A stretch of 64,000 nucleotides of DNA, taken from contig NZ_JAEKJA010000018.1 of NCBI RefSeq assembly GCF_016411865.1, positions 1-64,000 of the forward strand, written 5' to 3'. Of the stretch, positions 1-64,000 are shown piece by piece. The stretch's first letter is position 1. Each line of letters begins with the position of its first letter. The notes under the pieces were generated by a model. That model was given only the letters and a program-made list of their open reading frames with translations, had not been told where the DNA came from and did no database searches. This DNA comes from Acuticoccus mangrovi (GTDB lineage: Bacteria > Pseudomonadota > Alphaproteobacteria > Rhizobiales > Amorphaceae). The position numbers and the translations under genes are program-made.

Positions 1-124
1 AGGACGCTGGAGCTGGTTCCAGCTCTAGCGCGAGGTCGAGGCGCGGGCGATGATCCCGCGCCCCGGCGCAGAACAACACAACACCGACGAGCGCGGCCCA
101 TCGCGCTGCGGCAAAGGAGGAACG

Positions 125-1051
125 ATGTCGAAGGTCGCAATCGTCGGGGCGGGTCTGATCGGACGCGCGTGGGCTATGGTGTTCGCGCGGGCCGGATGGA
201 CGGTGTCGCTCACCGATCCGGCGCCCGGCGCGCTGGACGTGGCGCTCGAAGGCTGCCGCAAGGGCCTCCTCACCCTCGCCGAGAACGGCCTGTGCGATGA
301 CGCGGCGGCCGCGGCCGCCCGCATCTCCGCCGCCGCGAGCCTCGCCGAAGCGCTCGACGGTGCCGCCCACGTCCAGGAGAACGGGCCGGAGCGGGACGAC
401 GTGAAGGCCGCCCTCTTCGCCGAGATGGACCGGCTCGCCGCGCCGGAGACCGTTCTCGCCAGCTCGACCTCGGCGATCCAGTGCTCGCTGTTCACCAAGG
501 AGCTCGACGGCCGCCACCGCTGCATCGTCGCCCACCCGGTGAACCCGCCCCATCTGGTGCCGGTGGTCGAGCTCTCCGGCGCGCCGTGGACCTCGCCCGA
601 GACCGTCGCCACCGCCCGCGCCACCTTCGAGGCCATCGGCCAGGCGCCGATCACGGTGAAGAAGGAGGTCGAGGGCTTCATCCTCAACCGGCTGCAGACG
701 GCGGTGCTGACGGAGGCCTTCCGCCTCGTCGAGGAGGGCTATGTGAGCCCGCGCGACCTCGACACGACGATCAGCCACGGTCTCGGCCTGCGCTGGTCGT
801 TCATGGGTCCGTTCCAGACCATCGAGCTCAACGCGCCCGGTGGCATTCCGGACTATTGCGCCCGCTATTCTCCCTTCTTCCGCCGTCTTGCCACCGAGGC
901 GGGCGGGCCCGAGGTTTGGGACGAGGAGCGCGTCAAGATCGTCACCGACGCCTGGGGTCCGCCTCCGGCGCCTGCCGATCATGCGGCGATGAGTGAGTGG
1001 CGCGATGGCCGGCTCGCCGCGCTTGCCGCCCACAAAGCCAGCCGCAGCTGA
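125..1051 (+). CDS. Lambda-crystallin/L-gulonate 3-dehydrogenase-type NAD oxidoreductase
   Basis: 308 residues of the 3-hydroxyacyl-CoA dehydrogenase superfamily, closest in pattern to lambda-crystallin (CRYL1) and carnitine 3-dehydrogenase. The N-terminus has the NAD Rossmann signature GAGLIGRAW (about residues 7-15). The middle carries the ASSTSAI and VAHPVNPPH blocks that hold the catalytic serine and histidine, followed by EVEGFILNRLQ at the start of the helical C-terminal domain. The ATG at 125 follows an AAAGGAGG ribosome site, so the longer frame opening at 50 is not needed. It lies 22 bases before a beta-keto acid cleavage gene, the arrangement of carnitine-type pathways: oxidise a 3-hydroxy acid to the 3-keto acid, then cleave it with acetyl-CoA. 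The substrate is not readable from sequence. Confidence 0.88.
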   Translation: MSKVAIVGAGLIGRAWAMVFARAGWTVSLTDPAPGALDVALEGCRKGLLTLAENGLCDDAAAAAARISAAASLAEALDGAAHVQENGPERDDVKAALFAEMDRLAAPETVLASSTSAIQCSLFTKELDGRHRCIVAHPVNPPHLVPVVELSGAPWTSPETVATARATFEAIGQAPITVKKEVEGFILNRLQTAVLTEAFRLVEEGYVSPRDLDTTISHGLGLRWSFMGPFQTIELNAPGGIPDYCARYSPFFRRLATEAGGPEVWDEERVKIVTDAWGPPPAPADHAAMSEWRDGRLAALAAHKASRS

Positions 1052-1073
1052 AGAGTTTCGACAGGAGGACCCC

Positions 1074-2000
1074 ATGGCCGACAAGGTCATCATCACCTGC
1101 GCCGTGACAGGCGCGATCCACACGCCCACCATGTCGCCGCATCTGCCGATCACGCCGGCGGAGATCGCAGACGCCGCGATCGGCGCCGCGGAGGCGGGCG
1201 CCGCCGTCGTGCACCTGCACGCGCGCAACCCCGAGACCGGCAAGCCCGACCAGTCGCCGGAGGCCTTCGCCCCCTTCCTCTCCGTCATCAAGCAGCGCAG
1301 CAACTGCGTGGTGAACATCACCACCGGCGGGGCGCCGACGATGCTCGTCGACGAGCGGGTGAAGCCGGCGGCGCACTTCAAGCCCGAGGTCGCCTCGCTC
1401 AACATGGGCTCCATGAACATGGGCCTCTACCCCATGCTGACGCGCTACCCGAGCTTCAAGTACGACTGGGAGGAGCCCTATCTCGAAGGCTCGCGCGACC
1501 GCGTGTTCAAGAACACCTTCGCCGACATCGAGTACATCCTCACCACCTGTGCGGAAAACGGCACCCGCTTCGAGATCGAGTGCTACGACATCGGCCATCT
1601 CTACACGCTGGCCCACTTCGCCGATCGCGGCGTGATCAAGCCGCCCTTCTTCGTGCAGTCGGTGTTTGGCCTCCTTGGCGGCATTGGCTCGCATGCCGAG
1701 GACGTCGTGCACATGAAGCGGACGGCGGACCGTCTGTTCGGCGACCAGTATCACTGGTCGGTGCTCGGCGCGGGGCGCAACCAGATGCGGATTGCCGCGA
1801 TGTCGGTGTCGATGGGGGGCAACGTGCGCGTCGGCCTGGAGGATTCGCTATGGGGCGGGCCCGGCCGTCTCGCCGAGACCAACGCCGAGCAGGTGCGGAC
1901 GGTGCGCGCCATCATCGAGGGCATGGGCCACGAGATCGCGACGCCGGACGAGGCGCGCGAGATCCTGTCCCTGAAGGGCGGCGATCGCGTCGCCTTCTGA
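1074..2000 (+). CDS. Beta-keto acid cleavage enzyme (BKACE, DUF849 family)
   Basis: 308 residues, full length for the 3-keto-5-aminohexanoate cleavage enzyme family, zinc-dependent TIM-barrel proteins that split a beta-keto acid using acetyl-CoA. The zinc-binding HLH is visible at His47/His49 in VVHLHARN, and the late GLEDSLW block supplies the family's conserved glutamate. The ATG at 1074 follows an ACAGGAGG ribosome site; the longer frame from 993 would overlap the upstream gene. With the upstream lambda-crystallin dehydrogenase it forms a two-gene unit (22-base gap) for oxidation and cleavage of a 3-hydroxy acid. Dehydrocarnitine is one candidate substrate by analogy, but BKACE paralogues differ and the specificity is open. 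Confidence 0.9.
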   Translation: MADKVIITCAVTGAIHTPTMSPHLPITPAEIADAAIGAAEAGAAVVHLHARNPETGKPDQSPEAFAPFLSVIKQRSNCVVNITTGGAPTMLVDERVKPAAHFKPEVASLNMGSMNMGLYPMLTRYPSFKYDWEEPYLEGSRDRVFKNTFADIEYILTTCAENGTRFEIECYDIGHLYTLAHFADRGVIKPPFFVQSVFGLLGGIGSHAEDVVHMKRTADRLFGDQYHWSVLGAGRNQMRIAAMSVSMGGNVRVGLEDSLWGGPGRLAETNAEQVRTVRAIIEGMGHEIATPDEAREILSLKGGDRVAF

Positions 2001-2015
2001 GGCGGCCGGCCCGCG

Positions 2016-3044
2016 TCAGAGGCTGATGCGGGCCCCGTCCGCCGCCGAGCGATAGACCGCCTCCTCCACGCGGAGGCTGGCGAGATAGTCCGCTGCCGCG
2101 TTCTCGAGCGGCGCGCCGTCGACGAGATGGTCGAGCACGTGGCGCTGCAGCGCCGCGACCGCGCCCCCGGCAAAGCCCTCGTCGCGCCGGGCATAGGCGT
2201 GGCGCCGCTCCTCGTTGCGACCGAAGGGGCGGAAGAAGAGGCCGCCGTCGCCGTCGAGGCGCAGCGTGCCGGCCTCGCCCTCGGCGACGAACTCGCCCAT
2301 CGTCAGCCGGCGGTTCTGCGCGACGTGGTCGCTGAGGCGATTGCCGTCGAACACGGCGCGGACCCCGTCGCCGTGGTCGAACACCAGGAGGCCCGCGTCC
2401 TCGCCCGCGATCGCCGGATTGAGGCGGCGCAGGTCCGCATAGACGCTCCGCGGCTCGCCGAGGAGAAAGCGGAAGACGTCGATGAAGTGGATCGCCGTCT
2501 CGTGGACGAGAAAGCGCTCCATCGTCTGAAAATAAGGCTGGCGGTCGAGATAGGCGCTGACGCCCTGGCCGTCGCCGGGGCGCAGGCGAAAGGTGAGCTG
2601 GTAGAGCCGGCCGAGACCGCCCGCCCGGAGCAGGCGATGGATCTCACGATACCACGGCGAGAAGCGGAAATTCTCGTGCACCGCCAGCATGATGCCTGCC
2701 GCCTCGGCGCGCCCTGCCGCGTCCTGCGCTTCGGCGAGCGAGCGGCAGAAGGCCTTTTGGCAGATGGTGGCGATGCCCGCCGCCGCCGTCAGCTCGATCA
2801 GGTCGCGATGGGTGGCGGGCGGGGTGATGATGTCGACGAGGTCGGGCGCTTCCGCCGCGATCATCTCGGCGGCGTCGGCGTAGATGTGCGGCACACCGTG
2901 GGCGGCGGCCATGCGGGCCGCCTTGTCGCGGTCGGCGTCCACCACCGCGACGAGCGCGGCGCGCGGCTCGGTCGCCCACGCCGCGTGGTGGAATTGGGCG
3001 AAGTAGCCGCAGCCGATGGTGGCGACGCGGAGGCGGCCCGCCAC
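2016..3044 (-). CDS. Gfo/Idh/MocA family NAD(P)-dependent oxidoreductase
   Basis: 342 residues. The N-terminal Rossmann motif is IGCGYFAQFHH (about residues 10-20), with VVDAD after the second strand binding the adenosine ribose. The family's EKP-like position appears here as QKAFCRSL (about 95-102), so the usual EKP lysine is kept as QKA. A C-terminal beta-sheet domain follows with HETAIHFIDVFRFLLGEP. These enzymes oxidise or reduce sugars and cyclitols. The start is GTG on the minus strand, one base after the stop of the isopropylmalate-type dehydrogenase gene, so the two are almost certainly co-transcribed. It converges on the BKACE gene with a 15-base gap. The substrate cannot be assigned. 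Confidence 0.88.
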   Translation of the reverse strand: MAGRLRVATIGCGYFAQFHHAAWATEPRAALVAVVDADRDKAARMAAAHGVPHIYADAAEMIAAEAPDLVDIITPPATHRDLIELTAAAGIATICQKAFCRSLAEAQDAAGRAEAAGIMLAVHENFRFSPWYREIHRLLRAGGLGRLYQLTFRLRPGDGQGVSAYLDRQPYFQTMERFLVHETAIHFIDVFRFLLGEPRSVYADLRRLNPAIAGEDAGLLVFDHGDGVRAVFDGNRLSDHVAQNRRLTMGEFVAEGEAGTLRLDGDGGLFFRPFGRNEERRHAYARRDEGFAGGAVAALQRHVLDHLVDGAPLENAAADYLASLRVEEAVYRSAADGARISL

Positions 3045-3045
3045 C

Positions 3046-4164
3046 TCAGCCCGCCGCGCGGATCGTGGCCGGCGCGTCGATGGCGGCGAGCACCGCGTCG
3101 GTCACCTGGCGCATGCCGGCGCTGCCGCCGAGCTCGCAGGTGAGGAGGCCGCCGCCGGCGAACGCCGCGTCCACCGCGCGATTGATGAGGCGCGCGGCGT
3201 CGGCATAGGCGGCGATGTCGTGACGCTCGGCGAGCCACTCCACCATCATCGCGCCGGAGAGGATCGCGGCGGTGGGATTCGCCTTGCCGGTGCCCATGAT
3301 GTCGGGGGCGGACCCGTGGGCGGGCTGGAACACGGCGTGGGCGTCGCCGATGTCGGCCGACGGCGCATAGCCCATGCCGCCCACGAGGGCGGCGGCGAGG
3401 TCGGAGAGGATGTCGCCGAACATGTTCTCCGTCACGATGGTGTCGAACGTCCAGGGCTTGCCCACGAAGGTGAGGGTCGAGGCGTCGACGTAGAGGCGCT
3501 CGGCGGCGATGCCCTCGTAGGTCGAGGCGACCTCGTCGAAGACTTTGCGCATGAAGGCGAAGGAGGCGAACACGTTGGCCTTGTCGATCAGCGTCACCTT
3601 GGCGGCGTGGCCGGGTCGGGCGGCGGCGCGGCGGGCGGCGAGGTCGAAGGTGAAGCGGCTCACCTTCTCGGTGGTGGCGCGGGTGATGACCTGGAAGTCC
3701 CGCGCGACCGCGTCGTTCTCAACCACCCCCTTGCCGAGGGAGGCGAACAGGCCCTCGGTCGATTCGCGCACCAGCACGAAGTCGATGTCGGCGGCGCGCG
3801 GGTCGGCGAGCGGCGTCGGCACGCCGGGGATCGCCCGCGTCGGCCGCACGCCGGCATAGAGGTCGAAGAGGAAGCGCAAGTCGATCTGCGGCGTGATCTC
3901 GGTGCCGTCGGCATAGCGCACCGCGGGCAGGCCCATGGCGCCGAGATAGATGGCGTCGGCGGCCTCGGCGGCCCGCTTCACCTCGTCGGAGAGGGCGGTG
4001 CCGGTGTCGAGATAGGCCTGGGCGCCGGCCGTCAGCGTCTCGGTGAAGAGGCCGGGGCCACCGGTGACGGCGATCGCGCGCTCCACCACGGCGATCGCGG
4101 CCGGCGTCACTTCGTTGCCGATGCCGTCGCCGGGTAGGACGGCGACCTTGAGGGCGTTTGTCAT
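3046..4164 (-). CDS. Isocitrate/isopropylmalate-family dehydrogenase (tartrate/D-malate-like)
   Basis: 372 residues, the usual size for 3-isopropylmalate, tartrate and D-malate dehydrogenases. Seen are [12 protein letters not shown] at the N-terminus, VRESTEGLF (substrate loop), the DKANVF block with the catalytic lysine, the metal-binding aspartates in [12 protein letters not shown], and [16 protein letters not shown] for NAD adenine binding. The ATG at 4164 follows a GGGAGGA ribosome site; the 11 codons upstream are not needed. It is first in a two-gene operon with a Gfo/Idh/MocA oxidoreductase, which suggests hydroxy-acid or sugar-acid catabolism rather than leucine synthesis. The ligand remains unknown. 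Confidence 0.86.
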
Positions 4165-4212
4165 TGTTGTTGTCCTCCCTGCCGTCCCGTGTAGCACGGG
4201 CCGGGGGAGGGG

Positions 4213-5334
4213 TCAGGCGGCCATTTGCCGGCGCATCGCCTGGCGCAGATCGTCGAGCAGCACGAGGTCGCCACGGTTGCGCTTGACGTGCCAGAAGGTC
4301 CACCCGTTGCAGGCCGACAGGTTGCGCACCGCCGCGCCCACCTTGTGGATCGAGCCCTCGTGCTCGCCCGAGCGGATCGAGCCGTCGACCCGTACCTGGG
4401 CGCGCGGACCGTCGCGGCCGCCGACGAGCTCCTCGCCCACCTTGACGTGGCCGGCCTCCACGAGGAGGCCGAAGGGGATGCGCTTCGGCCGCCCTTCGCT
4501 GCCCACCTGGGCGAGGTCGTCATAGGGCACGATGCCGGCAAGGCGCTCCTCGGCGATCGCCGCATAGTCCGCGTCGCGCTCGATGCCGACGAAGCCGCGG
4601 CCGAGGCGCTTCGCCACCGCCCCGGTGGTGCCGGTGCCGAAGAAGGGGTCGAGGACCACGTCGCCCGGCCGGGTGGAGGCGAGGATGATGCGATTGAGCA
4701 GGGCTTCCGGCTTCTGCGTCGGATGCTGCTTGGCGCCGGCGGCGTCGCGCAGCCGTTCCGCGCCGCTGCAGATCGGCAGCGTCCAGTCGGAGCGATGCTG
4801 GAGGTCGTCGTTGAACGTCTTCATCGAGCGGTAATTGAAGACATAGTCGGTGCGCGACTGGTCGGCGACGGCCCAGATCAGCGTTTCGTGGGCGTTGGTG
4901 AAGCGGCGGCCGCGGAAGTTGGGCATGGGGTTGGTCTTCACCCACACCACGTCGTTGAGGATCCAGAAGCCGGTGTCCTGCACCGCCGTGCCGACGCGGA
5001 AGATGTTGTGGTAGCTGCCGATCACCCACAGCGTGCCGTTCGGTTTCAGCGCGCGCCGGATCAGACCGAGCCAGCGCCGGGTGAAGCGATCGTATTCCTC
5101 GAAGCTCGCGAAGCGGTCCCACGCGTCGTCGACGCCGGCGACCTTCGTCTGATTGGGGCGATAGAGATCGCCGTCGAGCTGAAGGTTGTAGGGGGGATCG
5201 GCGAAGGCGACGTCGATGGACCCCGGCGCCAGGGCGGCCAGGTGATCGAGCGCGTCGCCGACCAGAATCTCGTCCCTCAGGAGTGGAGGTCGGAGCGCCC
5301 GGGACGTGGACGCTCCGACCGATTGTTCGCTCAT
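4213..5334 (-). CDS. ccrM: Cell-cycle DNA adenine methyltransferase CcrM (GANTC)
   Basis: 373 residues, a beta-class adenine N6 methyltransferase. The catalytic DPPYN is at 46-50 and the AdoMet loop DPFFGTGTTG at 229-238, the order expected for the beta group. Other family blocks are WVIGSYHNIFRVG, NPMPNFRGRRFTNAHETLIW, HPTQKPEALL and the C-terminal CNGWTFWH of the RAMA domain. In alphaproteobacteria CcrM methylates GANTC after replication and times gene expression. The extended N-terminus before DEILVGD is usual for rhizobial CcrM. I see no GANTC in the 137 bases upstream. Instead the start codon is flanked by two strong inverted repeats (separate entries) and lacks a well-placed ribosome site. 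Confidence 0.96.
   Translation of the reverse strand: MSEQSVGASTSRALRPPLLRDEILVGDALDHLAALAPGSIDVAFADPPYNLQLDGDLYRPNQTKVAGVDDAWDRFASFEEYDRFTRRWLGLIRRALKPNGTLWVIGSYHNIFRVGTAVQDTGFWILNDVVWVKTNPMPNFRGRRFTNAHETLIWAVADQSRTDYVFNYRSMKTFNDDLQHRSDWTLPICSGAERLRDAAGAKQHPTQKPEALLNRIILASTRPGDVVLDPFFGTGTTGAVAKRLGRGFVGIERDADYAAIAEERLAGIVPYDDLAQVGSEGRPKRIPFGLLVEAGHVKVGEELVGGRDGPRAQVRVDGSIRSGEHEGSIHKVGAAVRNLSACNGWTFWHVKRNRGDLVLLDDLRQAMRRQMAA
5288..5320 (-). promoter_or_regulatory. Hairpin within the first codons of ccrM
   Basis: A perfect 10-base inverted repeat, GGTCGGAGCG (5288-5297) and CGCTCCGACC (5311-5320), separated by 13 bases, spans about codons 5-16 of ccrM. In the mRNA it forms a GC-rich stem beginning roughly 14 bases after the start codon, inside the region covered by an initiating ribosome. 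Together with the upstream hairpin it brackets the start. A regulatory role is inference. Confidence 0.6.
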
Positions 5335-5345
5335 TGCGACGCAAT
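5333..5345. promoter_or_regulatory. 6-1-6 palindrome overlapping the ccrM start codon
   Basis: ATTGCG (5333-5338), one base, CGCAAT (5340-5345). The left arm contains two bases of the start codon (CAT on the plus strand). It could be a protein operator or a small competing RNA stem; nothing in sequence decides. Confidence 0.4.
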
Positions 5346-5387
5346 ACCCTCACGCAAATCGCAAGACAGGATTTACGGCGTGAGGGT
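5346..5387 (-). promoter_or_regulatory. ccrM leader hairpin that buries the Shine-Dalgarno-like run
   Basis: ACCCTCACGC (5346-5355) is a perfect 10-base complement of GCGTGAGGGT (5378-5387). Inside it AAATC (5356-5360) pairs with GATTT (5370-5374), leaving a 9-base loop and a 3-base bulge. In the ccrM transcript the 3' arm reads GCGUGAGGGU, ends 11 bases before the AUG, and contains the only purine-rich ribosome-site-like run (GAGGG). The structure therefore hides the likely ribosome site. No U tract follows, so it is not an intrinsic terminator. Confidence 0.65.
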
Positions 5388-5395
5388 GAAAGGCC

Positions 5396-5401
5396 GGTTA
5401 A
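5396..5401 (-). promoter_or_regulatory. Possible CtrA half-site upstream of ccrM
   Basis: The minus strand reads TTAACC here, matching the conserved half of the CtrA recognition sequence TTAACCAT, about 62 bases before the ccrM start. CtrA drives ccrM in Caulobacter. A six-base match alone is weak. Confidence 0.2.
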
Positions 5402-5471
5402 GCCCTTGCAAGAATTTCGGTTTACCTTTGTTACCAAGTCCTCAAGACGACTTACCGAAATCTAAACAAGA

Positions 5472-8400
5472 TCAGTGGACGACGTCGTCGCCGGACAGGT
5501 CGGCGAGCAGGCCGGCGGCGACGGAGATGCGCGAGATCGAGATGCGGCCACCGTCGATGATGTCGGCGACGGCGCGGCGGGTGCGCGTGACGGCGGCTCC
5601 CTGCGCCTCCATCCAGGCGGCGACGCGCTCCGCGCCGGGGCCCGGCGGCATCGAGGCGAGCACCTCCACCGCGAGCCCGCGATGGGCGTCGGCAAGGGTC
5701 CGGCGCGCCCGGTCCACGGCGAGGCCGTCATAATAGTCGTCGACCGGGATGGTGCGGGCGGTGAGGTCGAGGCTCGCGAGCTTGAAGTTGTCGTTGAGGG
5801 CGAACCACACCTCGCCCGCCTCGCGCAGGCTCACCTCGCAGGCCGAGGCCACCACCACGATGTCGAGGGCGGCGGTGCTCAACGGCATCCGGGCGAAGAG
5901 CGGAGCGAGCGCCTCGGGCACGCCGAGCTCCATCAGCCCGGCGGCCTGCGCCCGCAGGTGGGCGGCGTCGTCCGGCGGCAGCATCTCGGCGAAGGTATCG
6001 CGCAGCTCGCCGATCCCGCCGCGGAAGCGGTCGACGACGGTGGCAAGCCCTTCGGAGAAGGTCTCGTTGCGCACGAACCAGACGGTGGCGTCGGTGAGCA
6101 GGCCGCGGATCGTCTGGTAGAGCTCGAGCTGCATGTCGCCGTCGATCTTATTGTCGAGCGCGTCGACCTCGGCGTTGATCTCGGTGAGGGAGAAGCAGTC
6201 GCGGGCGGCGGCGTAGGCGCGGGCGATGTCCTCCACCGGCGCTCCGGTCTGATCGCCGACGCGGATGATGAAGGTGGGACCGCCGCGGTTGATCATCGAG
6301 TTGGCGAGCTGCGTCGCGATGATCTCGCGGCGCAGGCGGTGGCCGTGGATGTCCTCGGCGAAGCGCTCGCGCATGGCGGAGGGGAAGTAGCGGTCGAGCT
6401 CGCGGCCGAGATAGGCGTCGTCCGGCACGTCCGACTGCAGGATCTGATCGAACAGCACGATCTTGGCGTAGGCGAGGAGCACGCCGATCTCGGGGCGGCT
6501 GAGGCCTTCGCCGGCGGCGACGCGGTCCGTCAGCGTCTGGTTGGACGGCAGGTCCTCGAGCTCGCGGTCGAGGCCGGAGGGCTCGAGCGCCTCCATCAGC
6601 CGGCGCTGGAAGCCGGCGGCCTCCGCGCTCTGCCGCCTGGAGAGGGAGATCGCCAGCGTCTGCAGGTAGTTGTTGCGCAGGACGAGCTCGGCCACCTCGT
6701 CGGTCATCTCGACGAGCAGGGCGTCGCGATCGGCCCGCTCGAGCCGGCCGGAGCGCATCGCCCCGGCAAGGGCGATCTTGATGTTGACCTCGACGTCGGA
6801 CGTGTTGACGCCGGCGGAGTTGTCGATGGCGTCGGAGTTGATGCGCCCGCCCTTCAGCGCGTAGGCGATGCGCGCCTTCTGGCTGACGCCGAGGTTGGCG
6901 CCTTCGCCCACCACCTTGGCGCGGACCTCGCGGGCCTCGATGCGGATGGCGTCGTTGGCGCGGTCGCCGATGTCGAGGTTCGATTCGCTCGCCGCCCGCA
7001 CGTAGGTGCCGATGCCGCCGAACCAGAGCAGATCGACCGGTGCCTTGAGGATCGCCCGCATCACGTCGGTCGGGGTGAGGGGGCCCGACGGCATGTCGAG
7101 CGCCACCCGCGCTTCCGGCGACAGGTCGATGGATTTCGCCGATCGCGAATAGATGCCGCCACCCGCCGAGAGGGTCGCGCGGTCGTAGTCCTGCCAGGAT
7201 GAGCGGGGCATGTTGAAGAGGGTGAGGCGCGCGGCGTAGGAGGCCTCGGGGTCGGGATTGGGGTCGATGAAGATGTCGCGGTGGTCGAAGGCGGCGACGA
7301 GCTTCGTCTTGCGCGACAAGAGCATGCCGTTGCCGAAGACGTCGCCCGACATGTCGCCGACGCCCACCACGGCGAACGGCTCCGACTGGATGTCGTGGTT
7401 CATCTCGCGGAAGTGGCGCTTCACCGCCTCCCAGGCGCCGCGGGCGGTGATGCCCATCGCCTTGTGGTCGTAGCCCGCCGAGCCGCCGGAGGCGAACGCG
7501 TCGTCGAGCCAGAAGCCGTGCTCGGCGGCGATCGCGTTGGCGGTGTCGGAGAAGGTGGCGGTGCCCTTGTCGGCGGCGACCACCAGGTAGGGATCGTCGC
7601 CCTCGTAGCGGATCACCTCGGCCGGAGGCTCGATCCCGTCGGGGCCGATGTCGTCGGTGATGTCGAGAAGGGTGTCGATGAAGATCTTGTAGGCTTCGCG
7701 GCCCTCCTCGAAGAAGGCGTCGCGCTGGGCGCGGTCCGGCAGCTTCTTCGGAAAGAAGCCGCCCTTGGCGCCGACCGGCACGATGACGGCGTTCTTGACC
7801 TGCTGCGCCTTCACGAGGCCGAGCACCTCGGTGCGGAAGTCCTGCGGGCGGTCGGACCAGCGCAGGCCGCCGCGGGCGACGGCGCCGAAGCGCAGGTGCA
7901 CGCCTTCGACGCGCGGGGAGTAGACCCAGATCTCGCGGAACGGCGCCGGGCGCGGCAGCCCAGCCAGCGCGTGCGGGTCGAACTTGAAGGCGAAGGTCGC
8001 GACCGGCGAGCCGTCCGCCTCGTGCTGATAGAGGTTGGTGCGGACCGTCGCCTCGATGAGGTTCTTGAAGCGATGCACGATGGTGTCGTCGGCGAGGCTG
8101 ATGATCTCGTTGCAGAGCTCCTCGATCTCGCCGTCGAGCCGGGCGACCGCGGCCTCCCGATCGGCCTCGCCGAAGGTGGGGTCGAAGCGGGCGGTGAACA
8201 TCGCCACCAGGGCGCGGGCGACGGCCGGATAGCGGTTCAGCGTCTCCGCCATCAGGTCCTGGCCGTAGGGAATCGCGGTCTGCCGCAGATAGCGGGAGAG
8301 GGCGCGCAGGACGGCGATCTCGCGCCAGCCGAGCCCGGCGTTGAGGAGGAGGCTGTTGTACTCGTCGCTTTCGGCGCTGCCTTCCCAGACGGCGATGAAG

Positions 8401-10319
8401 AGGGCCTGCAGCTTCTCGGCGAGCACCGACACCTCGATCTCGTCGCAGGAGGCGACGGCGAGCGTCATGTCGTGGATGTAGATGCCCTCGTCGGTCCCCG
8501 GCGTGTTCACCCGGAAGGTGCGCTCGTTGACGACGATGAAGCCCATGTTCTCCAGGATCGGCACGCGGGCCGACAGGAGGATGGGCGCGTCCTTGTGGTA
8601 GATCTTCAGCGAGCAGCGGTCCGGACCGTCGGTGTCGCGGCGGAAGAACAGGATCGCGGTGGGGGTATCGTCGGTGATCCGCTCCAAGATGGTGATGTCG
8701 CGCACCGCCCGCTCGGCGGAGTAGGTGGCGCGGTAGCTCTCCGAGAAGGACTCCGACCAGGAGGCGATCTTGAAGCGGTCGAGGCCGAGCTTGGGGGCGG
8801 CGAGCGAGGCGCGCAGCAACTCGTCGGCCCAGGTGCGGATGATGGCGGAGATGCGCTCCTCGAGCTCGCGCGGGTCGCACTGCGGCGTCTCGCCCAGGCG
8901 GCGGCCGACGATGATGTGGAGGCGCGTCAGCACCCCTTCGGGCATCGTCAGATAGCGGGCCGAGATGTGGCCGTCGTAGGCCTCGGCCATCAGCGCCTCG
9001 ATCCGCTCGCGCACCTCGGTGGAGAAGCGGTCGCGCGGGACGAAGACGAGGATCGACACGAATCGGTCGAACGGGTCGATGCGCGGCAGCACGCGCACCC
9101 GCGGCCGGTCGGAGAGCTGCAGGATCGCGAGGGCGAAGCGGGCGAGGAGGTCCTCGCCGATCTGGAACAGCTCGTCGCGCGGGTAGGTCTCCATGATGTT
9201 GACGAGCGCGTTGCCGGAGTGGCTCTCGGGGTCGAAGCCGAGCCGGCGGATGACGTTGCCCACCTTCCGCCGCAGCAGCGGGATGTCCATCACCGACTGG
9301 GTGTAGGCCGTGGAGGTGAACAGGCCGACGATGCGCAGCTCGCCGGCGAGCACGCCGTTCTCGAAGCGCTTCACGCCGATATAGTCGAGGTGGACGCGGC
9401 GGTGGATGCGGCTGCGGACGTTGGCCTTGGCGATGAAGACGGGCTCGCCGTGCTTCAGGAACTCGCGCACCTCCGGCGTCATCGTCACGAGCTCGGAGCC
9501 GCGGCGCAGCACCTTGATGGCCGGATCGCGCAGGATGCCGAGGCCGGCTTCGTCGGGCGCCACGAGCTCGCCCTCGTCCGGCGTGCCGTCGAGGGTGTAC
9601 TCGCGCATGCCCATGAGGATGAAGTCGCGCTTCTCGATCGCCTCCAGGAAGTCGATCGCCTCGGACAGGACGTCGGGGGCGACGGGCGGGGGCATGTGGC
9701 GGTAGCGCTCGATCGCCTCGCGCACCAGCGCCCGCATCTTGGGCCAGTCGGCGACCGCGGCGTCGACGTCGTGGTGCACGGCGAGCAGCGAGCGGGCGAG
9801 CGCCTCGCGGTGGTCGGGGTCGTCGATCGGGTCGACATGGACGTGCACGAAGCTCTCGTGCTGATGGCCGTCGCCGCTGTGGGCCTCGCCGTGGAAGGCG
9901 ATGAGGGTGCCGGCCCGGTCCCGCTCCACCGCGAGCACCGGGTGCACCACGAGGTGCAGCTCGATGTCCTGGGCGTGGAGCTCGTTCTTCAGCGAGCCGA
10001 ACAGGAAGGGCTTGTCGTCGTTGACGGCCTCCACCACCGAGATGGCATGGCCGCTCTCGGCCTCGGTGATGCGCACCTCCTCCGGCGCCATCACCACGAC
10101 GCGCGGCTCGTCGGGCTCGCGGTGCTGGAGCGCCTTCCAGGCGGAGCGGGCGAGGCGCATCAGGTCGCCGACGCCGTAGCGGGCGAGATCCTCCGCCGCG
10201 GCGTGGCGGAAGAGCAGCGCGGCGAACGTGGCGAACCCGACATCGCTGGAGGAGGCGCGAACCTGCTCGGCGAGCTCGGAGAGCTTCACGTCCTTGGTGT
10301 CCTGGAAATCTTCGAGCAT
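5472..10319 (-). CDS. gdhZ: NAD-specific glutamate dehydrogenase, large (L_180) class
   Basis: 1615 residues, matching the roughly 180-kDa class of NAD-glutamate dehydrogenase that deaminates glutamate to 2-oxoglutarate and ammonia. It has a long N-terminal regulatory half with ACT-like segments, then the catalytic core. The core carries [23 protein letters not shown] and the VPVGAKGGF block with its catalytic lysine, and the nucleotide region shows [18 protein letters not shown] and [11 protein letters not shown]. The C-terminal domain runs to about residue 1610. The ATG at 10319 is preceded on the minus strand by GGGGGAGAG. The frame is intact. The leader upstream contains a terminator-like hairpin (separate entry), so transcription may be attenuated. 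Confidence 0.96.
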   Translation of the reverse strand: [1615 protein letters not shown]

Positions 10320-10500
10320 GGTCGACTCTCCCCCGCGCGTGACGGTCTACCAGGGTCCGGCACGCTCTCTTTTTCTCAACGAGATGCCCGATTGCAACGC
10401 AAGCGGTCTAGCCTGCGATCCTGAAGAAGCGGTGACCGTGCCCCCATTCCGTCGCGCGACGCTGGCGTTTCGGGGAGACGGAGGCCCCGCGCAAGCGCCG

Positions 10501-10538
10501 AAAAAAAATCGACGTCGAGGCCGACTTCGCCTCCGACG
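10501..10538 (-). terminator. Terminator-like hairpin with U8 in the gdhZ leader (possible attenuator)
   Basis: On the minus strand CGTCG-G-AGGC and GCCTCGACG form a nine-pair stem with one bulge and a 7-base loop (10513-10538). Four bases later come eight consecutive T (plus-strand A8 at 10501-10508). It sits about 180 bases upstream of the gdhZ start and in the same direction. No minus-strand gene ends here, so it is either a leader attenuator or the end of a short RNA. Confidence 0.5.
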
Positions 10539-10643
10539 ACGGCGTTTTGTCGCGTATTGCCCGGTTATTTTACGGAGAATTAAAGTTCAATTCGTGCGCT
10601 GATTCGGGACGCCGGGGCCTCGGGCGGAGCGGAAATGACGTGG

Positions 10644-10671
10644 CGTTGTGGCTCCCCGATACGCCACAACG
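10644..10671. promoter_or_regulatory. 9-10-9 perfect dyad upstream of the membrane-protein gene
   Basis: CGTTGTGGC (10644-10652) and GCCACAACG (10663-10671), spacer 10 bases, about 115 bases before the ATG at 10784. A related GGCGTT-GCCACG motif recurs near 10724-10737. It looks like an operator or a leader hairpin; the regulator is unknown. Confidence 0.45.
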
Positions 10672-10783
10672 AGGAGTATTATGCTATGGGCCCCAAAAGC
10701 GGACGACGGGCGGCCTAAACGACTGGCGTTGCCACGCATTATGCCTCATGACGGCAGACGCCTAGACAGGGAGACGGGGCGGC

Positions 10784-11308
10784 ATGGACTTCGAGCAGCT
10801 TTTCGCGAACTTCCAGTACAACGACCTCCAGTGGTTCATCCCGGTCATGGCAGGCCTCGTCATCATCGTGGGGGGCCTGTTGATCGGCATCATCCGCGGG
10901 ATGACGGCGGGGGTCATCGTGGCGCTCTTCTTCGGCGGCCTGATGTCGATGTCGCCGGTGCTGCTCAACGCGCTCCAGCGGCAGGCGAACCCGGTGAACG
11001 CCGTCAGCGCCGACGTGGCGCGTGGGGCCGCCGAGCTTTCCGTCCTCAACCACGACGTGGTCACGGAGCTGTCGCGGGTGGTCGCGACGATGCGCTCCAC
11101 CCTCGCGGGCCTCGCCCCGATCGTGACGCCGGCCGAGGGCGAGGACGACAACGGCGTCGCCGAGCGCTTCAATCAGAGCCTCGCCGACACCGAGGAGCGG
11201 CTCGACGCGGCGATCTCGTCGCTGTCGCGCGCCAACCTGTTGCGCACGCGCCTCGAGGAAGACGTGCAGACCCTCGAGGTGGAGATGCGCCGCGCGCCGC
11301 AGCGCTGA
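10784..11308 (+). CDS. Two-helix membrane protein with coiled-coil tail, unknown function
   Basis: 174 residues. Two adjacent hydrophobic segments at about 17-40 and 43-62 are joined by a short IIRGMT turn, which predicts a hairpin anchor in the inner membrane. The remainder is acidic and helical with heptad-like leucine/valine spacing (LSRVVATMRSTLAGL, later LEEDVQTLEVEM), suggesting a cytoplasmic coiled coil. I recognise no named domain. It is monocistronic, with leuD 84 bases downstream beyond a small hairpin. Confidence 0.7.
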   Translation: MDFEQLFANFQYNDLQWFIPVMAGLVIIVGGLLIGIIRGMTAGVIVALFFGGLMSMSPVLLNALQRQANPVNAVSADVARGAAELSVLNHDVVTELSRVVATMRSTLAGLAPIVTPAEGEDDNGVAERFNQSLADTEERLDAAISSLSRANLLRTRLEEDVQTLEVEMRRAPQR

Positions 11309-11320
11309 GCTCCGATCGGA

Positions 11321-11335
11321 CGCACCGAGGGTGCG
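11321..11335 (+). terminator. Small hairpin after the membrane-protein gene
   Basis: CGCACC (11321-11326), GAG loop, GGTGCG (11330-11335), 12 bases after the stop codon. A compact GC stem without a U tract; possibly a weak terminator or an mRNA-end structure. Confidence 0.35.
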
Positions 11336-11392
11336 GGAATTGAGACGCCGCGGACGCATGTGAGACGCGCCCCGCGTGCCAGGGAGACGACG

Positions 11393-11998
11393 ATGGAACC
11401 ATTCACCACGCTGACCGCGGTCGCCGCACCGCTGCCGATGATCAACGTCGACACCGACATGATCATCCCGAAGGACTATCTGAAGACGATCAAGCGCACC
11501 GGGCTCGGCAAGGGACTCTTCGCTGAGATCTCGCGCAATGCAGACGGGACGCCCGACCCGAGCTTCCCGCTCAACCAGCAGGCCTACAAGTCGGCGCAGA
11601 TCCTCGTGGCGGGCGACAATTTCGGCTGCGGCTCCTCCCGCGAGCACGCGCCGTGGGCGCTGCTCGATCGCGGCATCCGCTGCGTGATCTCGACGTCCTT
11701 CGCCGACATCTTCTACCAGAACTGCTTCAAGAACGGCGTGCTGCCGATCCGCGTCTCGTCGGAGGACCTGAAGCGCCTCATGGCGCACGCCGAGCGCGGC
11801 GCCAACGCCACGCTGACGGTGGACCTGCCGGCGCAGACCGTGTCCGGCGCGGACGGCGAGCCGGTGGAGTTCAAGATCGATCCGTGGCTGAAGCACTGCC
11901 TGGTGAACGGTCTCGACGAGATCGCTCTCACCATGCAGAAGAGCGAGGCCATCGCCGGCCACGAGGCTCACCTCGCCGAGTCGCGCCCCTGGGTTTGA
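11393..11998 (+). CDS. leuD: 3-isopropylmalate dehydratase small subunit
   Basis: 201 residues, full length. LeuD pairs with LeuC to isomerise 2-isopropylmalate to 3-isopropylmalate in leucine synthesis. Diagnostic blocks are [14 protein letters not shown] near the N-terminus, the swivel-domain [17 protein letters not shown] (about 70-86), [18 protein letters not shown], and [18 protein letters not shown] near the end. The ATG at 11393 follows AGGGAGACGACG. leuC and leuB are not in this window, so the pathway is split over the chromosome. Confidence 0.96.
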
Positions 11999-12003
11999 GC
12001 GAG

Positions 12004-12066
12004 CGGGCCCGGCGTCGCCGTCGGGCCCGTCGACTGCCGGTGAGGGAGACCCCCGAGGGATCTCCC
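12004..12066. terminator. Two hairpins between convergent leuD and tkt
   Basis: The first stem pairs CGGGCCCG (12004-12011) with CGGGCCCG (12022-12029), extending inward to an 11-pair stem with a 4-base loop. The second pairs GGGAGA (12044-12049) with TCTCCC (12061-12066). Placed between two converging genes they may form a bidirectional termination zone, though U tracts are poor. Confidence 0.45.
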
Positions 12067-12074
12067 GTTTCGCT

Positions 12075-14060
12075 CTAGCGGCCGAGGCGTTCGCGGACGG
12101 CCTCGATGGTCCGATCGGCCGTGATGCCGAAGTGCTCGTAGAGCGCCTTGTAGGGACCGGACGCGCCGTAGCCCGTCATTCCGATGAAGATGCCGTCGGA
12201 GCCGATCAGCGCGTCCCAGCCCTGCCGGATGGCGGCTTCGATGCCCACCTTGACCGGCGCGTCGCCGATCACGGCGGCCCGATAGTCGGCGTCGGCGGCC
12301 TCGAACAGCTCGAAGCACGGCACGCTCACCACCTCGGTCGGAATGTCGAGGCCGTTGAGGCGCGTCGCGGCCTCCACGGCGATCTCGACCTCGGAGCCCG
12401 TCGCGAAGAGCGTCGCGAGCGGCTTCGCCGCGGTTTCGAGGATCTTGTAGGCACCGCGGCGCGAGCGGTTCTTGGCGGCACCGGCCGGGGCCAGCGTCGG
12501 CAGGTTCTGACGGGTGAGGGCCATCAGCGACGGGCCCTTGTGCTCCATCGCGATCTCCCACGCCTCCGCCGTCTCCACCGCGTCGGCCGGACGCATCACG
12601 AGGAGCCCCGGGATCGCCCGCAGCGCCGCCAGATGCTCAACCGGCTGGTGGGTCGGCCCATCCTCGCCGAGACCGATGGAGTCGTGCGTCATCACGTAGA
12701 CGACGCGCGTCCCCATCAGCGCCGACAGGCGGATCGCCGGGCGGCAATAGTCGGAGAAGGTGAGGAAGGTGCCGCCATAGGGGATCAGCCCGCCCGACAG
12801 CGCCATGCCGTTCATCGCCGCGGCCATGCCGTGCTCGCGGATGCCGTAGTGAATGTAGCGGCCGGCGAATTGGCCCGGGGTGATCGGCGACTGATGGTCG
12901 GTCTTGGTGTTGTTCGACCCGGTGAGGTCGGCCGAGCCACCCACCGTCTCGGGCACGACGCTGTTCACCGTGTTGAGTACGCGCTCCGACGCCTTGCGCG
13001 TCGCCATGGTCGGCCGCTCCAGAAGGAGATGCTCGCGCAGCGCCGCCATCGCTGGGGCGAACTCGCCCGGCAGATCGCCTCGGATGCGGCGGTCGAACTC
13101 GGCGCGCTTCTCGGCGTCCATCGCCTCGTAGCGCTGGCGCCACTCCTTGTGAGCCTGCGAGTTGCGCAGCCCGGCGATGCGCCAGGCGTCGCGAATGGCT
13201 TCCGGCACGTCGAAGGGCTCGCACTCCCAGCCGAGGGCGGCCCGCGTCGCGGCCGCTTCGGCCGAGCCGAGCGGCGAGCCGTGCACGCCCGACGAGTTCG
13301 CCTTGTTGGGCGAGCCGTAGCCGATGATGGTGCGGGCGGCGATGAGGGTCGGCTTGTCGCTCTGGGCGGCACGGGCGAGGGCGGCGTTGATCTCGACGGG
13401 ATCGTGACCGTCGATGCGCTCGGCGGCCCAGCCGGCGGCCTCGAAGCGCTTCACCACGTCGCCCGATTCGGACAGCGACACCGGCCCGTCGATGGAGATG
13501 CCGTTGTCGTCGAAGATGACGATGAGCTTGTTGAGCTTGAGATGGCCGGCCAGCGAGATCGCCTCGTGGCTGATGCCTTCCATCAGATCGCCGTCGGAGG
13601 CGAGCACGAAGGTGCGATGGTTGACGATCGCGTCGCCGTACTCGGCGTTCATGATGCGCTCGGCGATGGCCATGCCCACCGCGGTGGCGACGCCCTGACC
13701 GAGCGGGCCGGTGGTCGTCTCGATCCCGCGGGCGTGGCCGTACTCGGGGTGACCGGCCGTGCGCGAATTCAGTTGACGGAAGTTCTTCAGGTCGTCGAGC
13801 GTGAAGTCCTCGTATCCGAGGAGGTGGTAGAGCGAATAGAGGAGCATCGAGCCGTGGCCGGCCGAGAGCACGAAACGATCGCGGTTCGGCCAAAGGGGGT
13901 CGGCCGGATCCACGCTGATGTGGTGTACGAAGAGGGTCGTGACGATGTCGGCGGCGCCCATCGGCAGGCCGGGATGGCCGGACTTTGCCGCCTCCACCGC
14001 GTCGACAGAGAGCATCCGAATGGCGTTGGCCATCGGCTTCAGCTTGTCCATATCCACCAT
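12075..14060 (-). CDS. tkt: Transketolase
   Basis: 661 residues. A thiamin-diphosphate enzyme moving two-carbon units in the pentose phosphate and Calvin-type pathways. Seen are [13 protein letters not shown] and [21 protein letters not shown] in the N-terminal domain, the ThDP/metal motif starting at GDGDLMEGI equivalent ([13 protein letters not shown]) and ending in NGISIDG, and the C-terminal [21 protein letters not shown] loop with its catalytic histidine. I chose the ATG at 14060; a GTG three codons upstream (14069) has no better ribosome site. It is divergent from DUF4164-zapA, a common alphaproteobacterial neighbourhood, but gapA and pgk are not adjacent here. Confidence 0.95.
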
Positions 14061-14174
14061 GAAGGGCACTCGAAATGTTTGATAGTGTCGATGTGGGCTG
14101 ACCTATACGCACAGGAGCGGGCTTGAGCAAAGCCCAGCGTGAAGGAGGAAGCGATCGCGGGGCATCGCACGTTG

Positions 14175-14468
14175 ATGGCACTCACTCGTCTCGAGGCCGC
14201 TCTGACGCGCCTGGAGGCGGCGGTGGCGGTGCACTCGGAGGCGCGCGAAGAGGTGGAGGCGCTGCGCGACGATCGCGCTCGGCTGGAGCGCGATCGCGCC
14301 GAGCTCGCCACCCGGCTCGACGCCGCCGAGGCGCGCGCCCACCGGCTGCGCGACACGAATCAGGCCGTCGCCAACCGGCTGGTCAAGGTGATGGAGCGGG
14401 TGCGGCGGATGGATGCCGGCATCGCGGTGGGCGAGGATGCGCGCGCCGGAGGGGAGGATCGTCCCTGA
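14175..14468 (+). CDS. DUF4164-type coiled-coil protein upstream of zapA
   Basis: 97 residues, almost entirely helical with repeated LEAALTRLEAAV and REEVEALRDDRARLERDR heptads. This matches the small coiled-coil proteins encoded just before zapA in many alphaproteobacteria. The ATG at 14175 gives the usual MALTRLEAAL start; a GTG at 14139 sits too close to an AAGGAGG run that lacks any well-spaced start. Its TGA stop (14466-14468) overlaps the proposed CTG start of zapA, so translation is probably coupled. A division-related role is inferred from position only. Confidence 0.75.
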   Translation: MALTRLEAALTRLEAAVAVHSEAREEVEALRDDRARLERDRAELATRLDAAEARAHRLRDTNQAVANRLVKVMERVRRMDAGIAVGEDARAGGEDRP

Positions 14469-15010
14469 GCCAGGTCAAGGTCACCATCGACGGGCACGAC
14501 TATCGCATGGCCTGCGAGCCGGGCGAGGAGGAGCGCGTGGTCGCCCTCGCCGAGGAGCTCGACGGCACCATCGCGGTGCTGAAGGGGCGGATCGGCGAGA
14601 TCGGCGACCGCCGCCTCGCGGTGATGGCGGCGCTGACGGTGCTCGACCGCCTCCATGCCGCCGAGGCCCGCAACGCCGAGCTCACCGCCCGCATCGCCCG
14701 CCTGGAGAGGGCGCGTGAGCAGGCCGCCCTCGCCGCCGAGGGGGAGGACGAGCCGCTGATCGCCCGCATCGACCGGGTGACCGATGCGGTGGACCGGCTC
14801 GTCCACATCGTGAGCGCCAGCGTCCGGGCGATGGACGTCGACGCCGAGGAGGAGGTCGCCCCGACCTTCGCCCGGGCACGGGCCCCGGAGGGCCGGCCCG
14901 ATAACGCCGAGCCGCCTGCCGCTGGCGTTGGACCGCCTGCCGCAGACGGGGAGAGCGCCGCCGATCCCGCCCCGGCGGACCCCGCTTTCGCGAGCCGGAC
15001 CGCCGGGTGA
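14465..15010 (+). CDS. zapA: Cell division protein ZapA, apparent CTG start
   Basis: 181 residues if started at CTG 14465. The N-terminal part, SQVKVTIDGHDYRMACEPGEEE, is the ZapA fold with its VTI-G-Y-MAC pattern, followed by a long dimerising helix and a disordered Pro/Ala-rich tail. ZapA bundles FtsZ filaments at the division septum. No ATG, GTG or TTG occurs at the family's start position. The codon there is CTG, seven bases after an AGGGGAGG ribosome site, and it overlaps the upstream stop as CTGA. The first in-frame ATG (14508) would remove the conserved first beta strand. I therefore infer CTG initiation. Confidence 0.85.
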   Translation: MSQVKVTIDGHDYRMACEPGEEERVVALAEELDGTIAVLKGRIGEIGDRRLAVMAALTVLDRLHAAEARNAELTARIARLERAREQAALAAEGEDEPLIARIDRVTDAVDRLVHIVSASVRAMDVDAEEEVAPTFARARAPEGRPDNAEPPAAGVGPPAADGESAADPAPADPAFASRTAG

Positions 15011-15023
15011 GGCGGCGCTCGGC

Positions 15024-15674
15024 TCAGGCGAGCTCGGTCACGCGGGGCGTCGCGTCGTCGTAGTCGGTGCGGGTGAGCGGCTTACCGGACTCGTCGAGGG
15101 TGTAGATGATGGGGACGCCGGTCGCGAGCTCGCGCTTCACGATCGCGTCCGGTCCCATCGCCTCCAGCGACATGATGAGGGCGCGCAGCGAGTTGCCGTG
15201 GGCGGCCACCAGCACCCTCTCGCCAGTGAGGAGGCGCGGCCTGATGGTCGCCTCGAAATAGGGCAGCACGCGCTCCGCCGTCATCTTGAGGCTTTCGCCG
15301 CCCGGCGGGGCGATGTCGAAGGAGCGGCGCCAGATGTGCACCTGCTCCTCACCCCACTTCTTGCGCGCATCGTCCTTGTTGAGGCCGGAGAGGTCGCCAT
15401 AGTCGCGCTCGTTCAACGCCTGATCGGCGATGGTGGGCAGGTCTTCCTGTCGCAGTTCCGCCAGCATTAAGGTGAGAGTGTGTTGCGCGCGCCGCAGCAC
15501 GGACGTGAAGGCGACGTCGAATTGGTAGCCGGCGCCGGCGAGAATTTTGCCGGCATGAATCGCTTCGGCAATTCCCTTCTCGGTCAAGTCGGGGTCCCGC
15601 CAGCCGGTGAATAAGTTCTTTTGATTCCACTCACTTTGGCCGTGGCGGACAAGGGCAAGAATACGGTCGGACAT
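15024..15674 (-). CDS. gpmA: 2,3-bisphosphoglycerate-dependent phosphoglycerate mutase
   Basis: 216 residues. Interconverts 3- and 2-phosphoglycerate in glycolysis. The phosphohistidine motif [13 protein letters not shown] opens the protein, [12 protein letters not shown] binds substrate, [14 protein letters not shown] holds the acid residue, and [10 protein letters not shown] carries the second active-site histidine. The ATG at 15674 yields the normal [12 protein letters not shown] start; the longer frame to 15722 is not needed. It converges on zapA with a 13-base gap and diverges from the small GIY-YIG-like gene. Confidence 0.95.
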
Positions 15675-15742
15675 GGTCGAAATCCTGTGGATCGAATCAG
15701 GCGAGTGTGTCGTCTTCACCATACGGCAACGATTACGCCAAG

Positions 15743-15751
15743 TTATCCACA
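15743..15751 (+). promoter_or_regulatory. DnaA-box consensus TTATCCACA
   Basis: An exact strong DnaA box in the divergent region between gpmA and the gene at 15862, 22 bases before a TTGGAC -35-like hexamer. It could be a DnaA-responsive promoter or a titration site. Only one box is visible, so this is not an origin. Confidence 0.4.
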
Positions 15752-15776
15752 GGCTGTGTATAGCTTGGACAAGGGT

Positions 15777-15791
15777 GTTCCACGTTCGTTC
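15777..15791 (+). promoter_or_regulatory. LexA-type SOS box GTTC-N7-GTTC
   Basis: GTTC, CACGTTC spacer, GTTC: an exact match to the alphaproteobacterial LexA recognition pattern. It begins 6 bases downstream of a TTGGAC hexamer (15765-15770), so a bound repressor would cover the -10 region. The next start codon is the ATG at 15862. Confidence 0.45.
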
Positions 15792-15861
15792 GAACTTTCA
15801 CGTTGCGGTAAGGTCGTCGGTGTCAAGTACGCGAATGCGCGAGTTGGCAACGGGAGGCTCC

Positions 15862-16248
15862 ATGCTCTTCAATCATTATCGTTTGACCGCAGCGGGACGT
15901 TCACCAGGCGTGATGTCCCTCTTCTGGTGGGAAGGCTGGAGTGGAGCTTGGTATCTCACATCCGTGTGCGATCTCAAAGGGTTCTCGTGTCCGGAAGCGG
16001 GTGTGTTCATGGTGGTGCGGCGTGAGGCGTGGGGGCAGTGCACGCCGCTGCTGATCGGCTCGGCCAAGAGCATCAGCGACGAACTCTACCAGCACCACGG
16101 CGATGCGCTGCTGCGCGCCATCAAGGCCGGCGCCACCGAGATCCACGTGCATCTCGCGAGCGAGACCGCCGAGCAGCGCGAGATCGTCATGGAGGACATC
16201 GCCGACGGCTGGCGCATGCCGTCCGAAAAGTCGCTGCAGCCGGTCTGA
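15862..16248 (+). CDS. Small GIY-YIG-like protein, probably catalytically degenerate
   Basis: 128 residues. The central part reads AGVFMVVRRE, then TPLLIGSAKSISDELYQHH, a helix, TEIHVHLASETAEQRE and IADGWRMP. The order of strand (GVF), strand (LIG), helix, strand and helix with Glu parallels GIY-YIG domains, but the tyrosines are F and L and the helix arginine is not evident, so nuclease activity is doubtful. The ATG at 15862 has GGGAGGC three bases upstream; longer frames run into the promoter. A LexA-type box and a DnaA box lie in the upstream region. Assignment to the fold is inference from pattern. Confidence 0.65.
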   Translation: MLFNHYRLTAAGRSPGVMSLFWWEGWSGAWYLTSVCDLKGFSCPEAGVFMVVRREAWGQCTPLLIGSAKSISDELYQHHGDALLRAIKAGATEIHVHLASETAEQREIVMEDIADGWRMPSEKSLQPV

Positions 16249-16314
16249 CCGGCTGCGCTCTATCGTGCGGCGAGGTGGAGGCCACGCCGCTTGCTCCCCG
16301 GACGCATCCCACCC

Positions 16315-17460
16315 GTGAAGATCCTCATTGCTTGCGACAAGTTCCGCGGCAGCCTGACGGCGGCCGAGGCGAACGCCGCGATCGCCGACGCGCTGGCTGC
16401 CAGCGCGCTCGACGCCTCCTGCCTCGCGATCGCGATCGCCGATGGTGGCGAAGGGACGCTCGCCGCGCTGGAGGGGCCGGGGAGCCGACGCCTCGAAACC
16501 ACCGTGACCGGACCCTACGGCAAGCCGCTCGAGGTGGAGTGGCTCTATGACGAGGCGCGCCGCCGCGGCGTCATCGAACTCGCCGTCGCCGCCGGACACG
16601 GGGTGGCGGCGGAGGAGGGCTACGACCCCGACCGGGCGAGCAGCGTGGGCGTCGGCGAGCTCATCCGCGCCGCGCTCGACGAGGGCGCGCGCGAGGTGGT
16701 GATCGCGCTCGGCGGCAGCATCACCGTCGACGGTGGTGCCGGAGCGCTCGAGGCTCTCGGCGGCCGCTTCTTCGACGACAAGGGCGCGCCGCTCGCGCGT
16801 CCCGCGGGCCGCGGCCTCGCCGACGTCGCGAGGGTCGACCTTTCGGGCCTCGATGCGCGCGTCCGCGGGCTCTCGATCGTGCTCGCCGCCGACGTCGACA
16901 ATCCGCTGATCGGCCCGCGCGGTGCGGCCCGCGTCTTCGGCCCGCAGAAGGGCGTCGCCGCGGCCGACATCGACGATTTCGACGCCGCCCTCGCCGCCTT
17001 CGACCGGGCGGTGGCGGCGGCCCGGTCGGCGGACACGCTGGCGAATCACGAGTTTGCCGGCGCCGCGGGCGGCATGATGGTGGGCCTTTCCGCCATCGCC
17101 GACACCGCGGCGCGCGACGGTTTCCAGGTGGTGGCCGAGCATCACGATCTCGACGCGGCGATGGCGGACGTCGCGCTCGTCGTCACCGGCGAGGGATCGT
17201 TGGACAGCCAGTCGCTCGGCGGCAAGGGGCCGGTCGCCATCGCCCGTGCCGCGGCGGCGTCAGGGGTGCCGGCCATCGCCTTCGCCGGCCGTCTGGCGGT
17301 GGCGGCGGAGGATTTGAGGGCGCACGGCATCGTCGCCGCCTTCGCCATCGGCCGCGGCCCGGCGAGCCTCGAGGAGGCCCTCGCCGCCGGCGCCGACGGT
17401 CTGCACGAGACCGCCCGCAACGCCTTCGACCTCATCGCCGCCGCCCGGCGCCTCTCGTGA
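16315..17460 (+). CDS. Glycerate 2-kinase (GlxK/GarK type)
   Basis: 381 residues, usual for glycerate kinase type 1, which phosphorylates D-glycerate to 2-phosphoglycerate. Motifs are ILIACDKFRGSLTAAE at the N-terminus, ADGGEGTL, ALGGSITVDGGAGALEALG and the late VTGEGSLDSQSLGGKGP. The GTG at 16315 places the KILIACDKF strand at the start as in the family; an upstream TTG (16291) adds nothing conserved. The product feeds phosphoglycerate mutase, encoded 0.6 kb away on the other strand, so glyoxylate or serine-cycle carbon could enter glycolysis here. Confidence 0.9.
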   Translation: MKILIACDKFRGSLTAAEANAAIADALAASALDASCLAIAIADGGEGTLAALEGPGSRRLETTVTGPYGKPLEVEWLYDEARRRGVIELAVAAGHGVAAEEGYDPDRASSVGVGELIRAALDEGAREVVIALGGSITVDGGAGALEALGGRFFDDKGAPLARPAGRGLADVARVDLSGLDARVRGLSIVLAADVDNPLIGPRGAARVFGPQKGVAAADIDDFDAALAAFDRAVAAARSADTLANHEFAGAAGGMMVGLSAIADTAARDGFQVVAEHHDLDAAMADVALVVTGEGSLDSQSLGGKGPVAIARAAAASGVPAIAFAGRLAVAAEDLRAHGIVAAFAIGRGPASLEEALAAGADGLHETARNAFDLIAAARRLS

Positions 17461-17562
17461 AGCGACCGAGACATTCGAGGCCCGCCTTTCATGTCGATGG
17501 TCTTCGGCTAAGTTATTAAAATAGAGCGATAAATCGGTTTATACGACAGCCCCGCCAGTGGC

Positions 17563-18315
17563 TCAGTTGCGGCGGAACACGACGCCGCCGACGTAGCCGG
17601 TGAGGAGGGCGATCACCACCGCGCCGATGCCGTAGAGGAGCGGCTGGTGGCGCGACAACTCGAACATGCGCTGCTCGAACCCCACCTTCGACACGGTGAA
17701 GGCGAGTTCCTCTGTGTCGAGCTGGGCACCGTCGGCGTAGAGGAAGATCGTCACCGAGTAGTCGCCGTCGGCGACGACGCTCGGCAACGGAATGTCGGTG
17801 CGGAAGAAGGTCTTCGTCAGCATCGACACGGCGTCGAAGCGCTCCACGAACAGGCCGTCGCCGGCGAAGTGAAGCGTCATCGCGCGGGCGAGGAGCTGGC
17901 GCTCGGCATTGCCGCCGGCAAGGGTGGAGAGCGAGCGCGGCAGGCCCGGAGCCGTCGGGTCCTGGAACAACGCCTCCGCCCCCGGCGAGGCGAACACGCC
18001 ATAGTAGGACGGCATCTCGCTGAAGCGCTCGCCCGGCGAGTTCATCCAGATGCCGAAGCGGCGTTCCTTGCGCTGCACCAGCACGTCCTGAGGCGGACCG
18101 CGCACCACCACGATCACCTCGTAGGTCCCGGCGCGGGCCACCGTCTGCGCGTCGCGCTCGATCACCCCGAACAGCGACAGGCGCGCGCCGGAGAAGTTGG
18201 AGGCGACGCGGACGACGTCGGCCGACAGCGACGACACGAGCCGCTCGGCCGCCGCGGGGCTCGCCCCGAGGCTCACCGCCGCGGCGAGAGCGAGGGCCAG
18301 ACGACGAGGCGTCAC
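17563..18315 (-). CDS. TIGR02186 family membrane protein (TauE partner)
   Basis: 250 residues. A signal-like hydrophobic N-terminus (LALALAAAVSLGASPAAA) is followed by a periplasmic beta-rich body with ADVVRVASNFSGARLSLFGV and a C-terminal membrane helix LLYGIGAVVIALLTGYVGGVVF. This is the alphaproteobacterial family encoded beside TauE/SafE exporters. The GTG start overlaps the TauE stop as GTGA on the minus strand, so the two are translationally coupled. A role in sulfur-compound or sulfite export is inferred from the partnership. Confidence 0.82.
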   Translation of the reverse strand: MTPRRLALALAAAVSLGASPAAAERLVSSLSADVVRVASNFSGARLSLFGVIERDAQTVARAGTYEVIVVVRGPPQDVLVQRKERRFGIWMNSPGERFSEMPSYYGVFASPGAEALFQDPTAPGLPRSLSTLAGGNAERQLLARAMTLHFAGDGLFVERFDAVSMLTKTFFRTDIPLPSVVADGDYSVTIFLYADGAQLDTEELAFTVSKVGFEQRMFELSRHQPLLYGIGAVVIALLTGYVGGVVFRRN

Positions 18316-19250
18316 GGCATGCCCGTCACGGTGATGGCGAAGAGGTTGCTCGGCGTCACCACCAGGTTGAAGGCGAAGCGGAGGCCCACGGCGAGCACGA
18401 GCAGGCCGAGGAGGGCGCGCAGGTGCTCGCCACGCAGCGCCTGCCCCATCGAGGCGCCGATCTGCGCGCCGAACACGCCGCCGATCATCAGGATGAAGGC
18501 GAGGATGATGTCGACCGATTCGGAGGCGACCGAGTGCATCACGGTGGCGATGCCCATCACGCCGACGATCTGCACCAGCGAGGTGCCCACCACCACCGAG
18601 GTCGGCACCTTGAGGAGGTAGATCAGCGCCGGGACCATGATGAAGCCGCCGCCGATGCCCAACAGGGTGCCGAGGAAGGAGATGGTGAGGCCGAGGCCGA
18701 CGACGGGGAGCACGGAGATGTAGAGGCGCGACCGGCGGAAGCGCACCTTGAGGGGCAGGCGGTGGATCCACCCGTGGGTGCCGCCGCGGCGGGAGGGCGG
18801 CGGCGCCTCGCCGCGCTTGCGGGCGGCCCGGGCGCGGAGCATCGCGCGCACCGATTCGTTGAGTGTCAGCGAGCCGATGGTGGCGAGAAACGCCGTATAG
18901 GACAGCGCGATGACGAGCGTGAGGTGCCCCGCGCTGCCGAGGCGGGCGAAGAGCTCCGCCCCGGCGAAGGCGCCCGCCGCGCCGGCCGCGATGAGGATCG
19001 CGGCGAGCTTGAAGTCCACCTGCCGGCGCCGCCAGTAGGTGAGGGCGGCCGAGGTGGAACTCGCGACGATCTGCGGCGTGACCGAGGCGACGGCGACCGC
19101 GGGCGGAATGCCGGAGAAGATCAGGAGCGGCGTCATCAGGAAGCCGCCGCCGACGCCGAAGAGGCCGCTGATGAGGCCGACGGCGCCGCCCATGGCGAGG
19201 ACCATGAAGACGCTGACCGGCATCTCGGCGATGGGGAGGTAGAAGGTCAT
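18312..19250 (-). CDS. TauE/SafE family sulfite/organosulfonate exporter
   Basis: 312 residues from the ATG at 19250, giving the typical MTFYLPIAE start; an ATG ten codons upstream has no ribosome site. The duplicated motif is clear: GLISGLFGVGGGFLMTPLLI in the first half and GTLLGIGGGFIMVPALIYLL in the second, within about eight to nine membrane helices and a basic cytoplasmic loop (RARAARKRGE). It exports small sulfur-containing anions. It is coupled to the downstream TIGR02186 gene by a 4-base overlap. No sulfonate-degradation genes are adjacent. Confidence 0.9.
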   Translation of the reverse strand: MTFYLPIAEMPVSVFMVLAMGGAVGLISGLFGVGGGFLMTPLLIFSGIPPAVAVASVTPQIVASSTSAALTYWRRRQVDFKLAAILIAAGAAGAFAGAELFARLGSAGHLTLVIALSYTAFLATIGSLTLNESVRAMLRARAARKRGEAPPPSRRGGTHGWIHRLPLKVRFRRSRLYISVLPVVGLGLTISFLGTLLGIGGGFIMVPALIYLLKVPTSVVVGTSLVQIVGVMGIATVMHSVASESVDIILAFILMIGGVFGAQIGASMGQALRGEHLRALLGLLVLAVGLRFAFNLVVTPSNLFAITVTGMP

Positions 19251-19346
19251 CGAGGCGTTGCTCTCGCGCGGTATCGACATGGCGCGATAGCGCCGCCGGT
19301 CCGCCCGTGGGGCGGGATGGAGCCGATGGGGAATCCGTCCGTCAAG

Positions 19347-20417
19347 CTAGGGCAGGGCGAGCGCACTGAAGGCCCCGCCGAGAAGGCGGAAGAAGCCGAA
19401 CACGACGCGCTTCACGATCCGCAGACCGACGAGGCCGATGATCCATCCCACCATGCTCCACAGAAAGGCGATGACGAGGCGCAGACCCCGCACGACGGCG
19501 CGGAAGGCCCGCAGCGTGGTCTTGCCGGTCAACTCCACCACGGCGCGGGTGCGGCGGCCGAAGCGGCTCGAGAAGGTGGCGAGCTCGGCCGCGTCCTCGC
19601 CGCTGCGCACCGTGCGCATCAACCGCACGGCGTTCGCCGCGCCGGCGTTGTCGGCGATGCTCGCGACGGAGCCGAGGGTGGTGCGCAGCTCCGCCCGCGC
19701 CGCGGCGCGGGTGAGGCCGGCGGCGGCGCCCGCCGACACGTCCACCACGCCGCCGCCGCGCGCCGCGCTCGCGACCACGTTGGTGGGTGCCGCCTGGGTG
19801 GCGGCCCGGGCGAGGCGCACCAGGCGGCCGGCGAAGTCCACGGTGAGGTTACCCGTCCGCTTCGCCACCTTGAGCACCGACACGGCGACCTTGCCGACGA
19901 GCGAGGTGCCCCCGGTCGCGATCGTCGCCCCCTCGGCGGCGATGCCCACGGCGGCGAGGGCGAGGAGAAACTGCGAATAGTCCTCGCCCATGGCGGCCTT
20001 GCCGCCTTCGGTCACGATGTCGCGCACGTCGCCCACCACGGTGAGGTCGGAGACGACGGCGCCGGCGAGGCCCGCCGCCGAATCGGCGTGGCCGGTGATG
20101 TAGGCGCCGGCGAAGTCGCCCGCATGGCGCAGGATGGTGGCGACCGTGCCCTGAGCGTCCTGCAGCGCCGCCACGGTCTCGGGATCGAGCGGCTTCTGCA
20201 ACTCGTCGGCGAGGGCGGCGTATTGGCGGGCACCGTCGACGTCGCCGTCGTCGAGCGCGGCGATCACGCGGCTGTCGAGCGTGTCGCCCGGCGTCGCGGC
20301 CTGCAGCTCGCGCCGGATCTCGCGCTCGTCGATCCCCGTCGCGAGGCGTGGCACCGCGAGGGCCAGGAACGCGACCGTCCCGAGGGACAGGACCGTGGCG
20401 GCGGGCAAGATGCGCAT
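19347..20417 (-). CDS. Membrane protein of unknown function
   Basis: 356 residues. An N-terminal hydrophobic segment (about 5-25) may be a signal anchor. An acidic helical part follows, then a glycine-rich segment (GDVRDIVTEGGKAAMGEDYSQFLLALAAVGIAAEGATIATGG region) and two hydrophobic C-terminal stretches rich in aromatic residues (IAFLWSMVGWIIGLVGL and VVFGFFRLLGGAFSAL). I recognise no catalytic motif. Start ATG 20417. It is divergent from an aminotransferase gene with a 190-base gap and not coupled to TauE. Confidence 0.65.
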   Translation of the reverse strand: MRILPAATVLSLGTVAFLALAVPRLATGIDEREIRRELQAATPGDTLDSRVIAALDDGDVDGARQYAALADELQKPLDPETVAALQDAQGTVATILRHAGDFAGAYITGHADSAAGLAGAVVSDLTVVGDVRDIVTEGGKAAMGEDYSQFLLALAAVGIAAEGATIATGGTSLVGKVAVSVLKVAKRTGNLTVDFAGRLVRLARAATQAAPTNVVASAARGGGVVDVSAGAAAGLTRAAARAELRTTLGSVASIADNAGAANAVRLMRTVRSGEDAAELATFSSRFGRRTRAVVELTGKTTLRAFRAVVRGLRLVIAFLWSMVGWIIGLVGLRIVKRVVFGFFRLLGGAFSALALP

Positions 20418-20549
20418 CGCTCGGCTGGGTACTCCGCTGCGCCAGCCACACGGCCGACGGTGGAAAGGTCGAGGGGCAAGGCAAACCCTATCACATAGAA
20501 ACGATTATGGGGCGGGACTTTATAGACTCAACGGTCGGGCTCGCGGTTT

Positions 20550-20566
20550 GACGGGATCACCCCGTC
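20550..20566. promoter_or_regulatory. 6-5-6 dyad upstream of the aminotransferase
   Basis: GACGGG (20550-20555), ATCAC, CCCGTC (20561-20566), 41 bases before the ATG at 20608. Possible operator; no regulator gene adjoins it. Confidence 0.3.
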
Positions 20567-20607
20567 GTGCCAACGGGATCGGACTTTCGCACCGGGAGGA
20601 CCCCCCA

Positions 20608-21777
20608 ATGAGCGATCTCCTCGCCGCCGTGACGACCGCCGCCCGTGCGACGCCCGTCAGCGGCATCATCAGCGCGGTGAACCACGGCCGGGACAAGCCG
20701 GGCCTGATCCCGCTGTGGGCCGGCGAGGGGGACCTGCCCACCCCGCGCATCATCGCCGAGGCCGCCGCCAAGGCGCTCTATGACGGGGCGACCTTCTACA
20801 CCCATCAGCGGGGCATTCCGCCGCTGCGCGAGGCGCTCGCCGCCTACTACGAGCGCCAGTATGGCCGCCCGTTCGACCCCGACACCTTCTTCCTGGCAGG
20901 CTCCGGCATGCAGGCGATCCAGATCGCCATCGCCCTTTCGGTGGGGGCGGGCGGCGAGATCCTGGTGCCCACCCCCGCCTGGCCCAACGTGACGGGCGCG
21001 GCGAGCGTGATCGGCGCCACCGCCGTTCCCGTCGCGATGCGCGAGGAGGGCGGGCGCTGGCATCTGGCGGTGGAGGACCTCGCCGCCGCGATCACCCCGG
21101 CGACGCGGGCGATCTTCCTCAACTCGCCGGCGAACCCCACCGGCTGGACCGCCGACCTCGCGACGCTGCAAGCCATCCTGGAGCTCGCCCGCGCGCGCGG
21201 CCTCTGGATCATCGCCGACGAGATCTACGCCCGCTTCGTGTGGACCGGCGCGCCCCGCGCCCCGTCCTTCCTCGACATCGCCGAGCCGGACGAGAAAATC
21301 CTCTACGTCAACACCTTCTCCAAGAACTGGGCGATGACGGGCTGGCGCATGGGCTGGCTGCATGCCCCGCTGGCGCTGAAGCAGACCATCGAGAATCTGA
21401 TCCAATATTCGACCTCGGGCGTGGCGGAGTTCATGCAGCGGGCGGGCGTCGTGGCGCTCGAGGAGAGCGAGTGGTTCGTCAAGCGCTCCATCGAGCGGGC
21501 GCGGCGCGGGCGCGAGGTGGTGTCCGCCGCCTTCGCCGGCAACAACCGCGTGACGTTCGCGCCCCCCGACGGCGCCTTCTACGCCTTCTTCCGCGTCGAC
21601 GGGCTCGGCTCGTCGCGGGAGGCCGCCTTTCGCCTCATCGACGAGGCGCTGGTGGGGACGGCGCCCGGCACCGCGTTCGGCGGCATCGGCGAAGGCTTCG
21701 TCCGCATCTGCTTCCTGCGCAGCGAGGACAGCCTCACGCAAGCCATGCAGCGGATCACCCGATTCCTCGACAATTAA
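20608..21777 (+). CDS. PLP-dependent class I/II aminotransferase
   Basis: 389 residues, fold type I. Substrate and cofactor motifs are THQRGIPPLREALA, AGSGMQAIQIA for the phosphate-binding loop, NSPANPTGW, IADEIYARFVW with the pyridine-nitrogen aspartate, and SKNWAMTGWRMGW with the Schiff-base lysine. The late FVRICFLRS carries the carboxylate-binding arginine. The ATG at 20608 follows GGGAGGACC. The family acts on aspartate, alanine or aromatic amino acids; substrate not resolvable. It is followed by rnpB on the same strand. Confidence 0.92.
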   Translation: MSDLLAAVTTAARATPVSGIISAVNHGRDKPGLIPLWAGEGDLPTPRIIAEAAAKALYDGATFYTHQRGIPPLREALAAYYERQYGRPFDPDTFFLAGSGMQAIQIAIALSVGAGGEILVPTPAWPNVTGAASVIGATAVPVAMREEGGRWHLAVEDLAAAITPATRAIFLNSPANPTGWTADLATLQAILELARARGLWIIADEIYARFVWTGAPRAPSFLDIAEPDEKILYVNTFSKNWAMTGWRMGWLHAPLALKQTIENLIQYSTSGVAEFMQRAGVVALEESEWFVKRSIERARRGREVVSAAFAGNNRVTFAPPDGAFYAFFRVDGLGSSREAAFRLIDEALVGTAPGTAFGGIGEGFVRICFLRSEDSLTQAMQRITRFLDN

Positions 21778-22001
21778 CGCTGGGATTAAATTTCTTATTC
21801 GCGCGGGCCTTTTGGATTCCTATTCCCAAGCTTCGGCGGAGCTTGTGTGAATCTTGCCGCAGCTTCGAATTGTTGCGACCGGGTTATCCCCTCCTTCATC
21901 GAATCGTGCGAATATCTGTTTGCTCCTCCCTCAACTGGGGTCTGGCCATTGTGTCGGACCCCTTTTTCATTGCAGCGACCGCCGAATCGCCGACCGGGGA
22001 T

Positions 22002-22030
22002 TTGCCTTTGTCGCGAGGGCAGGCCATGTA
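22002..22030 (+). promoter_or_regulatory. rnpB promoter
   Basis: TTGCCT (22002-22007), a 17-base spacer and CATGTA (22025-22030) end seven bases before the predicted 5' end of RNase P RNA at 22037. Spacing fits a housekeeping sigma-70 promoter. Confidence 0.55.
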
Positions 22031-22036
22031 TCGGCG

Positions 22037-22411
22037 GCCAGCCGGTCGGACGGCCGCTCCGGCAACGGTCGAAAGGCCGCCGGGGAGGAAAGTCCGGGCT
22101 CCACGGAAACACGGCGCCGGGTAACACCCGGCGGAGGCAACTCCAGGGAAAGTGCCACAGAAAACAAACCGCCGTCCGGTGACGGGCGGTAAGGGTGAAA
22201 CGGTGGGGTAAGAGCCCACCGCGCGGCCGGCAACGGTCGTGGCACGGCAAACCCCGCCGGGAGCAAGACCGCATAGGGGCGGTGGCCCGTTTCCGGCCGC
22301 TAAGCCGCCCGGGTAGGTCGCGCGAGGCGTGCGGCGACGCACGTCCCAGATGAATGGCCGTCACGTGGGGGTCACCCCGCCATACAGAACCCGGCTTATA
22401 GACCGGCTGGC
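22037..22411 (+). ncRNA. rnpB: RNase P RNA (bacterial type A)
   Basis: About 375 nucleotides. Universally conserved pieces are present in order: GAGGAAAGTCCGGGCTCC, a P8-P9 region with ACAGAAA, GCAAGACCGCATAG-like core, CCCAGATGAATGGCCGTCAC, and the 3' ACAGAACCCGGCTTATAG. The first 11 bases, GCCAGCCGGTC, pair perfectly with GACCGGCTGGC at 22401-22411 to form helix P1, which fixes both ends. It is the ribozyme that matures tRNA 5' ends. Its 3' end overlaps the stop of the convergent cyclase gene by 16 bases. Confidence 0.95.
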
Positions 22412-23775
22412 GCTTCCCCTCGGCCTCGCCCGCCGTCGGCGCCGGCATGTCCCTCCAGGAAGAAGGTCTCGACCTCGCCGAGCCCCTTCACCGCCAGCCA
22501 GCCCCGCGGCGCCACGAGGAAGCTCGGCCGCAGGAGATCGGCGGTGCTCGCCGACACCTGGATGCGGCCGGGCAGCGAGTGGCTTTCCATCCGCGAGGCG
22601 GTGTTCACGGCGTCGCCCCAGAGGTCGTAGGCGAAGCGCGTCCCACCGATGACGCCGGCGACCACCGGGCCGGTGTGGAGCCCGATGCGCACCCGCAAGG
22701 GGCCGCCGTCGAGGCCGCCATAGGCCTCGGCGAACTCGCGGAAGGCGAGGGCGAAGCGGGCGAGGCGTTCGGCCCCCACCTCCGGCGGCACGCGCAGCCC
22801 GGACACCGCCATATAGGCGTCGCCGATGGTTTTGATCTTCTCCACCTTGTGGGCGATCGTCAGCTCGTCGAAACCCTTGATCAGGGTGTCGAGCCAGGCG
22901 ACCAGCGCCTCGGGGCTCGCCGTCCGGGCGCTCGCGGTGAAGCCAACGAGGTCGGCGAAGAAGATGGTCACCCGGTCGTGCCGGTCGGCGACGAGCTGGC
23001 CGGGGGCGCGCTTCAGGGTGTTGGCGATCGGGCGCGGCAGGATCGCGAGGAGCAGCTGGTCGGAGCGCTCCACCTCGGCGGCGAGGAGCTGCTCGGCCCG
23101 GTGCGTCTTCACCAGCGCATAGGTGAACAGCCACACGTTGATGATCATGACGTTGATCACCACCATCGCCGAGAGATGCTCCACGTAGTGCGGCGCCGCG
23201 AGGGCGATCGGGCCGACCTCCGGGGCGAAGTTGAGCGCGGCGATCACCGCCGCGAACGCCGCCGCGACCACCAGCGCGAAGAGCGGCCAGTGGGCGACGC
23301 CGAAGAACAGGAAGGCGGCGGCGGTGAAGGCGAAATAGACGTGGGCGCCGCCGTCGAGCCCGGTGAGCCAGATCACCCGCAGCGTGCCGACGATGATGGC
23401 GGCGCAGAGCCAGAGCGCCGCCGCATGCTCCGAGACGCGGTGGAAGAGCGGCGTCGCGAGGTGAGCGGCGCCGAACATGATGTTGTGGACGATGAGCGGC
23501 TGCAGCGCCGCCGCGTTCATGGCGAACTGCTCGATCACGTGTTGGAACGAGGCGAGCGTGCCGACGATCGCGCCGGCGTTCACGAAGCGCTGGCGCCGCT
23601 GCACGGCGGGATCGGCGGAGCGGATCCCGACCGAGAGGAACCAGTCCGCCACGCGGTGGAGCTTGGCGGGCCAGGGAGAGCCGGCGAGGGCGCGGCCGAG
23701 GCGGGTGACGCGCTCCGGCCGGGCCGGGGCGACACCCACCCGCTCGCCCGGCTGCGTCATTGGCTCGTGCGACAC
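22396..23775 (-). CDS. Membrane-bound class III adenylate/guanylate cyclase
   Basis: 459 residues. The N-terminal half has five to six hydrophobic segments between about 60 and 215. A short linker ILPRPIANTLK leads into the class III catalytic domain: VTIFFADLVGFTASA with the first metal aspartate, VEKIKTIGDAYMAVSG with the second and the base-selecting lysine, VRIGLHTGPVVAGVIG, and FAYDLWGDAVNTASRME with the transition-state residues. It makes a cyclic nucleotide, probably cAMP given the K/D pair. The GTG at 23775 has a GGGGGCGAG run upstream; an ATG five codons later (23760) is the alternative. The stop overlaps rnpB. Confidence 0.9.
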   Translation of the reverse strand: MSHEPMTQPGERVGVAPARPERVTRLGRALAGSPWPAKLHRVADWFLSVGIRSADPAVQRRQRFVNAGAIVGTLASFQHVIEQFAMNAAALQPLIVHNIMFGAAHLATPLFHRVSEHAAALWLCAAIIVGTLRVIWLTGLDGGAHVYFAFTAAAFLFFGVAHWPLFALVVAAAFAAVIAALNFAPEVGPIALAAPHYVEHLSAMVVINVMIINVWLFTYALVKTHRAEQLLAAEVERSDQLLLAILPRPIANTLKRAPGQLVADRHDRVTIFFADLVGFTASARTASPEALVAWLDTLIKGFDELTIAHKVEKIKTIGDAYMAVSGLRVPPEVGAERLARFALAFREFAEAYGGLDGGPLRVRIGLHTGPVVAGVIGGTRFAYDLWGDAVNTASRMESHSLPGRIQVSASTADLLRPSFLVAPRGWLAVKGLGEVETFFLEGHAGADGGRGRGEAPAGL

Positions 23776-23968
23776 GACTCGCCCCCATCAAGCCGCCCCG
23801 GGCGACCCGCTCGGCGGGTGACATGTGGTCGGCGTGCCTTTTTGTCGCTTTTTAGAGTAGAAATTGCTGACGACTACCACAATCACAGTGCATCATGCGT
23901 CCGATCGACGCGCCGTCCGGTGCGTCGAGCTGAACCCCCGGAGCACACGGGGGATAGGAGGAAGACAC

Positions 23969-25243
23969 ATGAGAACGACGCCACTGCGCCTCACGGCGCA
24001 TAGCGCCGCGGCTGCGCTCGTTGCCGCTGCTCTTGCTGCACCTGCCGCCGCTCAGGCTCCCGTGCCCGACAACCTCGAGCGGCTCTCGAACTTCCAGACC
24101 ACCGGTATAACCGAGTTCACCACCATCGATCAGACCGGCTCCAAGGCCGACGCCATCCGCAAGACGCTGGAGGGGGTCACGCTGCCGGACGGCTTCAAGA
24201 TCGATCTCTACGCCATCGTCCCCGACGCGCGGCACATGGCCGTCGGTCCGCAGGGCGTCGTCACCTTCGTCGGCACCCGCAAGACCAAGGTGTGGGCGGT
24301 CACCGATCGCGACAAGGATCGCGTCGCCGACGAAGTGAAGGACTTCGCCCCGTCGCTGGAGTTCGTCATTCCGAACGGGCCGTGCTTCTCTCCCGATGGA
24401 TTCCTCTATATCGCGGAGCAGAACCGCGTGCTGGTCTTCCCGGCCGCGGAGTTCTTCTACGAGAGCCCGGACGTCGCCGCGTTCAACGTGGTGCCGCAAG
24501 GGGAGCTGATCCCCGCCTCGGAGGAGAGCTTCAACCACACCGCCCGCGTGTGCCGCATCGGGCCCGACGGCAAGCTCTACATCTCGCTCGGGCAGCCCTA
24601 CAACGTGCCGGCCCCCGACAAGCTCGACCTCTACCGCAAGGAAGGCATCGGCGGGATCATCCGCATCGGCACCGACGGCAAGGGGCGTGAGGTCTACACC
24701 TACGGCATCCGCAACTCCGTCGGGCACGACTTCGACCCGCAGACCGGGGATCTGTGGTTCACCGACAACCAGGTGGACGGCATGGGCAACGACATCCCGC
24801 CCGGTGAGATCAACCACCAGACCGCGGCGGGCCAGCACTTCGGCTTCCCCTGGTATGGCGGGGGCTCGGTGCGCACCACCGAGTACGAGACCGACGAGCT
24901 GCCCGACGATCTCGTGATGCCGGCGGTGGAGACGGTGGCGCACGCCGCCGACCTCGGCATGATGTTCTATCGGGGGTCGATGTTCCCGGCGAAGTACAAG
25001 AACGCCCTGTTCTCGGCCCAGCACGGCTCGTGGAACCGCACCACCCCGGTGGGCGCCCGCGTGATGGTGACCTTCGTCGCCGAGGACGGCACCGCCACGA
25101 CCCAGCCGTTCGCCGAAGGCTGGCTCACCGACAGCGGCGAGTATCTCGGCCGCCCGGTGGACGTCGCCATGCTGAAGGACGGCTCGCTCCTCGTGTCGGA
25201 CGACCTCGCGGGGGCCATCTATCGCATCTCCTACGAGAAGTGA
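23969..25243 (+). CDS. Periplasmic PQQ-type sorbosone dehydrogenase-like beta-propeller
   Basis: 424 residues. A signal peptide (SAAAALVAAALAAPAAA, cut near 29) directs it to the periplasm. The body carries the blade repeats of soluble glucose/sorbosone dehydrogenases: HMAVGPQGVVTFVGT, CFSPDGFLYIAE, RIGPDGKLYISLGQPYN, GIRNSVGHDFDPQTGDLWFTDN and SAQHGSWNR. The ATG at 23969 follows TAGGAGGA. Seven bases downstream is a c-type cytochrome gene, so electrons probably pass from the sugar or aldehyde, through PQQ, to that cytochrome. The substrate is unknown. Confidence 0.88.
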   Translation: MRTTPLRLTAHSAAAALVAAALAAPAAAQAPVPDNLERLSNFQTTGITEFTTIDQTGSKADAIRKTLEGVTLPDGFKIDLYAIVPDARHMAVGPQGVVTFVGTRKTKVWAVTDRDKDRVADEVKDFAPSLEFVIPNGPCFSPDGFLYIAEQNRVLVFPAAEFFYESPDVAAFNVVPQGELIPASEESFNHTARVCRIGPDGKLYISLGQPYNVPAPDKLDLYRKEGIGGIIRIGTDGKGREVYTYGIRNSVGHDFDPQTGDLWFTDNQVDGMGNDIPPGEINHQTAAGQHFGFPWYGGGSVRTTEYETDELPDDLVMPAVETVAHAADLGMMFYRGSMFPAKYKNALFSAQHGSWNRTTPVGARVMVTFVAEDGTATTQPFAEGWLTDSGEYLGRPVDVAMLKDGSLLVSDDLAGAIYRISYEK

Positions 25244-25250
25244 GGCCTGC

Positions 25251-25586
25251 GTGGGAATGACACGCTGGGTGGCGGCGGGACTGTCCGCCGCCCTCCTCCT
25301 CGCCACCGCCTCCGCGGCGGTGGCCGATCCGGTGGCCGGCAAGCGCAAGGCGGCCCAATGCCAGGTCTGCCACGGCTTCGACGGCATGGGCACCAATCCC
25401 GAGGTGCCCAACATCGGCGGCGAGAGTGAGATCTACCTCATCAAGCAGCTTCGCGCCTTCCGTGACGGGACGCGCGAGGACCGCATGATGTCGCTGGTCG
25501 CGAAAAACCTCTCCGACGGGGACATTCGCGACCTCGCCGACTATTACGGCGCGATCGAGATCACGGCGACCGTGCCGCAGTTCTGA
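25251..25586 (+). CDS. Small c-type cytochrome
   Basis: 111 residues. A signal peptide (VAAGLSAALLLATASAAVA) precedes one haem site CQVCHGFDG (CXXCH). A candidate methionine ligand is in DRMMSLVAKNLSD, followed by DIRDLADYY, the standard end of class I cytochromes. The GTG at 25251 has TGAGG six bases upstream; an ATG two codons later is equally possible. The 7-base gap to the upstream beta-propeller dehydrogenase marks it as the cognate electron acceptor. Confidence 0.88.
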   Translation: MGMTRWVAAGLSAALLLATASAAVADPVAGKRKAAQCQVCHGFDGMGTNPEVPNIGGESEIYLIKQLRAFRDGTREDRMMSLVAKNLSDGDIRDLADYYGAIEITATVPQF

Positions 25587-25679
25587 CGCCCCGATCGGCC
25601 GGTGCCGTGCGCATCGGCCGATCCTCGCGCTCCGCTCGTTCCGGAGGCTCCGCCTGGACATCTCATCGTGCACGGACGG

Positions 25680-25868
25680 TCACTCGTCGGTGCCGCTCGC
25701 CTCGTCGCCGTCGCCATCACTGTTGGCGGCCGGGCGCGGCGTCGCGTCGCGCCGGGCCCGCGTCTGCTCCTTGCGCTTGCGCAGGTTGGCGCGCAGCGCC
25801 TCGCGCAGTCGGGCGTTCTTGTCGTCCTCCTCGGACGCGGCAGGGGGCGACTTTTTCGACGGCGCCAT
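25680..25868 (-). CDS. Small basic/acidic conserved protein, unknown function
   Basis: 62 residues starting MAPSKKSPPAASEEDD, followed by a charged helix (KNARLREALRANLRKRKEQTRAR) and an acidic tail. Small proteins with this N-(A/R)LREALRANL-KRK pattern recur in Rhizobiales genomes. The start is preceded on the minus strand by GAGGAA at good spacing. No domain is recognised. It is divergent from the TAXI-like binding-protein gene and lies 93 bases from the cytochrome gene end. Confidence 0.72.
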   Translation of the reverse strand: MAPSKKSPPAASEEDDKNARLREALRANLRKRKEQTRARRDATPRPAANSDGDGDEASGTDE

Positions 25869-25971
25869 AGGGATTCCTCGGCCAGATCGCAATGGGTTTC
25901 AACGCTTTGCGCTGCGCTTATGTCTGCCATGCAGCTCTTATCGCTGACTTGGCCCAGACAAGGAAATTGCC

Positions 25972-26952
25972 ATGAAGAGAACTTTGGCCATTGCCGCCGT
26001 GCTCGCCACGACCGTGGCCGCCGCCCAAGGGACGGAGATTTTGATTTATACCGGTGGAGCGCCGACCGGCGAAGGCTCCACGTATCATAATGGAATGGGT
26101 AAGGCCGTCGAGGAGCAGATCAAGGAGCTCGCCCGGCCGTTTGGATATGAAGTCCGGCGCGTCCCGTCAGGCGGCGCGGTGGCCAACGCGAACGCCTGTG
26201 CCGACGAGACCGAGAATATTTGCTTCGGTATCGGCCAGGGCGGGCTCGAATACGACGCGGTGACCTCCGGCGGCACGCAGATCATCCGCAACGATCTTCC
26301 GGGCGAATGCGCGATGGCGTTCACCAAGGAGCCGCGCCTGCCCAACTGGAAGTCGGTGATGCAGAACGCGTCCCGCGTCACCTTCGTGGTGCCGGAAGGG
26401 TCGGGGTCGGAAGCCTTCGTGAAGAAGATGTTCGACGCCGAGCCCGCGCTCGAGGGCATCACCCCCCGCTTCAAGTACGCCAAGGGTCAGCAGGCGATCT
26501 TCGAGGCGGTGAACTCGATCCGCGGCGCGGTGGGGGTGTTCTACGCCTATCCGAACCCCACCGACGGCACCATCCACGACGCCTACCAGGAGGATATGAC
26601 CATCATGGGCATCCTCTCCCCGGCCGTCGCGAAGGGCTCGGACGATTTCTATCTCAACCGCCGCGCCCCCTACGCCCTGTCCTGGTTCGGCCTCGGCGAG
26701 ACGAAGACCGTGCCGGCGATGTGCTCCAAGGCGCTGCTCTTCGCCGGCGATCCGGCGACGTTGACCGACACGTGGGCGCAGGGCGACTACGAGGACTTCA
26801 TCGACAAGCTGAAGTCGCTGCCGCCCGAGGCCTTCATCCCTGACGACGGCCCGCTCTCCCGTCTCATGAAGGAGGTCGAGGGACTTTCCGAGGAGTACGG
26901 GGTGAACGAGATGGTGACCGACCTCCAGAAGCAGGCGTCGGAGAAGTTCTGA
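25972..26952 (+). CDS. Periplasmic TAXI-like solute-binding protein
   Basis: 326 residues. A signal peptide (about 1-20, ending AAAQG) is followed by TGGAPTGEGSTYHNG and a later VPSGGAVANANACADE/ICFGIGQGG pattern, resembling the glycine-rich ligand loop and the N-rich helix of TAXI-type TRAP binding proteins. Three or more cysteines (NACAD, ENICFG, ECAM, MCSK) could form disulfides. The ribosome site AAGGAA sits eight bases before the ATG. No TRAP permease gene (DctQM) adjoins, so any transporter partner is elsewhere, or the protein is a sensor or scavenging component. Family placement is tentative. Confidence 0.6.
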   Translation: MKRTLAIAAVLATTVAAAQGTEILIYTGGAPTGEGSTYHNGMGKAVEEQIKELARPFGYEVRRVPSGGAVANANACADETENICFGIGQGGLEYDAVTSGGTQIIRNDLPGECAMAFTKEPRLPNWKSVMQNASRVTFVVPEGSGSEAFVKKMFDAEPALEGITPRFKYAKGQQAIFEAVNSIRGAVGVFYAYPNPTDGTIHDAYQEDMTIMGILSPAVAKGSDDFYLNRRAPYALSWFGLGETKTVPAMCSKALLFAGDPATLTDTWAQGDYEDFIDKLKSLPPEAFIPDDGPLSRLMKEVEGLSEEYGVNEMVTDLQKQASEKF

Positions 26953-27089
26953 CGGCGCCGCCCGATCTCGCGGCGGGTTTCCCACACCGCCGCCCCACAC
27001 CGCCGCTGCGCCTCGGCGCGGCGGCGGCCGCCCTGCCGAGGGTCATCGCAGGGGTCGCGCCGACCCGCGAGAGCTGCGATCCGCGGGTG

Positions 27090-27108
27090 GGATCGGTAGA
27101 AACGATCC
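27090..27108. promoter_or_regulatory. 6-7-6 dyad upstream of the DMT transporter
   Basis: GGATCG (27090-27095), 7 bases, CGATCC (27103-27108). It abuts the larger dyad that begins at 27107, so the two may form a composite operator. Confidence 0.4.
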
Positions 27109-27131
27109 GTTACGCGATTATCGCATAACGG
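27107..27131. promoter_or_regulatory. 25-base near-perfect palindrome upstream of the DMT transporter
   Basis: Arms CCGTTA-C-GCGAT and ATCGC-A-TAACGG around a central T, with 11 of 12 positions paired (one C/A mismatch). It lies 45 bases before the GTG start at 27177. The length and symmetry fit an operator for a dimeric repressor; a hairpin without a U tract is the alternative. Confidence 0.55.
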
Positions 27132-27176
27132 GTGCGCGAGGGTGCCGGCTTGCGCTTTGGCCAAGGAACGACAATT

Positions 27177-28133
27177 GTGCGTCTTATGGTCACGATGCCC
27201 GTCCCTTCCGCAAGCAATGATGCCGCCGTAGGCATTTTCTGGAAAGTCACGTCCGTTCTGTTCTTCACGCTGATGCTCACGTTCGTGAAGATCGCAGGCG
27301 AGCGCATTCCCGTCGGACAGCTGCTGTTCGCGCGAAACTTGTTCGGGCTCATCCCGGTGGTGGTGATGATCGCCTACACCGGTCACCTGCACGACGCGCT
27401 GCGCACCAACAACATCTGGGGCCACATGCGCCGGGCGATGTCGGGCATGTTCGCCATGGGGCTGTGGTTCGTCGCGCTGCAATATCTTCCCTTTCCCGAA
27501 GCGACCGCCATCGTCTACGCCGCGCCGCTGATGATGGTGGTGCTCGCCGCCACGGTGCTCGGCGAGCGGGTGCGCGTCTACCGCTGGTCGGCGGTGGCGG
27601 TGGGTCTCGTCGGCGTCGCCATCATCATGGTGCCGCAGCTCAGCGAAGGGTTCGACATCTTCGGCAACGCCGCCTCCTTCGGCGCGGCCTGCGCGCTGGT
27701 GTCGGCCGCCTGCATGGCGCTCACCGCGGTGTTCGTGCGCCAGCTCGCCCGCTCGGAGCCGACGCACACGATCGTGATCTATTTCCTCATCGCCGGCACG
27801 TTGGTGACGGCGCTGACGGCCCCCACCTGGGTCGTCCCGTCGTGGAGCGATGCGGCGATGCTGGTGATGATCGGCGTGCTCGGCGGGGTCGGTCAGATCA
27901 TGGTCACCCAGGCCTTCCAGCACGCCGAGGCGTCGCTGATCGCGCCGTTCGAGTACACCTCGATGATCTGGGTCATCGCCATCGGCTACCTCGTCTTCGG
28001 CGAGATCCCCACCATCTATGTGGTGATCGGGGCGGCGATCGTGATCGGATCAGGGATCTTCGTGATCTTCCGCGAGCGGCAGCTCGGCCTGCACCGCGCG
28101 GAACGGAAGATGGGTGCGCCGCTGCGTCCTTAG
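27177..28133 (+). CDS. DMT-superfamily (EamA) transporter
   Basis: 318 residues with about ten hydrophobic helices in two EamA halves. The first half ends near LMMVVLAATVLGERV and the second near the repeated PFEYTSMIWVIAIGYLVFGEIP, the usual E-rich end of each repeat. These carriers export amino acids, purines or related metabolites across the inner membrane. I chose GTG 27177 because AAGGA is nine bases upstream; ATG 27186 has a poor spacing. The promoter region holds two adjoining palindromes, so expression is likely controlled by a repressor encoded elsewhere. Confidence 0.88.
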   Translation: MRLMVTMPVPSASNDAAVGIFWKVTSVLFFTLMLTFVKIAGERIPVGQLLFARNLFGLIPVVVMIAYTGHLHDALRTNNIWGHMRRAMSGMFAMGLWFVALQYLPFPEATAIVYAAPLMMVVLAATVLGERVRVYRWSAVAVGLVGVAIIMVPQLSEGFDIFGNAASFGAACALVSAACMALTAVFVRQLARSEPTHTIVIYFLIAGTLVTALTAPTWVVPSWSDAAMLVMIGVLGGVGQIMVTQAFQHAEASLIAPFEYTSMIWVIAIGYLVFGEIPTIYVVIGAAIVIGSGIFVIFRERQLGLHRAERKMGAPLRP

Positions 28134-28192
28134 CACGGCGGCGCGCGATGCGGAGGATGCTTGTTCCGCGCCCCCGGCTTGGGAGGAAGTGA

Positions 28193-29224
28193 ATGAGCAA
28201 TTGGCTGACCGCACCGCTCTGGCCGATCGACGTCGTATTGCCGACCAAGGCCTTCTCCAATCCGCTGTTGGCGAGCGAGCGGCTCAACCGTCGCGGACTC
28301 TACGCGGCGCGGGTCGCCGCCGCGCACGCGCTGGCGGCGCGTCGGCGGCGCCGCCTCGCCGACCGCGTCTCGCCGGAAGCACGGCAGGAGTACGCCGCGA
28401 AGGGCTACATCCGCACCACGCCCCTCGATGCGGCCGCCCTCGACGCCTTGCGCGAGGAGGTGACGGGCATCACCGCGCCCGCCTACGAGATGCGGGAGGG
28501 GGACGCCGTGACGCGCCGCATCGCGATCACGCCACGGCTTCTCGCCGCGGCGCCGCGGCTCGCCGCCCTCGTGCGCTCGCCCGCCTATCAGGGCCCGATC
28601 CGCTATGTCGGCTCATTCGACGTGGCGCCGCAGCTCTACATCCAGACCATCTTCACCCACGTCGCCGACGGCGGCGTGCCCGATCCGCAAAACGATCTCC
28701 ACATGGACACCTTCCACCCAACGGTGAAGGCGTGGTTGTGGTTCGACGACGTGGAGGAGGCGACGGGGCCCTTCGCCTACGTGGAGGGCTCGCACCGGCT
28801 CGATCGGCGCCGCCTCGCCTGGCACAAGCGGCGCTCGGTGATCGCGTCGACGGGTGGCCCCAAGGGCGGGTCCTTCCGGGTGAGCGAGGCGGAGCGGGAG
28901 CGGTTGCGGCTGCCCGAGCCGACGCGCTTCACGGTGCCCGCGGGCACGATGGTCACCGGCGACACCTTCGGTCTCCACCGCCGCACGCGGGCGACGAAGC
29001 CGTCGCGTCGGCTGGAGCTCTGGGCGACGAGCCGGCCCAATCCGTTCAACCCGCTCCTCAAGAATCCGATCTGGCCGCCGCCGGGCATGGCGGAACGGGA
29101 GGCGATCCTGTGGCAGCGGTTCGCGGTCTGGGCGCACACCAACGGGCTGCGCAAGCGCCACGACTGGTACGCCGTGGGCGATGTGCGCCCGCTCGACGAT
29201 CCCCGCCACCCCTCGCTCGGCTGA
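28193..29224 (+). CDS. Phytanoyl-CoA dioxygenase (PhyH)-family protein
   Basis: 343 residues. A non-haem iron, 2-oxoglutarate-dependent fold is indicated by HMDTFHPTVKAWLWFDDV (the HxD iron pair), FAYVEGSHRLDRRR and the later GDTFGLHRRTRATKPSRRLELW, with the third histidine and the arginine that binds 2-oxoglutarate. The N-terminal 65 residues are basic and not part of the domain. The ATG at 28193 follows GGGAGGAAGTGA. The substrate is unknown; a hydroxylation step in secondary or lipid metabolism is possible. A long hairpin 39 bases after the stop may end the transcript. Confidence 0.85.
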   Translation: MSNWLTAPLWPIDVVLPTKAFSNPLLASERLNRRGLYAARVAAAHALAARRRRRLADRVSPEARQEYAAKGYIRTTPLDAAALDALREEVTGITAPAYEMREGDAVTRRIAITPRLLAAAPRLAALVRSPAYQGPIRYVGSFDVAPQLYIQTIFTHVADGGVPDPQNDLHMDTFHPTVKAWLWFDDVEEATGPFAYVEGSHRLDRRRLAWHKRRSVIASTGGPKGGSFRVSEAERERLRLPEPTRFTVPAGTMVTGDTFGLHRRTRATKPSRRLELWATSRPNPFNPLLKNPIWPPPGMAEREAILWQRFAVWAHTNGLRKRHDWYAVGDVRPLDDPRHPSLG

Positions 29225-29262
29225 GGCCGGGCGCCGGAGGGCGTGCCGAGCGGTCGACGAAA

Positions 29263-29314
29263 AACGGCATCGCCCGCGTCCGCGTCGGGAGGAACGCGGT
29301 CGGGCGATGCCGTT
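29263..29314. terminator. 14-base perfect inverted repeat, likely terminator
   Basis: AACGGCATCGCCCG (29263-29276) and CGGGCGATGCCGTT (29301-29314), 24-base loop, with a minor inner CGCGT/ACGCG pairing. Lies between the PhyH gene (+) and a small minus-strand ORF and could serve both directions. Flanking AAAAA on the left supplies a U tract for the minus-strand transcript. Confidence 0.6.
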
Positions 29315-29365
29315 GGCTGACGCGATCCCGCCCTTGCCGGGGCAGCGGCCGGGCGGAAGGTGGCG

Positions 29366-29485
29366 TCAGTCGTAGCGGTGACGGTCGCGGATGTCCGCCT
29401 GGTTGTGGGGCGGCGCGAAGATGCGCATCAGCGCATAGAAGAAGTGGGTGACGGCGTCGGTGAGAGGCGTCGAATCGGACTGCAT
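29366..29485 (-). CDS. Candidate 39-residue small protein
   Basis: The minus strand encodes 39 residues beginning MQSDSTPLTDAVTHFFYAL and ending QADIRDRHRYD, with a short aromatic/hydrophobic stretch in the middle (THFFYALMRIFAPP). Third codon positions are mostly G or C, as in neighbouring genes, and the frame ends shortly before a strong hairpin whose minus-strand side is followed by U residues. The ribosome site is weak. No homologue is named; it may be a small membrane-associated protein. Confidence 0.45.
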   Translation of the reverse strand: MQSDSTPLTDAVTHFFYALMRIFAPPHNQADIRDRHRYD

Positions 29486-29654
29486 GGGTTTGGCTCGCGG
29501 GTTCGCAGAATGGGGCGCGCGGCGCGCGGCGAGCGCGTCGTTACCCCGCAGATGGCGCGGATCTTCAGTGAAGTGAATAGCCGCGCGGCACTATCTGCCA
29601 TCCTTTTGTGCATAGCGCCCACATGGTGTGCGGATCGTCCTGCAAGCCTTTGAT

Positions 29655-31250
29655 CTACATTCGGAAAACGCCGAAGCGGGTCGACGCGATGGGCGCCTGC
29701 AGTGTCGCGGCGAAGGCGAGCGACAGAATGCGCCGCGTGTCGCGGGGGCGGATCACCCCGTCGTCCCACAGTCGGGCGGTCGCGAAGTAGGGATGACCTT
29801 CCCGCTCGTAGGTGTCGCGGATGGGGGCTTTGAAGGCCTCCTCCTCGTCCGCCGACCAGTAGCCGCCGTCGGCTTCGATGTTGTCGCGGCGCACGGTGGC
29901 GAGCACCGAGGCCGCCTGCTCGCCGCCCATCACCGAGATGCGCGCCGTCGGCCAGGTGAAGAGGAAGCGGGGCGAGTAGGCGCGCCCGCACATGCCGTAG
30001 TTGCCCGCCCCGTAGGAGCCGCCCACGATCAGGGTGATCTTGGGCACCTCGGCGCAGGCGACGGCGGTCACGAGCTTGGCGCCGGCGCGGGCGATGCCGC
30101 CCGCCTCGTACTCCCGCCCCACCATGAAGCCGGTGATGTTCTGCAGGAAGAGGAGCGGAATCTTGCGCTGACAGCACAGCTCCACGAAGTGGGCGCCCTT
30201 GTTGGCGCTCTCGGAAAAGAGGATGCCGTTGTTGGCGACGATGCCGACGGGGATCCCCGAGAGCCGCGCGAAGCCAGTGACGAGGGTGGTGCCGTAGAGC
30301 GCCTTGAACTCGTCGAAGCGCGAGCCGTCGACGAGGCGGGCGATGATCTCGCGGATGTCCACCTGTTGGCGCAGATCCGCCGGCATCACCCCCTCGATGT
30401 CGTCGTAGAGCGGCGCCTCGGCGGGGGCGAGCGGCACGTCGGCGGGGGTGGGGGCGCCGAGATTGGCGATCGAGCGGCGCGCCATCGCGAGCGCCTGGCG
30501 ATCGTCGAGGGCGTAGTGGTCGGCGACGCCGGACAGGCGGGCGTGCACGTCGGCGCCGCCGAGATCCTCGGCGGAGACCACCTCGCCTGTCGCCGCCTTC
30601 ACCAGCGGCGGGCCGCCGAGGAAGATGGTGCCCTGATGGCGCACGATGATCGCCTCGTCCGCCATCGCCGGCACGTAGGCCCCGCCCGCGGTGCACGAGC
30701 CCATCACCACCGCGATCTGGGCGATGCCTTCCGCCGACATCGTCGCCTGATTGTAGAAGATGCGGCCGAAATGGTCGCGGTCGGGGAACACCTCGGTCTG
30801 GTTCGGCAGGTTCGCCCCGCCCGAATCGACGAGGTAGATGCAGGGCAGCCGGTTCTGCCGCGCGATCTCCTGGGCGCGGACGTGCTTCTTCACCGTCATC
30901 GGGTAGTAGGTGCCGCCCTTGATGGTCGCATCGTTGGCGACGATCATGCAGGCACGGCCCGACACGCGGCCGATGCCGGTGATGAGGCCAGCCCCGTGGA
31001 TCGCGTCGTCATAGAGGCCGTTGGCCGCCATCGGCGACAGTTCCAGGAACGGCGCGCCGGTATCGAGCAGCGTGTTGACGCGCTCGCGCGGCAGGAGCTT
31101 GCCGCGCTTGATGTGCCGCTCGCGGGCGCGCGCCGGGCCGCCTTCGGACACCCGCTCGAGGTGCGCGTCGAGGTCGGCCACGAGGTTTTCCATGGCGGTG
31201 CGGTTGGCGGCGGTTGTGTCGGCGTCGAGGGTGGAGTGTAAGACAGTCAC
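29655..31250 (-). CDS. mccB: Methylcrotonoyl-CoA carboxylase, carboxyltransferase (beta) subunit
   Basis: 531 residues, full length for MccB. It transfers the carboxyl group from biotin to 3-methylcrotonoyl-CoA in leucine catabolism. Typical blocks are [77 protein letters not shown] in the N-terminal crotonase-like domain, and [16 protein letters not shown]-type [16 protein letters not shown] plus [15 protein letters not shown] in the C-terminal domain. The GTG at 31250 follows AAGGACC. The biotin-carrying alpha subunit and other leucine-degradation genes are not adjacent, so mccB stands alone here. Confidence 0.92.
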
Positions 31251-31252
31251 GG

Positions 31253-31277
31253 CCGGTCCTTCGCGAGTTCGGACCGG
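31253..31277. promoter_or_regulatory. 7-11-7 dyad between mccB and the NicX-like gene
   Basis: CCGGTCC (31253-31259) and GGACCGG (31271-31277), spacer 11. It occupies most of the 60-base divergent gap and overlaps the mccB ribosome site, so a bound regulator or RNA hairpin could affect mccB initiation. Confidence 0.35.
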
Positions 31278-31310
31278 ACCAAAGCGCAGGATGGGGCGGA
31301 AAGGAAGAGG

Positions 31311-32342
31311 ATGTTCGCCGATCGCATCGAAGGGAAGTGGATCGACGCGTTCGCCGAGCTGTTCGAGGCCGCGCGCATCCGCCCCGACGAGCGCGTCGCG
31401 ATCCTCGCCGAAACCCAGTCCCGCGCGCTCAACGTGCACCTTGCCGAGCTCGCCCTGGCGCGGCTCGGCGTCGCGGCCTTCACCCTCACCGTGCCGACGC
31501 CGCGATCGGGCCCGATGATCGTCCGCTCCACCGGGGCGAGCCGCGCCCTCGACGGCTTCGACGCCGTAGTCGAGACGCTGCAGCGGGTGGACGTGGTGGT
31601 GGACCTCACCATCGAAGGGCTGATGCACGCGCGTCAGACGGGTGCGATCCTCGGCGCCGGCACCCGCATCCAGGTGATCTCCAACGAGCATCCGGAGGTG
31701 CTGGAGCGCATGCGTCCCGACCCGGCGCTGAAGGAGGCGGTGCGCGAGGCCGCCCGCGCCGCCCGCGGGGCGAGCGAAATGCGCGTCACCTCGCCGGCGG
31801 GCTCCGACCTCACTGTCGACATGCGCGGCGCCCAGACGGTCGGCGTCTGGGGCTGGACCGACAAGCCCGGCACGCTCGCCCACTGGCCGGGCGGCATCGT
31901 GGTGTCCTTCCCCCGCGCGGGCACCATCTCCGGTCGGCTGGTGCTGTCGCCGGGCGACATGAACCTGACCTACAAGCGCTATGTCGAGGCGCCGGTGCAT
32001 CTGACGCTCGCCGACGACCGCGTGCGCGCGGTGGAGGGCGAGGGCGTAGACGCCCGCCTGATGCGCGACACGCTCGCCGCCTGGAACGACCCGGAGGCCT
32101 ACGCCGTCAGCCACGTCGGATGGGGCCTCAACCCGGCGGCGCGGTGGGACGCCCTCACCATGATGGACAAGGCGGAGACCAACGGCACCGAGCTGCGGGC
32201 GGTCGCCGGCAACTTCCTCTTTTCGACCGGTGCCAACGAATTCGCCGGCCGCTTCACCGAGGGTCACTTCGACTTGCCGATGATGGGCTGCACCATCAGC
32301 CTTGACGGAGTGGACGTGGTGCGGGAAGGCCGGCTCGTATGA
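31311..32342 (+). CDS. NicX-like 2,5-dihydroxypyridine 5,6-dioxygenase family protein
   Basis: 343 residues. It aligns by pattern with NicX, the iron(II) dioxygenase that opens 2,5-dihydroxypyridine in nicotinate breakdown, a family related to M29 aminopeptidases. The metal ligands reported for NicX (two histidines and an aspartate in an H...HxD arrangement) appear at His268 (SHVGWGL), His319 and Asp321 (GHFDLP), almost the same numbering. The NGTE and GANEFAG blocks fit as well. No other nic gene is nearby. Its stop overlaps the next start as ATGA, so it is translated with 5-formyl-THF cyclo-ligase. The pyridine substrate is unproven. Confidence 0.75.
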
Positions 32343-32896
32343 GCCTATCCGAGATCAAGAAGGGGCTGCGTCGCGACGCGATGGCCCGCCGCGCCGCCGC
32401 TGCCGCCGCCGCGCCCGATGCCGCCGAGCGCCTTGCCGCCCGTGCCGCCGCGCTGCCCGCGGCGCGCACCGTGTCGGCCTATGTCGCGATGCGCGACGAG
32501 ATCGACCCTCTGCCGCTCGCCCGCGCGCTCGCTGCCCGCGGCATGCGCCTCGCGCTTCCGGTGGTGGCGGACAAGGCGATGAGCTTCCACGCCTGGGCCG
32601 ACGGCGAGCCGCTGACGCCCGGCCCGTTCGGCACCATGGAGCCGAGCGGGGAGGCGGCGACGCCCGACCTCCTTCTGGTGCCGCTGCTCGCCTTCACCCG
32701 CGACGGCGGCCGTCTCGGCTACGGCGCGGGCCACTATGATCGCTGGCTCGCCGCCCATCCCGAGGCGAAGACCGTGGGGCTCGCCTACGCCGCGCAGGAG
32801 GTCGAGGCGCTGCCCATCGAGCCGCACGACCAGCCGCTCGACGCCATTCTCACCGAGCGCGAGTTCATCAGGACCAAGGAGACACTGTGCGGCTGA
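32339..32896 (+). CDS. 5-formyltetrahydrofolate cyclo-ligase
   Basis: 185 residues. Converts 5-formyl-THF to 5,10-methenyl-THF with ATP, salvaging a dead-end folate. N-terminal [12 protein letters not shown] and the C-terminal [26 protein letters not shown], including the GYGxGxYDR ATP-site motif, are diagnostic. The ATG overlaps the preceding stop by 4 bases and its own end overlaps the next gene by 10 bases, making a tight operon. In many alphaproteobacteria this gene sits near zapA and 6S RNA; here zapA is 17 kb away. Confidence 0.93.
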
Positions 32897-33714
32897 TCTT
32901 TCTGGGTGACGTCGTCGGCCGGACCGGCCGGCAGATCGTCACCACTCACCTCCCGCGCCTGATCGAGCGCTACGCCATCGATTTTGCCGTGGTGAACGGG
33001 GAGAACGCCGCCGGGGGCTTCGGCATCACCGAAGAGATCCTGCAGTCCTTCCTCGACGCTGGCGCCGACGTCGTCACCACCGGCAACCACGTCTGGGACC
33101 AGCGCGACGCTCTGGTGTTCATCGCCCGCCAGCCCCGCCTCATCCGGCCGATCAACTATCCGCCGGGAACGCCCGGCGCCGGTGCCACCATGGTCACGGC
33201 ACGCAACGGGGCGCGGGTGTTCGTCGCGAACGTCATGGGCCGCACCTTCATGGAGCCCCTCGACGATCCCGTCCGTCCGCTCGAGCACGCGCTCGAGATG
33301 CACAAGCTCGGCTCGGAGGTCGACGCCGCGATCGTCGACGTCCACGCCGAGGCGACGAGCGAGAAGCAGGTGTTCGGCCATCTCCTCGACGGGCGCGTGT
33401 CGCTCGTGGCGGGCACCCACACCCACTGCCCGACGGCCGACCACCGGGTGCTGCCCTACGGCACCGCCTTCATCACCGATCTCGGCATGTGCGGCACCTA
33501 CGATTCCGTCATCGGCATGGAGAAGGACGAGCCGATGCGGCGGATGGTGGAGCGCGTGCCGGGTCAGCGGATCGGCCCGGCGACGGGCCCGGCCACGCTG
33601 AGCGGCGTCGCCGTCGACACCGACGACCGCACCGGCCTCGCGAACTGGATCGCGCCCGTGCGCGTCGGCGGCGACCTCGACCCCGCCCTGCCGACGCGCT
33701 GGGAGGAGGATTGA
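32887..33714 (+). CDS. YmdB/TIGR00282-family metallophosphodiesterase
   Basis: 275 residues. The N-terminal FLGDVVGRTGRQ, then VVNGENAAGGFGIT, VTTGNHVWDQRDAL and the late VAGTHTHCPTADHRVLPYGTAFITDLGMCG give the Asp, Asn and His ligands of the two-metal phosphodiesterase fold, which hydrolyses 2',3'-cyclic nucleotides or cAMP in studied members. The GTG start overlaps the cyclo-ligase end by 10 bases. This coupling of a phosphodiesterase with 5-formyl-THF cyclo-ligase is common in alphaproteobacteria. Confidence 0.92.
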   Translation: MRLIFLGDVVGRTGRQIVTTHLPRLIERYAIDFAVVNGENAAGGFGITEEILQSFLDAGADVVTTGNHVWDQRDALVFIARQPRLIRPINYPPGTPGAGATMVTARNGARVFVANVMGRTFMEPLDDPVRPLEHALEMHKLGSEVDAAIVDVHAEATSEKQVFGHLLDGRVSLVAGTHTHCPTADHRVLPYGTAFITDLGMCGTYDSVIGMEKDEPMRRMVERVPGQRIGPATGPATLSGVAVDTDDRTGLANWIAPVRVGGDLDPALPTRWEED

Positions 33715-33841
33715 GGCGAGCGCGGCGGTGTAGGGTCCACCCCAGCGATCGATTGGCGCAGGTGACCGGCCGGGCGGCCGCGGCGCTTGCAGGGGTTCGG
33801 CGCACCTGTCATCGAAGGTGGGTGATTGCGGAGGAAGCGAT

Positions 33842-34270
33842 ATGAGCGAGCAGCGTCCCATGATGACCATCGATCGGGCCGACTATCCCTCGCCGATCAC
33901 CATAGGCCTGACGTGCCGCTGTCCGCGCTGTGGCAAGGGCAAGCTCTTCAAGGGGTTCCTCTCGCTGCGCGAGAGCTGCGACGTGTGCGGGCTCGACTAC
34001 GATTTTGCCGACCCGGCGGACGGGCCGGCCTTCTTCGTTCTCTGCTTCACCTGCGTGCCGGCGCTCATCGTGGCGGTGTGGGTGGAGGTGGCGCTTCAGC
34101 CGCCGCTCTGGGTGCACTTCCTCACGACGCTGCCGCTCATCATCGCCGCTTGCGTGCTGCCGCTGCGCCCGCTGAAGGCCTGGCTGATCGCGAGCCAGTT
34201 CTATCACGACGCGGCCGAAGGCAAGCGCGTCGACATGGTGCCGCCGGCGGGCCAGACCTCGCACGATTGA
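33842..34270 (+). CDS. DUF983 membrane protein
   Basis: 142 residues. A zinc-ribbon-like pair, [18 protein letters not shown] and [21 protein letters not shown], is followed by two membrane helices ([20 protein letters not shown] and [15 protein letters not shown]). This is the DUF983 family, often found near cytochrome oxidase genes but of unsettled function. The ATG at 33842 follows GGAGGAAGCG. Here the neighbours are YmdB-like and YebC genes rather than oxidase genes. Confidence 0.88.
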
Positions 34271-34388
34271 CGGCCGGGCCGCGCGCGCCCACACTTTCGA
34301 CCTCTCGTGGCATCGCGAACTCGGCGGCCCGGCTTCCTTTCGAGCCGCGCCGTCGCTACATCGTGGGCCGAGTGATCAGAGGACGACC

Positions 34389-35138
34389 ATGGCCGGCCAT
34401 TCCAAATTCAAGAACATCATGCACCGCAAAGGCGCACAGGACGCCAAGCGGTCGAAGCTGTTTTCCAAACTGTCGCGTGAGATCACCGTTGCGGCCAAGA
34501 TGGGCACGCCGGATCCCGACATGAACCCGCGCCTGCGGCTCGCCATCCAGGCGGCGCGGGCACAGTCGATGCCGAAGGACAACATCGAGCGCGCCATCAA
34601 GAAGGCCGCCGGCGACGACGGCGCGGTCTACGAAGAGGTGCGCTACGAGGGCTACGGCCCCGGCGGCGTCGCCGTGCTCGTCGAGGCGTTGACGGACAAC
34701 CGCAACCGCACCGCCGGCGTCGTCCGCGCGGCCTTCTCCAAGCACGGCGGGGCGCTCGGCGAGACGGGCTCCGTCGCCTTCATGTTCGACCGGGTGGGGG
34801 AGATCGAATACGCGCCCGCCGCGGCCGACGCCGAGGCGATGATGGAAGCCGCCATCGAGGCCGGCGCCGAGGACGTCTCCTCCGACGAGGACGGGCATCT
34901 CGTGACCTGCGCCTTCGAGGACGTGGCGGAGGTGTCGACGGCGCTCGGCGAGCGGCTCGGCGAGGCGCAGGCGGTGCGCATCGTGTGGCGCCCGCAGAAC
35001 TCCACCCCCGTCGACGAGGACAAGGCCGGCACGCTGATGAAGCTCATCGACATTCTGGAGGACGACGACGACGTGCAGAACGTCTTCGCCAACTACGAGA
35101 TCTCCGACGAGGTGATGGAGAAGCTCGCCGCGGCCTGA
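34389..35138 (+). CDS. YebC/PmpR family regulatory protein
   Basis: 249 residues, full length. The family start [21 protein letters not shown] is followed by [48 protein letters not shown] and the acidic C-terminal NVFANYE motif. YebC proteins bind DNA or assist translation of difficult peptides, depending on the member. The ATG at 34389 has an AGAGGACGACC ribosome site. In many bacteria yebC precedes ruvC; ruv genes are not seen here. Confidence 0.94.
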
Positions 35139-35176
35139 CCGCCGGTCGGGCGGCCGCCCCGCCGCAGGAGGCACCG

Positions 35177-35248
35177 ATGGCGAGCGACGCCCCCATCGCA
35201 CCGGAGAGCCGACGGCGCGCGATCCGCCCGCCGCGGAGCCGAGCGTGA
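35177..35248 (+). CDS. Candidate 23-residue leader ORF before the DUF6653 gene
   Basis: MASDAPIAPES followed by a run of arginines. It has the best ribosome site in the area, CAGGAGG seven bases before its ATG, and its TGA overlaps the GTG start of the next gene as GTGA. This would couple the two translations. It could also be the remnant of a longer N-terminus. No homology claim. Confidence 0.3.
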   Translation: MASDAPIAPESRRRAIRPPRSRA

Positions 35249-35751
35249 GGGCGGGAGCCGCCGGTCGGGCCATCGCCCGCGCGATGGCGATGGACGAGGC
35301 GACGTGGCGGCGTCACGCGAGCCCCTGGAGCGTCTGGACGCGGGTGCCGATTTTGCCGGCCTTGGCGCTCGCGATCTTCAGCCGCGCCTGGATCGGCTGG
35401 TGGGCGCTCCTGCCCGTCGCCCTCCTCGTCGTCTGGACCTTTCTCAACCCCCGCGTCTTCGCGCCACCGCGCGGCCCGCCGGGATGGGCGACGCGCGCGG
35501 TCTGGGGCGAGCGCCTCTGGCTCGCCCGTCACGAGCGGCCGGTCCCGCGGCACCATGCCGAGGCGGCCCGGCGCCTCACCCTTGCGAGTGGGCTGGGCCT
35601 GCCGATCCTCGCCTACGGGCTGATCGCGCTCGACGGCTGGGCGACGGTCGCCGGCACCATCCTCGCCGCCGGCGCCAAGCTCTGGTTCGTCGACCGCATG
35701 GTCTGGCTCTACGACGAGGCGGGTGAGGGGCGCTTTACCCTCGACCTCTGA
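35245..35751 (+). CDS. DUF6653 family membrane protein
   Basis: 168 residues from GTG 35245, or 155 from ATG 35284. The conserved start MDEATWRRHASPWSVWTR matches DUF6653, followed by three or four hydrophobic helices and a NPRVFAPPRGPPGWATRAVWGERLW loop. I prefer the GTG because GCGGAG precedes it by six bases and it overlaps the stop of a tiny upstream ORF, though the conserved part begins only at the ATG. Function unknown. It converges on the sulfur-transport pair with a 25-base gap. Confidence 0.78.
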   Translation: MRAGAAGRAIARAMAMDEATWRRHASPWSVWTRVPILPALALAIFSRAWIGWWALLPVALLVVWTFLNPRVFAPPRGPPGWATRAVWGERLWLARHERPVPRHHAEAARRLTLASGLGLPILAYGLIALDGWATVAGTILAAGAKLWFVDRMVWLYDEAGEGRFTLDL

Positions 35752-35776
35752 GCCCCGACCCTGAGCCGGTAGCCGA

Positions 35777-36208
35777 TCAGGCGGTGGCGTGGCGGGCCGC
35801 CGCCTCGCGCGACCGCGTGCCGAGGAAGAGGCCGATCAGCATCGCCGGCACGAACACCAGGGTGCCGGGGGCGAGCAGCGGGATCGCCGTCAGCGCCGGG
35901 CCGGGGCAGAAGCCGCCGATCCCCCAGCCGATGCCGAAGATCGCGGCGCCGAGGAGGAGGGGGGCGTCGATCCGCCGGTTCGTCGGCACCGCGAAGCTCG
36001 GGTTGAAGACCGGCTGCGGACGGCGCCAGGCGAGGCGATAGCCGATGAAGGCGGTCACCGATGCGCCACCCATGACGAAGGCGAGGGAGGGATCCCACGG
36101 CCCCAGAATGTCGAGGAAGTTCAGGACCTTGGCGGGATTGCTCATGCCCGAGATCACGAGCCCGACACCGAAGACGAGGCCGGAAAGGAAGCCGGTGAGG
36201 AGGCGCAT
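35777..36208 (-). CDS. YeeE/YedE-family (DUF6691) sulfur transport subunit
   Basis: 143 residues, four to five helices. MRLLTGFLSGLVFGVGLVISGM, NPAKVLNFLD and IGWGIGGFCPGPAL identify the smaller half of the split YeeE/YedE (TsuA-like) transporters. Its cysteine lies in the GFCPGP loop where thiosulfate is thought to be handed along. The ATG overlaps the upstream stop as TGATG. It works with the next gene as a two-piece channel; persulfide or thiosulfate transport is inferred from the adjacent thiol-switch regulator. Confidence 0.86.
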   Translation of the reverse strand: MRLLTGFLSGLVFGVGLVISGMSNPAKVLNFLDILGPWDPSLAFVMGGASVTAFIGYRLAWRRPQPVFNPSFAVPTNRRIDAPLLLGAAIFGIGWGIGGFCPGPALTAIPLLAPGTLVFVPAMLIGLFLGTRSREAAARHATA

Positions 36209-36642
36209 CAGAAGATCTCCGCGTGACGCAGGACGATGACGGTGGCGACGGCGGTGACCATGAACACGCCGACGGCGGCGGCCGAGCGCGGCGACAGGCG
36301 GGCGAGGCCGCACACCCCGTGGCCAGAGGTGCAGCCGGAGCCGAGCCCGGTGCCGAAGCCCACGAGGAGGCCGGCCACCGCCATGCCGACGAGGTTGGTC
36401 GAGACGGTGCTCTCCACCGTCCCGCCGACGAGCTCGACAGCGAGCGGTGCGCCGATGATCCCGGCGAGGAAGGCGAGGCGCCAGCCCCAGTCGCTCGCGC
36501 TGCCGAGCGCGCCGAGGGTGATGCCGGAGATGCCGGCGATGCGGCCGAGAAGGCCCATCAGCATCACCGTGGAAATGCCGATGAGCACGCCGCCCAGCAG
36601 CGAGGCGAGCGGTGTGAAGGAGGTAGTGACGACGGGCAGCAT
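36208..36642 (-). CDS. YeeE/YedE-family sulfur transport subunit
   Basis: 144 residues, about four helices. ASLLGGVLIGISTVMLMGLLGRIAGISG and FGTGLGSGCTSGHGVCGLARLSPRS are signature YeeE/YedE blocks, with two cysteines in the GCTSGHGVCG loop. It is first in a two-gene operon and is divergently transcribed from an ArsR-type repressor. The pair resembles the pmpAB genes regulated by BigR. The ribosome site GAAGGAGCC precedes the ATG. Confidence 0.86.
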   Translation of the reverse strand: MLPVVTTSFTPLASLLGGVLIGISTVMLMGLLGRIAGISGITLGALGSASDWGWRLAFLAGIIGAPLAVELVGGTVESTVSTNLVGMAVAGLLVGFGTGLGSGCTSGHGVCGLARLSPRSAAAVGVFMVTAVATVIVLRHAEIF

Positions 36643-36696
36643 GAAGGCTCCTTCGAAAATCGAGAGCGGCTTTGACGATGCCGCGTTCCCTCACAT

Positions 36697-36707
36697 ATGA
36701 TAATCAT
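36697..36707. promoter_or_regulatory. Operator candidate ATGAT-A-ATCAT
   Basis: A perfect 5-1-5 palindrome in the AT-rich 97-base gap between the YeeE/YedE pair and the ArsR repressor gene. It shares one base with the palindrome at 36707-36717. Confidence 0.5.
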
Positions 36708-36717
36708 CTAAATTAGA
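36707..36717. promoter_or_regulatory. Operator candidate TCTAA-A-TTAGA
   Basis: A perfect 5-1-5 palindrome touching the previous one, 23 bases before the repressor's ATG. AT-rich dyads at a divergent repressor/transporter gap fit binding by the encoded ArsR-type protein. Confidence 0.5.
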
Positions 36718-36739
36718 CAATGCTAATATTGGTGCCGAG

Positions 36740-37063
36740 ATGACCAGTCTGGAAGCGAGCGCGGCGCTCGGCGAGCGGGCCGAATGGGTCGCCGACCGGC
36801 TGCGCCTCCTCGCCAATGCGAGCCGGCTATTGATCCTCTGCCGGCTGACGGAGGGGGAGGCGTCGGTGGGCGTCCTGCAAGGGGCGGTGGGGCTGTCCCA
36901 GTCGGCCCTGTCGCAGCATCTGGCGCGGCTGCGGGAGGCCGGGATCGTGGCGACGCGGCGCGAGGCGCAGACGATCCACTACCGGATCGCCGACGACGAG
37001 ACGCGGCTTCTGATGACGGCGCTCTACACCGCCTTCTGCCACCCGCCCGCCGAGGCCGGCTGA
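36740..37063 (+). CDS. ArsR-family persulfide-sensing repressor (BigR/SqrR type)
   Basis: 107 residues, a winged helix: RLRLLANASRLLILCRL, QSALSQHLARLREAGIVATRREAQTIHYRI. Two cysteines, Cys34 after helix 2 and Cys100 near the end, are spaced 66 residues apart, the same spacing as the reactive pair of BigR and SqrR that forms a tetrasulfide link when persulfide is present. It probably represses the divergent YeeE/YedE pair and itself through the two adjoining palindromes in the gap. The persulfide dioxygenase or Sqr partner usually found with this regulator is absent. Confidence 0.85.
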   Translation: MTSLEASAALGERAEWVADRLRLLANASRLLILCRLTEGEASVGVLQGAVGLSQSALSQHLARLREAGIVATRREAQTIHYRIADDETRLLMTALYTAFCHPPAEAG

Positions 37064-37157
37064 TCCTCGCCTCGCCGAGTTGAAGGCCGCGGCGGGCTGG
37101 TTCAATGTGCCCCACCTCGCCGCCGGAGGGAGGGCGGCCAGCCAGCGAGGGCAGCCA

Positions 37158-38240
37158 ATGGCGACTAACGACGGGATTCGCACCACCAGCGGGCGCGGCA
37201 AGCTCTTCGACAGCATTCTCGACACGATCGGCGACACGCCGGCCATCCGCGTCAACAATCTCGGTCCCGACCATGTGACGATCTACGTGAAGGCGGAGGC
37301 GTTCAATCCGGCGGCGTCGGTGAAGGATCGCCTCGCGGTGAACATCATCGAGGCGGCCGAGCGCGCGGGCACGCTGCAGCCGGGCCAGACCGTGGTGGAG
37401 GCGACGAGCGGCAACACCGGCATCGGCCTCGCCATGGTGTGTGCCCAGAAGGGCTATCCGCTGGTCATCACCATGGCGGAGAGCTTTTCGGTGGAGCGGC
37501 GCCGGCTGATGCGCATGTTCGGCGCCAAGGTGGTGCTGACGCCGCGCGCCGAGAAGGGCTTCGGCATGTACCGCAAGGCGGTGGAGCTCGCCGAGCGGCA
37601 CGGCTGGTTCCTCGCCCACCAGTTCGAGACCGAGGCCAACGCCGCGATCCATGAGGCGACCACGGCGCGCGAGATCCTCGGCGACTTCGCCGACGGCCGG
37701 CTCGACTATTTCGTGACGGGCTACGGCACCGGCGGCACGGTGAGCGGCGTCGGCCGCGTCCTGCGGGCGGAGCGGCCCGACACCAAGATCATTCTGTGCG
37801 AGCCCGCCAACGCCGCCCTCGTCGCCTCCGGCACGCCGCAGCGGCGCACCGCCGACGGTTCCCCGGCGGTGAGCCATCCGGCCTTCGAGCCCCATCCGAT
37901 CCAGGGCTGGACGCCCGACTTCATCCCGCTGACGCTGCAGGAGACGCTCGACGAGAAATATTATGACGAGCTGGTGCCGATCCCCGGGCCGGAGGGGATC
38001 AAGTGGGCACGTCTCCTCGCCCGGAGGGAGGGCATCTTCACCGGCATCTCCGGCGGCTCCACCTTCGCCGTGACGCAGATGATCGCGGAGAAGGCGGCGC
38101 CGGGCTCGGTGCTTCTGTGCATGCTGCCCGACACCGGTGAGCGCTACCTTTCCACCCCCCTCTTCGAGGGCATCGCCGAGGAGATGGACGAGGAAGAGAT
38201 GGTGATCTCCCGCTCCACCCCCGGCTATCAGATGGGCTGA
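37158..38240 (+). CDS. Cysteine synthase, PLP-dependent
   Basis: 360 residues, fold type II. The PLP lysine is in NPAASVKDRLA, the substrate loop in EATSGNTGIGLAMV, the phosphate loop in GYGTGGTVSGVG, and FTGISGGSTFAV completes the site. It is longer than typical CysK (about 320) because of a C-terminal extension with acidic EEMDEEEM. It makes cysteine from O-acetylserine and sulfide. The position after a sulfide-responsive regulator and sulfur transporter fits sulfur assimilation. ATG 37158; the frame upstream is not conserved. Confidence 0.88.
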   Translation: MATNDGIRTTSGRGKLFDSILDTIGDTPAIRVNNLGPDHVTIYVKAEAFNPAASVKDRLAVNIIEAAERAGTLQPGQTVVEATSGNTGIGLAMVCAQKGYPLVITMAESFSVERRRLMRMFGAKVVLTPRAEKGFGMYRKAVELAERHGWFLAHQFETEANAAIHEATTAREILGDFADGRLDYFVTGYGTGGTVSGVGRVLRAERPDTKIILCEPANAALVASGTPQRRTADGSPAVSHPAFEPHPIQGWTPDFIPLTLQETLDEKYYDELVPIPGPEGIKWARLLARREGIFTGISGGSTFAVTQMIAEKAAPGSVLLCMLPDTGERYLSTPLFEGIAEEMDEEEMVISRSTPGYQMG

Positions 38241-38310
38241 GCCGGCTCACGCGGTGCCGGCCCCTCCGCCGGCTCGGGCGGTGCGGCCCGAGGCGGCTCA
38301 GGCGGTGCCG
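38241..38310 (-). repeat. Three imperfect tandem copies of the end of the downstream gene
   Basis: GCCGGCTCACGCGGTGCCGG (38241-), GCCGGCTCGGGCGGTGCGG (38268-) and GGCGGCTCAGGCGGTGCCG (38292-38310). The last copy holds the stop and final codons of the minus-strand gene, so the others look like local duplications of its 3' end. Confidence 0.5.
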
Positions 38311-38831
38311 ATGAGCGCCGCCCAGAGCTCGCGCTTCGACATCCGCGATCGCCCGGCGACGCGCAGCGCCCGGGCGTAGCGGGCGAGCGTCTCCTTGGAG
38401 AGATCGCCGGCGTTCTTCAGCGTCTTGTGGATCGCGCGGGCGAGCTCCGTCTTCGTCATGCGCGTGGGGCCGCGCACCCCGAGGTCGCGGGCGAGCGCGA
38501 TGAGGTCGGACTTCCGCGCTTCGATGATGCGCTTGCCGAACTGGGCGGTCTTCTCGGCGAACTCGGCGGACTGCTGCGAGTAGCGGTGCCCGGCGCCGCC
38601 GCGGCGCACCTCGCGCGTGGCGGCGGGGGTCGCCGGCGCGCTCCATCGGGCAAGGTGCGCGTCCCCGAGGTCGGCCGCGCGATAGCTCCCGCCGCGGCGC
38701 TCATATTCGGCGGCCGCGAGCTGCGCCTTGCGGGCCGACCATTCGCCGGGCTCCCCGCCTTCGTCCGACCAGATCAACTCGTCCTTGACGACCTCCCAAA
38801 GCCGCGGGCGGGTCGGTTGCGCTGTCGACAT
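38298..38831 (-). CDS. Rho_N-like helical protein, unknown function
   Basis: 177 residues. The C-terminal part repeats the pattern DLIALARDLGVRGPTRMTKTELARAI and ETLARYARALRVAGRSRMSKREL, two SAP/Rho-N-like LEM-type helical hairpins usually linked to nucleic-acid binding. The N-terminus (RLWEVVKDELIWSDEGGEPGEWSARKAQLAAAEYERRG) is not a known domain. The ATG follows GGAGG on the minus strand. It converges on cysteine synthase. DNA- or RNA-related function is inference. Confidence 0.65.
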   Translation of the reverse strand: MSTAQPTRPRLWEVVKDELIWSDEGGEPGEWSARKAQLAAAEYERRGGSYRAADLGDAHLARWSAPATPAATREVRRGGAGHRYSQQSAEFAEKTAQFGKRIIEARKSDLIALARDLGVRGPTRMTKTELARAIHKTLKNAGDLSKETLARYARALRVAGRSRMSKRELWAALIGTA

Positions 38832-38893
38832 CAGGTGCCTCCATGATCTGGGGGCGCAACGCCGGCACGGCGTGCCGGTTTCGCCCCGGATAG

Positions 38894-41266
38894 TCAACCG
38901 GCGGCGAGGCGGAGGCGGCGCGGCATCAGCCCGTCGGCCGCACGCGCGATGCCCTCCGCATCGATGCCGTAGTGATGATAAAGCTCGTCGATGCGTCCTG
39001 TCTGCCCAAAGTGATCGACCCCCAGCGGGGCGACGCGATGGCCGTGAACCGCACCCAACCAAGATAGGGTCGCGGGGTGGCCGTCGAGCACCGTCACGAT
39101 GCCGCAGTGGCGCGGCAGCGGCGCGAGAAGACGCTCCACCACGCACTCTGCCGCGATCCCGTCGGCGCGGGCGCGGCGGGCGTTGACCCACCCGGCGTGC
39201 AGCCGGTCGGCGGAGGTGACGACGAGCACTCCGACGTCGCGCCGTCCCTCCGCGATCATCGCCGCCGACTGGATTGCCTCGTGGGCGACGACACCCTGCA
39301 CCGCCACGATGATCTCGGCGCTCGGCGAGGGCTCGCGCAGCCAGTAGGCGCCGTCGATGATCGCGGCGGCGAGGTCGTCGGTCATCTCGCGGATCGGCTG
39401 TTCCAGCGGGCGCGTGGTGAGGCGCACGTAGGTGGCGCCGCCCGCCTCGTCGGGAAGGCTCGTCCGCGGATCGGGGGTGGCGGCCCCGCGCCGCTGCATA
39501 TGCGCGAAGGCGAAGCCCATCATCACGCCGAGCTCGTCGGCGAAGGCGGGCTCGAACGAGGTGAGGCCGTCCTGGCTCATGCCGATGAGCGGGGAGTTGA
39601 TGGACTGGTGCGCCCCGCCCTCCGGCGCCAGCGTGATGCCCGACGGGGTGGCGGCGAGGAGGAAGCGGGCGCCCTGGTAGCAGGCGTAGGTGAGCCCATC
39701 GAGCCCGCGGGCGATGAACGGGTCGTAGAGGGTGCCGACGGGGAAGAGGGGCGCGTCGAAGAGGTCGCCGGAGAGACCGGCCGCGCCGAGGAGCAGGAAG
39801 AGGTTCATCTCGGCGATGCCGAGCTCGATGTGCTGCCCCTCGGGCGAGAACTGCCACTTCTGGGCCGACGGCACCCGCTCCTGCCGGAAGAAGTCGGCGA
39901 TGGCCTCGCGGGCGAAGAGGCCGCGCCGGTTCACCCACGGTCCGAGATTGGTGGAGACGGTGACGTCGGGCGAGGAGGTGACGATGCGGGCGGCGAGCTC
40001 GCTCTTCTCACGGGCGAGGCCGTCGAGGATCTTGCCGAAGGCGGCCTGCGTCGAGATCGTGCGCTCGGCGACCTTGGGCATCGGCGGCAGCGCCACCGGT
40101 GCCGGGGCGGCGCGCGCCGGCCGGGGCGCGAAATAGGGCGTGGAGGCGATGAAGCGCGAGATCTCGTCGGCCGAGGCGTCGAGACCGCCGGCGGGGTCCC
40201 ACTCGGTGCCCTCCGGCACGCCCATCACCTTCTGGAAGGCGGCCATCTGCGAGGGCGTCATCAGCCCGGCGTGGTTGTCCTTGTGGCCGGCGAGCGGAGT
40301 GCCCCAGCCCTTGATGGTGTAGGCGATGAACACGATGGGCCGGTCGTGATCCACCCGCTCGAAGGCGTCGATCAGCGTCTCGAGGCAGTGGCCGCCGAGA
40401 TTTTCCATCAGCGCCGCGAGCTCGGCGTCGGAGCGGCGGTCGAGGAGGGCGGTGACGTCGCCCTGATCGCCGATCTCGTCCATGATCCGCTTGCGCCAGG
40501 CGGCGCCGCCCTGGAAGGCGAGGGCGGAGTAGATCGGGTTGGGGCAATTGTCGATCCACTGGCGCAGCGTCTCGCCGCCGGGCTCCTGGAAGGCCGCGCG
40601 CTGGAGGGCACCATATTTCAGCGTCACAATCTCCCAGCCGAAGGCGCGGAAGACGTGGGCGATGCGGTCGTAGAGGCCCTCGCGCACCACCCCGTCGAGG
40701 CTCTGGCGGTTGTAGTCGATGATCCACCAGGTGTTGCGCAGGCCGTGCTTCCAGCCCTCCTGCAGGCACTCGTAGACGTTGCCCTCGTCGAGCTCGGCGT
40801 CGCCCACGAGGGCGATCATGCGGCCCATCGGCTTGTCGCCCCGCCAGCCCTTGGCGGCGACGTAGTCCTGGATCAGCGAGGAGAAGGCGGTGATGGCGAC
40901 GCCGAGGCCGACCGAGCCGGTGGAGAAGTCCACCATCGGCCCGTCCTTGGTGCGGGAAGGGTAGGACTGCGCCCCGCCCCAGCCCCGGAAGGCCTTCAGC
41001 TTGGCGAGGCTCTGGTGGCCGGCGAGATATTGGATCGCGTGAAACACGGGCGACGCGTGCGGCTTCACCGCCACGCGGTCCTCCGGCTTGAGGACGCGGA
41101 AATAGAGCGCCGTGAGGATCTGCACCATGGAGGCGGAGGAGGCCTGATGGCCGCCGATCTTCACCTCGTCCGGCTCGCGCAGATGGTTCGCGGCGTGGAT
41201 CATGTAGCAGGAGAGCCAGAGGACCTTCCGCTCGATCTTCGACAGCATCGTAAGGTCGCGAGCCAT
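38894..41266 (-). CDS. AceE-like homodimeric 2-oxo-acid dehydrogenase E1/transketolase-type enzyme
   Basis: 790 residues, shorter than AceE (about 890). GGHQASSASMVQILTALYF, PHASPVFHAIQYLAG, the thiamin-diphosphate motif GDAELDEGN (155-163), YNRQSLDGVV, AYTIKGWGTPLAGHKDNHAGL and, in the second half, GQHIELGIAEMNLFLLLGAAG and LAPEGGAHQSINSPLIGM place it with homodimeric E1 and transketolase-like proteins. No lipoyl E2 or E3 gene is near. The ATG at 41266 has GGGAGAACGCC upstream. The 2-oxo acid it accepts is unknown. Confidence 0.82.
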   Translation of the reverse strand: MARDLTMLSKIERKVLWLSCYMIHAANHLREPDEVKIGGHQASSASMVQILTALYFRVLKPEDRVAVKPHASPVFHAIQYLAGHQSLAKLKAFRGWGGAQSYPSRTKDGPMVDFSTGSVGLGVAITAFSSLIQDYVAAKGWRGDKPMGRMIALVGDAELDEGNVYECLQEGWKHGLRNTWWIIDYNRQSLDGVVREGLYDRIAHVFRAFGWEIVTLKYGALQRAAFQEPGGETLRQWIDNCPNPIYSALAFQGGAAWRKRIMDEIGDQGDVTALLDRRSDAELAALMENLGGHCLETLIDAFERVDHDRPIVFIAYTIKGWGTPLAGHKDNHAGLMTPSQMAAFQKVMGVPEGTEWDPAGGLDASADEISRFIASTPYFAPRPARAAPAPVALPPMPKVAERTISTQAAFGKILDGLAREKSELAARIVTSSPDVTVSTNLGPWVNRRGLFAREAIADFFRQERVPSAQKWQFSPEGQHIELGIAEMNLFLLLGAAGLSGDLFDAPLFPVGTLYDPFIARGLDGLTYACYQGARFLLAATPSGITLAPEGGAHQSINSPLIGMSQDGLTSFEPAFADELGVMMGFAFAHMQRRGAATPDPRTSLPDEAGGATYVRLTTRPLEQPIREMTDDLAAAIIDGAYWLREPSPSAEIIVAVQGVVAHEAIQSAAMIAEGRRDVGVLVVTSADRLHAGWVNARRARADGIAAECVVERLLAPLPRHCGIVTVLDGHPATLSWLGAVHGHRVAPLGVDHFGQTGRIDELYHHYGIDAEGIARAADGLMPRRLRLAAG

Positions 41267-41329
41267 GGCGTTCTCCCCTCGGGTCTCAAGTCACAAGAAT
41301 AGCGCGGGATCCGGCCGTTCGGATAGCCG

Positions 41330-42406
41330 TCAAATGTTGGGCCAGATGCCCGCGATGAGGAAGGCGACGCTGATCAGCGTGATGGCGACGCCGGCGCCGA
41401 GCTGCAGGATCGGCACGGCGAGACCGACGTTGCGCACGCCCGCCGCGAACAGCGTCGCCCCTCGCGCCGTGGTCGCCGAAATGGCGACGAGGCTGATGAA
41501 GGTGCCGGTGCCGAGCGCCATCGCCACCGCCGCCACCGCGCCGACGGTGAAGAGGTGCATGCGCCAGGCGGCGACGAGCACGAACACGGCGCCGGTGCAG
41601 GGCCGCAGGCCGATGCCGATCACCAGCATCGCCGCGTCGCGCCACGAGCGGATCGCCTCCACCTCCTGCGGCGTCGGCGCATGCCGGTGGCCGCAGCCGC
41701 AAAGGCCGTCATGGTCATGGTCGTGCACGTGCTCGCCGTGCGTGTGGTCGTCGTGCGCGTGATGATCGTGGGTGTGGTGATGGTCGTCCGATGCGGCAAG
41801 GGCCGGGGCGATCAGGCCGAACCGGGCCGCCTGCTCGCGCCAGATCCCGTGGAAGCCGCTGATGGCCCGCCGGATCAGGATGAGACCGATGGCGAGGATG
41901 GCGAGATAGCTGAGCGGCACCAGGATCTGGTCGGTCGCCGCCATCGCCCAGCCGGCCGTGATGTCGAGGAGGGCGAAGCTGCCGTAGACGAGCGCGATGG
42001 CCGTCGCCGCCTGGGCGAGGCTTGCCGCGAGCGACAGGCCGACGAGGCGGACGGTGGAAATGCGGCTGGCGATGCCGGCGCCGGCGATCAGGAACTTGCC
42101 GTGGCCGGGGATCGCGGCGTGGAGGAAGCCGTAGGCGAGGCAGGCGCCGACGAGGCCGAGGGAGGCGAGGCCGCCGTGCCGGTTCACCCCGAGCAGCTCG
42201 TTGACCATGGTGTGGAAGGCGCGCTGCTGCTCGGCCGCCCAGCGGGCCATGTCGACGAGGCCGAGGCCGGAGGAGAGCACCGCCGCGGTCGCCGTGAAGC
42301 CGATCACCGCCACGATGATGGCGCCGAGCGTCCGGCGGCCGCGGGCCGTCAGGTTGCCGTCGCGCGCGCCGATCGTGGGGACCGATCCGGTGGTCGCTCG
42401 CTCCAT
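41330..42406 (-). CDS. RcnA/NicO-family nickel/cobalt exporter
   Basis: 358 residues with about six membrane helices. The motif GFLHAAIPGHGKFLIAGAG contains the conserved HAxxPGHGK of NicO-type carriers, and GIGLRPCTGAVFVLVAAW is the second family block. Between them lies a cytoplasmic or periplasmic loop very rich in histidine (HHHTHDHHAHDD..., with GLCGCGHRH), a likely metal buffer. ATG 42406 follows GTGAGGCG. The upstream divergent gap has an 11-base inverted repeat and a separate 6-4-6 dyad. Metal specificity is open. Confidence 0.87.
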   Translation of the reverse strand: MERATTGSVPTIGARDGNLTARGRRTLGAIIVAVIGFTATAAVLSSGLGLVDMARWAAEQQRAFHTMVNELLGVNRHGGLASLGLVGACLAYGFLHAAIPGHGKFLIAGAGIASRISTVRLVGLSLAASLAQAATAIALVYGSFALLDITAGWAMAATDQILVPLSYLAILAIGLILIRRAISGFHGIWREQAARFGLIAPALAASDDHHHTHDHHAHDDHTHGEHVHDHDHDGLCGCGHRHAPTPQEVEAIRSWRDAAMLVIGIGLRPCTGAVFVLVAAWRMHLFTVGAVAAVAMALGTGTFISLVAISATTARGATLFAAGVRNVGLAVPILQLGAGVAITLISVAFLIAGIWPNI

Positions 42407-42418
42407 GGACGCCTCACC

Positions 42419-42544
42419 TGTTTCAACCTCGACCGACCGGCGGATCGATACACATACACTCGACCTCTGACGCCATCGCGTCATGGGCGCAAGCCCCGTC
42501 GTCGGGCGTGGCGACGGTGTCCACCTCGGCGACAGGTTGAAACA
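42419..42544. repeat. Widely spaced 11-base inverted repeat at the RcnA/dehydratase divergent gap
   Basis: TGTTTCAACCT (42419-42429) and AGGTTGAAACA (42534-42544), perfectly complementary and 104 bases apart. They flank most of the divergent promoter region and could be two copies of one half-site in opposite orientation. Confidence 0.45.
42468..42483. promoter_or_regulatory. 6-4-6 dyad TGACGC-CATC-GCGTCA
   Basis: Perfect palindrome with a 4-base centre, 62 bases upstream of the RcnA-like start. A candidate operator for the metal exporter. Confidence 0.4.
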
Positions 42545-42683
42545 TACCGATCGCTCTGGTCTGTAGCAGCCGGCGCGGCAGCCTGCCGCAACCAATACGA
42601 ACACGACGGCGCGGCTCGGGCATGGCCCGGGCCCTGCGCCGCAACAAGGCGCGGGTCGAAACACCGCGCGGGAGGAGAGCGAG

Positions 42684-43601
42684 ATGAGCGTGCCCACCTA
42701 CAAGGGCGTCTGGCCGGTGGCCCCGACGCCGTTCACCGAGACCGGCGACGTCGACTACGAAGGCATGACGCGCGTTCTCGACTGCATGGTCGACCAGGGC
42801 GTCGACGGTCTCTGCATCCTCGCCAACTACTCCGAGCAATTCCTCCTGTCCGACGACGAGCGGGAGAGGCTCACCCGGCTCTGCCTGGAACACGTCGCCG
42901 GGCGCGTGCCGGTGATCGTCACCTGCTCGCACTTTGCGACCGGCATCGTCGTCGAGCGCGTCAAGCTCGCCCGCTCCCTCGGGGCGGCCATGGTGATGCT
43001 GATGCCGCCCTATCACGGCGCCCTCCTCAAGGGCGGCGAGGCGCAGACCTACGAGCAGTTCGCCCGCGCCGGCGAGGTGGGGGTGCCCATCATGATTCAG
43101 GACGCGCCGCTGTCGGGCGTCGAGCTCTCGGTGCCCTTCCTCGTGAAGATGGCCCGCGAGATCGAGCTCGTGACCTACTTCAAGGTCGAAACGCCGATGG
43201 CCGCCGCCAAGCTGCGGGCGCTGATCGAGGCGGGCGGCGAGGCGATCGTCGGCCCCTTCGACGGCGAGGAGGCGATCACGCTGATGGCGGACCTCGACGC
43301 CGGGGCGACGGGCACGATGTCGTCGGCGATGCTGCCCGATCTCATCAAGCCGGTGCTCGAGGCCCACGCGGCGGGCGACCGCGCCACCGCCGCCGCGCGC
43401 TACGCCGCGATCCTCCCGCTGATCAACTACGAGAACCGGCAATGCGGCCTGCGCGCCTGCAAGACGGTGATGAAGGAGGGCGGCGTCATCGCATCCGACC
43501 ACGTGCGCCATCCGCTGACGCCGCTGCATCCGGCGACGCGGGCGGGGCTCGTGGAGCTCGCCGCCGCGGCGTCGCCACTTGCGCTGCGCTGGGGGCGCTG
43601 A
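42684..43601 (+). CDS. L-2-keto-3-deoxyarabonate dehydratase (DHDPS superfamily)
   Basis: 305 residues, a TIM barrel. It matches the arabinose pathway dehydratase closely in CILANYSEQFLLSDDER, GRVPVIVTCSHFAT, MVMLMPPYHGA, IMIQDAPLSGVELSVPFL and the Schiff-base strand YFKVET with Lys167. The enzyme converts L-2-keto-3-deoxyarabonate to 2-oxoglutarate semialdehyde. None of the other arabinose-oxidation genes is adjacent, so the assignment rests on the sequence alone. ATG 42684 has a CGGGAGGAGAGCG site. Confidence 0.85.
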   Translation: MSVPTYKGVWPVAPTPFTETGDVDYEGMTRVLDCMVDQGVDGLCILANYSEQFLLSDDERERLTRLCLEHVAGRVPVIVTCSHFATGIVVERVKLARSLGAAMVMLMPPYHGALLKGGEAQTYEQFARAGEVGVPIMIQDAPLSGVELSVPFLVKMAREIELVTYFKVETPMAAAKLRALIEAGGEAIVGPFDGEEAITLMADLDAGATGTMSSAMLPDLIKPVLEAHAAGDRATAAARYAAILPLINYENRQCGLRACKTVMKEGGVIASDHVRHPLTPLHPATRAGLVELAAAASPLALRWGR

Positions 43602-43604
43602 GGC

Positions 43605-44882
43605 TCAGCGCCAGCTGTCGAGCACCGTCAGCGTGTTCGCCGGCGCCGCGGGCTCGGCACCGGCGATGCGCAGGAGGCCGCCGGGCTCGCGGGTGAGGGT
43701 GCGGCCGGCCGCTTCGGCGAGCTCCGCGAGCCGGCCCGACGCGAGCGACTGGGCGAACGGGGCGTCGGCATAGGGGGTGAGGCTGACGACGATATCGTCG
43801 CCGTCCTCGCGCACCCGCATCACGGTGCCGGCCGAAACGCGCGAGGCGATCGACAACAGGAGGAGGCGCAGGAGGCGAACCTCGCGGTCGCGGGCGGCGA
43901 GGCGGGCGTCGCCGTGGGCCTGAGGGTCGGCCTCGGCGACGATCAGTACCGAGGCTTCGGTGACGAGACGGCGCACCTCCCGCACCGCCGCGGCGAGCGG
44001 GGTGTCCTCCGCCGCATCCTCGCTTGCCGGCGCGGGGCAGGTGGCGCCCTCGTCCGCCACCTTGTGGAAGGCGACGAGGGCGAGGCGGCCGCCGAGCGCG
44101 CCGACGGTCACGTCGTGGAGCCCGTCGGTGGCGCGCACGGGCGCCGTCGAGCGGGTCGGCGAGGTGCCGACGGAGAGGGCGAGGGAGACGAGATCCAGAA
44201 TGTGCGCCCGCTCGCTTTCGAGGGGGAGGACGCCGGAGAGGTCGGTAGCGTCGCCGGCCAATGTCTGGAACGCACGGTTGGCGACCTCGATGTCGCCCGT
44301 GCGCGTCACGAGCGCGATCGGATCGGGGTTGGCGTCGAGGATGGCGCCGAGCGGGTCGTCCTCGGCAAGGCGCAACGTCGACGGGACCGCGTCGGCGGCC
44401 TCCTGGCGGATGACGGTGATCAGCATCGAGCGCCGGCCGGCCCAGTCGATCGGCGCCATGGTGACGCGGGCGTCGAACGGGTGGCCGTTGGCGGTGGTCA
44501 TGGTCATCGTGCCGGTCTGCGACGAATTGGCGCGATGGAACAGGGCGCCGAGCCCGCCGGCCATCTCGAGCACGTTCGCGGAAGAATATCCGAACTCCGC
44601 GAGGGCGGTACGATTGGCGAAGGCGATGCTGTCGCCGTCGAGCACCAGCAGTGCGACCGGGATGCGGTCGAGAATGGTGGCGGTGCGCGGGTCGCTGTTG
44701 CCGACGTCGAGGGTGGAGCCCTGACGCGGGATCGCGAGCGGCGCGCGCGCGGTCGCAGGCTCGCCCTCGATCCGCAGGTCGCCCGCATAGCGGGCGCCGA
44801 GCGCCTCGGCGATATAGCGGAAGGCCTCGTCTTCCGGCCGTTCGAGCCGGCTGAGATCGAGCGATGCGTCGCCGCGCTCCAT
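43605..44882 (-). CDS. Double-PAS sensor with degenerate kinase-like C-terminus
   Basis: 425 residues. PAS 1 spans about 65-160 (TILDRIPVALLVLDGDSIAFANRTALAEFGYSS) and PAS 2 about 175-270 (DPLGAILDANPDPIALVTRTGDIEVANRAFQTLAG). The end resembles a histidine kinase: VREVRRLVTEASVLIVAEADP and a SIASRVSAGTVMRVREDGDDIVVSLTPY stretch like an ATP-lid region, but no phospho-accepting histidine box or N/G1 boxes are visible. It may be a phosphatase, scaffold or sensor. The ATG at 44882 follows GGGAGGCCGCAGG. It is divergent from a phasin gene. Confidence 0.75.
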   Translation of the reverse strand: MERGDASLDLSRLERPEDEAFRYIAEALGARYAGDLRIEGEPATARAPLAIPRQGSTLDVGNSDPRTATILDRIPVALLVLDGDSIAFANRTALAEFGYSSANVLEMAGGLGALFHRANSSQTGTMTMTTANGHPFDARVTMAPIDWAGRRSMLITVIRQEAADAVPSTLRLAEDDPLGAILDANPDPIALVTRTGDIEVANRAFQTLAGDATDLSGVLPLESERAHILDLVSLALSVGTSPTRSTAPVRATDGLHDVTVGALGGRLALVAFHKVADEGATCPAPASEDAAEDTPLAAAVREVRRLVTEASVLIVAEADPQAHGDARLAARDREVRLLRLLLLSIASRVSAGTVMRVREDGDDIVVSLTPYADAPFAQSLASGRLAELAEAAGRTLTREPGGLLRIAGAEPAAPANTLTVLDSWR

Positions 44883-44964
44883 CCTGCGGCCTCCCTGCAA
44901 ACTCAACAATACGAGCGTCGAGACGTAGCCGCCGGTGTGCTGCGAATGGGTTAAGGGCGCGCGA

Positions 44965-44978
44965 GATTCATGTGAATC
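44965..44978. promoter_or_regulatory. Paired GANTC sites in a dyad at the PAS/phasin divergent region
   Basis: GATTC (44965-44969) and GAATC (44974-44978) form GATTCATGTGAATC. Both are CcrM targets, and they lie between the two divergent genes, 83 bases before one start and about 140 before the other. Confidence 0.5.
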
Positions 44979-45000
44979 GCATCGCGGACGCAAAAACATG

Positions 45001-45028
45001 TTGCACTGCACAATAACTCGATTATGTA
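45001..45028 (+). promoter_or_regulatory. Phasin promoter
   Basis: TTGCAC (45001-45006), 16-base spacer, TATGTA (45023-45028), about 90 bases before the phasin ATG. The -35 overlaps TTGCACTGCA, a TGC/GCA-rich repeat of the kind bound by PHA regulator PhaR; that link is speculative. Confidence 0.45.
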
Positions 45029-45118
45029 TGGCTCGGCAGCGGTTCAATGCCGCAGTCGAATGAAATCACGGGACGGGGTCGTGCAGCGAACCGCCGCGAA
45101 CCCGTGAAGGAGGTCAGA

Positions 45119-45616
45119 ATGTCGACCAACGAAAATATTCCTAACCCTGACGCGGCAATCGAGCAGGGTTTTCAGGCCGCCCAAATGGCGACCAATGACT
45201 TTGCATCTGTTATTCCGGGAGCCGAGGGCTCGAACATGGTTCGGGAGCTCGCTGAGCAGAGTATCGCGTCCGCCCGGCAGATGTACGAAACCGCGCGTAA
45301 TGCAGCAGAGGAAGCGACGGATATGATGGAAGATACCTACGAGCACGCCCGCAAATCGTTCACTGAGATGAACCTCAAGCTGATCGATCAGGCCCAGGCC
45401 AACACCGACCGCGTGTTCGCCTTCGCCAAGGAAGTGGCCAGCGCCAAGACCGTGTCCGAGGCGGTGGAGCTCCAGACGAAGTTCGTGCGCGAGCAGTTCG
45501 AGGCCTTCGCCGGCCAGGCGCGCGAAATGCAGGAGACGGCGCAGAAGCTCGCGACCGAGACCACCGGCCCCATGAAGGAGGCCTGGGAGCGCGCGACGCA
45601 GAAGTTCAACACCTAA
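45119..45616 (+). CDS. Phasin family protein
   Basis: 165 residues, amphipathic helices without cysteine. The body, from AAQMATNDFASVIPGAEG through SARQMYETARNAAEEATDMMEDTYEHARKSF to EQFEAFAGQAREMQETAQKLA, is typical of phasins that coat polyhydroxyalkanoate granules in the cytoplasm. AAGGAGGTCAGA gives a near-ideal ribosome site, suggesting high expression. It is followed by a strong intrinsic terminator. The promoter region holds paired GANTC sites shared with the divergent PAS gene. Confidence 0.9.
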   Translation: MSTNENIPNPDAAIEQGFQAAQMATNDFASVIPGAEGSNMVRELAEQSIASARQMYETARNAAEEATDMMEDTYEHARKSFTEMNLKLIDQAQANTDRVFAFAKEVASAKTVSEAVELQTKFVREQFEAFAGQAREMQETAQKLATETTGPMKEAWERATQKFNT

Positions 45617-45638
45617 TCAGGTTGTTTCTGTCCGCCAG

Positions 45639-45669
45639 AGCGCGCCGGGCTTCCCGACGCGCTTTTTTT
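45639..45669 (+). terminator. Intrinsic terminator of the phasin gene
   Basis: AGCGCG (45639-45644) pairs with CGCGCT (45658-45663), continued by CGGG/CCCG around a CTT loop, and runs into T7 ending at 45669. Canonical rho-independent structure. Confidence 0.9.
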
Positions 45670-45687
45670 GTGCCAAGAGGCATCTCC

Positions 45688-45720
45688 GACGGGGGTGCGG
45701 CTCATTCGCCCGCCCCCGTC
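45688..45720. repeat. 8-base inverted repeat before tRNA-His
   Basis: GACGGGGG (45688-45695) and CCCCCGTC (45713-45720), 17-base loop, ending 13 bases before the tRNA. No U tract follows. Confidence 0.35.
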
Positions 45721-45733
45721 AGACCTGACGCGG

Positions 45734-45810
45734 GCCGACGTAGCTCAGTTGGTTAGAGCGCTGGATTGTGGATCCAGAGGTCGTAGGTTCGACCCCTACC
45801 GTCGGTACCA
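45734..45810 (+). tRNA. tRNA-His (GUG)
   Basis: 77 nucleotides with encoded CCA. The anticodon GTG sits in CTGGATT-GTG-GATCCAG, the D arm is AGCTCAGTTGGTTAGAGC and the T arm AGGTTCGACCCCT. Acceptor pairs run from G1 (GU with U72) through seven positions. Position 73 is A rather than C, as reported for alphaproteobacterial tRNA-His, whose HisRS does not need the extra G at -1. Confidence 0.95.
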
Positions 45811-45929
45811 CCCGCCCCTAAATCCCCAGGATCGTTGTGGCATCGCACCTTGTGCGAACCGAGCAGACCCCTTAGGGGGCGTCGCTCGGCATGTGAGTTC
45901 GGCAACGATCGCGAGGAGACCGGAGCCCG

Positions 45930-46748
45930 ATGCGGGAGCTTCTGATTCATCTTCATATCCCGAAATGCTCGGGAACGTCGGTGAACTACGAGATGATTCG
46001 CCACTTCGGCGCGGCGCGGGTGCTCTCCGGGCAGCCGCCGCTGGCGCTCGGGCGGCTCGCCGCGATGACGCTCGACGAGCGCAACGCCGCTTACGACGCG
46101 GTGGCCGGCCACTTCGCCTGGAACGTCACCGAGTATTTCGAGAATCGCCCGTTCACGGCTTTCTCCATCCTGCGCGATCCGCTGGAGCGCATCTGCAGCT
46201 TCTTCAACTTCGTGCACCGCAGCACGTCGCATCCGGCCAACGCGATCTTCAAGAAGCGCCTCAAGAGCCTCAACGACCTCACCGAGGCGCTGATGCGGCC
46301 CCATCCGATCTTCTTCAAGGAGTGGAGCAACTACTACACGCGCGCCTTCAGCGGCCTATCGATCGACCGCTTCGTGGACGGCGACAGCGCCAAGGGTGTG
46401 CTCGGCCCGGCGGGCTTCGGCGCCACCTTCGACGAGGCGCGGAGCCTGGTGGAGGAGCGCATCGCCGACCGCCGCCTGATCATCGGCGAGCAGCCCCTCA
46501 TCGAGGCCTTCCTGCGCGACAAGGGGGTGCTCGAGGGGAGCCTGACCCACCGCAACGTCGCGCCGAAGGTCGATCCCGCCCAATCCGACTACGAGGTGGC
46601 GACGGTGGCGACGCTGTCGCCCGCCACGCGCGCGCTGCTCCTCGAATGGAACGCGCTCGACATGGCCCTTCTGGGCGCCGTCGCTCCCGACAGCGTGCGC
46701 CATCGCGGCGTGGCGGTGGTGGGCGGAGGCGCTTCGCCGTCCGCCTGA
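45930..46748 (+). CDS. Sulfotransferase family 2-type protein
   Basis: 272 residues. HLHIPKCSGTS near the N-terminus is the 5'-phosphosulfate loop and SILRDPLERICSFFNF carries the 3'-phosphate-binding RDP-R pattern of PAPS-dependent sulfotransferases. No signal peptide or membrane helix is obvious, so it may act in the cytoplasm or at the membrane. The acceptor is unknown. It stands between tRNA-His and the hydroxyacid oxidase gene; the ATG at 45930 has GAGGAGACCGGAGCCC upstream. Confidence 0.82.
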   Translation: MRELLIHLHIPKCSGTSVNYEMIRHFGAARVLSGQPPLALGRLAAMTLDERNAAYDAVAGHFAWNVTEYFENRPFTAFSILRDPLERICSFFNFVHRSTSHPANAIFKKRLKSLNDLTEALMRPHPIFFKEWSNYYTRAFSGLSIDRFVDGDSAKGVLGPAGFGATFDEARSLVEERIADRRLIIGEQPLIEAFLRDKGVLEGSLTHRNVAPKVDPAQSDYEVATVATLSPATRALLLEWNALDMALLGAVAPDSVRHRGVAVVGGGASPSA

Positions 46749-46831
46749 CGGCTGCGTTGGTTCTTTTCCCCGGTCAGCGCTTGGGGCTAGTGTGCAACGA
46801 ACGAGGTCGGAGCGCCGGCCGGGGAGGACGT

Positions 46832-48034
46832 GTGGCACCCATTCTGACGATCGAGGATCTTCGCCTGAGGCACAAACGCTTTACGCCGAAGATGTTCTAC
46901 GACTACGCCGACTCCGGCTCCTACACGGAAGGCACCTATCGCGAGAACGAAGCCGCGTTCGCCGCCATCAAGCTTCGTCAGCGCGTCGCCCGCAACATCG
47001 ACCATCGCGACGTCTCGGCCACGATCCTCGGGCGCCCGGCCACCATCCCCGTCTATCTCGCTCCCGTCGGCATGACCGGCATGCAGCATCCGGACGGCGA
47101 GATCCTCGCCGCCCGCGCCGCCGAGGCGTTCGGCGTGCCCTTCACCCTCTCCACCATGAGCATCTGCTCGCTCGAGGACGTGAAGGCCGCCACCACCAAG
47201 CCCTTCTGGTTCCAGCTCTACGTGATGCGCGATCGCGGCTTCGTGGCCGATCTCATCGCCCGCGCCAAGGCGGTGGGCTGCGGCGCCCTCGTCCTCACCC
47301 TCGACCTCCAGATTCTCGGCCAGCGTCACAAGGACGTCCGCAACGGTCTCTCCGCTCCGCCGAAGATGACGCCCCAGGTGATCGCCGATCTGGTGCAGCA
47401 CCCGGCGTGGTGCATGAAGATGCTCGGCACCAAGCGGCGCTCCTTCGGCAACATCGTCGGCCACGTGAAGGGGGTCGACGATCTCGGCTCGCTGTCGGAG
47501 TGGACGGCGCGGCAGTTCGATCCCTCGCTCGACTGGTCCTCGGTGGAGTGGATCAAGTCGCACTGGGACGGGCCGCTCATCCTCAAGGGGATCGGCGACG
47601 TCGAGGACGCCAAGATCGCGCTGCAGACGGGCGCCGACGCCATCACCGTGTCGAACCACGGCGGGCGCCAGCTCGACGGGGCGCCGGCCTCGATCCACAT
47701 GCTGCCCGAGATCGCCGAGGCGGTGGGCGACAAGATCGAGATCCACATGGACGGCGGCATCCGCTCCGGTCAGGACGTCCTGAAGGCGATGGCGCTCGGC
47801 GCGCACGCGACGTCGATCGGCCGCGCCTTCATCCACGGCCTCGGCGCGATGGGCGAGGCCGGCGTCACCAAGGCGCTCGAGATCATCCAGCGCGAGCTGG
47901 ACACCACCATGGCGCTCTGCGGCGAGACCAAGATCACCGAGGTCGGGCCGCACAACATCTGGGGCGGGGTGCCCCATCCGGCGCCGGTGGTCGACCCGGA
48001 CCGCGAGCGCGGTCTCGCCGCCGTCGGGGCCTGA
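46832..48034 (+). CDS. FMN-dependent alpha-hydroxy-acid oxidase/dehydrogenase
   Basis: 400 residues. The family's core is complete: YDYADSGSYTEGTYREN at the start, APVGMTGMQHPDGE, FQLYVMRDR, the catalytic-histidine strand VSNHGGRQLDGAPASI and FMN phosphate loop HMDGGIRSGQDVLKAMALGA. It oxidises an L-2-hydroxy acid such as lactate, glycolate or mandelate. The GTG at 46832 follows GGGGAGGACGT. It is separate from the following HAD gene by 148 bases. Confidence 0.93.
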   Translation: MAPILTIEDLRLRHKRFTPKMFYDYADSGSYTEGTYRENEAAFAAIKLRQRVARNIDHRDVSATILGRPATIPVYLAPVGMTGMQHPDGEILAARAAEAFGVPFTLSTMSICSLEDVKAATTKPFWFQLYVMRDRGFVADLIARAKAVGCGALVLTLDLQILGQRHKDVRNGLSAPPKMTPQVIADLVQHPAWCMKMLGTKRRSFGNIVGHVKGVDDLGSLSEWTARQFDPSLDWSSVEWIKSHWDGPLILKGIGDVEDAKIALQTGADAITVSNHGGRQLDGAPASIHMLPEIAEAVGDKIEIHMDGGIRSGQDVLKAMALGAHATSIGRAFIHGLGAMGEAGVTKALEIIQRELDTTMALCGETKITEVGPHNIWGGVPHPAPVVDPDRERGLAAVGA

Positions 48035-48182
48035 GCCCGGCGGCAACACCCTCGCGACATCCGCACGCCCGCCGGGGGCTCGGCGGCGCGGCGTCCTCTT
48101 TTCAAGTGCCACCGCCGATGCTTGGATCGGGCGTGTGGTTGGCCCGCCCTGCGATACCGGGCCCGGTTGAGAGGGGGACGCC

Positions 48183-48962
48183 GTGACCTTGCCACCGATC
48201 GAGGCGATCATCGCCGACCTGGACGGCGTGGTGTTTCGCGGCGCCGCCCCCATCGCGAGCGCGGTCGACGCCTTCGCCGCCTGGCGCGCGGCGGGCATCC
48301 CCTACGCCTTCGTCAGCAACAACTCGACCAAGAGCCCGGCGGAGATGGCCGCCAAGCTGACGGCGATGGGAGTGCCGGCGACCGAGGAGCAGGTGGTCAC
48401 GAGCTCCACCGGCACCATGCGCGCCCTGCGCGAGGGGTGGCCCCGCGGCGGCAAAGCCGTGGTGCTCGGCGCGCCGTCGCTGGAGCAGGCGGTGGAGGCG
48501 GCCGGCTTCGTCCTCACCGAGGACGCCGACGCCGACTGCGTGGTCGTGGGGCTCGACCGCGACCTCACCTATCGCCGCCTCGACCGGGCGGTGGCGGCGG
48601 TGCTCGCGGGAGCCGCCTTCATCGGCACCAACGCCGACCGGCTCATTCCCGAATCGGGCCACTTCGCCCCAGGAGCGGGGGCGATGATCGCCGCGGTGGC
48701 GGCGGCGACCGGCGTCACCCCGCGAATCATCGGCAAGCCCGGCCCGGACCTCATCGAGGAGGCGATCGTCCGGCTCGGCGTCGCCCGCGATCGGGTCATC
48801 ATGATCGGCGATCAGGTCGCGACCGACATCGCCGCGGCGCGGGCCGCCGGCGTGTTTGCGGTGCTCGTGGAGACCGGCGTCGCCAATCCGCTGCCGCACG
48901 TGCCGGAGCCCGACCTCACCCTCGCCGACCTCACCTCGCTGCGGCCGCCGCTCGCCGCCTGA
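48183..48962 (+). CDS. HAD-superfamily IIA phosphatase (NagD/PGP type)
   Basis: 259 residues. IIADLDGVVFRG holds the nucleophile and acid aspartates, VSNNSTKSPAEMA the second motif, and RVIMIGDQVATDIAAARAAG the GD metal site; the cap between is of the C2a kind. These enzymes hydrolyse sugar phosphates, nucleotides or 2-phosphoglycolate. GTG start with GAGAGGGGG upstream. A phosphoglycolate role would suit the neighbouring hydroxyacid oxidase, but the sequence does not decide. Confidence 0.88.
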   Translation: MTLPPIEAIIADLDGVVFRGAAPIASAVDAFAAWRAAGIPYAFVSNNSTKSPAEMAAKLTAMGVPATEEQVVTSSTGTMRALREGWPRGGKAVVLGAPSLEQAVEAAGFVLTEDADADCVVVGLDRDLTYRRLDRAVAAVLAGAAFIGTNADRLIPESGHFAPGAGAMIAAVAAATGVTPRIIGKPGPDLIEEAIVRLGVARDRVIMIGDQVATDIAAARAAGVFAVLVETGVANPLPHVPEPDLTLADLTSLRPPLAA

Positions 48963-49391
48963 CCGCGTGCGAACCCCCTTCCGTCCGCTGGATCGGCGGT
49001 TAGGAGGCGATTCTCACGAAAATGTGACCTTTGTCCGTTCTTGCCGCATGTGCGAAGGGCGCTAGCGGTCGGCGGGAAAAGCAAGCACGAATCCGCTTCG
49101 ATTTTTCACGCACGCGTGATGGACCCGGTCGGGACGGGCGAGTTCCGGGCCGCGAATGCGGCAACGGTGCCACATTCTGTGATCTGCGACACAAGTGAAC
49201 CCTCTGCCGGATCACCAACTATTTGACTGTCCCTTTGCGACCCATGGGCATTCCGATGCCCTCGGCGAGTAGACGGAAGGAACAGCTCGCCGTGTGGCAC
49301 TGTGGCTATAGTGTGACCAACGACGCTCAGCCTAAGCTCCGCGGCAAGTATCGGTGCAGCCTCATGCGGCATACTTTGCTCGCACTATTGG
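48963..49391. other. 429-base region before the glucan operon
   Basis: No gene is supported. It contains two small dyads, TCACGC-AC-GCGTGA (49106-49119) and GGGCAT-TCCG-ATGCCC (49246-49261), and presumably the operon promoter. A clear -35/-10 pair was not found. The base composition is less GC-rich than the flanking genes. Confidence 0.5.
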
Positions 49392-51635
49392 GTGTTTACT
49401 GAATTGCGCAACATTGTTGTAACGTCGAGTAACTTTCAGATCGAACCGGGCTGTCGCGGCGTGCTCGTCACCGCGACGGGCGCGGCGCTTTTGGCGTACC
49501 TTCTCGATACTTTCATGGTTCTCGACTCGCTGCCGCACGGCTGGGCGACCGCCGTCATGGGCAGCCTTCACATCCTGGCCGGCTGGGTGGGTCTCCTGCA
49601 GGCGACATTGGGCGCCGTGGACCTCGCCCCGCTCGTCCTCGGCGTGCGTCTCGCGCTCACCCATCCGCGGCTCCACCAGCCGCTGCGACGCGCCGGGCCG
49701 ACGCCCGTGTCGGGCATGCGCTCCTTCCGCGGTCTCGTGATGGCCTATTGGGGGTCGGAGCGCTGGGTCGAGGCGTGGGCGCTCACCGTCGGCATCGTCG
49801 TCCTCACCACGCTGTTGTCGAAGAGCAGCGTGTGGGCGGCGACCGCCACCGCCGACTTCCTCAGCGCCATCGTGCGCATCCACGCGACGCCCGAGGGGGT
49901 CGACCCGGTCGCCGTTCTGCTGACGGCGGTGGCCGCGTTCGCCGCGGTCCACCTCGCCCGCGTCGGCGGGACGGCGGTGCGCCACTTCCTGTCCACCAGC
50001 CTGCACCGCAAGGCGCGCGGCTGGATGCAGGAGCAGTTCTCCGCCGCTCTCCTCGCCAAGAACCACATCGCCATGGGGCTGATGAGCAACCGCGATGCGG
50101 CCCCCGGCACCGCCGGCCGCATGCCGGACAACGTCGATCAGCGCATCGACGAGTGCTCCAACGCCCTGTTCGGCGGCATCATCGGCCTCGCCATGGGCAT
50201 CTGGGGGGCGGTCGCCTCGATCTACTTCGTCAGCGTCGCGATCATCGCGCGCTCGGTGGAGGTCGCCTTCCTGGAGCGCTGGTTCGCCGCCATCGGCGCG
50301 GCCGCCGGCAAGGCCTTCGGCCCGAGCGTCGGGGCGGCGCTCTCCTTCTCGCCCGGCGAGTACGGCTCGGCGCTGCTCGTCGCCCTGCTCATCGCCGTCT
50401 ACGTGCCGCTCGGCACCTTCTGCGCCTGGTGCCTCGGCCGCGTGCTGGAGCGGCAGACGCTGGAGCGTCAGGCGCGCGACGGCAGCTGGCGCGGCGAGCT
50501 CAACGACCTGTTGAGCCGCTCCGGCCAGCTCGCCATCTCCAACGGCGAGCGGGTGCAGGCGCGCACCAACTCCGTCCTCTACGGCGCCATCGACCGCGTG
50601 TGGCACCGCATGAACATCACCACGGCCGCCTTCCAGGCGTTCACCGACGGCTACACCTTCTTGTCGAAGCGGCTGGTCTCCTACCTGCCGGCGCTGCCCG
50701 GCTATCTCTCCGGGGCGATGACCTTCCGCACCTACACGGCGACGTCGGAGCTCGCCGCGGAGCTGATCAACGACTGCTCCTGGTTCCTCCAGGTGATGCC
50801 CGCCATCGCCACGCTCAACGCCAACGCCAAGCGCCTCACCGAGGTGGCGGAGGCGATCGAGTGCGCCAGCGATCAGCACCGCTTCTACAGCGAGACGGGG
50901 GTGCACGAGTTCCGTGCCCTCACCCAGGCGTCCGCCTTCGGGCTGACCCTGCGCGACCTCGCCCTCAACCACCGCGGGCGCGATGCCGAACCCTTCCTGC
51001 GGGTGCGCCATCTCAGCCTGCGTCCCGGCCACTGGGCCTACGTGCGCGGCCACAACGGGTGCGGCAAGTCGAGCCTCCTGAAGGCGATCGCCGGGCTGTG
51101 GCCCTACGGCTCCGGCGATGTCGTGCTGCCGGAAGGCGCCAGCGTGTTCTTCGCCGGCCAGGACCCGGACCTGCCGACGCGGCTCTCGCTGAAGGAGCTC
51201 GTCACCTACCCGCATTTCGGCAGCGCCTACAGCGACAAGGACGTCGCCGCGGTGCTCGCCGAAGTGGGTCTCGGCCGTTTCATCCGCGAGCTCGACGAGA
51301 GCCTCCACCACGGCAAGCCCTGGAACAACGTCTTCAGCGGCGGCCAGCGGCAGCGCCTGGTGCTCGCCCGCATCATCCTGCAGCGGCCCGACGTGCTGCT
51401 GCTCGACGAAGCCTGCTCCGCGCTCGATCCGGCGGCGGTGACCGACTTCCACAGCCTCCTGCGCCATCATTGCGGGGATGCCGTGGTGATCTCGATCATG
51501 CACAGCCCGGAGCCGCCCGTAAGCCCCACTGGGAAGTCGTTCTACGACAACATTCTCTATATCGAGGATGGCGAGGCGGACCTTCATCCTATAACGGTCG
51601 CGGCGATCAAGCGGCCTCCGATCGCCGCGGAGTAG
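49392..51635 (+). CDS. ABC_membrane_2-type (SbmA/BacA/ABCD-like) ABC transporter
   Basis: 747 residues with membrane and ATPase parts in one chain. About six helices lie between 20 and 440. The ATPase shows Walker A GHNGCGKSSLLKAI, a FSGGQRQRLVLARI signature (F instead of the usual L) and Walker B VLLLDEACSALD. The family includes peptide importers and ABCD lipid transporters. The GTG at 49392 has no visible ribosome site; no better in-frame start was found. It is 18 bases before a GH3 gene, so it may handle a sugar polymer or oligosaccharide, but that substrate would be unusual. Confidence 0.82.
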   Translation: MFTELRNIVVTSSNFQIEPGCRGVLVTATGAALLAYLLDTFMVLDSLPHGWATAVMGSLHILAGWVGLLQATLGAVDLAPLVLGVRLALTHPRLHQPLRRAGPTPVSGMRSFRGLVMAYWGSERWVEAWALTVGIVVLTTLLSKSSVWAATATADFLSAIVRIHATPEGVDPVAVLLTAVAAFAAVHLARVGGTAVRHFLSTSLHRKARGWMQEQFSAALLAKNHIAMGLMSNRDAAPGTAGRMPDNVDQRIDECSNALFGGIIGLAMGIWGAVASIYFVSVAIIARSVEVAFLERWFAAIGAAAGKAFGPSVGAALSFSPGEYGSALLVALLIAVYVPLGTFCAWCLGRVLERQTLERQARDGSWRGELNDLLSRSGQLAISNGERVQARTNSVLYGAIDRVWHRMNITTAAFQAFTDGYTFLSKRLVSYLPALPGYLSGAMTFRTYTATSELAAELINDCSWFLQVMPAIATLNANAKRLTEVAEAIECASDQHRFYSETGVHEFRALTQASAFGLTLRDLALNHRGRDAEPFLRVRHLSLRPGHWAYVRGHNGCGKSSLLKAIAGLWPYGSGDVVLPEGASVFFAGQDPDLPTRLSLKELVTYPHFGSAYSDKDVAAVLAEVGLGRFIRELDESLHHGKPWNNVFSGGQRQRLVLARIILQRPDVLLLDEACSALDPAAVTDFHSLLRHHCGDAVVISIMHSPEPPVSPTGKSFYDNILYIEDGEADLHPITVAAIKRPPIAAE

Positions 51636-51653
51636 GCGAGGGCAACAGCCGTC

Positions 51654-53909
51654 ATGACGACCGACCGTATCGCCGCGCTGATGGCGCGGATGACGCTGGC
51701 CGAGAAGATCGGCCAGCTCAACCTGTTGAGCGCGGGCGAAGGCCCCGAGACCGGCAGCGCCGCCGTCGGCAACATCCGGGGGCGGCTCGAAAAGGGCCGT
51801 CTCGGCGCGATCTTCGGGACGAAGTCCGTGGTCTCGGTGCGCGCCTGGCAGGAGCTCGCGCTCGCCGGGTCGCGCCACGCGATCCCGCTCTTCTTCGCCG
51901 AGGACGTGATCCACGGCCATCGCACCGTGTTTCCGCTGCCGATCGCGCTCGCGGGCGCCTTCAGCCCGGCGGTGTGGGAGGCGACGGCGCGCGTCGCCGC
52001 CCGCGAGGCGGCCGCCGAGGGGATCAAGCAGGTCTACGCGCCGATGATCGACATCGCCCGCGATCCGCGCTGGGGCCGCGTCGCCGAAAGCCCTGGCGAG
52101 GACCCGTACCTCGCCTCCCGCTACGCCGAGGCGACGGTGCGCGGCCTCGAGGGCGACGACCTCACCCGCCCCGACACCGTGGTCGCGTGCCTGAAGCACT
52201 TCCTCGCCTACGGGGCGGCCGTGGGCGGGCGCGACTACGACAACGCCAGCCTCTCCGCCGAGGAGCTGATCGGCGTCTACGCCGAGCCCTTCCGCGCCGG
52301 CGTCGCCGCGGGGGCGGGCAGCGTGATGGCCGCCTTCAACGCGGTGAACAAGCGGCCGATGCACGCCCACCGCCCGCTCATCGAGGGTTGGTTGCGCGGC
52401 AAGGCCGGCTTCGACGGGCTGCTCGTCGCCGACTATACGGGGATCGCCGAGCTCAGCGCCCACGGCCTCGGCGACGGGGCGACGGTCACCGCCCTCGCCC
52501 TGCTCGCCGGCGTCGACATGGACATGATCGGCGAGAACTACCTGCACCATCTGCCCCGCCTCGCGGTGGAGGGGCTCGACGCCCCCGAGGCGGGCCTTTC
52601 GATCGCTGCGGGCGACATCTGTGCCGCCGTCGACCGGGCCTGCACCCGCGTCCTCACGCTGAAGGAGCGCCTCGGCCTGTTCGACGATCCGTTCCGCTAT
52701 TGCGACGAGGCGCGCGCCACGACCACGGCGCTGTCGCCCGAGCACCGCCGCGTGGCGCGCGACGCGATCGCCGAGAGCACGGTGCTCCTCAAGAACGACG
52801 GCGTTCTGCCGCTGCGCACGGGGGCCCGCGTCGCCCTCGTCGGGGCGATGGCGGACGACCGCACCAACGTCCTCGGCACCTGGGCGGTGTCGGGCGACCA
52901 GGCCGCCGCCGTCACCTTCCGCGAGGGGCTGCAAGCCCACCTCGAGGAGCCGCTCACCTGCGTGAAGGGGGCCGACATCGTCGACGACCCCGAGCTCGCC
53001 CACCGTCTCAACGTGCACGGCCAGACCGTGTTTCTCGACGACCGCCCCGCCGCGCTGATGGTGGAGGAGGCGGTCGCGGCCGCCCGCGCCGCCGACGTGG
53101 TGGTGGCCGTGGTGGGCGAGGCGCGGGAATATTCCGGCGAGTGCTCCTCGCGCACCGACCTCGACCTGCCGCCGCCGCAGCAGCGCCTGGTGGAGGCGCT
53201 CGCGGCCACGGGTACGCCGCTCGTCCTCGTGGTGCAGACCGGCCGGCCGCTCGCCTTGGAGCGCGAGACGGCGCTCGCCAGCGCCGTGGTGCTCGCCTGG
53301 TTCGCCGGCACCGAGGCGGGCAACGGCATCGCCGACGTCCTGACCGGCACCGAGCCCGGCGGCCGTCTCGCGATCACCTTTCCCGCCCGCACCGGCCAGG
53401 TGCCGGTGCTCTACGCCGCCGAGCCCACCGGGCGCCCCTATCCGGGCCACTTCGAGAAGTTCAAGACGGGCTATGTCGACCTTCCCGACACGATCCCGCC
53501 GGCGACGGGCCTCTTTCCCTTCGGCTTCGGCCTCTCCTACACGACGTTCGACTATGCCGCGCCCACCGTGGAGCGGGACCGCCTCGCCGGGGACGACACC
53601 GCGCGCGTGCGCGTCGTCGTCACCAACACCGGCGTGCGGCGCGGCTCGACGGTGGTCCAGCTCTACGTGTCCGACCCCGTCGCCCGCATCACCCGGCCGA
53701 TGATCGAGCTCAAAGGGTTCAAGAAGATCGTCCTCGATCCCGGCGAAACGCGGGAGGTCGCCTTCAGCCTCACCCGTCGCGATCTCGCCTACGCGATCGG
53801 CGAGGAGCCGCTCGCGGTGGAGTGGGTGTGGGACCCCGGCGTGTTCGTGTTCCGCACCGGCCCCAACGCCCGCGATCTCCAGAGCGTGGCGGTGCACTGG
53901 GATGGCTGA
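51654..53909 (+). CDS. GH3 beta-glucosidase
   Basis: 751 residues. GH3 core: MTLAEKIGQLN, FAEDVIHGHRTVFPLPIA, YAPMIDIARDPRWGRVAESPGEDPYLAS, CLKHFLAYGAAVGGRDYDN, and the nucleophile at Asp260 in VADYTG. The second domain has ESTVLLKNDGVLPL and the C-terminal part a fibronectin III-like fold (VVTNTGVRRGSTVVQLYV). There is no signal peptide, so it is cytoplasmic. It probably removes terminal glucose from beta-linked oligosaccharides, in line with GH144 next door. ATG 51654; GH144 overlaps its end by 8 bases. Confidence 0.92.
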   Translation: MTTDRIAALMARMTLAEKIGQLNLLSAGEGPETGSAAVGNIRGRLEKGRLGAIFGTKSVVSVRAWQELALAGSRHAIPLFFAEDVIHGHRTVFPLPIALAGAFSPAVWEATARVAAREAAAEGIKQVYAPMIDIARDPRWGRVAESPGEDPYLASRYAEATVRGLEGDDLTRPDTVVACLKHFLAYGAAVGGRDYDNASLSAEELIGVYAEPFRAGVAAGAGSVMAAFNAVNKRPMHAHRPLIEGWLRGKAGFDGLLVADYTGIAELSAHGLGDGATVTALALLAGVDMDMIGENYLHHLPRLAVEGLDAPEAGLSIAAGDICAAVDRACTRVLTLKERLGLFDDPFRYCDEARATTTALSPEHRRVARDAIAESTVLLKNDGVLPLRTGARVALVGAMADDRTNVLGTWAVSGDQAAAVTFREGLQAHLEEPLTCVKGADIVDDPELAHRLNVHGQTVFLDDRPAALMVEEAVAAARAADVVVAVVGEAREYSGECSSRTDLDLPPPQQRLVEALAATGTPLVLVVQTGRPLALERETALASAVVLAWFAGTEAGNGIADVLTGTEPGGRLAITFPARTGQVPVLYAAEPTGRPYPGHFEKFKTGYVDLPDTIPPATGLFPFGFGLSYTTFDYAAPTVERDRLAGDDTARVRVVVTNTGVRRGSTVVQLYVSDPVARITRPMIELKGFKKIVLDPGETREVAFSLTRRDLAYAIGEEPLAVEWVWDPGVFVFRTGPNARDLQSVAVHWDG

Positions 53910-55179
53910 AGCCGTCCTCAACCCCGGCCGTCCGCCGTCGGGCCTCTCCGACGACGATCTGCTCGACGCCGTCTCCCGCGCCGCGCTCGCCTATTTCTGG
54001 GACTTCGCCCACCCCGTCAGCGGTATGACGCGCGAGCGCAGCGGCGGCGCCTTCGGCTACGACGTGGAGCGCGTCGTCACCACCGGCGGCACCGGCTTCG
54101 GGCTGATGGCGCTGGTGGTGGGGGCGGCACGCGGCTGGCTCGCGCGGCCCGCCGTGGTGGAGCGGATCGCCACCGTCGCGGCCTTTCTGGAGGCGGCGGA
54201 GCACCACGAGGGCGTCTTCCCCCACTTCATGGACGGGGCGACGGGGGCGACGATCCCGTTCTCGCCGACCGACGACGGGGGCGACCTCGTCGAGACCTCG
54301 TTCCTGATGGCGGGGCTCCTCACCGCGCGGCAGGCCTTCGCCGAGGAGGCGACGCTGGTCGCGACGATCGATCGGCTGTGGCGGCGCGTCGACTGGGCAG
54401 CCCACGTGCGGCAGTCCGACGGTGGGCTGATGTGGCACAAGAGCCCGCGCCATCCGTGGACCGACAAGAGCCTGCCGATCCGAGGGTGGAACGAGAGCCT
54501 CGTGACCTTCGTGTTGGCGACGGGCTCGCCGACCCACCCGATCGCGCCCGAAATCTACCATCGCTCCTGGGCGCGGGCGGAGGAATTCCTCAACGGCGCC
54601 ACCTACTACGGCATCCGTCTGCCGCTCGGGCCGCCGATGGGCGGGCCGCTGTTCCTCTCCCACTACTCCTTCCTCGGGATCGACCCGGACGGGCTGCGCG
54701 ACGCCTACGCGGACTACGGCGAGCAGGTCCGCGCCCACGTCGCGATCAACCGGGCCTACTGCATCGACAATCCCGGCCGGCACGCGGGCTACGGGCCGGC
54801 CTGCTGGGGCCTCACCGCGAGCGACAGCCCCGCGGGCTACGCCGCCCATTCGCCGACCAACGATCTCGGCGTGATCTCGCCGACGGCGGCGGTCGCCTCG
54901 CTTCCCTTCGCGCCGGAGGCGGCGATGGCGGCGCTGCGCCACTTCGTGGAGGATCGCGGTGCCGCGCTGTGGGGCCCCTACGGCCTCGCCGACGCCTTCG
55001 CCCCGGCGACCGGGTGGGTGGCGCCGGCGACGCTCGCCATCGATCAGGGCCCCATCGTCGTGATGATCGAGAACTACCGCACCGGCCTCGTCTGGCAGCT
55101 GATGATGTCGGCGCCGGAGGTGGCGGCGGGCCTCCGTCGGCTCGGCTTCACGAGCCCGCGCCTCGCCCCGACGAGCTGA
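53902..55179 (+). CDS. GH144 endo-beta-1,2-glucanase-like protein
   Basis: 425 residues of the Glycoamylase (PF10091) family, whose characterised members split beta-1,2-glucan. LSDDDLLDAVSRAALAYFWDFAHP opens the alpha/alpha barrel. Conserved acids are Glu131 (DLVETSFLMAG) and Glu198 (GWNESLVTF), 67 residues apart, compatible with the reported catalytic pair. No signal peptide is visible, unlike the usual periplasmic members. Translation is coupled to GH3 by an 8-base overlap, and the 3' end overlaps the convergent GH15 gene by 32 bases. Confidence 0.85.
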   Translation: MAEAVLNPGRPPSGLSDDDLLDAVSRAALAYFWDFAHPVSGMTRERSGGAFGYDVERVVTTGGTGFGLMALVVGAARGWLARPAVVERIATVAAFLEAAEHHEGVFPHFMDGATGATIPFSPTDDGGDLVETSFLMAGLLTARQAFAEEATLVATIDRLWRRVDWAAHVRQSDGGLMWHKSPRHPWTDKSLPIRGWNESLVTFVLATGSPTHPIAPEIYHRSWARAEEFLNGATYYGIRLPLGPPMGGPLFLSHYSFLGIDPDGLRDAYADYGEQVRAHVAINRAYCIDNPGRHAGYGPACWGLTASDSPAGYAAHSPTNDLGVISPTAAVASLPFAPEAAMAALRHFVEDRGAALWGPYGLADAFAPATGWVAPATLAIDQGPIVVMIENYRTGLVWQLMMSAPEVAAGLRRLGFTSPRLAPTS

Positions 55180-56404
55180 GCGCGTCGCGCCGCGCCTGTG
55201 CGGCGGCGAGGAGCGCGGCGTGGCTCCAGGTGAGGTCGCGGCAGGAGGTGGGGGCGCCGGTGGTCCGGTCGAGCTGCTCCGGCAGGGCGCCCGGCTGCGG
55301 CAGGGCCCGGCGCACCGCTTCCAGATAGCGCGTTCCCGCGACGAGTTCCGCCTCATAGCCGAGGAGGCGGGCGCGGCGAAAGTGAAACTCGGCGAAGCCG
55401 AGGCTCGTCGGCAGCCAGGGATTGCCGCCGAAATAGACGTCGCCCGGAAAGCGCCCCACGAGGGGAAGGTCCGCGGCGAGCGGGTAGGCGGCGCGCGACC
55501 AGCGAGCGATATGGCGCGCGGTGCCTGCCATCCGCTCGTCGCCGACGCCGAACGGCGCGTCCGCCGCGCCGAGGAGGGCGCCGAGGATCGTGGCGGCGTC
55601 GCTCTCGCCGGGCTCGGCGTTCGAGGACGCCTTGAAGTGATCGCCACACCAGAGCGCGTCGAGGGCGCGATCGATGCGGCGCAGGGCCGGACCGATGTCG
55701 CCGAGCCGCTCGCCGGCCGCCGCGAGGGCGGCGCGCTGGGCGAGGAGGGTGAAGGCGTCGAGCGCCGCCGGCTCCTCCTCCCACGGGCCGATGGCGGGCT
55801 CGCCGGCGTGGGCGAGCACGTGGCCGAGATCGAGCCGCAGCAGGCGTTCGGCCGCCTCGACCGGTCCCGGGGCGTGCGCGAAGACCTCCATCGCGGCGAG
55901 AACGGAGAGGGCGCGCAGGGCCGGGCCGTCGAACTGCGGCCGGCTCCAGCGCTCCACGTCGACGCTGCCGTCGGCATTGGCGCGCGGCTCGCCGAGGAGG
56001 GCATCGCCGTGGAGGGCGGCGAGCTCGGCGTCGGGACGCAGGAAGCGGCGATGGTCGGCGCTGGTCGTCTCGGCGAGGGGGTTGTGCGCCGGCCCCGGCC
56101 GCGTCGCGATGGCGAGGCTGAAGCGCACATAGTCGGCGAGGCGGCGCCGCCAGGCGGGATCGGCGGAGAGGGGGACGGCCGACAGCATCACCACCCCGGC
56201 GTCGCGGACCCAGTGGTAGAAGTAGTCGGGCTCCGGGTCCCATAGGGCCGGTACCGGCGAGGCGAGCACGCTCCCCGCCGCCGGCACGACGGTGAGGCCG
56301 AAGGCGGGCCGGGTGTGGCGGAGGTGGGTGGCGGAAACGGCCGCCGCCATCGCCGCCGCCGAGTGGCGCTCCTGCGCCTCGAGCCAGGCGTCGAGACCGC
56401 TCAC
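55148..56404 (-). CDS. GH15 glucoamylase-like protein
   Basis: 418 residues. YFYHWVRDAG (about 61-70), LAETTSADHRRFLRPDAEL, the acid cluster GPWEEE (Glu209-211), YFGGNPWLPTSLGFAEFHFRRA and LTWSHAALLAA are the GH15 landmarks of glucoamylases, which release glucose from alpha-linked chains. No signal peptide. It is encoded in the direction opposite to GH144, with a 32-base overlap of coding ends, and 34 bases downstream of an alpha/beta hydrolase gene on its strand. The glucosidic linkage it cuts is uncertain. Confidence 0.85.
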   Translation of the reverse strand: MSGLDAWLEAQERHSAAAMAAAVSATHLRHTRPAFGLTVVPAAGSVLASPVPALWDPEPDYFYHWVRDAGVVMLSAVPLSADPAWRRRLADYVRFSLAIATRPGPAHNPLAETTSADHRRFLRPDAELAALHGDALLGEPRANADGSVDVERWSRPQFDGPALRALSVLAAMEVFAHAPGPVEAAERLLRLDLGHVLAHAGEPAIGPWEEEPAALDAFTLLAQRAALAAAGERLGDIGPALRRIDRALDALWCGDHFKASSNAEPGESDAATILGALLGAADAPFGVGDERMAGTARHIARWSRAAYPLAADLPLVGRFPGDVYFGGNPWLPTSLGFAEFHFRRARLLGYEAELVAGTRYLEAVRRALPQPGALPEQLDRTTGAPTSCRDLTWSHAALLAAAQARRDALSSSGRGAGS

Positions 56405-56438
56405 GCCGGGACCGTCGCAGGAGGTGGGGGTCGGGCGG

Positions 56439-57173
56439 TCATCCGAGCAGCCGATCGAGGGCGTGGCCGACGCTCGCGACGTAGGCGGGGCCGAGGGGCG
56501 AATGCGGCTCGCCCGGGATCACGTCGACGTGGGCGCGGGTCCCGAGCCAGCCGGCGAGGCGGTGGGCGTGGGCGGGGGGCGTCACGGCATCGTCGGCGCC
56601 GACGATGATGGCGACGGGCACGTCCACCAAGGGTGCGACCGCAGCGAGATCGTGCCGCGGCCACTCGTCGTGCGCCGCCGCCACCTCCTGAAAGAGGGCG
56701 GGGAGGGCGTCGGGTCCCATCGCCTGCCGCGCCGCGAAGAGGGCGGTGCCGGAGATCACCGGCGCCACGGCGAGCACGCCGCGCAGATGGGCCGGGTGCC
56801 GTGCCGCGAGGCGGAGCGCGGCGTAGGCGCCCATCGAGTGGCCGGCGAGAAGCCGCGGGCACGCGGGTTCGGCCGCCTCCGCCCACTCGACCACGGTCGC
56901 GACGTCCGCGAGGTGAGCGGCCATGGTGAAGTCGCAGGCCGCGCCGGCGCTGTCGTTGTTGGCCGAATGGCAGAGATCGGGGGCGACGGTGACGAGGCCT
57001 CGCTCGGTGGCCGCCGCGAGGATCGGCACGAGGTGAGGAGCCGCGGCGGCGCCGTTGCGGCCGTGCGCGAGGATCAGCGTGCCTCGCGCCGTGCCCGCCG
57101 GGCGACGGACGTGCACCGTCATCGGCCCGGCGCTTCCGGCGAGGACGACAGCGTGCTCGGCGGTCAAGGTCAT
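56439..57173 (-). CDS. Alpha/beta hydrolase
   Basis: 244 residues. The nucleophile elbow LAGHSMGAYAAL, the acid in GADDAVTP and the histidine in IPGEPHSPLG give a complete Ser-Asp-His triad. The oxyanion region is ILAHGRNGAAAAPHL. It is probably a cytoplasmic esterase, lactonase or dienelactone hydrolase-like enzyme. It heads a two-gene unit with GH15 (34-base gap), so a deacylation of the glycan is possible. Confidence 0.82.
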   Translation of the reverse strand: MTLTAEHAVVLAGSAGPMTVHVRRPAGTARGTLILAHGRNGAAAAPHLVPILAAATERGLVTVAPDLCHSANNDSAGAACDFTMAAHLADVATVVEWAEAAEPACPRLLAGHSMGAYAALRLAARHPAHLRGVLAVAPVISGTALFAARQAMGPDALPALFQEVAAAHDEWPRHDLAAVAPLVDVPVAIIVGADDAVTPPAHAHRLAGWLGTRAHVDVIPGEPHSPLGPAYVASVGHALDRLLG

Positions 57174-57432
57174 CGGCCTCTCCCGGCGCCGCGCCCGAAG
57201 CAGCGCGCGCCAACGCCGATTGGTGACGCGCCCAACCCGGATCGGTCAAGCGTCGGTTTTCACCGAACCATCTCGTCCTATCTGGTTACGTAAAAGACAT
57301 GATTTCATCACACATTTATCTGAAAAATTGGGATGAAAAAACGCAACGAGGCGCTAATCGGCGATGAAAATGGGCTCAAAGTGCCGGCGCGGGCTGGCAT
57401 CTTTCCGTCACCAAACGGAGGAGGGGAGCCTC

Positions 57433-58173
57433 ATGCGACGCATCGGCCTCATCGGCGGAATGAGCTGGGAAAGCACCGCCATCTACTATCAGGAGATCAA
57501 CCGCCGGGTGCGCGACGCCGAGGGTGGGCTGGTGTCGGCCGACGTTCTGATCCACTCGGTCAATTTCGCCGAGGTCGTGGCACTGCAGCAGGCCGGCCGG
57601 TGGGACGAGGCGGCGCGGCTGCTTGAGGGCGTTGCCCAGGGGCTCGAGGGGGCGGGCGCCGAGGCGCTGCTCATCTGCACCAACACCATGCACATCCTCG
57701 CCGGCGAGATCGAGGCGGCGACCAACGTGCCGCTCCTCCACATCGTCGACGTGACGGCGGTGGCGATCCGTGCCGCCGGGCTGAAGCGTCCGCTCCTCCT
57801 CGCGACCCGCTACACCATGGAAAAGCCGTTCTATCTCGACCGGATGCGCACCTTCGGCCTCGCTCCGATGGTGCCCGCCGAGGCGGATCGCGGCGACGTC
57901 CACGACATCATCTTCGGCGAGCTCTGCTGCGGCGTCGTGAAAGAGGCGAGCCGGGAGCGCTATCGCGATGTCATCCGGCGCGGCATCGCGGAGGGCGCCG
58001 ACGCTGTGATCCTTGGCTGCACCGAGATCGGCATGCTGGTGGGGGCGGAGGACGCCGCCGTCCCGGTGTTCGATTCCACCCTCCTGCACGCCCAGGCCGC
58101 GGTGGACTTCGCCCTCGGCGCTCCAGCGGGCGCGCCGGCCGTCAGGCGTAGCGCGTTGGAACACTCGTTGTGA
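57433..58173 (+). CDS. Aspartate/glutamate racemase family protein
   Basis: 246 residues. Two cysteine acid/base positions are seen: ICTNTMH (LLICTNTMHILA, near 83) and LGCTEIGML (near 190), the pairing used by cofactor-free Asp/Glu racemases. The N-terminus RRIGLIGGMSWESTAIYYQEIN is characteristic of the YgeA/RacD group. The ATG at 57433 follows GAGGGGAGCC. The 3' end overlaps the convergent Lrp gene by 32 bases. Specificity for aspartate, glutamate or another amino acid cannot be read. Confidence 0.9.
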   Translation: MRRIGLIGGMSWESTAIYYQEINRRVRDAEGGLVSADVLIHSVNFAEVVALQQAGRWDEAARLLEGVAQGLEGAGAEALLICTNTMHILAGEIEAATNVPLLHIVDVTAVAIRAAGLKRPLLLATRYTMEKPFYLDRMRTFGLAPMVPAEADRGDVHDIIFGELCCGVVKEASRERYRDVIRRGIAEGADAVILGCTEIGMLVGAEDAAVPVFDSTLLHAQAAVDFALGAPAGAPAVRRSALEHSL

Positions 58174-58606
58174 ACTTCAGCTCCTCCATCACGATGGAGG
58201 ACGTGAGGTCGAGGAATTCCAGCCGCGAGATCAGCGCCTTGTAGACCTGGTCGAAGCGCTCGATGTCGGGCACCACGAGGCGCACCAGATAGTCGATCTC
58301 GCCGGCGAGGCGGTAGCTCTCCACGATCTCCGGAATATCGTGGACCGCCTGCTTGAACTCGTCGATCCATCCGACGCGATGGATCGGCGTCTTCACCTGG
58401 ATGAACACCGTCATCCCCACGTTCACCTTCTTGCGGTCGACGAGGGCGACGCGGGCGCGAATGTAGCCCTCCTTCTCCAGCCGTCGAATGCGCCGCCAGC
58501 ATGGCGTGTGCGACAGACCCACCCGCTCGCCGATCTCGGCGATGGGGACGGTCGCGTCCTCCTGCAGGAGATCCAGAATCTTCCGATCGAACGCGTCGAG
58601 GGTCAT
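58142..58606 (-). CDS. Lrp/AsnC-family transcriptional regulator
   Basis: 154 residues. The N-terminal winged helix (DAFDRKILDLLQEDATVPIAEIGERVGLSHTPCWRRIRRLEKEGYI) is followed by an ACT-like RAM domain with the usual SYRLAGEIDYLVRLVVPD. Lrp proteins sense an amino acid and form octamers. Convergent with the racemase gene (32-base overlap) and divergent from the flavin monooxygenase. Control of the racemase or of the monooxygenase is plausible. ATG 58606; the 13 codons upstream are not conserved. Confidence 0.93.
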   Translation of the reverse strand: MTLDAFDRKILDLLQEDATVPIAEIGERVGLSHTPCWRRIRRLEKEGYIRARVALVDRKKVNVGMTVFIQVKTPIHRVGWIDEFKQAVHDIPEIVESYRLAGEIDYLVRLVVPDIERFDQVYKALISRLEFLDLTSSIVMEELKFTTSVPTRYA

Positions 58607-58740
58607 GGTCTCGCGATTCTCGCCAAAATGAGGATGAAACCGCACACCGGCGGCGAGGCGCGCGATTGCATGTTTCTTGCTTGACGGTGCGGGAGCCTGC
58701 GCGTTCGCGCAAGTGCGAGATCCTGACCAGGAGCCTGAAT

Positions 58741-60186
58741 GTGAAGCCGGAAACGGACGGCGCGGGCCTCCTCGCGCTGGAGCGGGAGGTGCGCCGCGAT
58801 CTCGAGCGTTTGCAGGAGCCCGCCGAACCCTGGGTGCCGCCGCGCTATGCGGCCGACGGCACGCGCATCCTCGACGTCGTCATCGTCGGGGCGGGAATGG
58901 CGGGGCTGGCGCTCGCGGCGAGCCTTGCTCGGGACGGTGTCGACAACGTCCTCGTCGTCGATCGCAGCGAGCCCGACCGGGCCGGGCCATGGGCGACCTA
59001 CGCCCGCATGCCCACCCTGCGCTCGCCCAAGCACCTTGCGGGGCCGGCGATCGGTCTGCCCTCGCTCACCTTCCGCGCCTGGCACGAAGCGCGGTTCGGC
59101 GCTGCGGCCTGGGACGAGCTCGACCGCATCCCCCGCCTGATGTGGAACGACTATCTCAACTGGTATCGCGACGTGATGGGCATCCGGGTGACCTCGCGCA
59201 CCGCCCTCAGCGACCTCGCGGGCGACGGCGACGGTCTTTCCCTGACCCTCACCGACGCCAACGCTGGGACCGAGGGCGTGCGGCATGTGCGCAGCCGTCT
59301 CGCGGTGCTCGCCATGGGGCGCGACGGGCTCGGTGGTCCGCGCCGCCCGCCGCTTTATGCCGGTCTGCCGCCCCGCCTCGTCGCCCACACCAGCGACTTC
59401 ATCGACTTTGCCGCCCTAGCGGGTCGCAGGGTCGGGGTGATCGGCGTCGGCTCCTCCGCCTTCGACAACGCCGGCGCGGCGCTCGAGGCGGGCGCCTCGG
59501 TCACCATGCTGGCGCGCCGGCCGGACATCCCCCGGGTCAACAAGACGCTCGGGGCGAACCACGCCGGCTACGCCAAGGGCTACGCCGACCTGCCCGCGGG
59601 CGCGCATCGGGAGATGGAGGCCGTCATGGCCGCCGCGGGCGTGCCACCGCCGCGCCCCTCGGTGCTGCGCTGCAGCCGGCACGAGGCGTTCGCGCTGCGC
59701 GTCGGCTGCACCGTCGCGGCGGCGCGGGAGGAGGCCGGCCGGGTGGTGCTCGAGACCTCGCATGGGCGCCTGGTGTTCGACGTCCTCATCCTCGCCACCG
59801 GCTTCGCGATCGACTGGTCGCTGCGTCCGGAGCTCGCCCGGCTCGCGGCGCGCGCGGCCCGCTCCGGCGAGGGCCCGCCCAACGCGGCACCCCCCGCCCT
59901 CGGCCCCGGCATGGAGTTTTGCGACGACGACGGCGATCCCGCCGCCTGGCCCGCCCGCGTCTACTGCCTCAACAACACCGCGGACCCCACCCACGGCCGC
60001 ATCGCCGGCGACATTCCGGGGATCAGCGTGGGCGCGGGGCGCGTCGCCGAGCACATCGTGCGCCGCCTCTTCGTGGAGGACTGGCCCGCCCATCTCGACG
60101 CGATCCGCCGTTTCGACCGCCCCGAGCTCATCGGCGACGAGTGGGTCACCGTCGCGCCTACCGATCGAGGCGACGGACATTCTTGA
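58741..60186 (+). CDS. FAD-dependent monooxygenase (flavin-containing/BVMO-like)
   Basis: 481 residues. The FAD loop VVIVGAGMAGLALA (about 46-59) and a second Rossmann fold with GVIGVGSSAFDNAGAAL bind FAD and NAD(P)H. The sequence LATGF is present near the C-terminal half (ILATGFAIDWSL), typical of N-oxygenating and Baeyer-Villiger enzymes, though the full BVMO fingerprint is not obvious. The GTG at 58741 has CAGGAGCC upstream. Its stop overlaps the TTGACA of the ABC operon promoter. The substrate is unknown. Confidence 0.85.
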   Translation: MKPETDGAGLLALEREVRRDLERLQEPAEPWVPPRYAADGTRILDVVIVGAGMAGLALAASLARDGVDNVLVVDRSEPDRAGPWATYARMPTLRSPKHLAGPAIGLPSLTFRAWHEARFGAAAWDELDRIPRLMWNDYLNWYRDVMGIRVTSRTALSDLAGDGDGLSLTLTDANAGTEGVRHVRSRLAVLAMGRDGLGGPRRPPLYAGLPPRLVAHTSDFIDFAALAGRRVGVIGVGSSAFDNAGAALEAGASVTMLARRPDIPRVNKTLGANHAGYAKGYADLPAGAHREMEAVMAAAGVPPPRPSVLRCSRHEAFALRVGCTVAAAREEAGRVVLETSHGRLVFDVLILATGFAIDWSLRPELARLAARAARSGEGPPNAAPPALGPGMEFCDDDGDPAAWPARVYCLNNTADPTHGRIAGDIPGISVGAGRVAEHIVRRLFVEDWPAHLDAIRRFDRPELIGDEWVTVAPTDRGDGHS

Positions 60187-60212
60187 CAACGCGAAGCCCT
60201 CTCGAATATCGA
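60183..60212 (+). promoter_or_regulatory. Promoter of the ribose-type ABC operon
   Basis: TTGACA (60183-60188, overlapping the upstream stop codon), 18-base spacer, TATCGA (60207-60212). About 68 bases lie between it and the ATG at 60280, with a palindrome in between. Confidence 0.6.
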
Positions 60213-60232
60213 TAGTGAATAAACTTCCTGCG

Positions 60233-60248
60233 ATGAATTTTTATTCAT
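60233..60248. promoter_or_regulatory. 6-4-6 operator candidate downstream of the ABC promoter
   Basis: ATGAAT (60233-60238), TTTT, ATTCAT (60243-60248), flanked by partially symmetric GC (GCG / TGC). A third ATTCA-like half, TGAATAAA, lies at 60216-60223. Position just beyond the expected transcription start fits repression, perhaps by the SorC-type regulator at the operon end. Confidence 0.5.
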
Positions 60249-60279
60249 TGCGCGATCAAGCATCGAAGAGGAAACGCGG

Positions 60280-61242
60280 ATGGGCTCATTCTCCAGAACA
60301 CTTCTTGGCGCCGCGGTGGCGTCCGGGCTCGCGATGGCGGGAGGCTCGGCGCTCGCGTTCGACCAGGGCAGCCTCATCAAGCCGATCGACGGGCCGCTCA
60401 CCCTGGTGTTCATCCCGAAGGTGATTCACCCCTGGTACGAGGTGGTGAAGGCCGGCGCGCAGGCCGCCGCCGACGAGTTCGCCAAAGAGGGCATCGAGGT
60501 CGACGTGCGGTGGGACGAGCCGCCCCAGGCCGACGTCGCCGACCACAACCGCCGCATCGAGACCAACATCGGCCGTCACCCCGACGGTCTCGCCGTCTCC
60601 TGCCTCGACCCCTCCACCAACGTGCAGCTCCTCCAGGAAGCGGTGGACGCGGGCATCAACGTCATCACCTTCGACACCTACTGCTCGGACGATTTCCACT
60701 TCGTCGGCCACAAGAACGACGCGCAGGACGGCGCCGATCTCGCCGCCTTCCTCGCCGAGAAGATCGGCGACAAGGGCAAGGTGGGCATCCTCGCCGGCAG
60801 CCTGACGGCGGCGAACCACGCCGCGCGGGTGCAGGGCTTCAAGGACGAGATGGCGAAGCATCCGAACATCGACATCGTGTTCGAGCAGCCCGACGACGAC
60901 AGCCTCGAAAAGGCCGTCAGCCTCACCGAGAACGCGTTGCAGGCCAATCCCGACCTCGTCGGCATCTTCGGCTCCAACGCCTCGAACCCGATCGGCGCCG
61001 CCCGGGCCGTCGACAACGCCGGCCTCACCGATCAGGTGACCATCGTCGGCATGGACGATCTGCCCGAAACGCTGCAGTTCATCGAGGACGGCGTGATCGC
61101 CGGCGTGAAGGCGCAGCGCCAGTGGGAGATCGGCTACTGGGCGGTGAAATATCTCGTCGCCATGAACCAGAACCACACCGTGCCGATGGAGCATGCCACC
61201 GGTTCGCAGATCCTCACCAAGGACGTCCTGGCCCAGCAATAG
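60280..61242 (+). CDS. Periplasmic sugar-binding protein of a ribose-type ABC transporter
   Basis: 320 residues. A signal peptide (about 1-27, LLGAAVASGLAMAGGSALA) leads to a type I periplasmic binding fold: LVFIPKVIHPWYEVVKAG, NVITFDTYCSD, VGILAGSLTAANHAARVQGFKDEM, VGIFGSNASNPIGAARAVDN and VTIVGMDDLPETL. It resembles RbsB/XylF sugar-binding proteins. It is first in the operon with a cognate ATPase and permease. The sugar cannot be told. The ATG at 60280 has GAGGAAACGCGG upstream. Confidence 0.9.
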   Translation: MGSFSRTLLGAAVASGLAMAGGSALAFDQGSLIKPIDGPLTLVFIPKVIHPWYEVVKAGAQAAADEFAKEGIEVDVRWDEPPQADVADHNRRIETNIGRHPDGLAVSCLDPSTNVQLLQEAVDAGINVITFDTYCSDDFHFVGHKNDAQDGADLAAFLAEKIGDKGKVGILAGSLTAANHAARVQGFKDEMAKHPNIDIVFEQPDDDSLEKAVSLTENALQANPDLVGIFGSNASNPIGAARAVDNAGLTDQVTIVGMDDLPETLQFIEDGVIAGVKAQRQWEIGYWAVKYLVAMNQNHTVPMEHATGSQILTKDVLAQQ

Positions 61243-61301
61243 GCGGCCAGGACCCTTCGCGCGGCGCAGGCTCGTCCCGCGCCCGCCAGCGCGGTGGACC
61301 G

Positions 61302-62786
61302 ATGGAACAGCTCGACTTCGAAGCCCGTGGGGTGTCCAAGCGCTTCGGCGTGGTGACCGCGCTGAACGACGTGTCGATCGGCATCGCCGCCGGCGAGGTC
61401 CACGCGGTGATCGGCGAGAACGGCGCCGGCAAGAGCACCCTCATGAACCTCTTCTGCGGCCGGCTGAAGCCGACGGAGGGAAGCCTCTATCGCCATCAGG
61501 CGCCGGTCACCTTCGAGACGCCGATGGACGCCCAGCGCGCCGGCATCGCCATCGCTCCGCAGGAGGTGAACCTCGTGCCGCGCCTCTCGGTGGCGGAGAA
61601 CGTCGTGCTCGGCGCCCAGAGCGGCGGCAGCTTCGGCATCGACTGGAAGGCGACGCGCGCCCGTGCCCTCGAGAGCCTCGCCCAGATCGACGACACCATC
61701 GATCCGGACGTGCCGGTCTTCACCCTCTCGAAGGCCCAGCAGCAGCTCGTCCAGATCGCCCGGGCCGTGGCGACGGACGCCAGGATCCTCATCTTCGACG
61801 AGCCCACCGCCGCGCTGACCCAGCGCGAGGCCGACCGGCTCTTCGCCTTCATCCGCCGCTTTCGCGAGGAGGGCGGCGCGGTATTCTACATCTCCCACCG
61901 CCTCGACGAGATCCTCGACCTGTCCGACCGCATCTCGGTGCTGCGCGACGGCACCTTCGTCGGCGAGCTCGATCCGACGACCACCGACAAGGACGCGATG
62001 GTGCGGGCGATGGCCGGCCGCGCGGTCGCCGAGCGCAGCGCCACCCGCGCCACCACCGAGCGCGGCGATGTGGTGCTCAAGGTCGACGGGCTGACCCGCA
62101 CCGGGGAGTTCCGCAATGTATCCTTCTCGCTCCGGCGCGGCGAGATTCTGGGGATCGCCGGCCTCGTGGGCTCCGGTCGCACCGAGGTGGGGCGCTGCGT
62201 CTTCGGTGTGACGCGCCCCGAGGCCGGCACCATCGAGATCTTCGGCAAGGCGCGCCAGCTGCATCACCCGGCCGACGCGATCACCGCGGGCCTCGTCTAT
62301 CTTCCCGAGGAGCGCAAGCAGGACGGCATCTTCCCGCTCCTCTCGATTTCCGAGAACATGGGCATCGCCACGATGGAGAAGTGGCGCGGCGTCTTCGGCA
62401 TGCGCTTTTCCGACATGGTGCGCGAGGTCGAGACCTACATCCGCCGCATCCCCATCAAGGTCGGCGATCCGTCCGACCCCATCACCAGCCTCTCGGGCGG
62501 CAACCAGCAGAAGGTGATTCTCGCCCGCTGGCTGATGAAGGAGAGCCGAATCCTCATCCTCGACGAGCCGACCCGGGGCATCGACGTCAACGCCAAGCTC
62601 GAGATCCAGGACCTGTTGCGCGGCCTCGCCGACGAGGGGCTGTCGATCGTCTACATCTCCTCCGAGCTGCAGGAGGTGCTCGACGTGTCGGACCGCATCC
62701 TCGTGATGCACGAGGGTCTCGTGAAGGGCATCGAACCGGCCGCGAGCGCGACGCAGGAGTCGCTGCTCGCTCTCGCCATGAGCTGA
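61302..62786 (+). CDS. Sugar ABC transporter ATPase (RbsA-like, duplicated)
   Basis: 494 residues with two ATPase domains in tandem. The first has Walker A GENGAGKSTLMNLF, signature TLSKAQQQLVQIARA (degenerate) and Walker B ILIFDEPTAAL. The second has a weaker loop GLVGSGRTEVGR, signature SLSGGNQQKVILARW and ILILDEPTRGIDV. The pattern of one altered and one full ATP site is usual for RbsA/MglA/XylG proteins. The ATG at 61302 has a poor ribosome site. It is 59 bases after the binding-protein gene. Confidence 0.92.
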   Translation: MEQLDFEARGVSKRFGVVTALNDVSIGIAAGEVHAVIGENGAGKSTLMNLFCGRLKPTEGSLYRHQAPVTFETPMDAQRAGIAIAPQEVNLVPRLSVAENVVLGAQSGGSFGIDWKATRARALESLAQIDDTIDPDVPVFTLSKAQQQLVQIARAVATDARILIFDEPTAALTQREADRLFAFIRRFREEGGAVFYISHRLDEILDLSDRISVLRDGTFVGELDPTTTDKDAMVRAMAGRAVAERSATRATTERGDVVLKVDGLTRTGEFRNVSFSLRRGEILGIAGLVGSGRTEVGRCVFGVTRPEAGTIEIFGKARQLHHPADAITAGLVYLPEERKQDGIFPLLSISENMGIATMEKWRGVFGMRFSDMVREVETYIRRIPIKVGDPSDPITSLSGGNQQKVILARWLMKESRILILDEPTRGIDVNAKLEIQDLLRGLADEGLSIVYISSELQEVLDVSDRILVMHEGLVKGIEPAASATQESLLALAMS

Positions 62787-62797
62787 TGGAGAATGAA

Positions 62798-63784
62798 ATG
62801 AGCGAAGCGGCCGTATCGTCCGTGCGTCGGAAGCCGCAGGGTCTCGCCGGCGCCCTCGCGAAGTTCCGCCAGTGGGACGCGAGCGGCATCTTCGTCGCCC
62901 TCATCGTGCTGTGCCTGGTGCTCGCTGTCGCGGCGCCGGCCTTCCTCTCCCAATATAATCTCAGCGTCGTGGCGCGGCAGGCGTCGTTCGTCGGCCTCGT
63001 GGCGCTCGGCCAGACGCTGGTGCTCCTCATCGGCGGCATCGACCTGTCGCTCGGAGCGGCGGCGGGCCTCTCGGCCATCGTCGGCGGGCTGATGCTGACG
63101 AGCGTCGGCATCCACCCCTACCTGGTGGTGCCGCTCACCGCCTGTTTCGGCTTCCTGCTCGGCACCATCAACGGCTTCTTCACCGCCCGGCTCCGCCTCA
63201 ATCCCTTCATCGTCACCCTGGCGTCGTGGGAGATCTTCGCCGGCGCGACGCTCGTCATCACCAAGGGCTACCCGATCCGCCCCCTCGGCGACGCCTTCCA
63301 GTGGTTCGGCCGCGGCGAGATCTTCGGCATCCCGGTGCCGGTCGTCATCTTCCTGGCCGCGGGGCTGATCCTCTCCTACGTCCTCGCCCGCACCCGCTTC
63401 GGCCGCAACATCTATGCGATCGGCGGCAACCGCGACGCGGCGAACCTCGTCGGCATCCGCGTCTGGCGCATAGAGTTCATCGTCTTCGGCCTCGCCGGCA
63501 TGCTCGCCTCGCTCGCCGGCATCCTCTACGCCGCGCGCATGAACTCGGCGCAGCCCTCGGTGGGCGAGGGGTGGCTGATGGGCGCGATCACCGCCGCCAT
63601 CATCGGCGGAACCAGCCTGCGCGGCGGCCAGGGCACCATCATCGGCACCATCTTCGGTGCGCTGCTGATGGCGGTGCTCGCCAACGGTATCGTTCTTCTC
63701 AACGTATCGGGTTACTGGGAACGGGTGATCGTCGGCCTGGTGGTGCTGATCGCGATCCTCGTCGATCTCTTCCGGCGTCGTTGA
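62798..63784 (+). CDS. Sugar ABC transporter permease (RbsC-like)
   Basis: 328 residues with about nine to ten helices. IVLCLVLAVAAPAFLSQYNLSVVARQASFVGLVALGQTLVLLIGGIDLSLGA, NPFIVTLASWEIFAGATLVITKGYPI and TAAIIGGTSLRGGQGTIIGTIFGALLMAVLANG are BPD_transp_2 landmarks. The ATG at 62798 has GGAG six bases upstream; an earlier ATG (62786) overlaps the ATPase stop as TGATG but lacks a ribosome site. Third gene of the transport operon. Confidence 0.92.
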   Translation: MSEAAVSSVRRKPQGLAGALAKFRQWDASGIFVALIVLCLVLAVAAPAFLSQYNLSVVARQASFVGLVALGQTLVLLIGGIDLSLGAAAGLSAIVGGLMLTSVGIHPYLVVPLTACFGFLLGTINGFFTARLRLNPFIVTLASWEIFAGATLVITKGYPIRPLGDAFQWFGRGEIFGIPVPVVIFLAAGLILSYVLARTRFGRNIYAIGGNRDAANLVGIRVWRIEFIVFGLAGMLASLAGILYAARMNSAQPSVGEGWLMGAITAAIIGGTSLRGGQGTIIGTIFGALLMAVLANGIVLLNVSGYWERVIVGLVVLIAILVDLFRRR

Positions 63785-63798
63785 GGCGGGGCGGAGGC

Positions 63799-63900
63799 AT
63801 GGCGCGCGGTTTGCAGAAGGGTCCCTTGCAGAAGCGCCACATGGCGGAGATGGGTCGCGGCTTGCTAAGGTCCGGACAGGGAGCGGCGGGCATCGGCTAG
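63799..63900 (+). CDS. Candidate 33-residue ORF between permease and regulator
   Basis: A basic, glycine- and leucine-rich 33-residue reading frame (MARGLQKGPLQKRHMAEMG...) with a good GCGGAGGC ribosome site but no recognisable homologue. It may be translated in the same transcript as the transport operon or be spurious. Confidence 0.25.
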   Translation: MARGLQKGPLQKRHMAEMGRGLLRSGQGAAGIG

Positions 63901-63932
63901 TCCGCCGGCAAAAGCAACCATAAAGGGGTTCG

Positions 63933-64000
63933 ATGGCCCGCATTCATGATGTTCGTCTGATCGCCCGCGTGGCGCAGCTCTACTTCATGGAACGGCAGAC
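63933..64000 (+). CDS. SorC/DeoR-like sugar-responsive regulator, N-terminal fragment
   Basis: The window ends after 22 codons: MARIHDVRLIARVAQLYFMERQT. RLIARVAQLYF followed by M-E-R-Q-T matches the N-terminal winged-helix of SorC-family regulators, which sense sugar phosphates. AAAGGGG lies about seven bases before the ATG. As the gene after a sugar ABC operon it may regulate that operon, including the palindrome at 60233-60248. Confidence 0.65.
   Translation, partial: MARIHDVRLIARVAQLYFMERQ

Follow-up and report, generated by a model that had tools for sequence, protein, structure and literature searches.

A hairpin in near-constant register behind the ccrM start codon in part of the Hyphomicrobiales, a putative starting block for the ribosome

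Introduction

The timing of CcrM, the cell-cycle DNA adenine methyltransferase, has a central role in the cell cycle of Alphaproteobacteria. In Caulobacter, ccrM is controlled by CtrA-activated transcription, promoter methylation and Lon proteolysis and, to our knowledge, CcrM timing has so far been explained by transcription and proteolysis. A CtrA motif lies upstream of Caulobacter ccrM, the full motif being TTAA-N7-TTAA, with full sites at −32 and −39 of two transcription starts and at −14 for ctrA P3 (PMC4287350). In S. meliloti, CtrA binds the ccrM promoter, which becomes less active when CtrA is depleted (PMC4433202). Translation of another Caulobacter cell-cycle gene, dnaA, responds to nutrients via its N-terminal nascent peptide (PMC8443254). 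In regard to RNA structures located behind start codons, a stem-loop around +20 of E. coli fepA raises initiation and was called a "starting block", and bamA has another; both come from the work of Jagodnik et al. (2017, Mol Cell), as presented in two reviews of it (PMC7769764, PMC12692685).

Among the CC-licensed PMC papers returned by literature searches, none has a title or abstract describing a structured ccrM message. Translational control of ccrM was likewise not found in that literature, as had been supposed in an initial annotation of the DNA studied here, made from the sequence alone. This DNA is a window of 64,000 nt of Acuticoccus mangrovi (contig NZ_JAEKJA010000018.1, positions 1 to 64,000), in which all features discussed below lie on the minus strand. 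By its best named relatives and the tree, the genome belongs in or near Hyphomicrobiales. Like the fepA and bamA messages, the ccrM message of this genome carries a stem-loop in its coding sequence just past the start codon, and we compared this structure across related genomes.

Results

The ccrM locus of the window

The gene at 4213-5334 (373 aa) was recognized as ccrM from the ORF list, the reading frame and the NCBIfam and Pfam models. Its product matches the NCBIfam CcrM equivalog model over residues 20-366 (E 3.5e-169) and contains the Pfam domains N6_N4_Mtase and RAMA; although the score of 562 bits is below the curated cut-off of 830, we treated the product as CcrM. Matches to the same model were found in 285 of 297 genomes of the order. 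The ATG at 5334, located 43 codons before DPPYN, is the sole in-frame ATG, GTG or TTG from the preceding stop to the codons of DPPYN (the 10 codons from the ATG to the hairpin end were read by eye). Upstream, on the same strand, lies an NAD-glutamate dehydrogenase gene (gdh, 5472-10319; ORF list and Pfam), separated from ccrM by a gap of 137 nt. From the gdh stop to the ccrM ATG no GANTC was seen by eye, in agreement with the initial annotation.

The 231-nt region at the ccrM start folds with −92.3 kcal/mol (z = −4.06), and none of 200 shuffles folded equally well. A search of 4000-6500 against Rfam, extended to E 5, returned nothing on the leader or the hairpin; its two matches were both far under the gathering scores and both situated elsewhere.

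Structure and register of the early-coding hairpin

The hairpin occupies 5288-5320, that is, +15 to +47, within the first 16 codons, and consists of a 5′ arm (5308-5320), a loop (5301-5307) and a 3′ arm (5288-5300), with an energy of −26.7 kcal/mol. A perfect stem of 10 pairs had been annotated at this place; the stem does exist and its first base is +15, but it comprises 13 contiguous pairs closed by a 7-nt loop. In 19 folded models, the hairpin is predicted to form a separate folding domain.

For comparison, ccrM starts were called as the farthest ATG located 72-240 nt ahead of the DPPYN codons, a rule that misplaces the start in some loci (e.g., L111 and L160). The first locus set comprised 122 loci, 7 of 131 having been dropped because they lacked the anchor motif and 2 others because they lacked a start, while the final set comprised 205 distinct loci, after 22 of 251 were dropped and 24 duplicates were removed from the remaining 229. 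In 82 of the 205 loci, the stretch from the start codon to the catalytic domain contains a hairpin of −13 kcal/mol or below. In 72 of these 82 its apex lies at +27 to +33.5, and in 55 exactly at +29.5, where any candidate ATG placing the apex in range was accepted, which slightly favours that range. Across the 72 loci, stems have 8-13 bp, loops 3-9 nt and 5′ bases at +15 to +22, and energies range from −13.6 to −29.3 kcal/mol. No in-frame stop interrupts the hairpin region in any of the 72 loci. In the window there is no ATG, GTG or TTG between the hairpin and DPPYN, which is the case in 3 of the 72 loci, the rest having some.

When all 205 loci were scanned unselected, pairing of position p with 59−p, corresponding to an apex at +29.5, reached 0.519, against 0.347-0.482 in 30 other registers. 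Among the 122 first loci, 25 have a 66-nt start window with a hairpin of −15 kcal/mol or below, stronger than in any of 27 control windows taken from the gene itself; the hairpin of one of them, L076, sits further in. Finally, among 255 ORFs of at least 200 aa in 464 kb of its own genome, the ccrM of the window ranks first for a hairpin in this register with its −26.7 kcal/mol, the runner-up having −16.6 kcal/mol with farthest starts, or −20.7 kcal/mol when each of the first four ATGs is allowed as a start.

The 3′ arm is followed by TCCACTCCTGAGGG, and the arrangement of an intrinsic terminator, a GC stem and then a U run, was not found. The run behind the hairpin (5274-5287) is rich in pyrimidines, with a mean of 0.74 in 10 genus and family loci vs 0.49 in other coding 14-mers. 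Pairing between the SD-like run of the leader, GAGGG in the window, and this pyrimidine run, hinted at by some minimum-energy folds, proved no better than in shuffles and was discarded (72 loci against dinucleotide shuffles: mean z 0.17, p<0.05 in 4).

Selection on the RNA

An unselected comparison included the window together with all seven same-genus and both same-family genomes returned, 10 loci in total. Each of them has at least 10 contiguous pairs starting from +15 or +16, and all 100 stem cells are paired, 9 of them as G-U wobbles. Among the eight genus loci, 7 of the 10 positions of the stem are variable, and 9 of 10 once the two family loci, in which the stem starts one base later, are included. 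N-terminal peptides also differ within the genus (SVGASTSRALRP, MAGARGVSRPTF, RVEAPKASRPPL) while the pairing persists. In 24 loci picked for having the hairpin, all 11 pairs showed changes on both sides, in 43 cells vs 13.6 in shuffles, and the covariation score of these same selected loci was 0.499, compared with 0.230 in shuffles and with no more than 0.180 when the register was slid.

Selection could also be followed at the level of codons. In usage-weighted synonymous shuffles of codons 2-18, the hairpin beat the shuffles (p≤0.05) in 70 of the 72 loci, the exceptions being L231 and L240; since the 72 loci were selected for the hairpin, these per-locus p values and the absence of mismatches are partly so by construction, and pooled codon usage was applied to short loci. 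In the same comparison, the unselected set of 10 loci from the genus and family gave p≤0.0125 throughout. Furthermore, wobbles make up 35 of 440 cells in the set with an apex at +29.5, and on the opposite strand they would be A-C mismatches. By comparative evidence, which includes compensatory changes that preserve structure over sequence, the downstream hairpin is a real RNA structure, selected as RNA and not as a peptide or a DNA dyad.

Part of the stem is nevertheless shared: in the 55 loci at +29.5, the arm at +19 to +26 is mostly GGGG[CU]G[UC]C, which several families have in common, whereas f1, f14 and f21 carry arms of other sequence. What is almost fixed is the distance between hairpin and AUG, while the loop, the peptide, the leader and partly the stem sequence vary between lineages.

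Leader block and ribosome-binding site

Alignments and a search of the own genome delimit a conserved leader block, TTGCGTGAGGGTATTGCGTCGCA (5335-5357), which abuts the ATG. The block, TTGCGTnAGGGTAnTGCGTCGCAATGA, is nearly invariant in an alignment of 19 loci from several families, and it contains the 3′ arm of the upstream stem discussed below. In its own genome it occurs with no mismatch at ccrM and otherwise in three places, each with 3 mismatches. A mini-stem TTGCG/CGCAA(U), touching the AUG, is predicted to be paired in 8 of 19 folded leaders, and its arms are nearly invariant, so that covariation cannot be scored. The annotated 6-1-6 palindrome ATTGCG-T-CGCAAT over the start is present as well, with conservation limited to its core TGCG-T-CGCA. 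The word TTGCGTA was found near the ccrM start in 28 of 122 loci vs 0 of 1220 control windows. Words of this type cluster at the ccrM start in hairpin-free loci too, and are candidates for a leader motif, a start-site motif or a factor site.

In the window, the only weak SD-like run is GAGGG at 5347-5351, at the long spacing of −17 to −13, located, as annotated, within the span of the upstream stem. SD 4-mers at −14 to −4 were found in none of the 72 hairpin loci and in 31 of 102 hairpin-free ones, while at −20 to −10 the order is reversed, with 25 of 72 vs 4 of 102. This comparison excludes 31 of the 205 loci, and it concerns related genomes that are not independent, a correction by tree leaving 3 usable pairs and no power. 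The duplex energy to the 16S tail did not differ between hairpin and hairpin-free loci (p 0.195). A long-spaced SD may serve the hairpin loci.

The upstream stem and the promoter

A second stem, at 5346-5387, exists in the window as annotated, with 10 pairs plus an inner 5 and a 3′ arm that stops 11 nt short of the ATG. The initial annotation had proposed that the two stems bracket the start codon and hide the ribosome site, with covariation of both stems across relatives as a check. The downstream stem covaries and is kept in all nine close relatives. The upstream stem is whole in the window only, its register being broken in each of the nine other genus and family loci, and in 15 aligned loci no covariation was detected (59.0% paired vs 58.0% shuffled, with one cell changed on both sides), so neither the bracketing pair nor a mask over the SD was borne out.

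In a duplex test of the upstream segment against the leader block, 4 of 19 loci (L001, L003, L005 and L006) exceeded shuffles with p 0.002-0.018, the window with −21.8 kcal/mol and p 0.002, while L003, L005 and L006, which adjoin on the tree, use a register other than that of the window. The remaining 15 loci, L002 included, did not exceed shuffles at 0.05. The upstream stem as a conserved RNA is thereby ruled out by its broken register, the lack of covariation and duplexes mostly at shuffle level; it is, on these alignments, not a shared feature. With duplexes better than shuffled ones in four of the 19 loci, single lineages may still have an upstream stem of their own.

A CtrA-type box, TTAACCGGCCTTTCACC, at 5385-5401 (TTAA-N7-TTNA, motif form after PMC4287350) ends 50 nt before the ATG, and its last three bases are overlapped by the 5′ arm of the upstream stem. 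The end of the box lies 49-50 nt ahead of the ATG in all 10 genus and family loci, and its form across 15 aligned loci is TTAA-N7-TT[TC]A, with TTAAC and TTnA invariant. Applying the −32 and −39 spacings of Caulobacter, we infer a ccrM transcription start near 5354-5369, downstream of the upstream stem's 5′ arm, which would then lie outside the RNA; a spacing of −14, as at ctrA P3, would instead put the start inside that arm. The stem at 5346-5387 is probably promoter DNA that pairs by chance.

Distribution of the hairpin

A covariance model of leader plus hairpin was searched in 397 genomes of the order and 385 of the class. Within the order, 50 of the 397 genomes had a match at E≤0.01, and 35 at E≤1.6e-11, each with one strong match, all 35 at ccrM and in families f1, f13, f24, f41 and f45. 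In the class, 3 of 385 genomes matched at E≤0.001, only the own genome strongly; a class-wide view of the hairpin without this particular leader is limited to the sampled ccrM loci. Among 20 weak matches (E 4.8e-6 to 0.0096), 13 were inspected, of which two (L175 and L178) are ccrM starts. By eye, the other 11 include terminator-like sequences at gene ends (L173 and L176) and a single look-alike of a ccrM leader, L174. The second match of the own genome (L183, E 0.0024) has no ccrM alongside, and the weak match of G237 directly precedes the ccrM of that genome. Locus L174 (G126:C69:22813-22898) shows a CtrA-like box and the hairpin and, by eye, a stop after 18 codons in the ATG frame; its genome has no ccrM match at E≤1e-90, and the contig ends about 300 nt further on.

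Within the order, 8 coded families have the hairpin itself. It is present in 28 of 29 scored loci of f35 (genomes up to 8.8 Mb), where it stands behind an unrelated leader, in 5 of 5 loci of f14 and in 3 of 3 of f21; 16 of the 19 f41 loci entered the set through the covariance model. The f35 leaders L228, L232-L239, L241-L243, L247 and L249-L251 resemble one another and differ from that of the window by eye, with GTCGG...CCGAC arms and, in most, repeated GAGTC (GANTC) before the ATG. On the other hand, most sampled families of the order have no hairpin. None was found in the sampled loci of Caulobacteraceae (0/8), Paracoccaceae (0/8) and Phyllobacteriaceae, including Brucella, Mesorhizobium and others (0/6), and f27 had 0 of 10 at the threshold, with 5-6 bp stems near that position in several loci. 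Among loci labelled Rhizobiaceae, 1 of 4 has the hairpin. Locus L037 (CAMAWF010000080.1, titled Rhizobium sp. Q54) adjoins f35 in the ccrM tree, its leader and hairpin are of the f35 kind, and its label may be wrong.

A tree built from the catalytic part has 139 scored rows, of which 62 have the hairpin and 77 lack it (22 of 161 rows were omitted as unscored), and the trait requires a minimum of 6 changes on it. Such a small number of changes suggests that the hairpin has mostly been inherited.

Discussion

An initiating ribosome must meet a selected RNA structure beside the ccrM start codon, which makes a translational layer of CcrM control plausible, as the initial annotation had suggested, although not by way of two stems. 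A 30S subunit with AUG in its P site covers the mRNA to about +15. With a stem base at +15 to +22, the hairpin would accordingly stand at the mouth of the mRNA channel, at the front edge of the 30S. A stem-loop within the first ~50 nt with its base near this edge, the position known from fepA and bamA, was present in 72 of 205 loci. We therefore consider the following sequence of events. The stem base would contact the front edge of the 30S, and the hairpin would hold or position the subunit at the AUG in place of a well-placed Shine-Dalgarno sequence, by which initiation would rise; the 70S would later unwind the hairpin and translate through it, and cell-cycle or trans-acting control might be exerted via the same structure. 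We give roughly even chances to the hairpin acting as such a starting block. Strong structures near a start codon more often reduce translation, so the effect could be of the opposite sign, and our confidence is slightly lowered because part of the stem sequence is common to several families. Further points against the starting block are the more frequent SD 4-mers at long spacing in hairpin loci, the mini-stem predicted to touch the AUG in 8 of 19 leaders, and the lack of a hairpin in most sampled families of the order as well as in Caulobacteraceae and Paracoccaceae.

The structure, its register, covariation, codon-level selection, the missing SD 4-mer at the usual spacing and inheritance were all observed computationally. 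The more ambitious view, in which a ribosome-registered RNA device ancestral to much of Hyphomicrobiales replaces a well-placed SD, with CcrM synthesis gated by the opening of the hairpin, is offered tentatively and is, taken as a whole, rather unlikely. If true, the gated hairpin would add to the CtrA-DnaA-GcrA-CcrM circuit a translational gate that Caulobacter lacks.

The main rival to the starting block is a brake, for which the same RNA element would slow the first steps of the 70S or hinder loading of the 30S, so that each mRNA would yield little CcrM and the protein would be confined to a short window of time. CcrM needs limiting in Caulobacter, and a hairpin at the ribosome edge with up to −29.3 kcal/mol, and no less than −13.6 kcal/mol among the 72 loci, would suit this role. 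An additional brake nevertheless seems less needed on a site that is already weak, with no SD 4-mer at −14 to −4 in any of the 72 loci, and we regard the brake as a possible but rather unlikely reading.

Alternatively, the hairpin and the leader block could be a docking or switch site that is opened or masked by an sRNA or an RNA-binding protein, possibly CcrM itself. OmrA/B are known to open the fepA stem-loop (PMC7769764, PMC12692685), and such a partner could account for the near invariance over several families of the leader block TTGCGTnAGGnTnnTGCGTCGCAATGA, which is confined to ccrM in its own genome, and for the largely common arm at +19 to +26 in the 55 loci at +29.5. However, loops vary, the genus of the window, f14 and f21 carry other stem sequences, and f35 retains the hairpin behind an unrelated leader, which makes a docking site improbable.

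Simple stability or insulation, in which the hairpin merely keeps GC-rich coding sequence off the start region or shields the message from decay, agrees with its predicted behaviour as a separate folding domain in the 19 models, but has no need of a near-constant register relative to the AUG (apex at +29.5 in 55 of 72 loci), and appears very improbable. Even less credit can be given to an origin outside the RNA, either as the DNA dyad of a regulator, inverted repeats serving as operators too, or as a side effect of conservation of the N-terminal peptide (MSVxRxGA..), the RGA..APR codons being common to several families. Both are contradicted by wobbles that pair on one strand only (9 of 100 unselected cells, and 35 of 440 among loci at +29.5), by the compensatory changes, by genus peptides that differ with pairing kept and by the loss of the stem in synonymous shuffles, and the match to the CcrM model starts only from residue 20. 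Least credible of all is the annotated switch of two stems with a sequestered SD, for which the duplex in the window (−21.8 kcal/mol, p 0.002) and those of L003, L005 and L006 (p<0.02, in another register) are outweighed by the absent covariation, a register broken in 9 of 9 relatives, 15 of 19 loci at shuffle level and a 5′ arm that is probably untranscribed.

Returning to the starting block, comparison with described systems shows both common and distinct traits. As in Caulobacter, the ccrM promoter of the window has a CtrA-type box. However, none of the 8 Caulobacteraceae loci has the hairpin, and in Caulobacter vibrioides (L106) the ATG is located only 28 codons before DPPYN, compared with 43 in the window, so that the stretch encoding the hairpin is missing there. 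A start structure in near-fixed register to the AUG across families would add a translational layer to CcrM timing. Caulobacter dnaA (PMC8443254) is likewise an alphaproteobacterial cell-cycle gene under translational control by its own coding sequence, but there the nascent peptide counts, whereas in ccrM it is the RNA pairing that is conserved.

The E. coli stem-loops are closest to what we observed. Those of fepA and bamA also lie in the coding sequence just past the start codon, at about +20 in fepA and with a base at +15 to +22 in ccrM (PMC7769764, PMC12692685). On the other hand, the ccrM hairpin belongs to a cell-cycle methyltransferase gene and extends over 8 coded families, where its position is kept while the loop, the peptide, the leader and partly the stem change. 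In position and predicted structure, the ccrM hairpin is similar to the starting block of fepA, its functional membership in this class being putative, and it represents a natural and long-conserved test of stem-loops behind the start codon as starting blocks.
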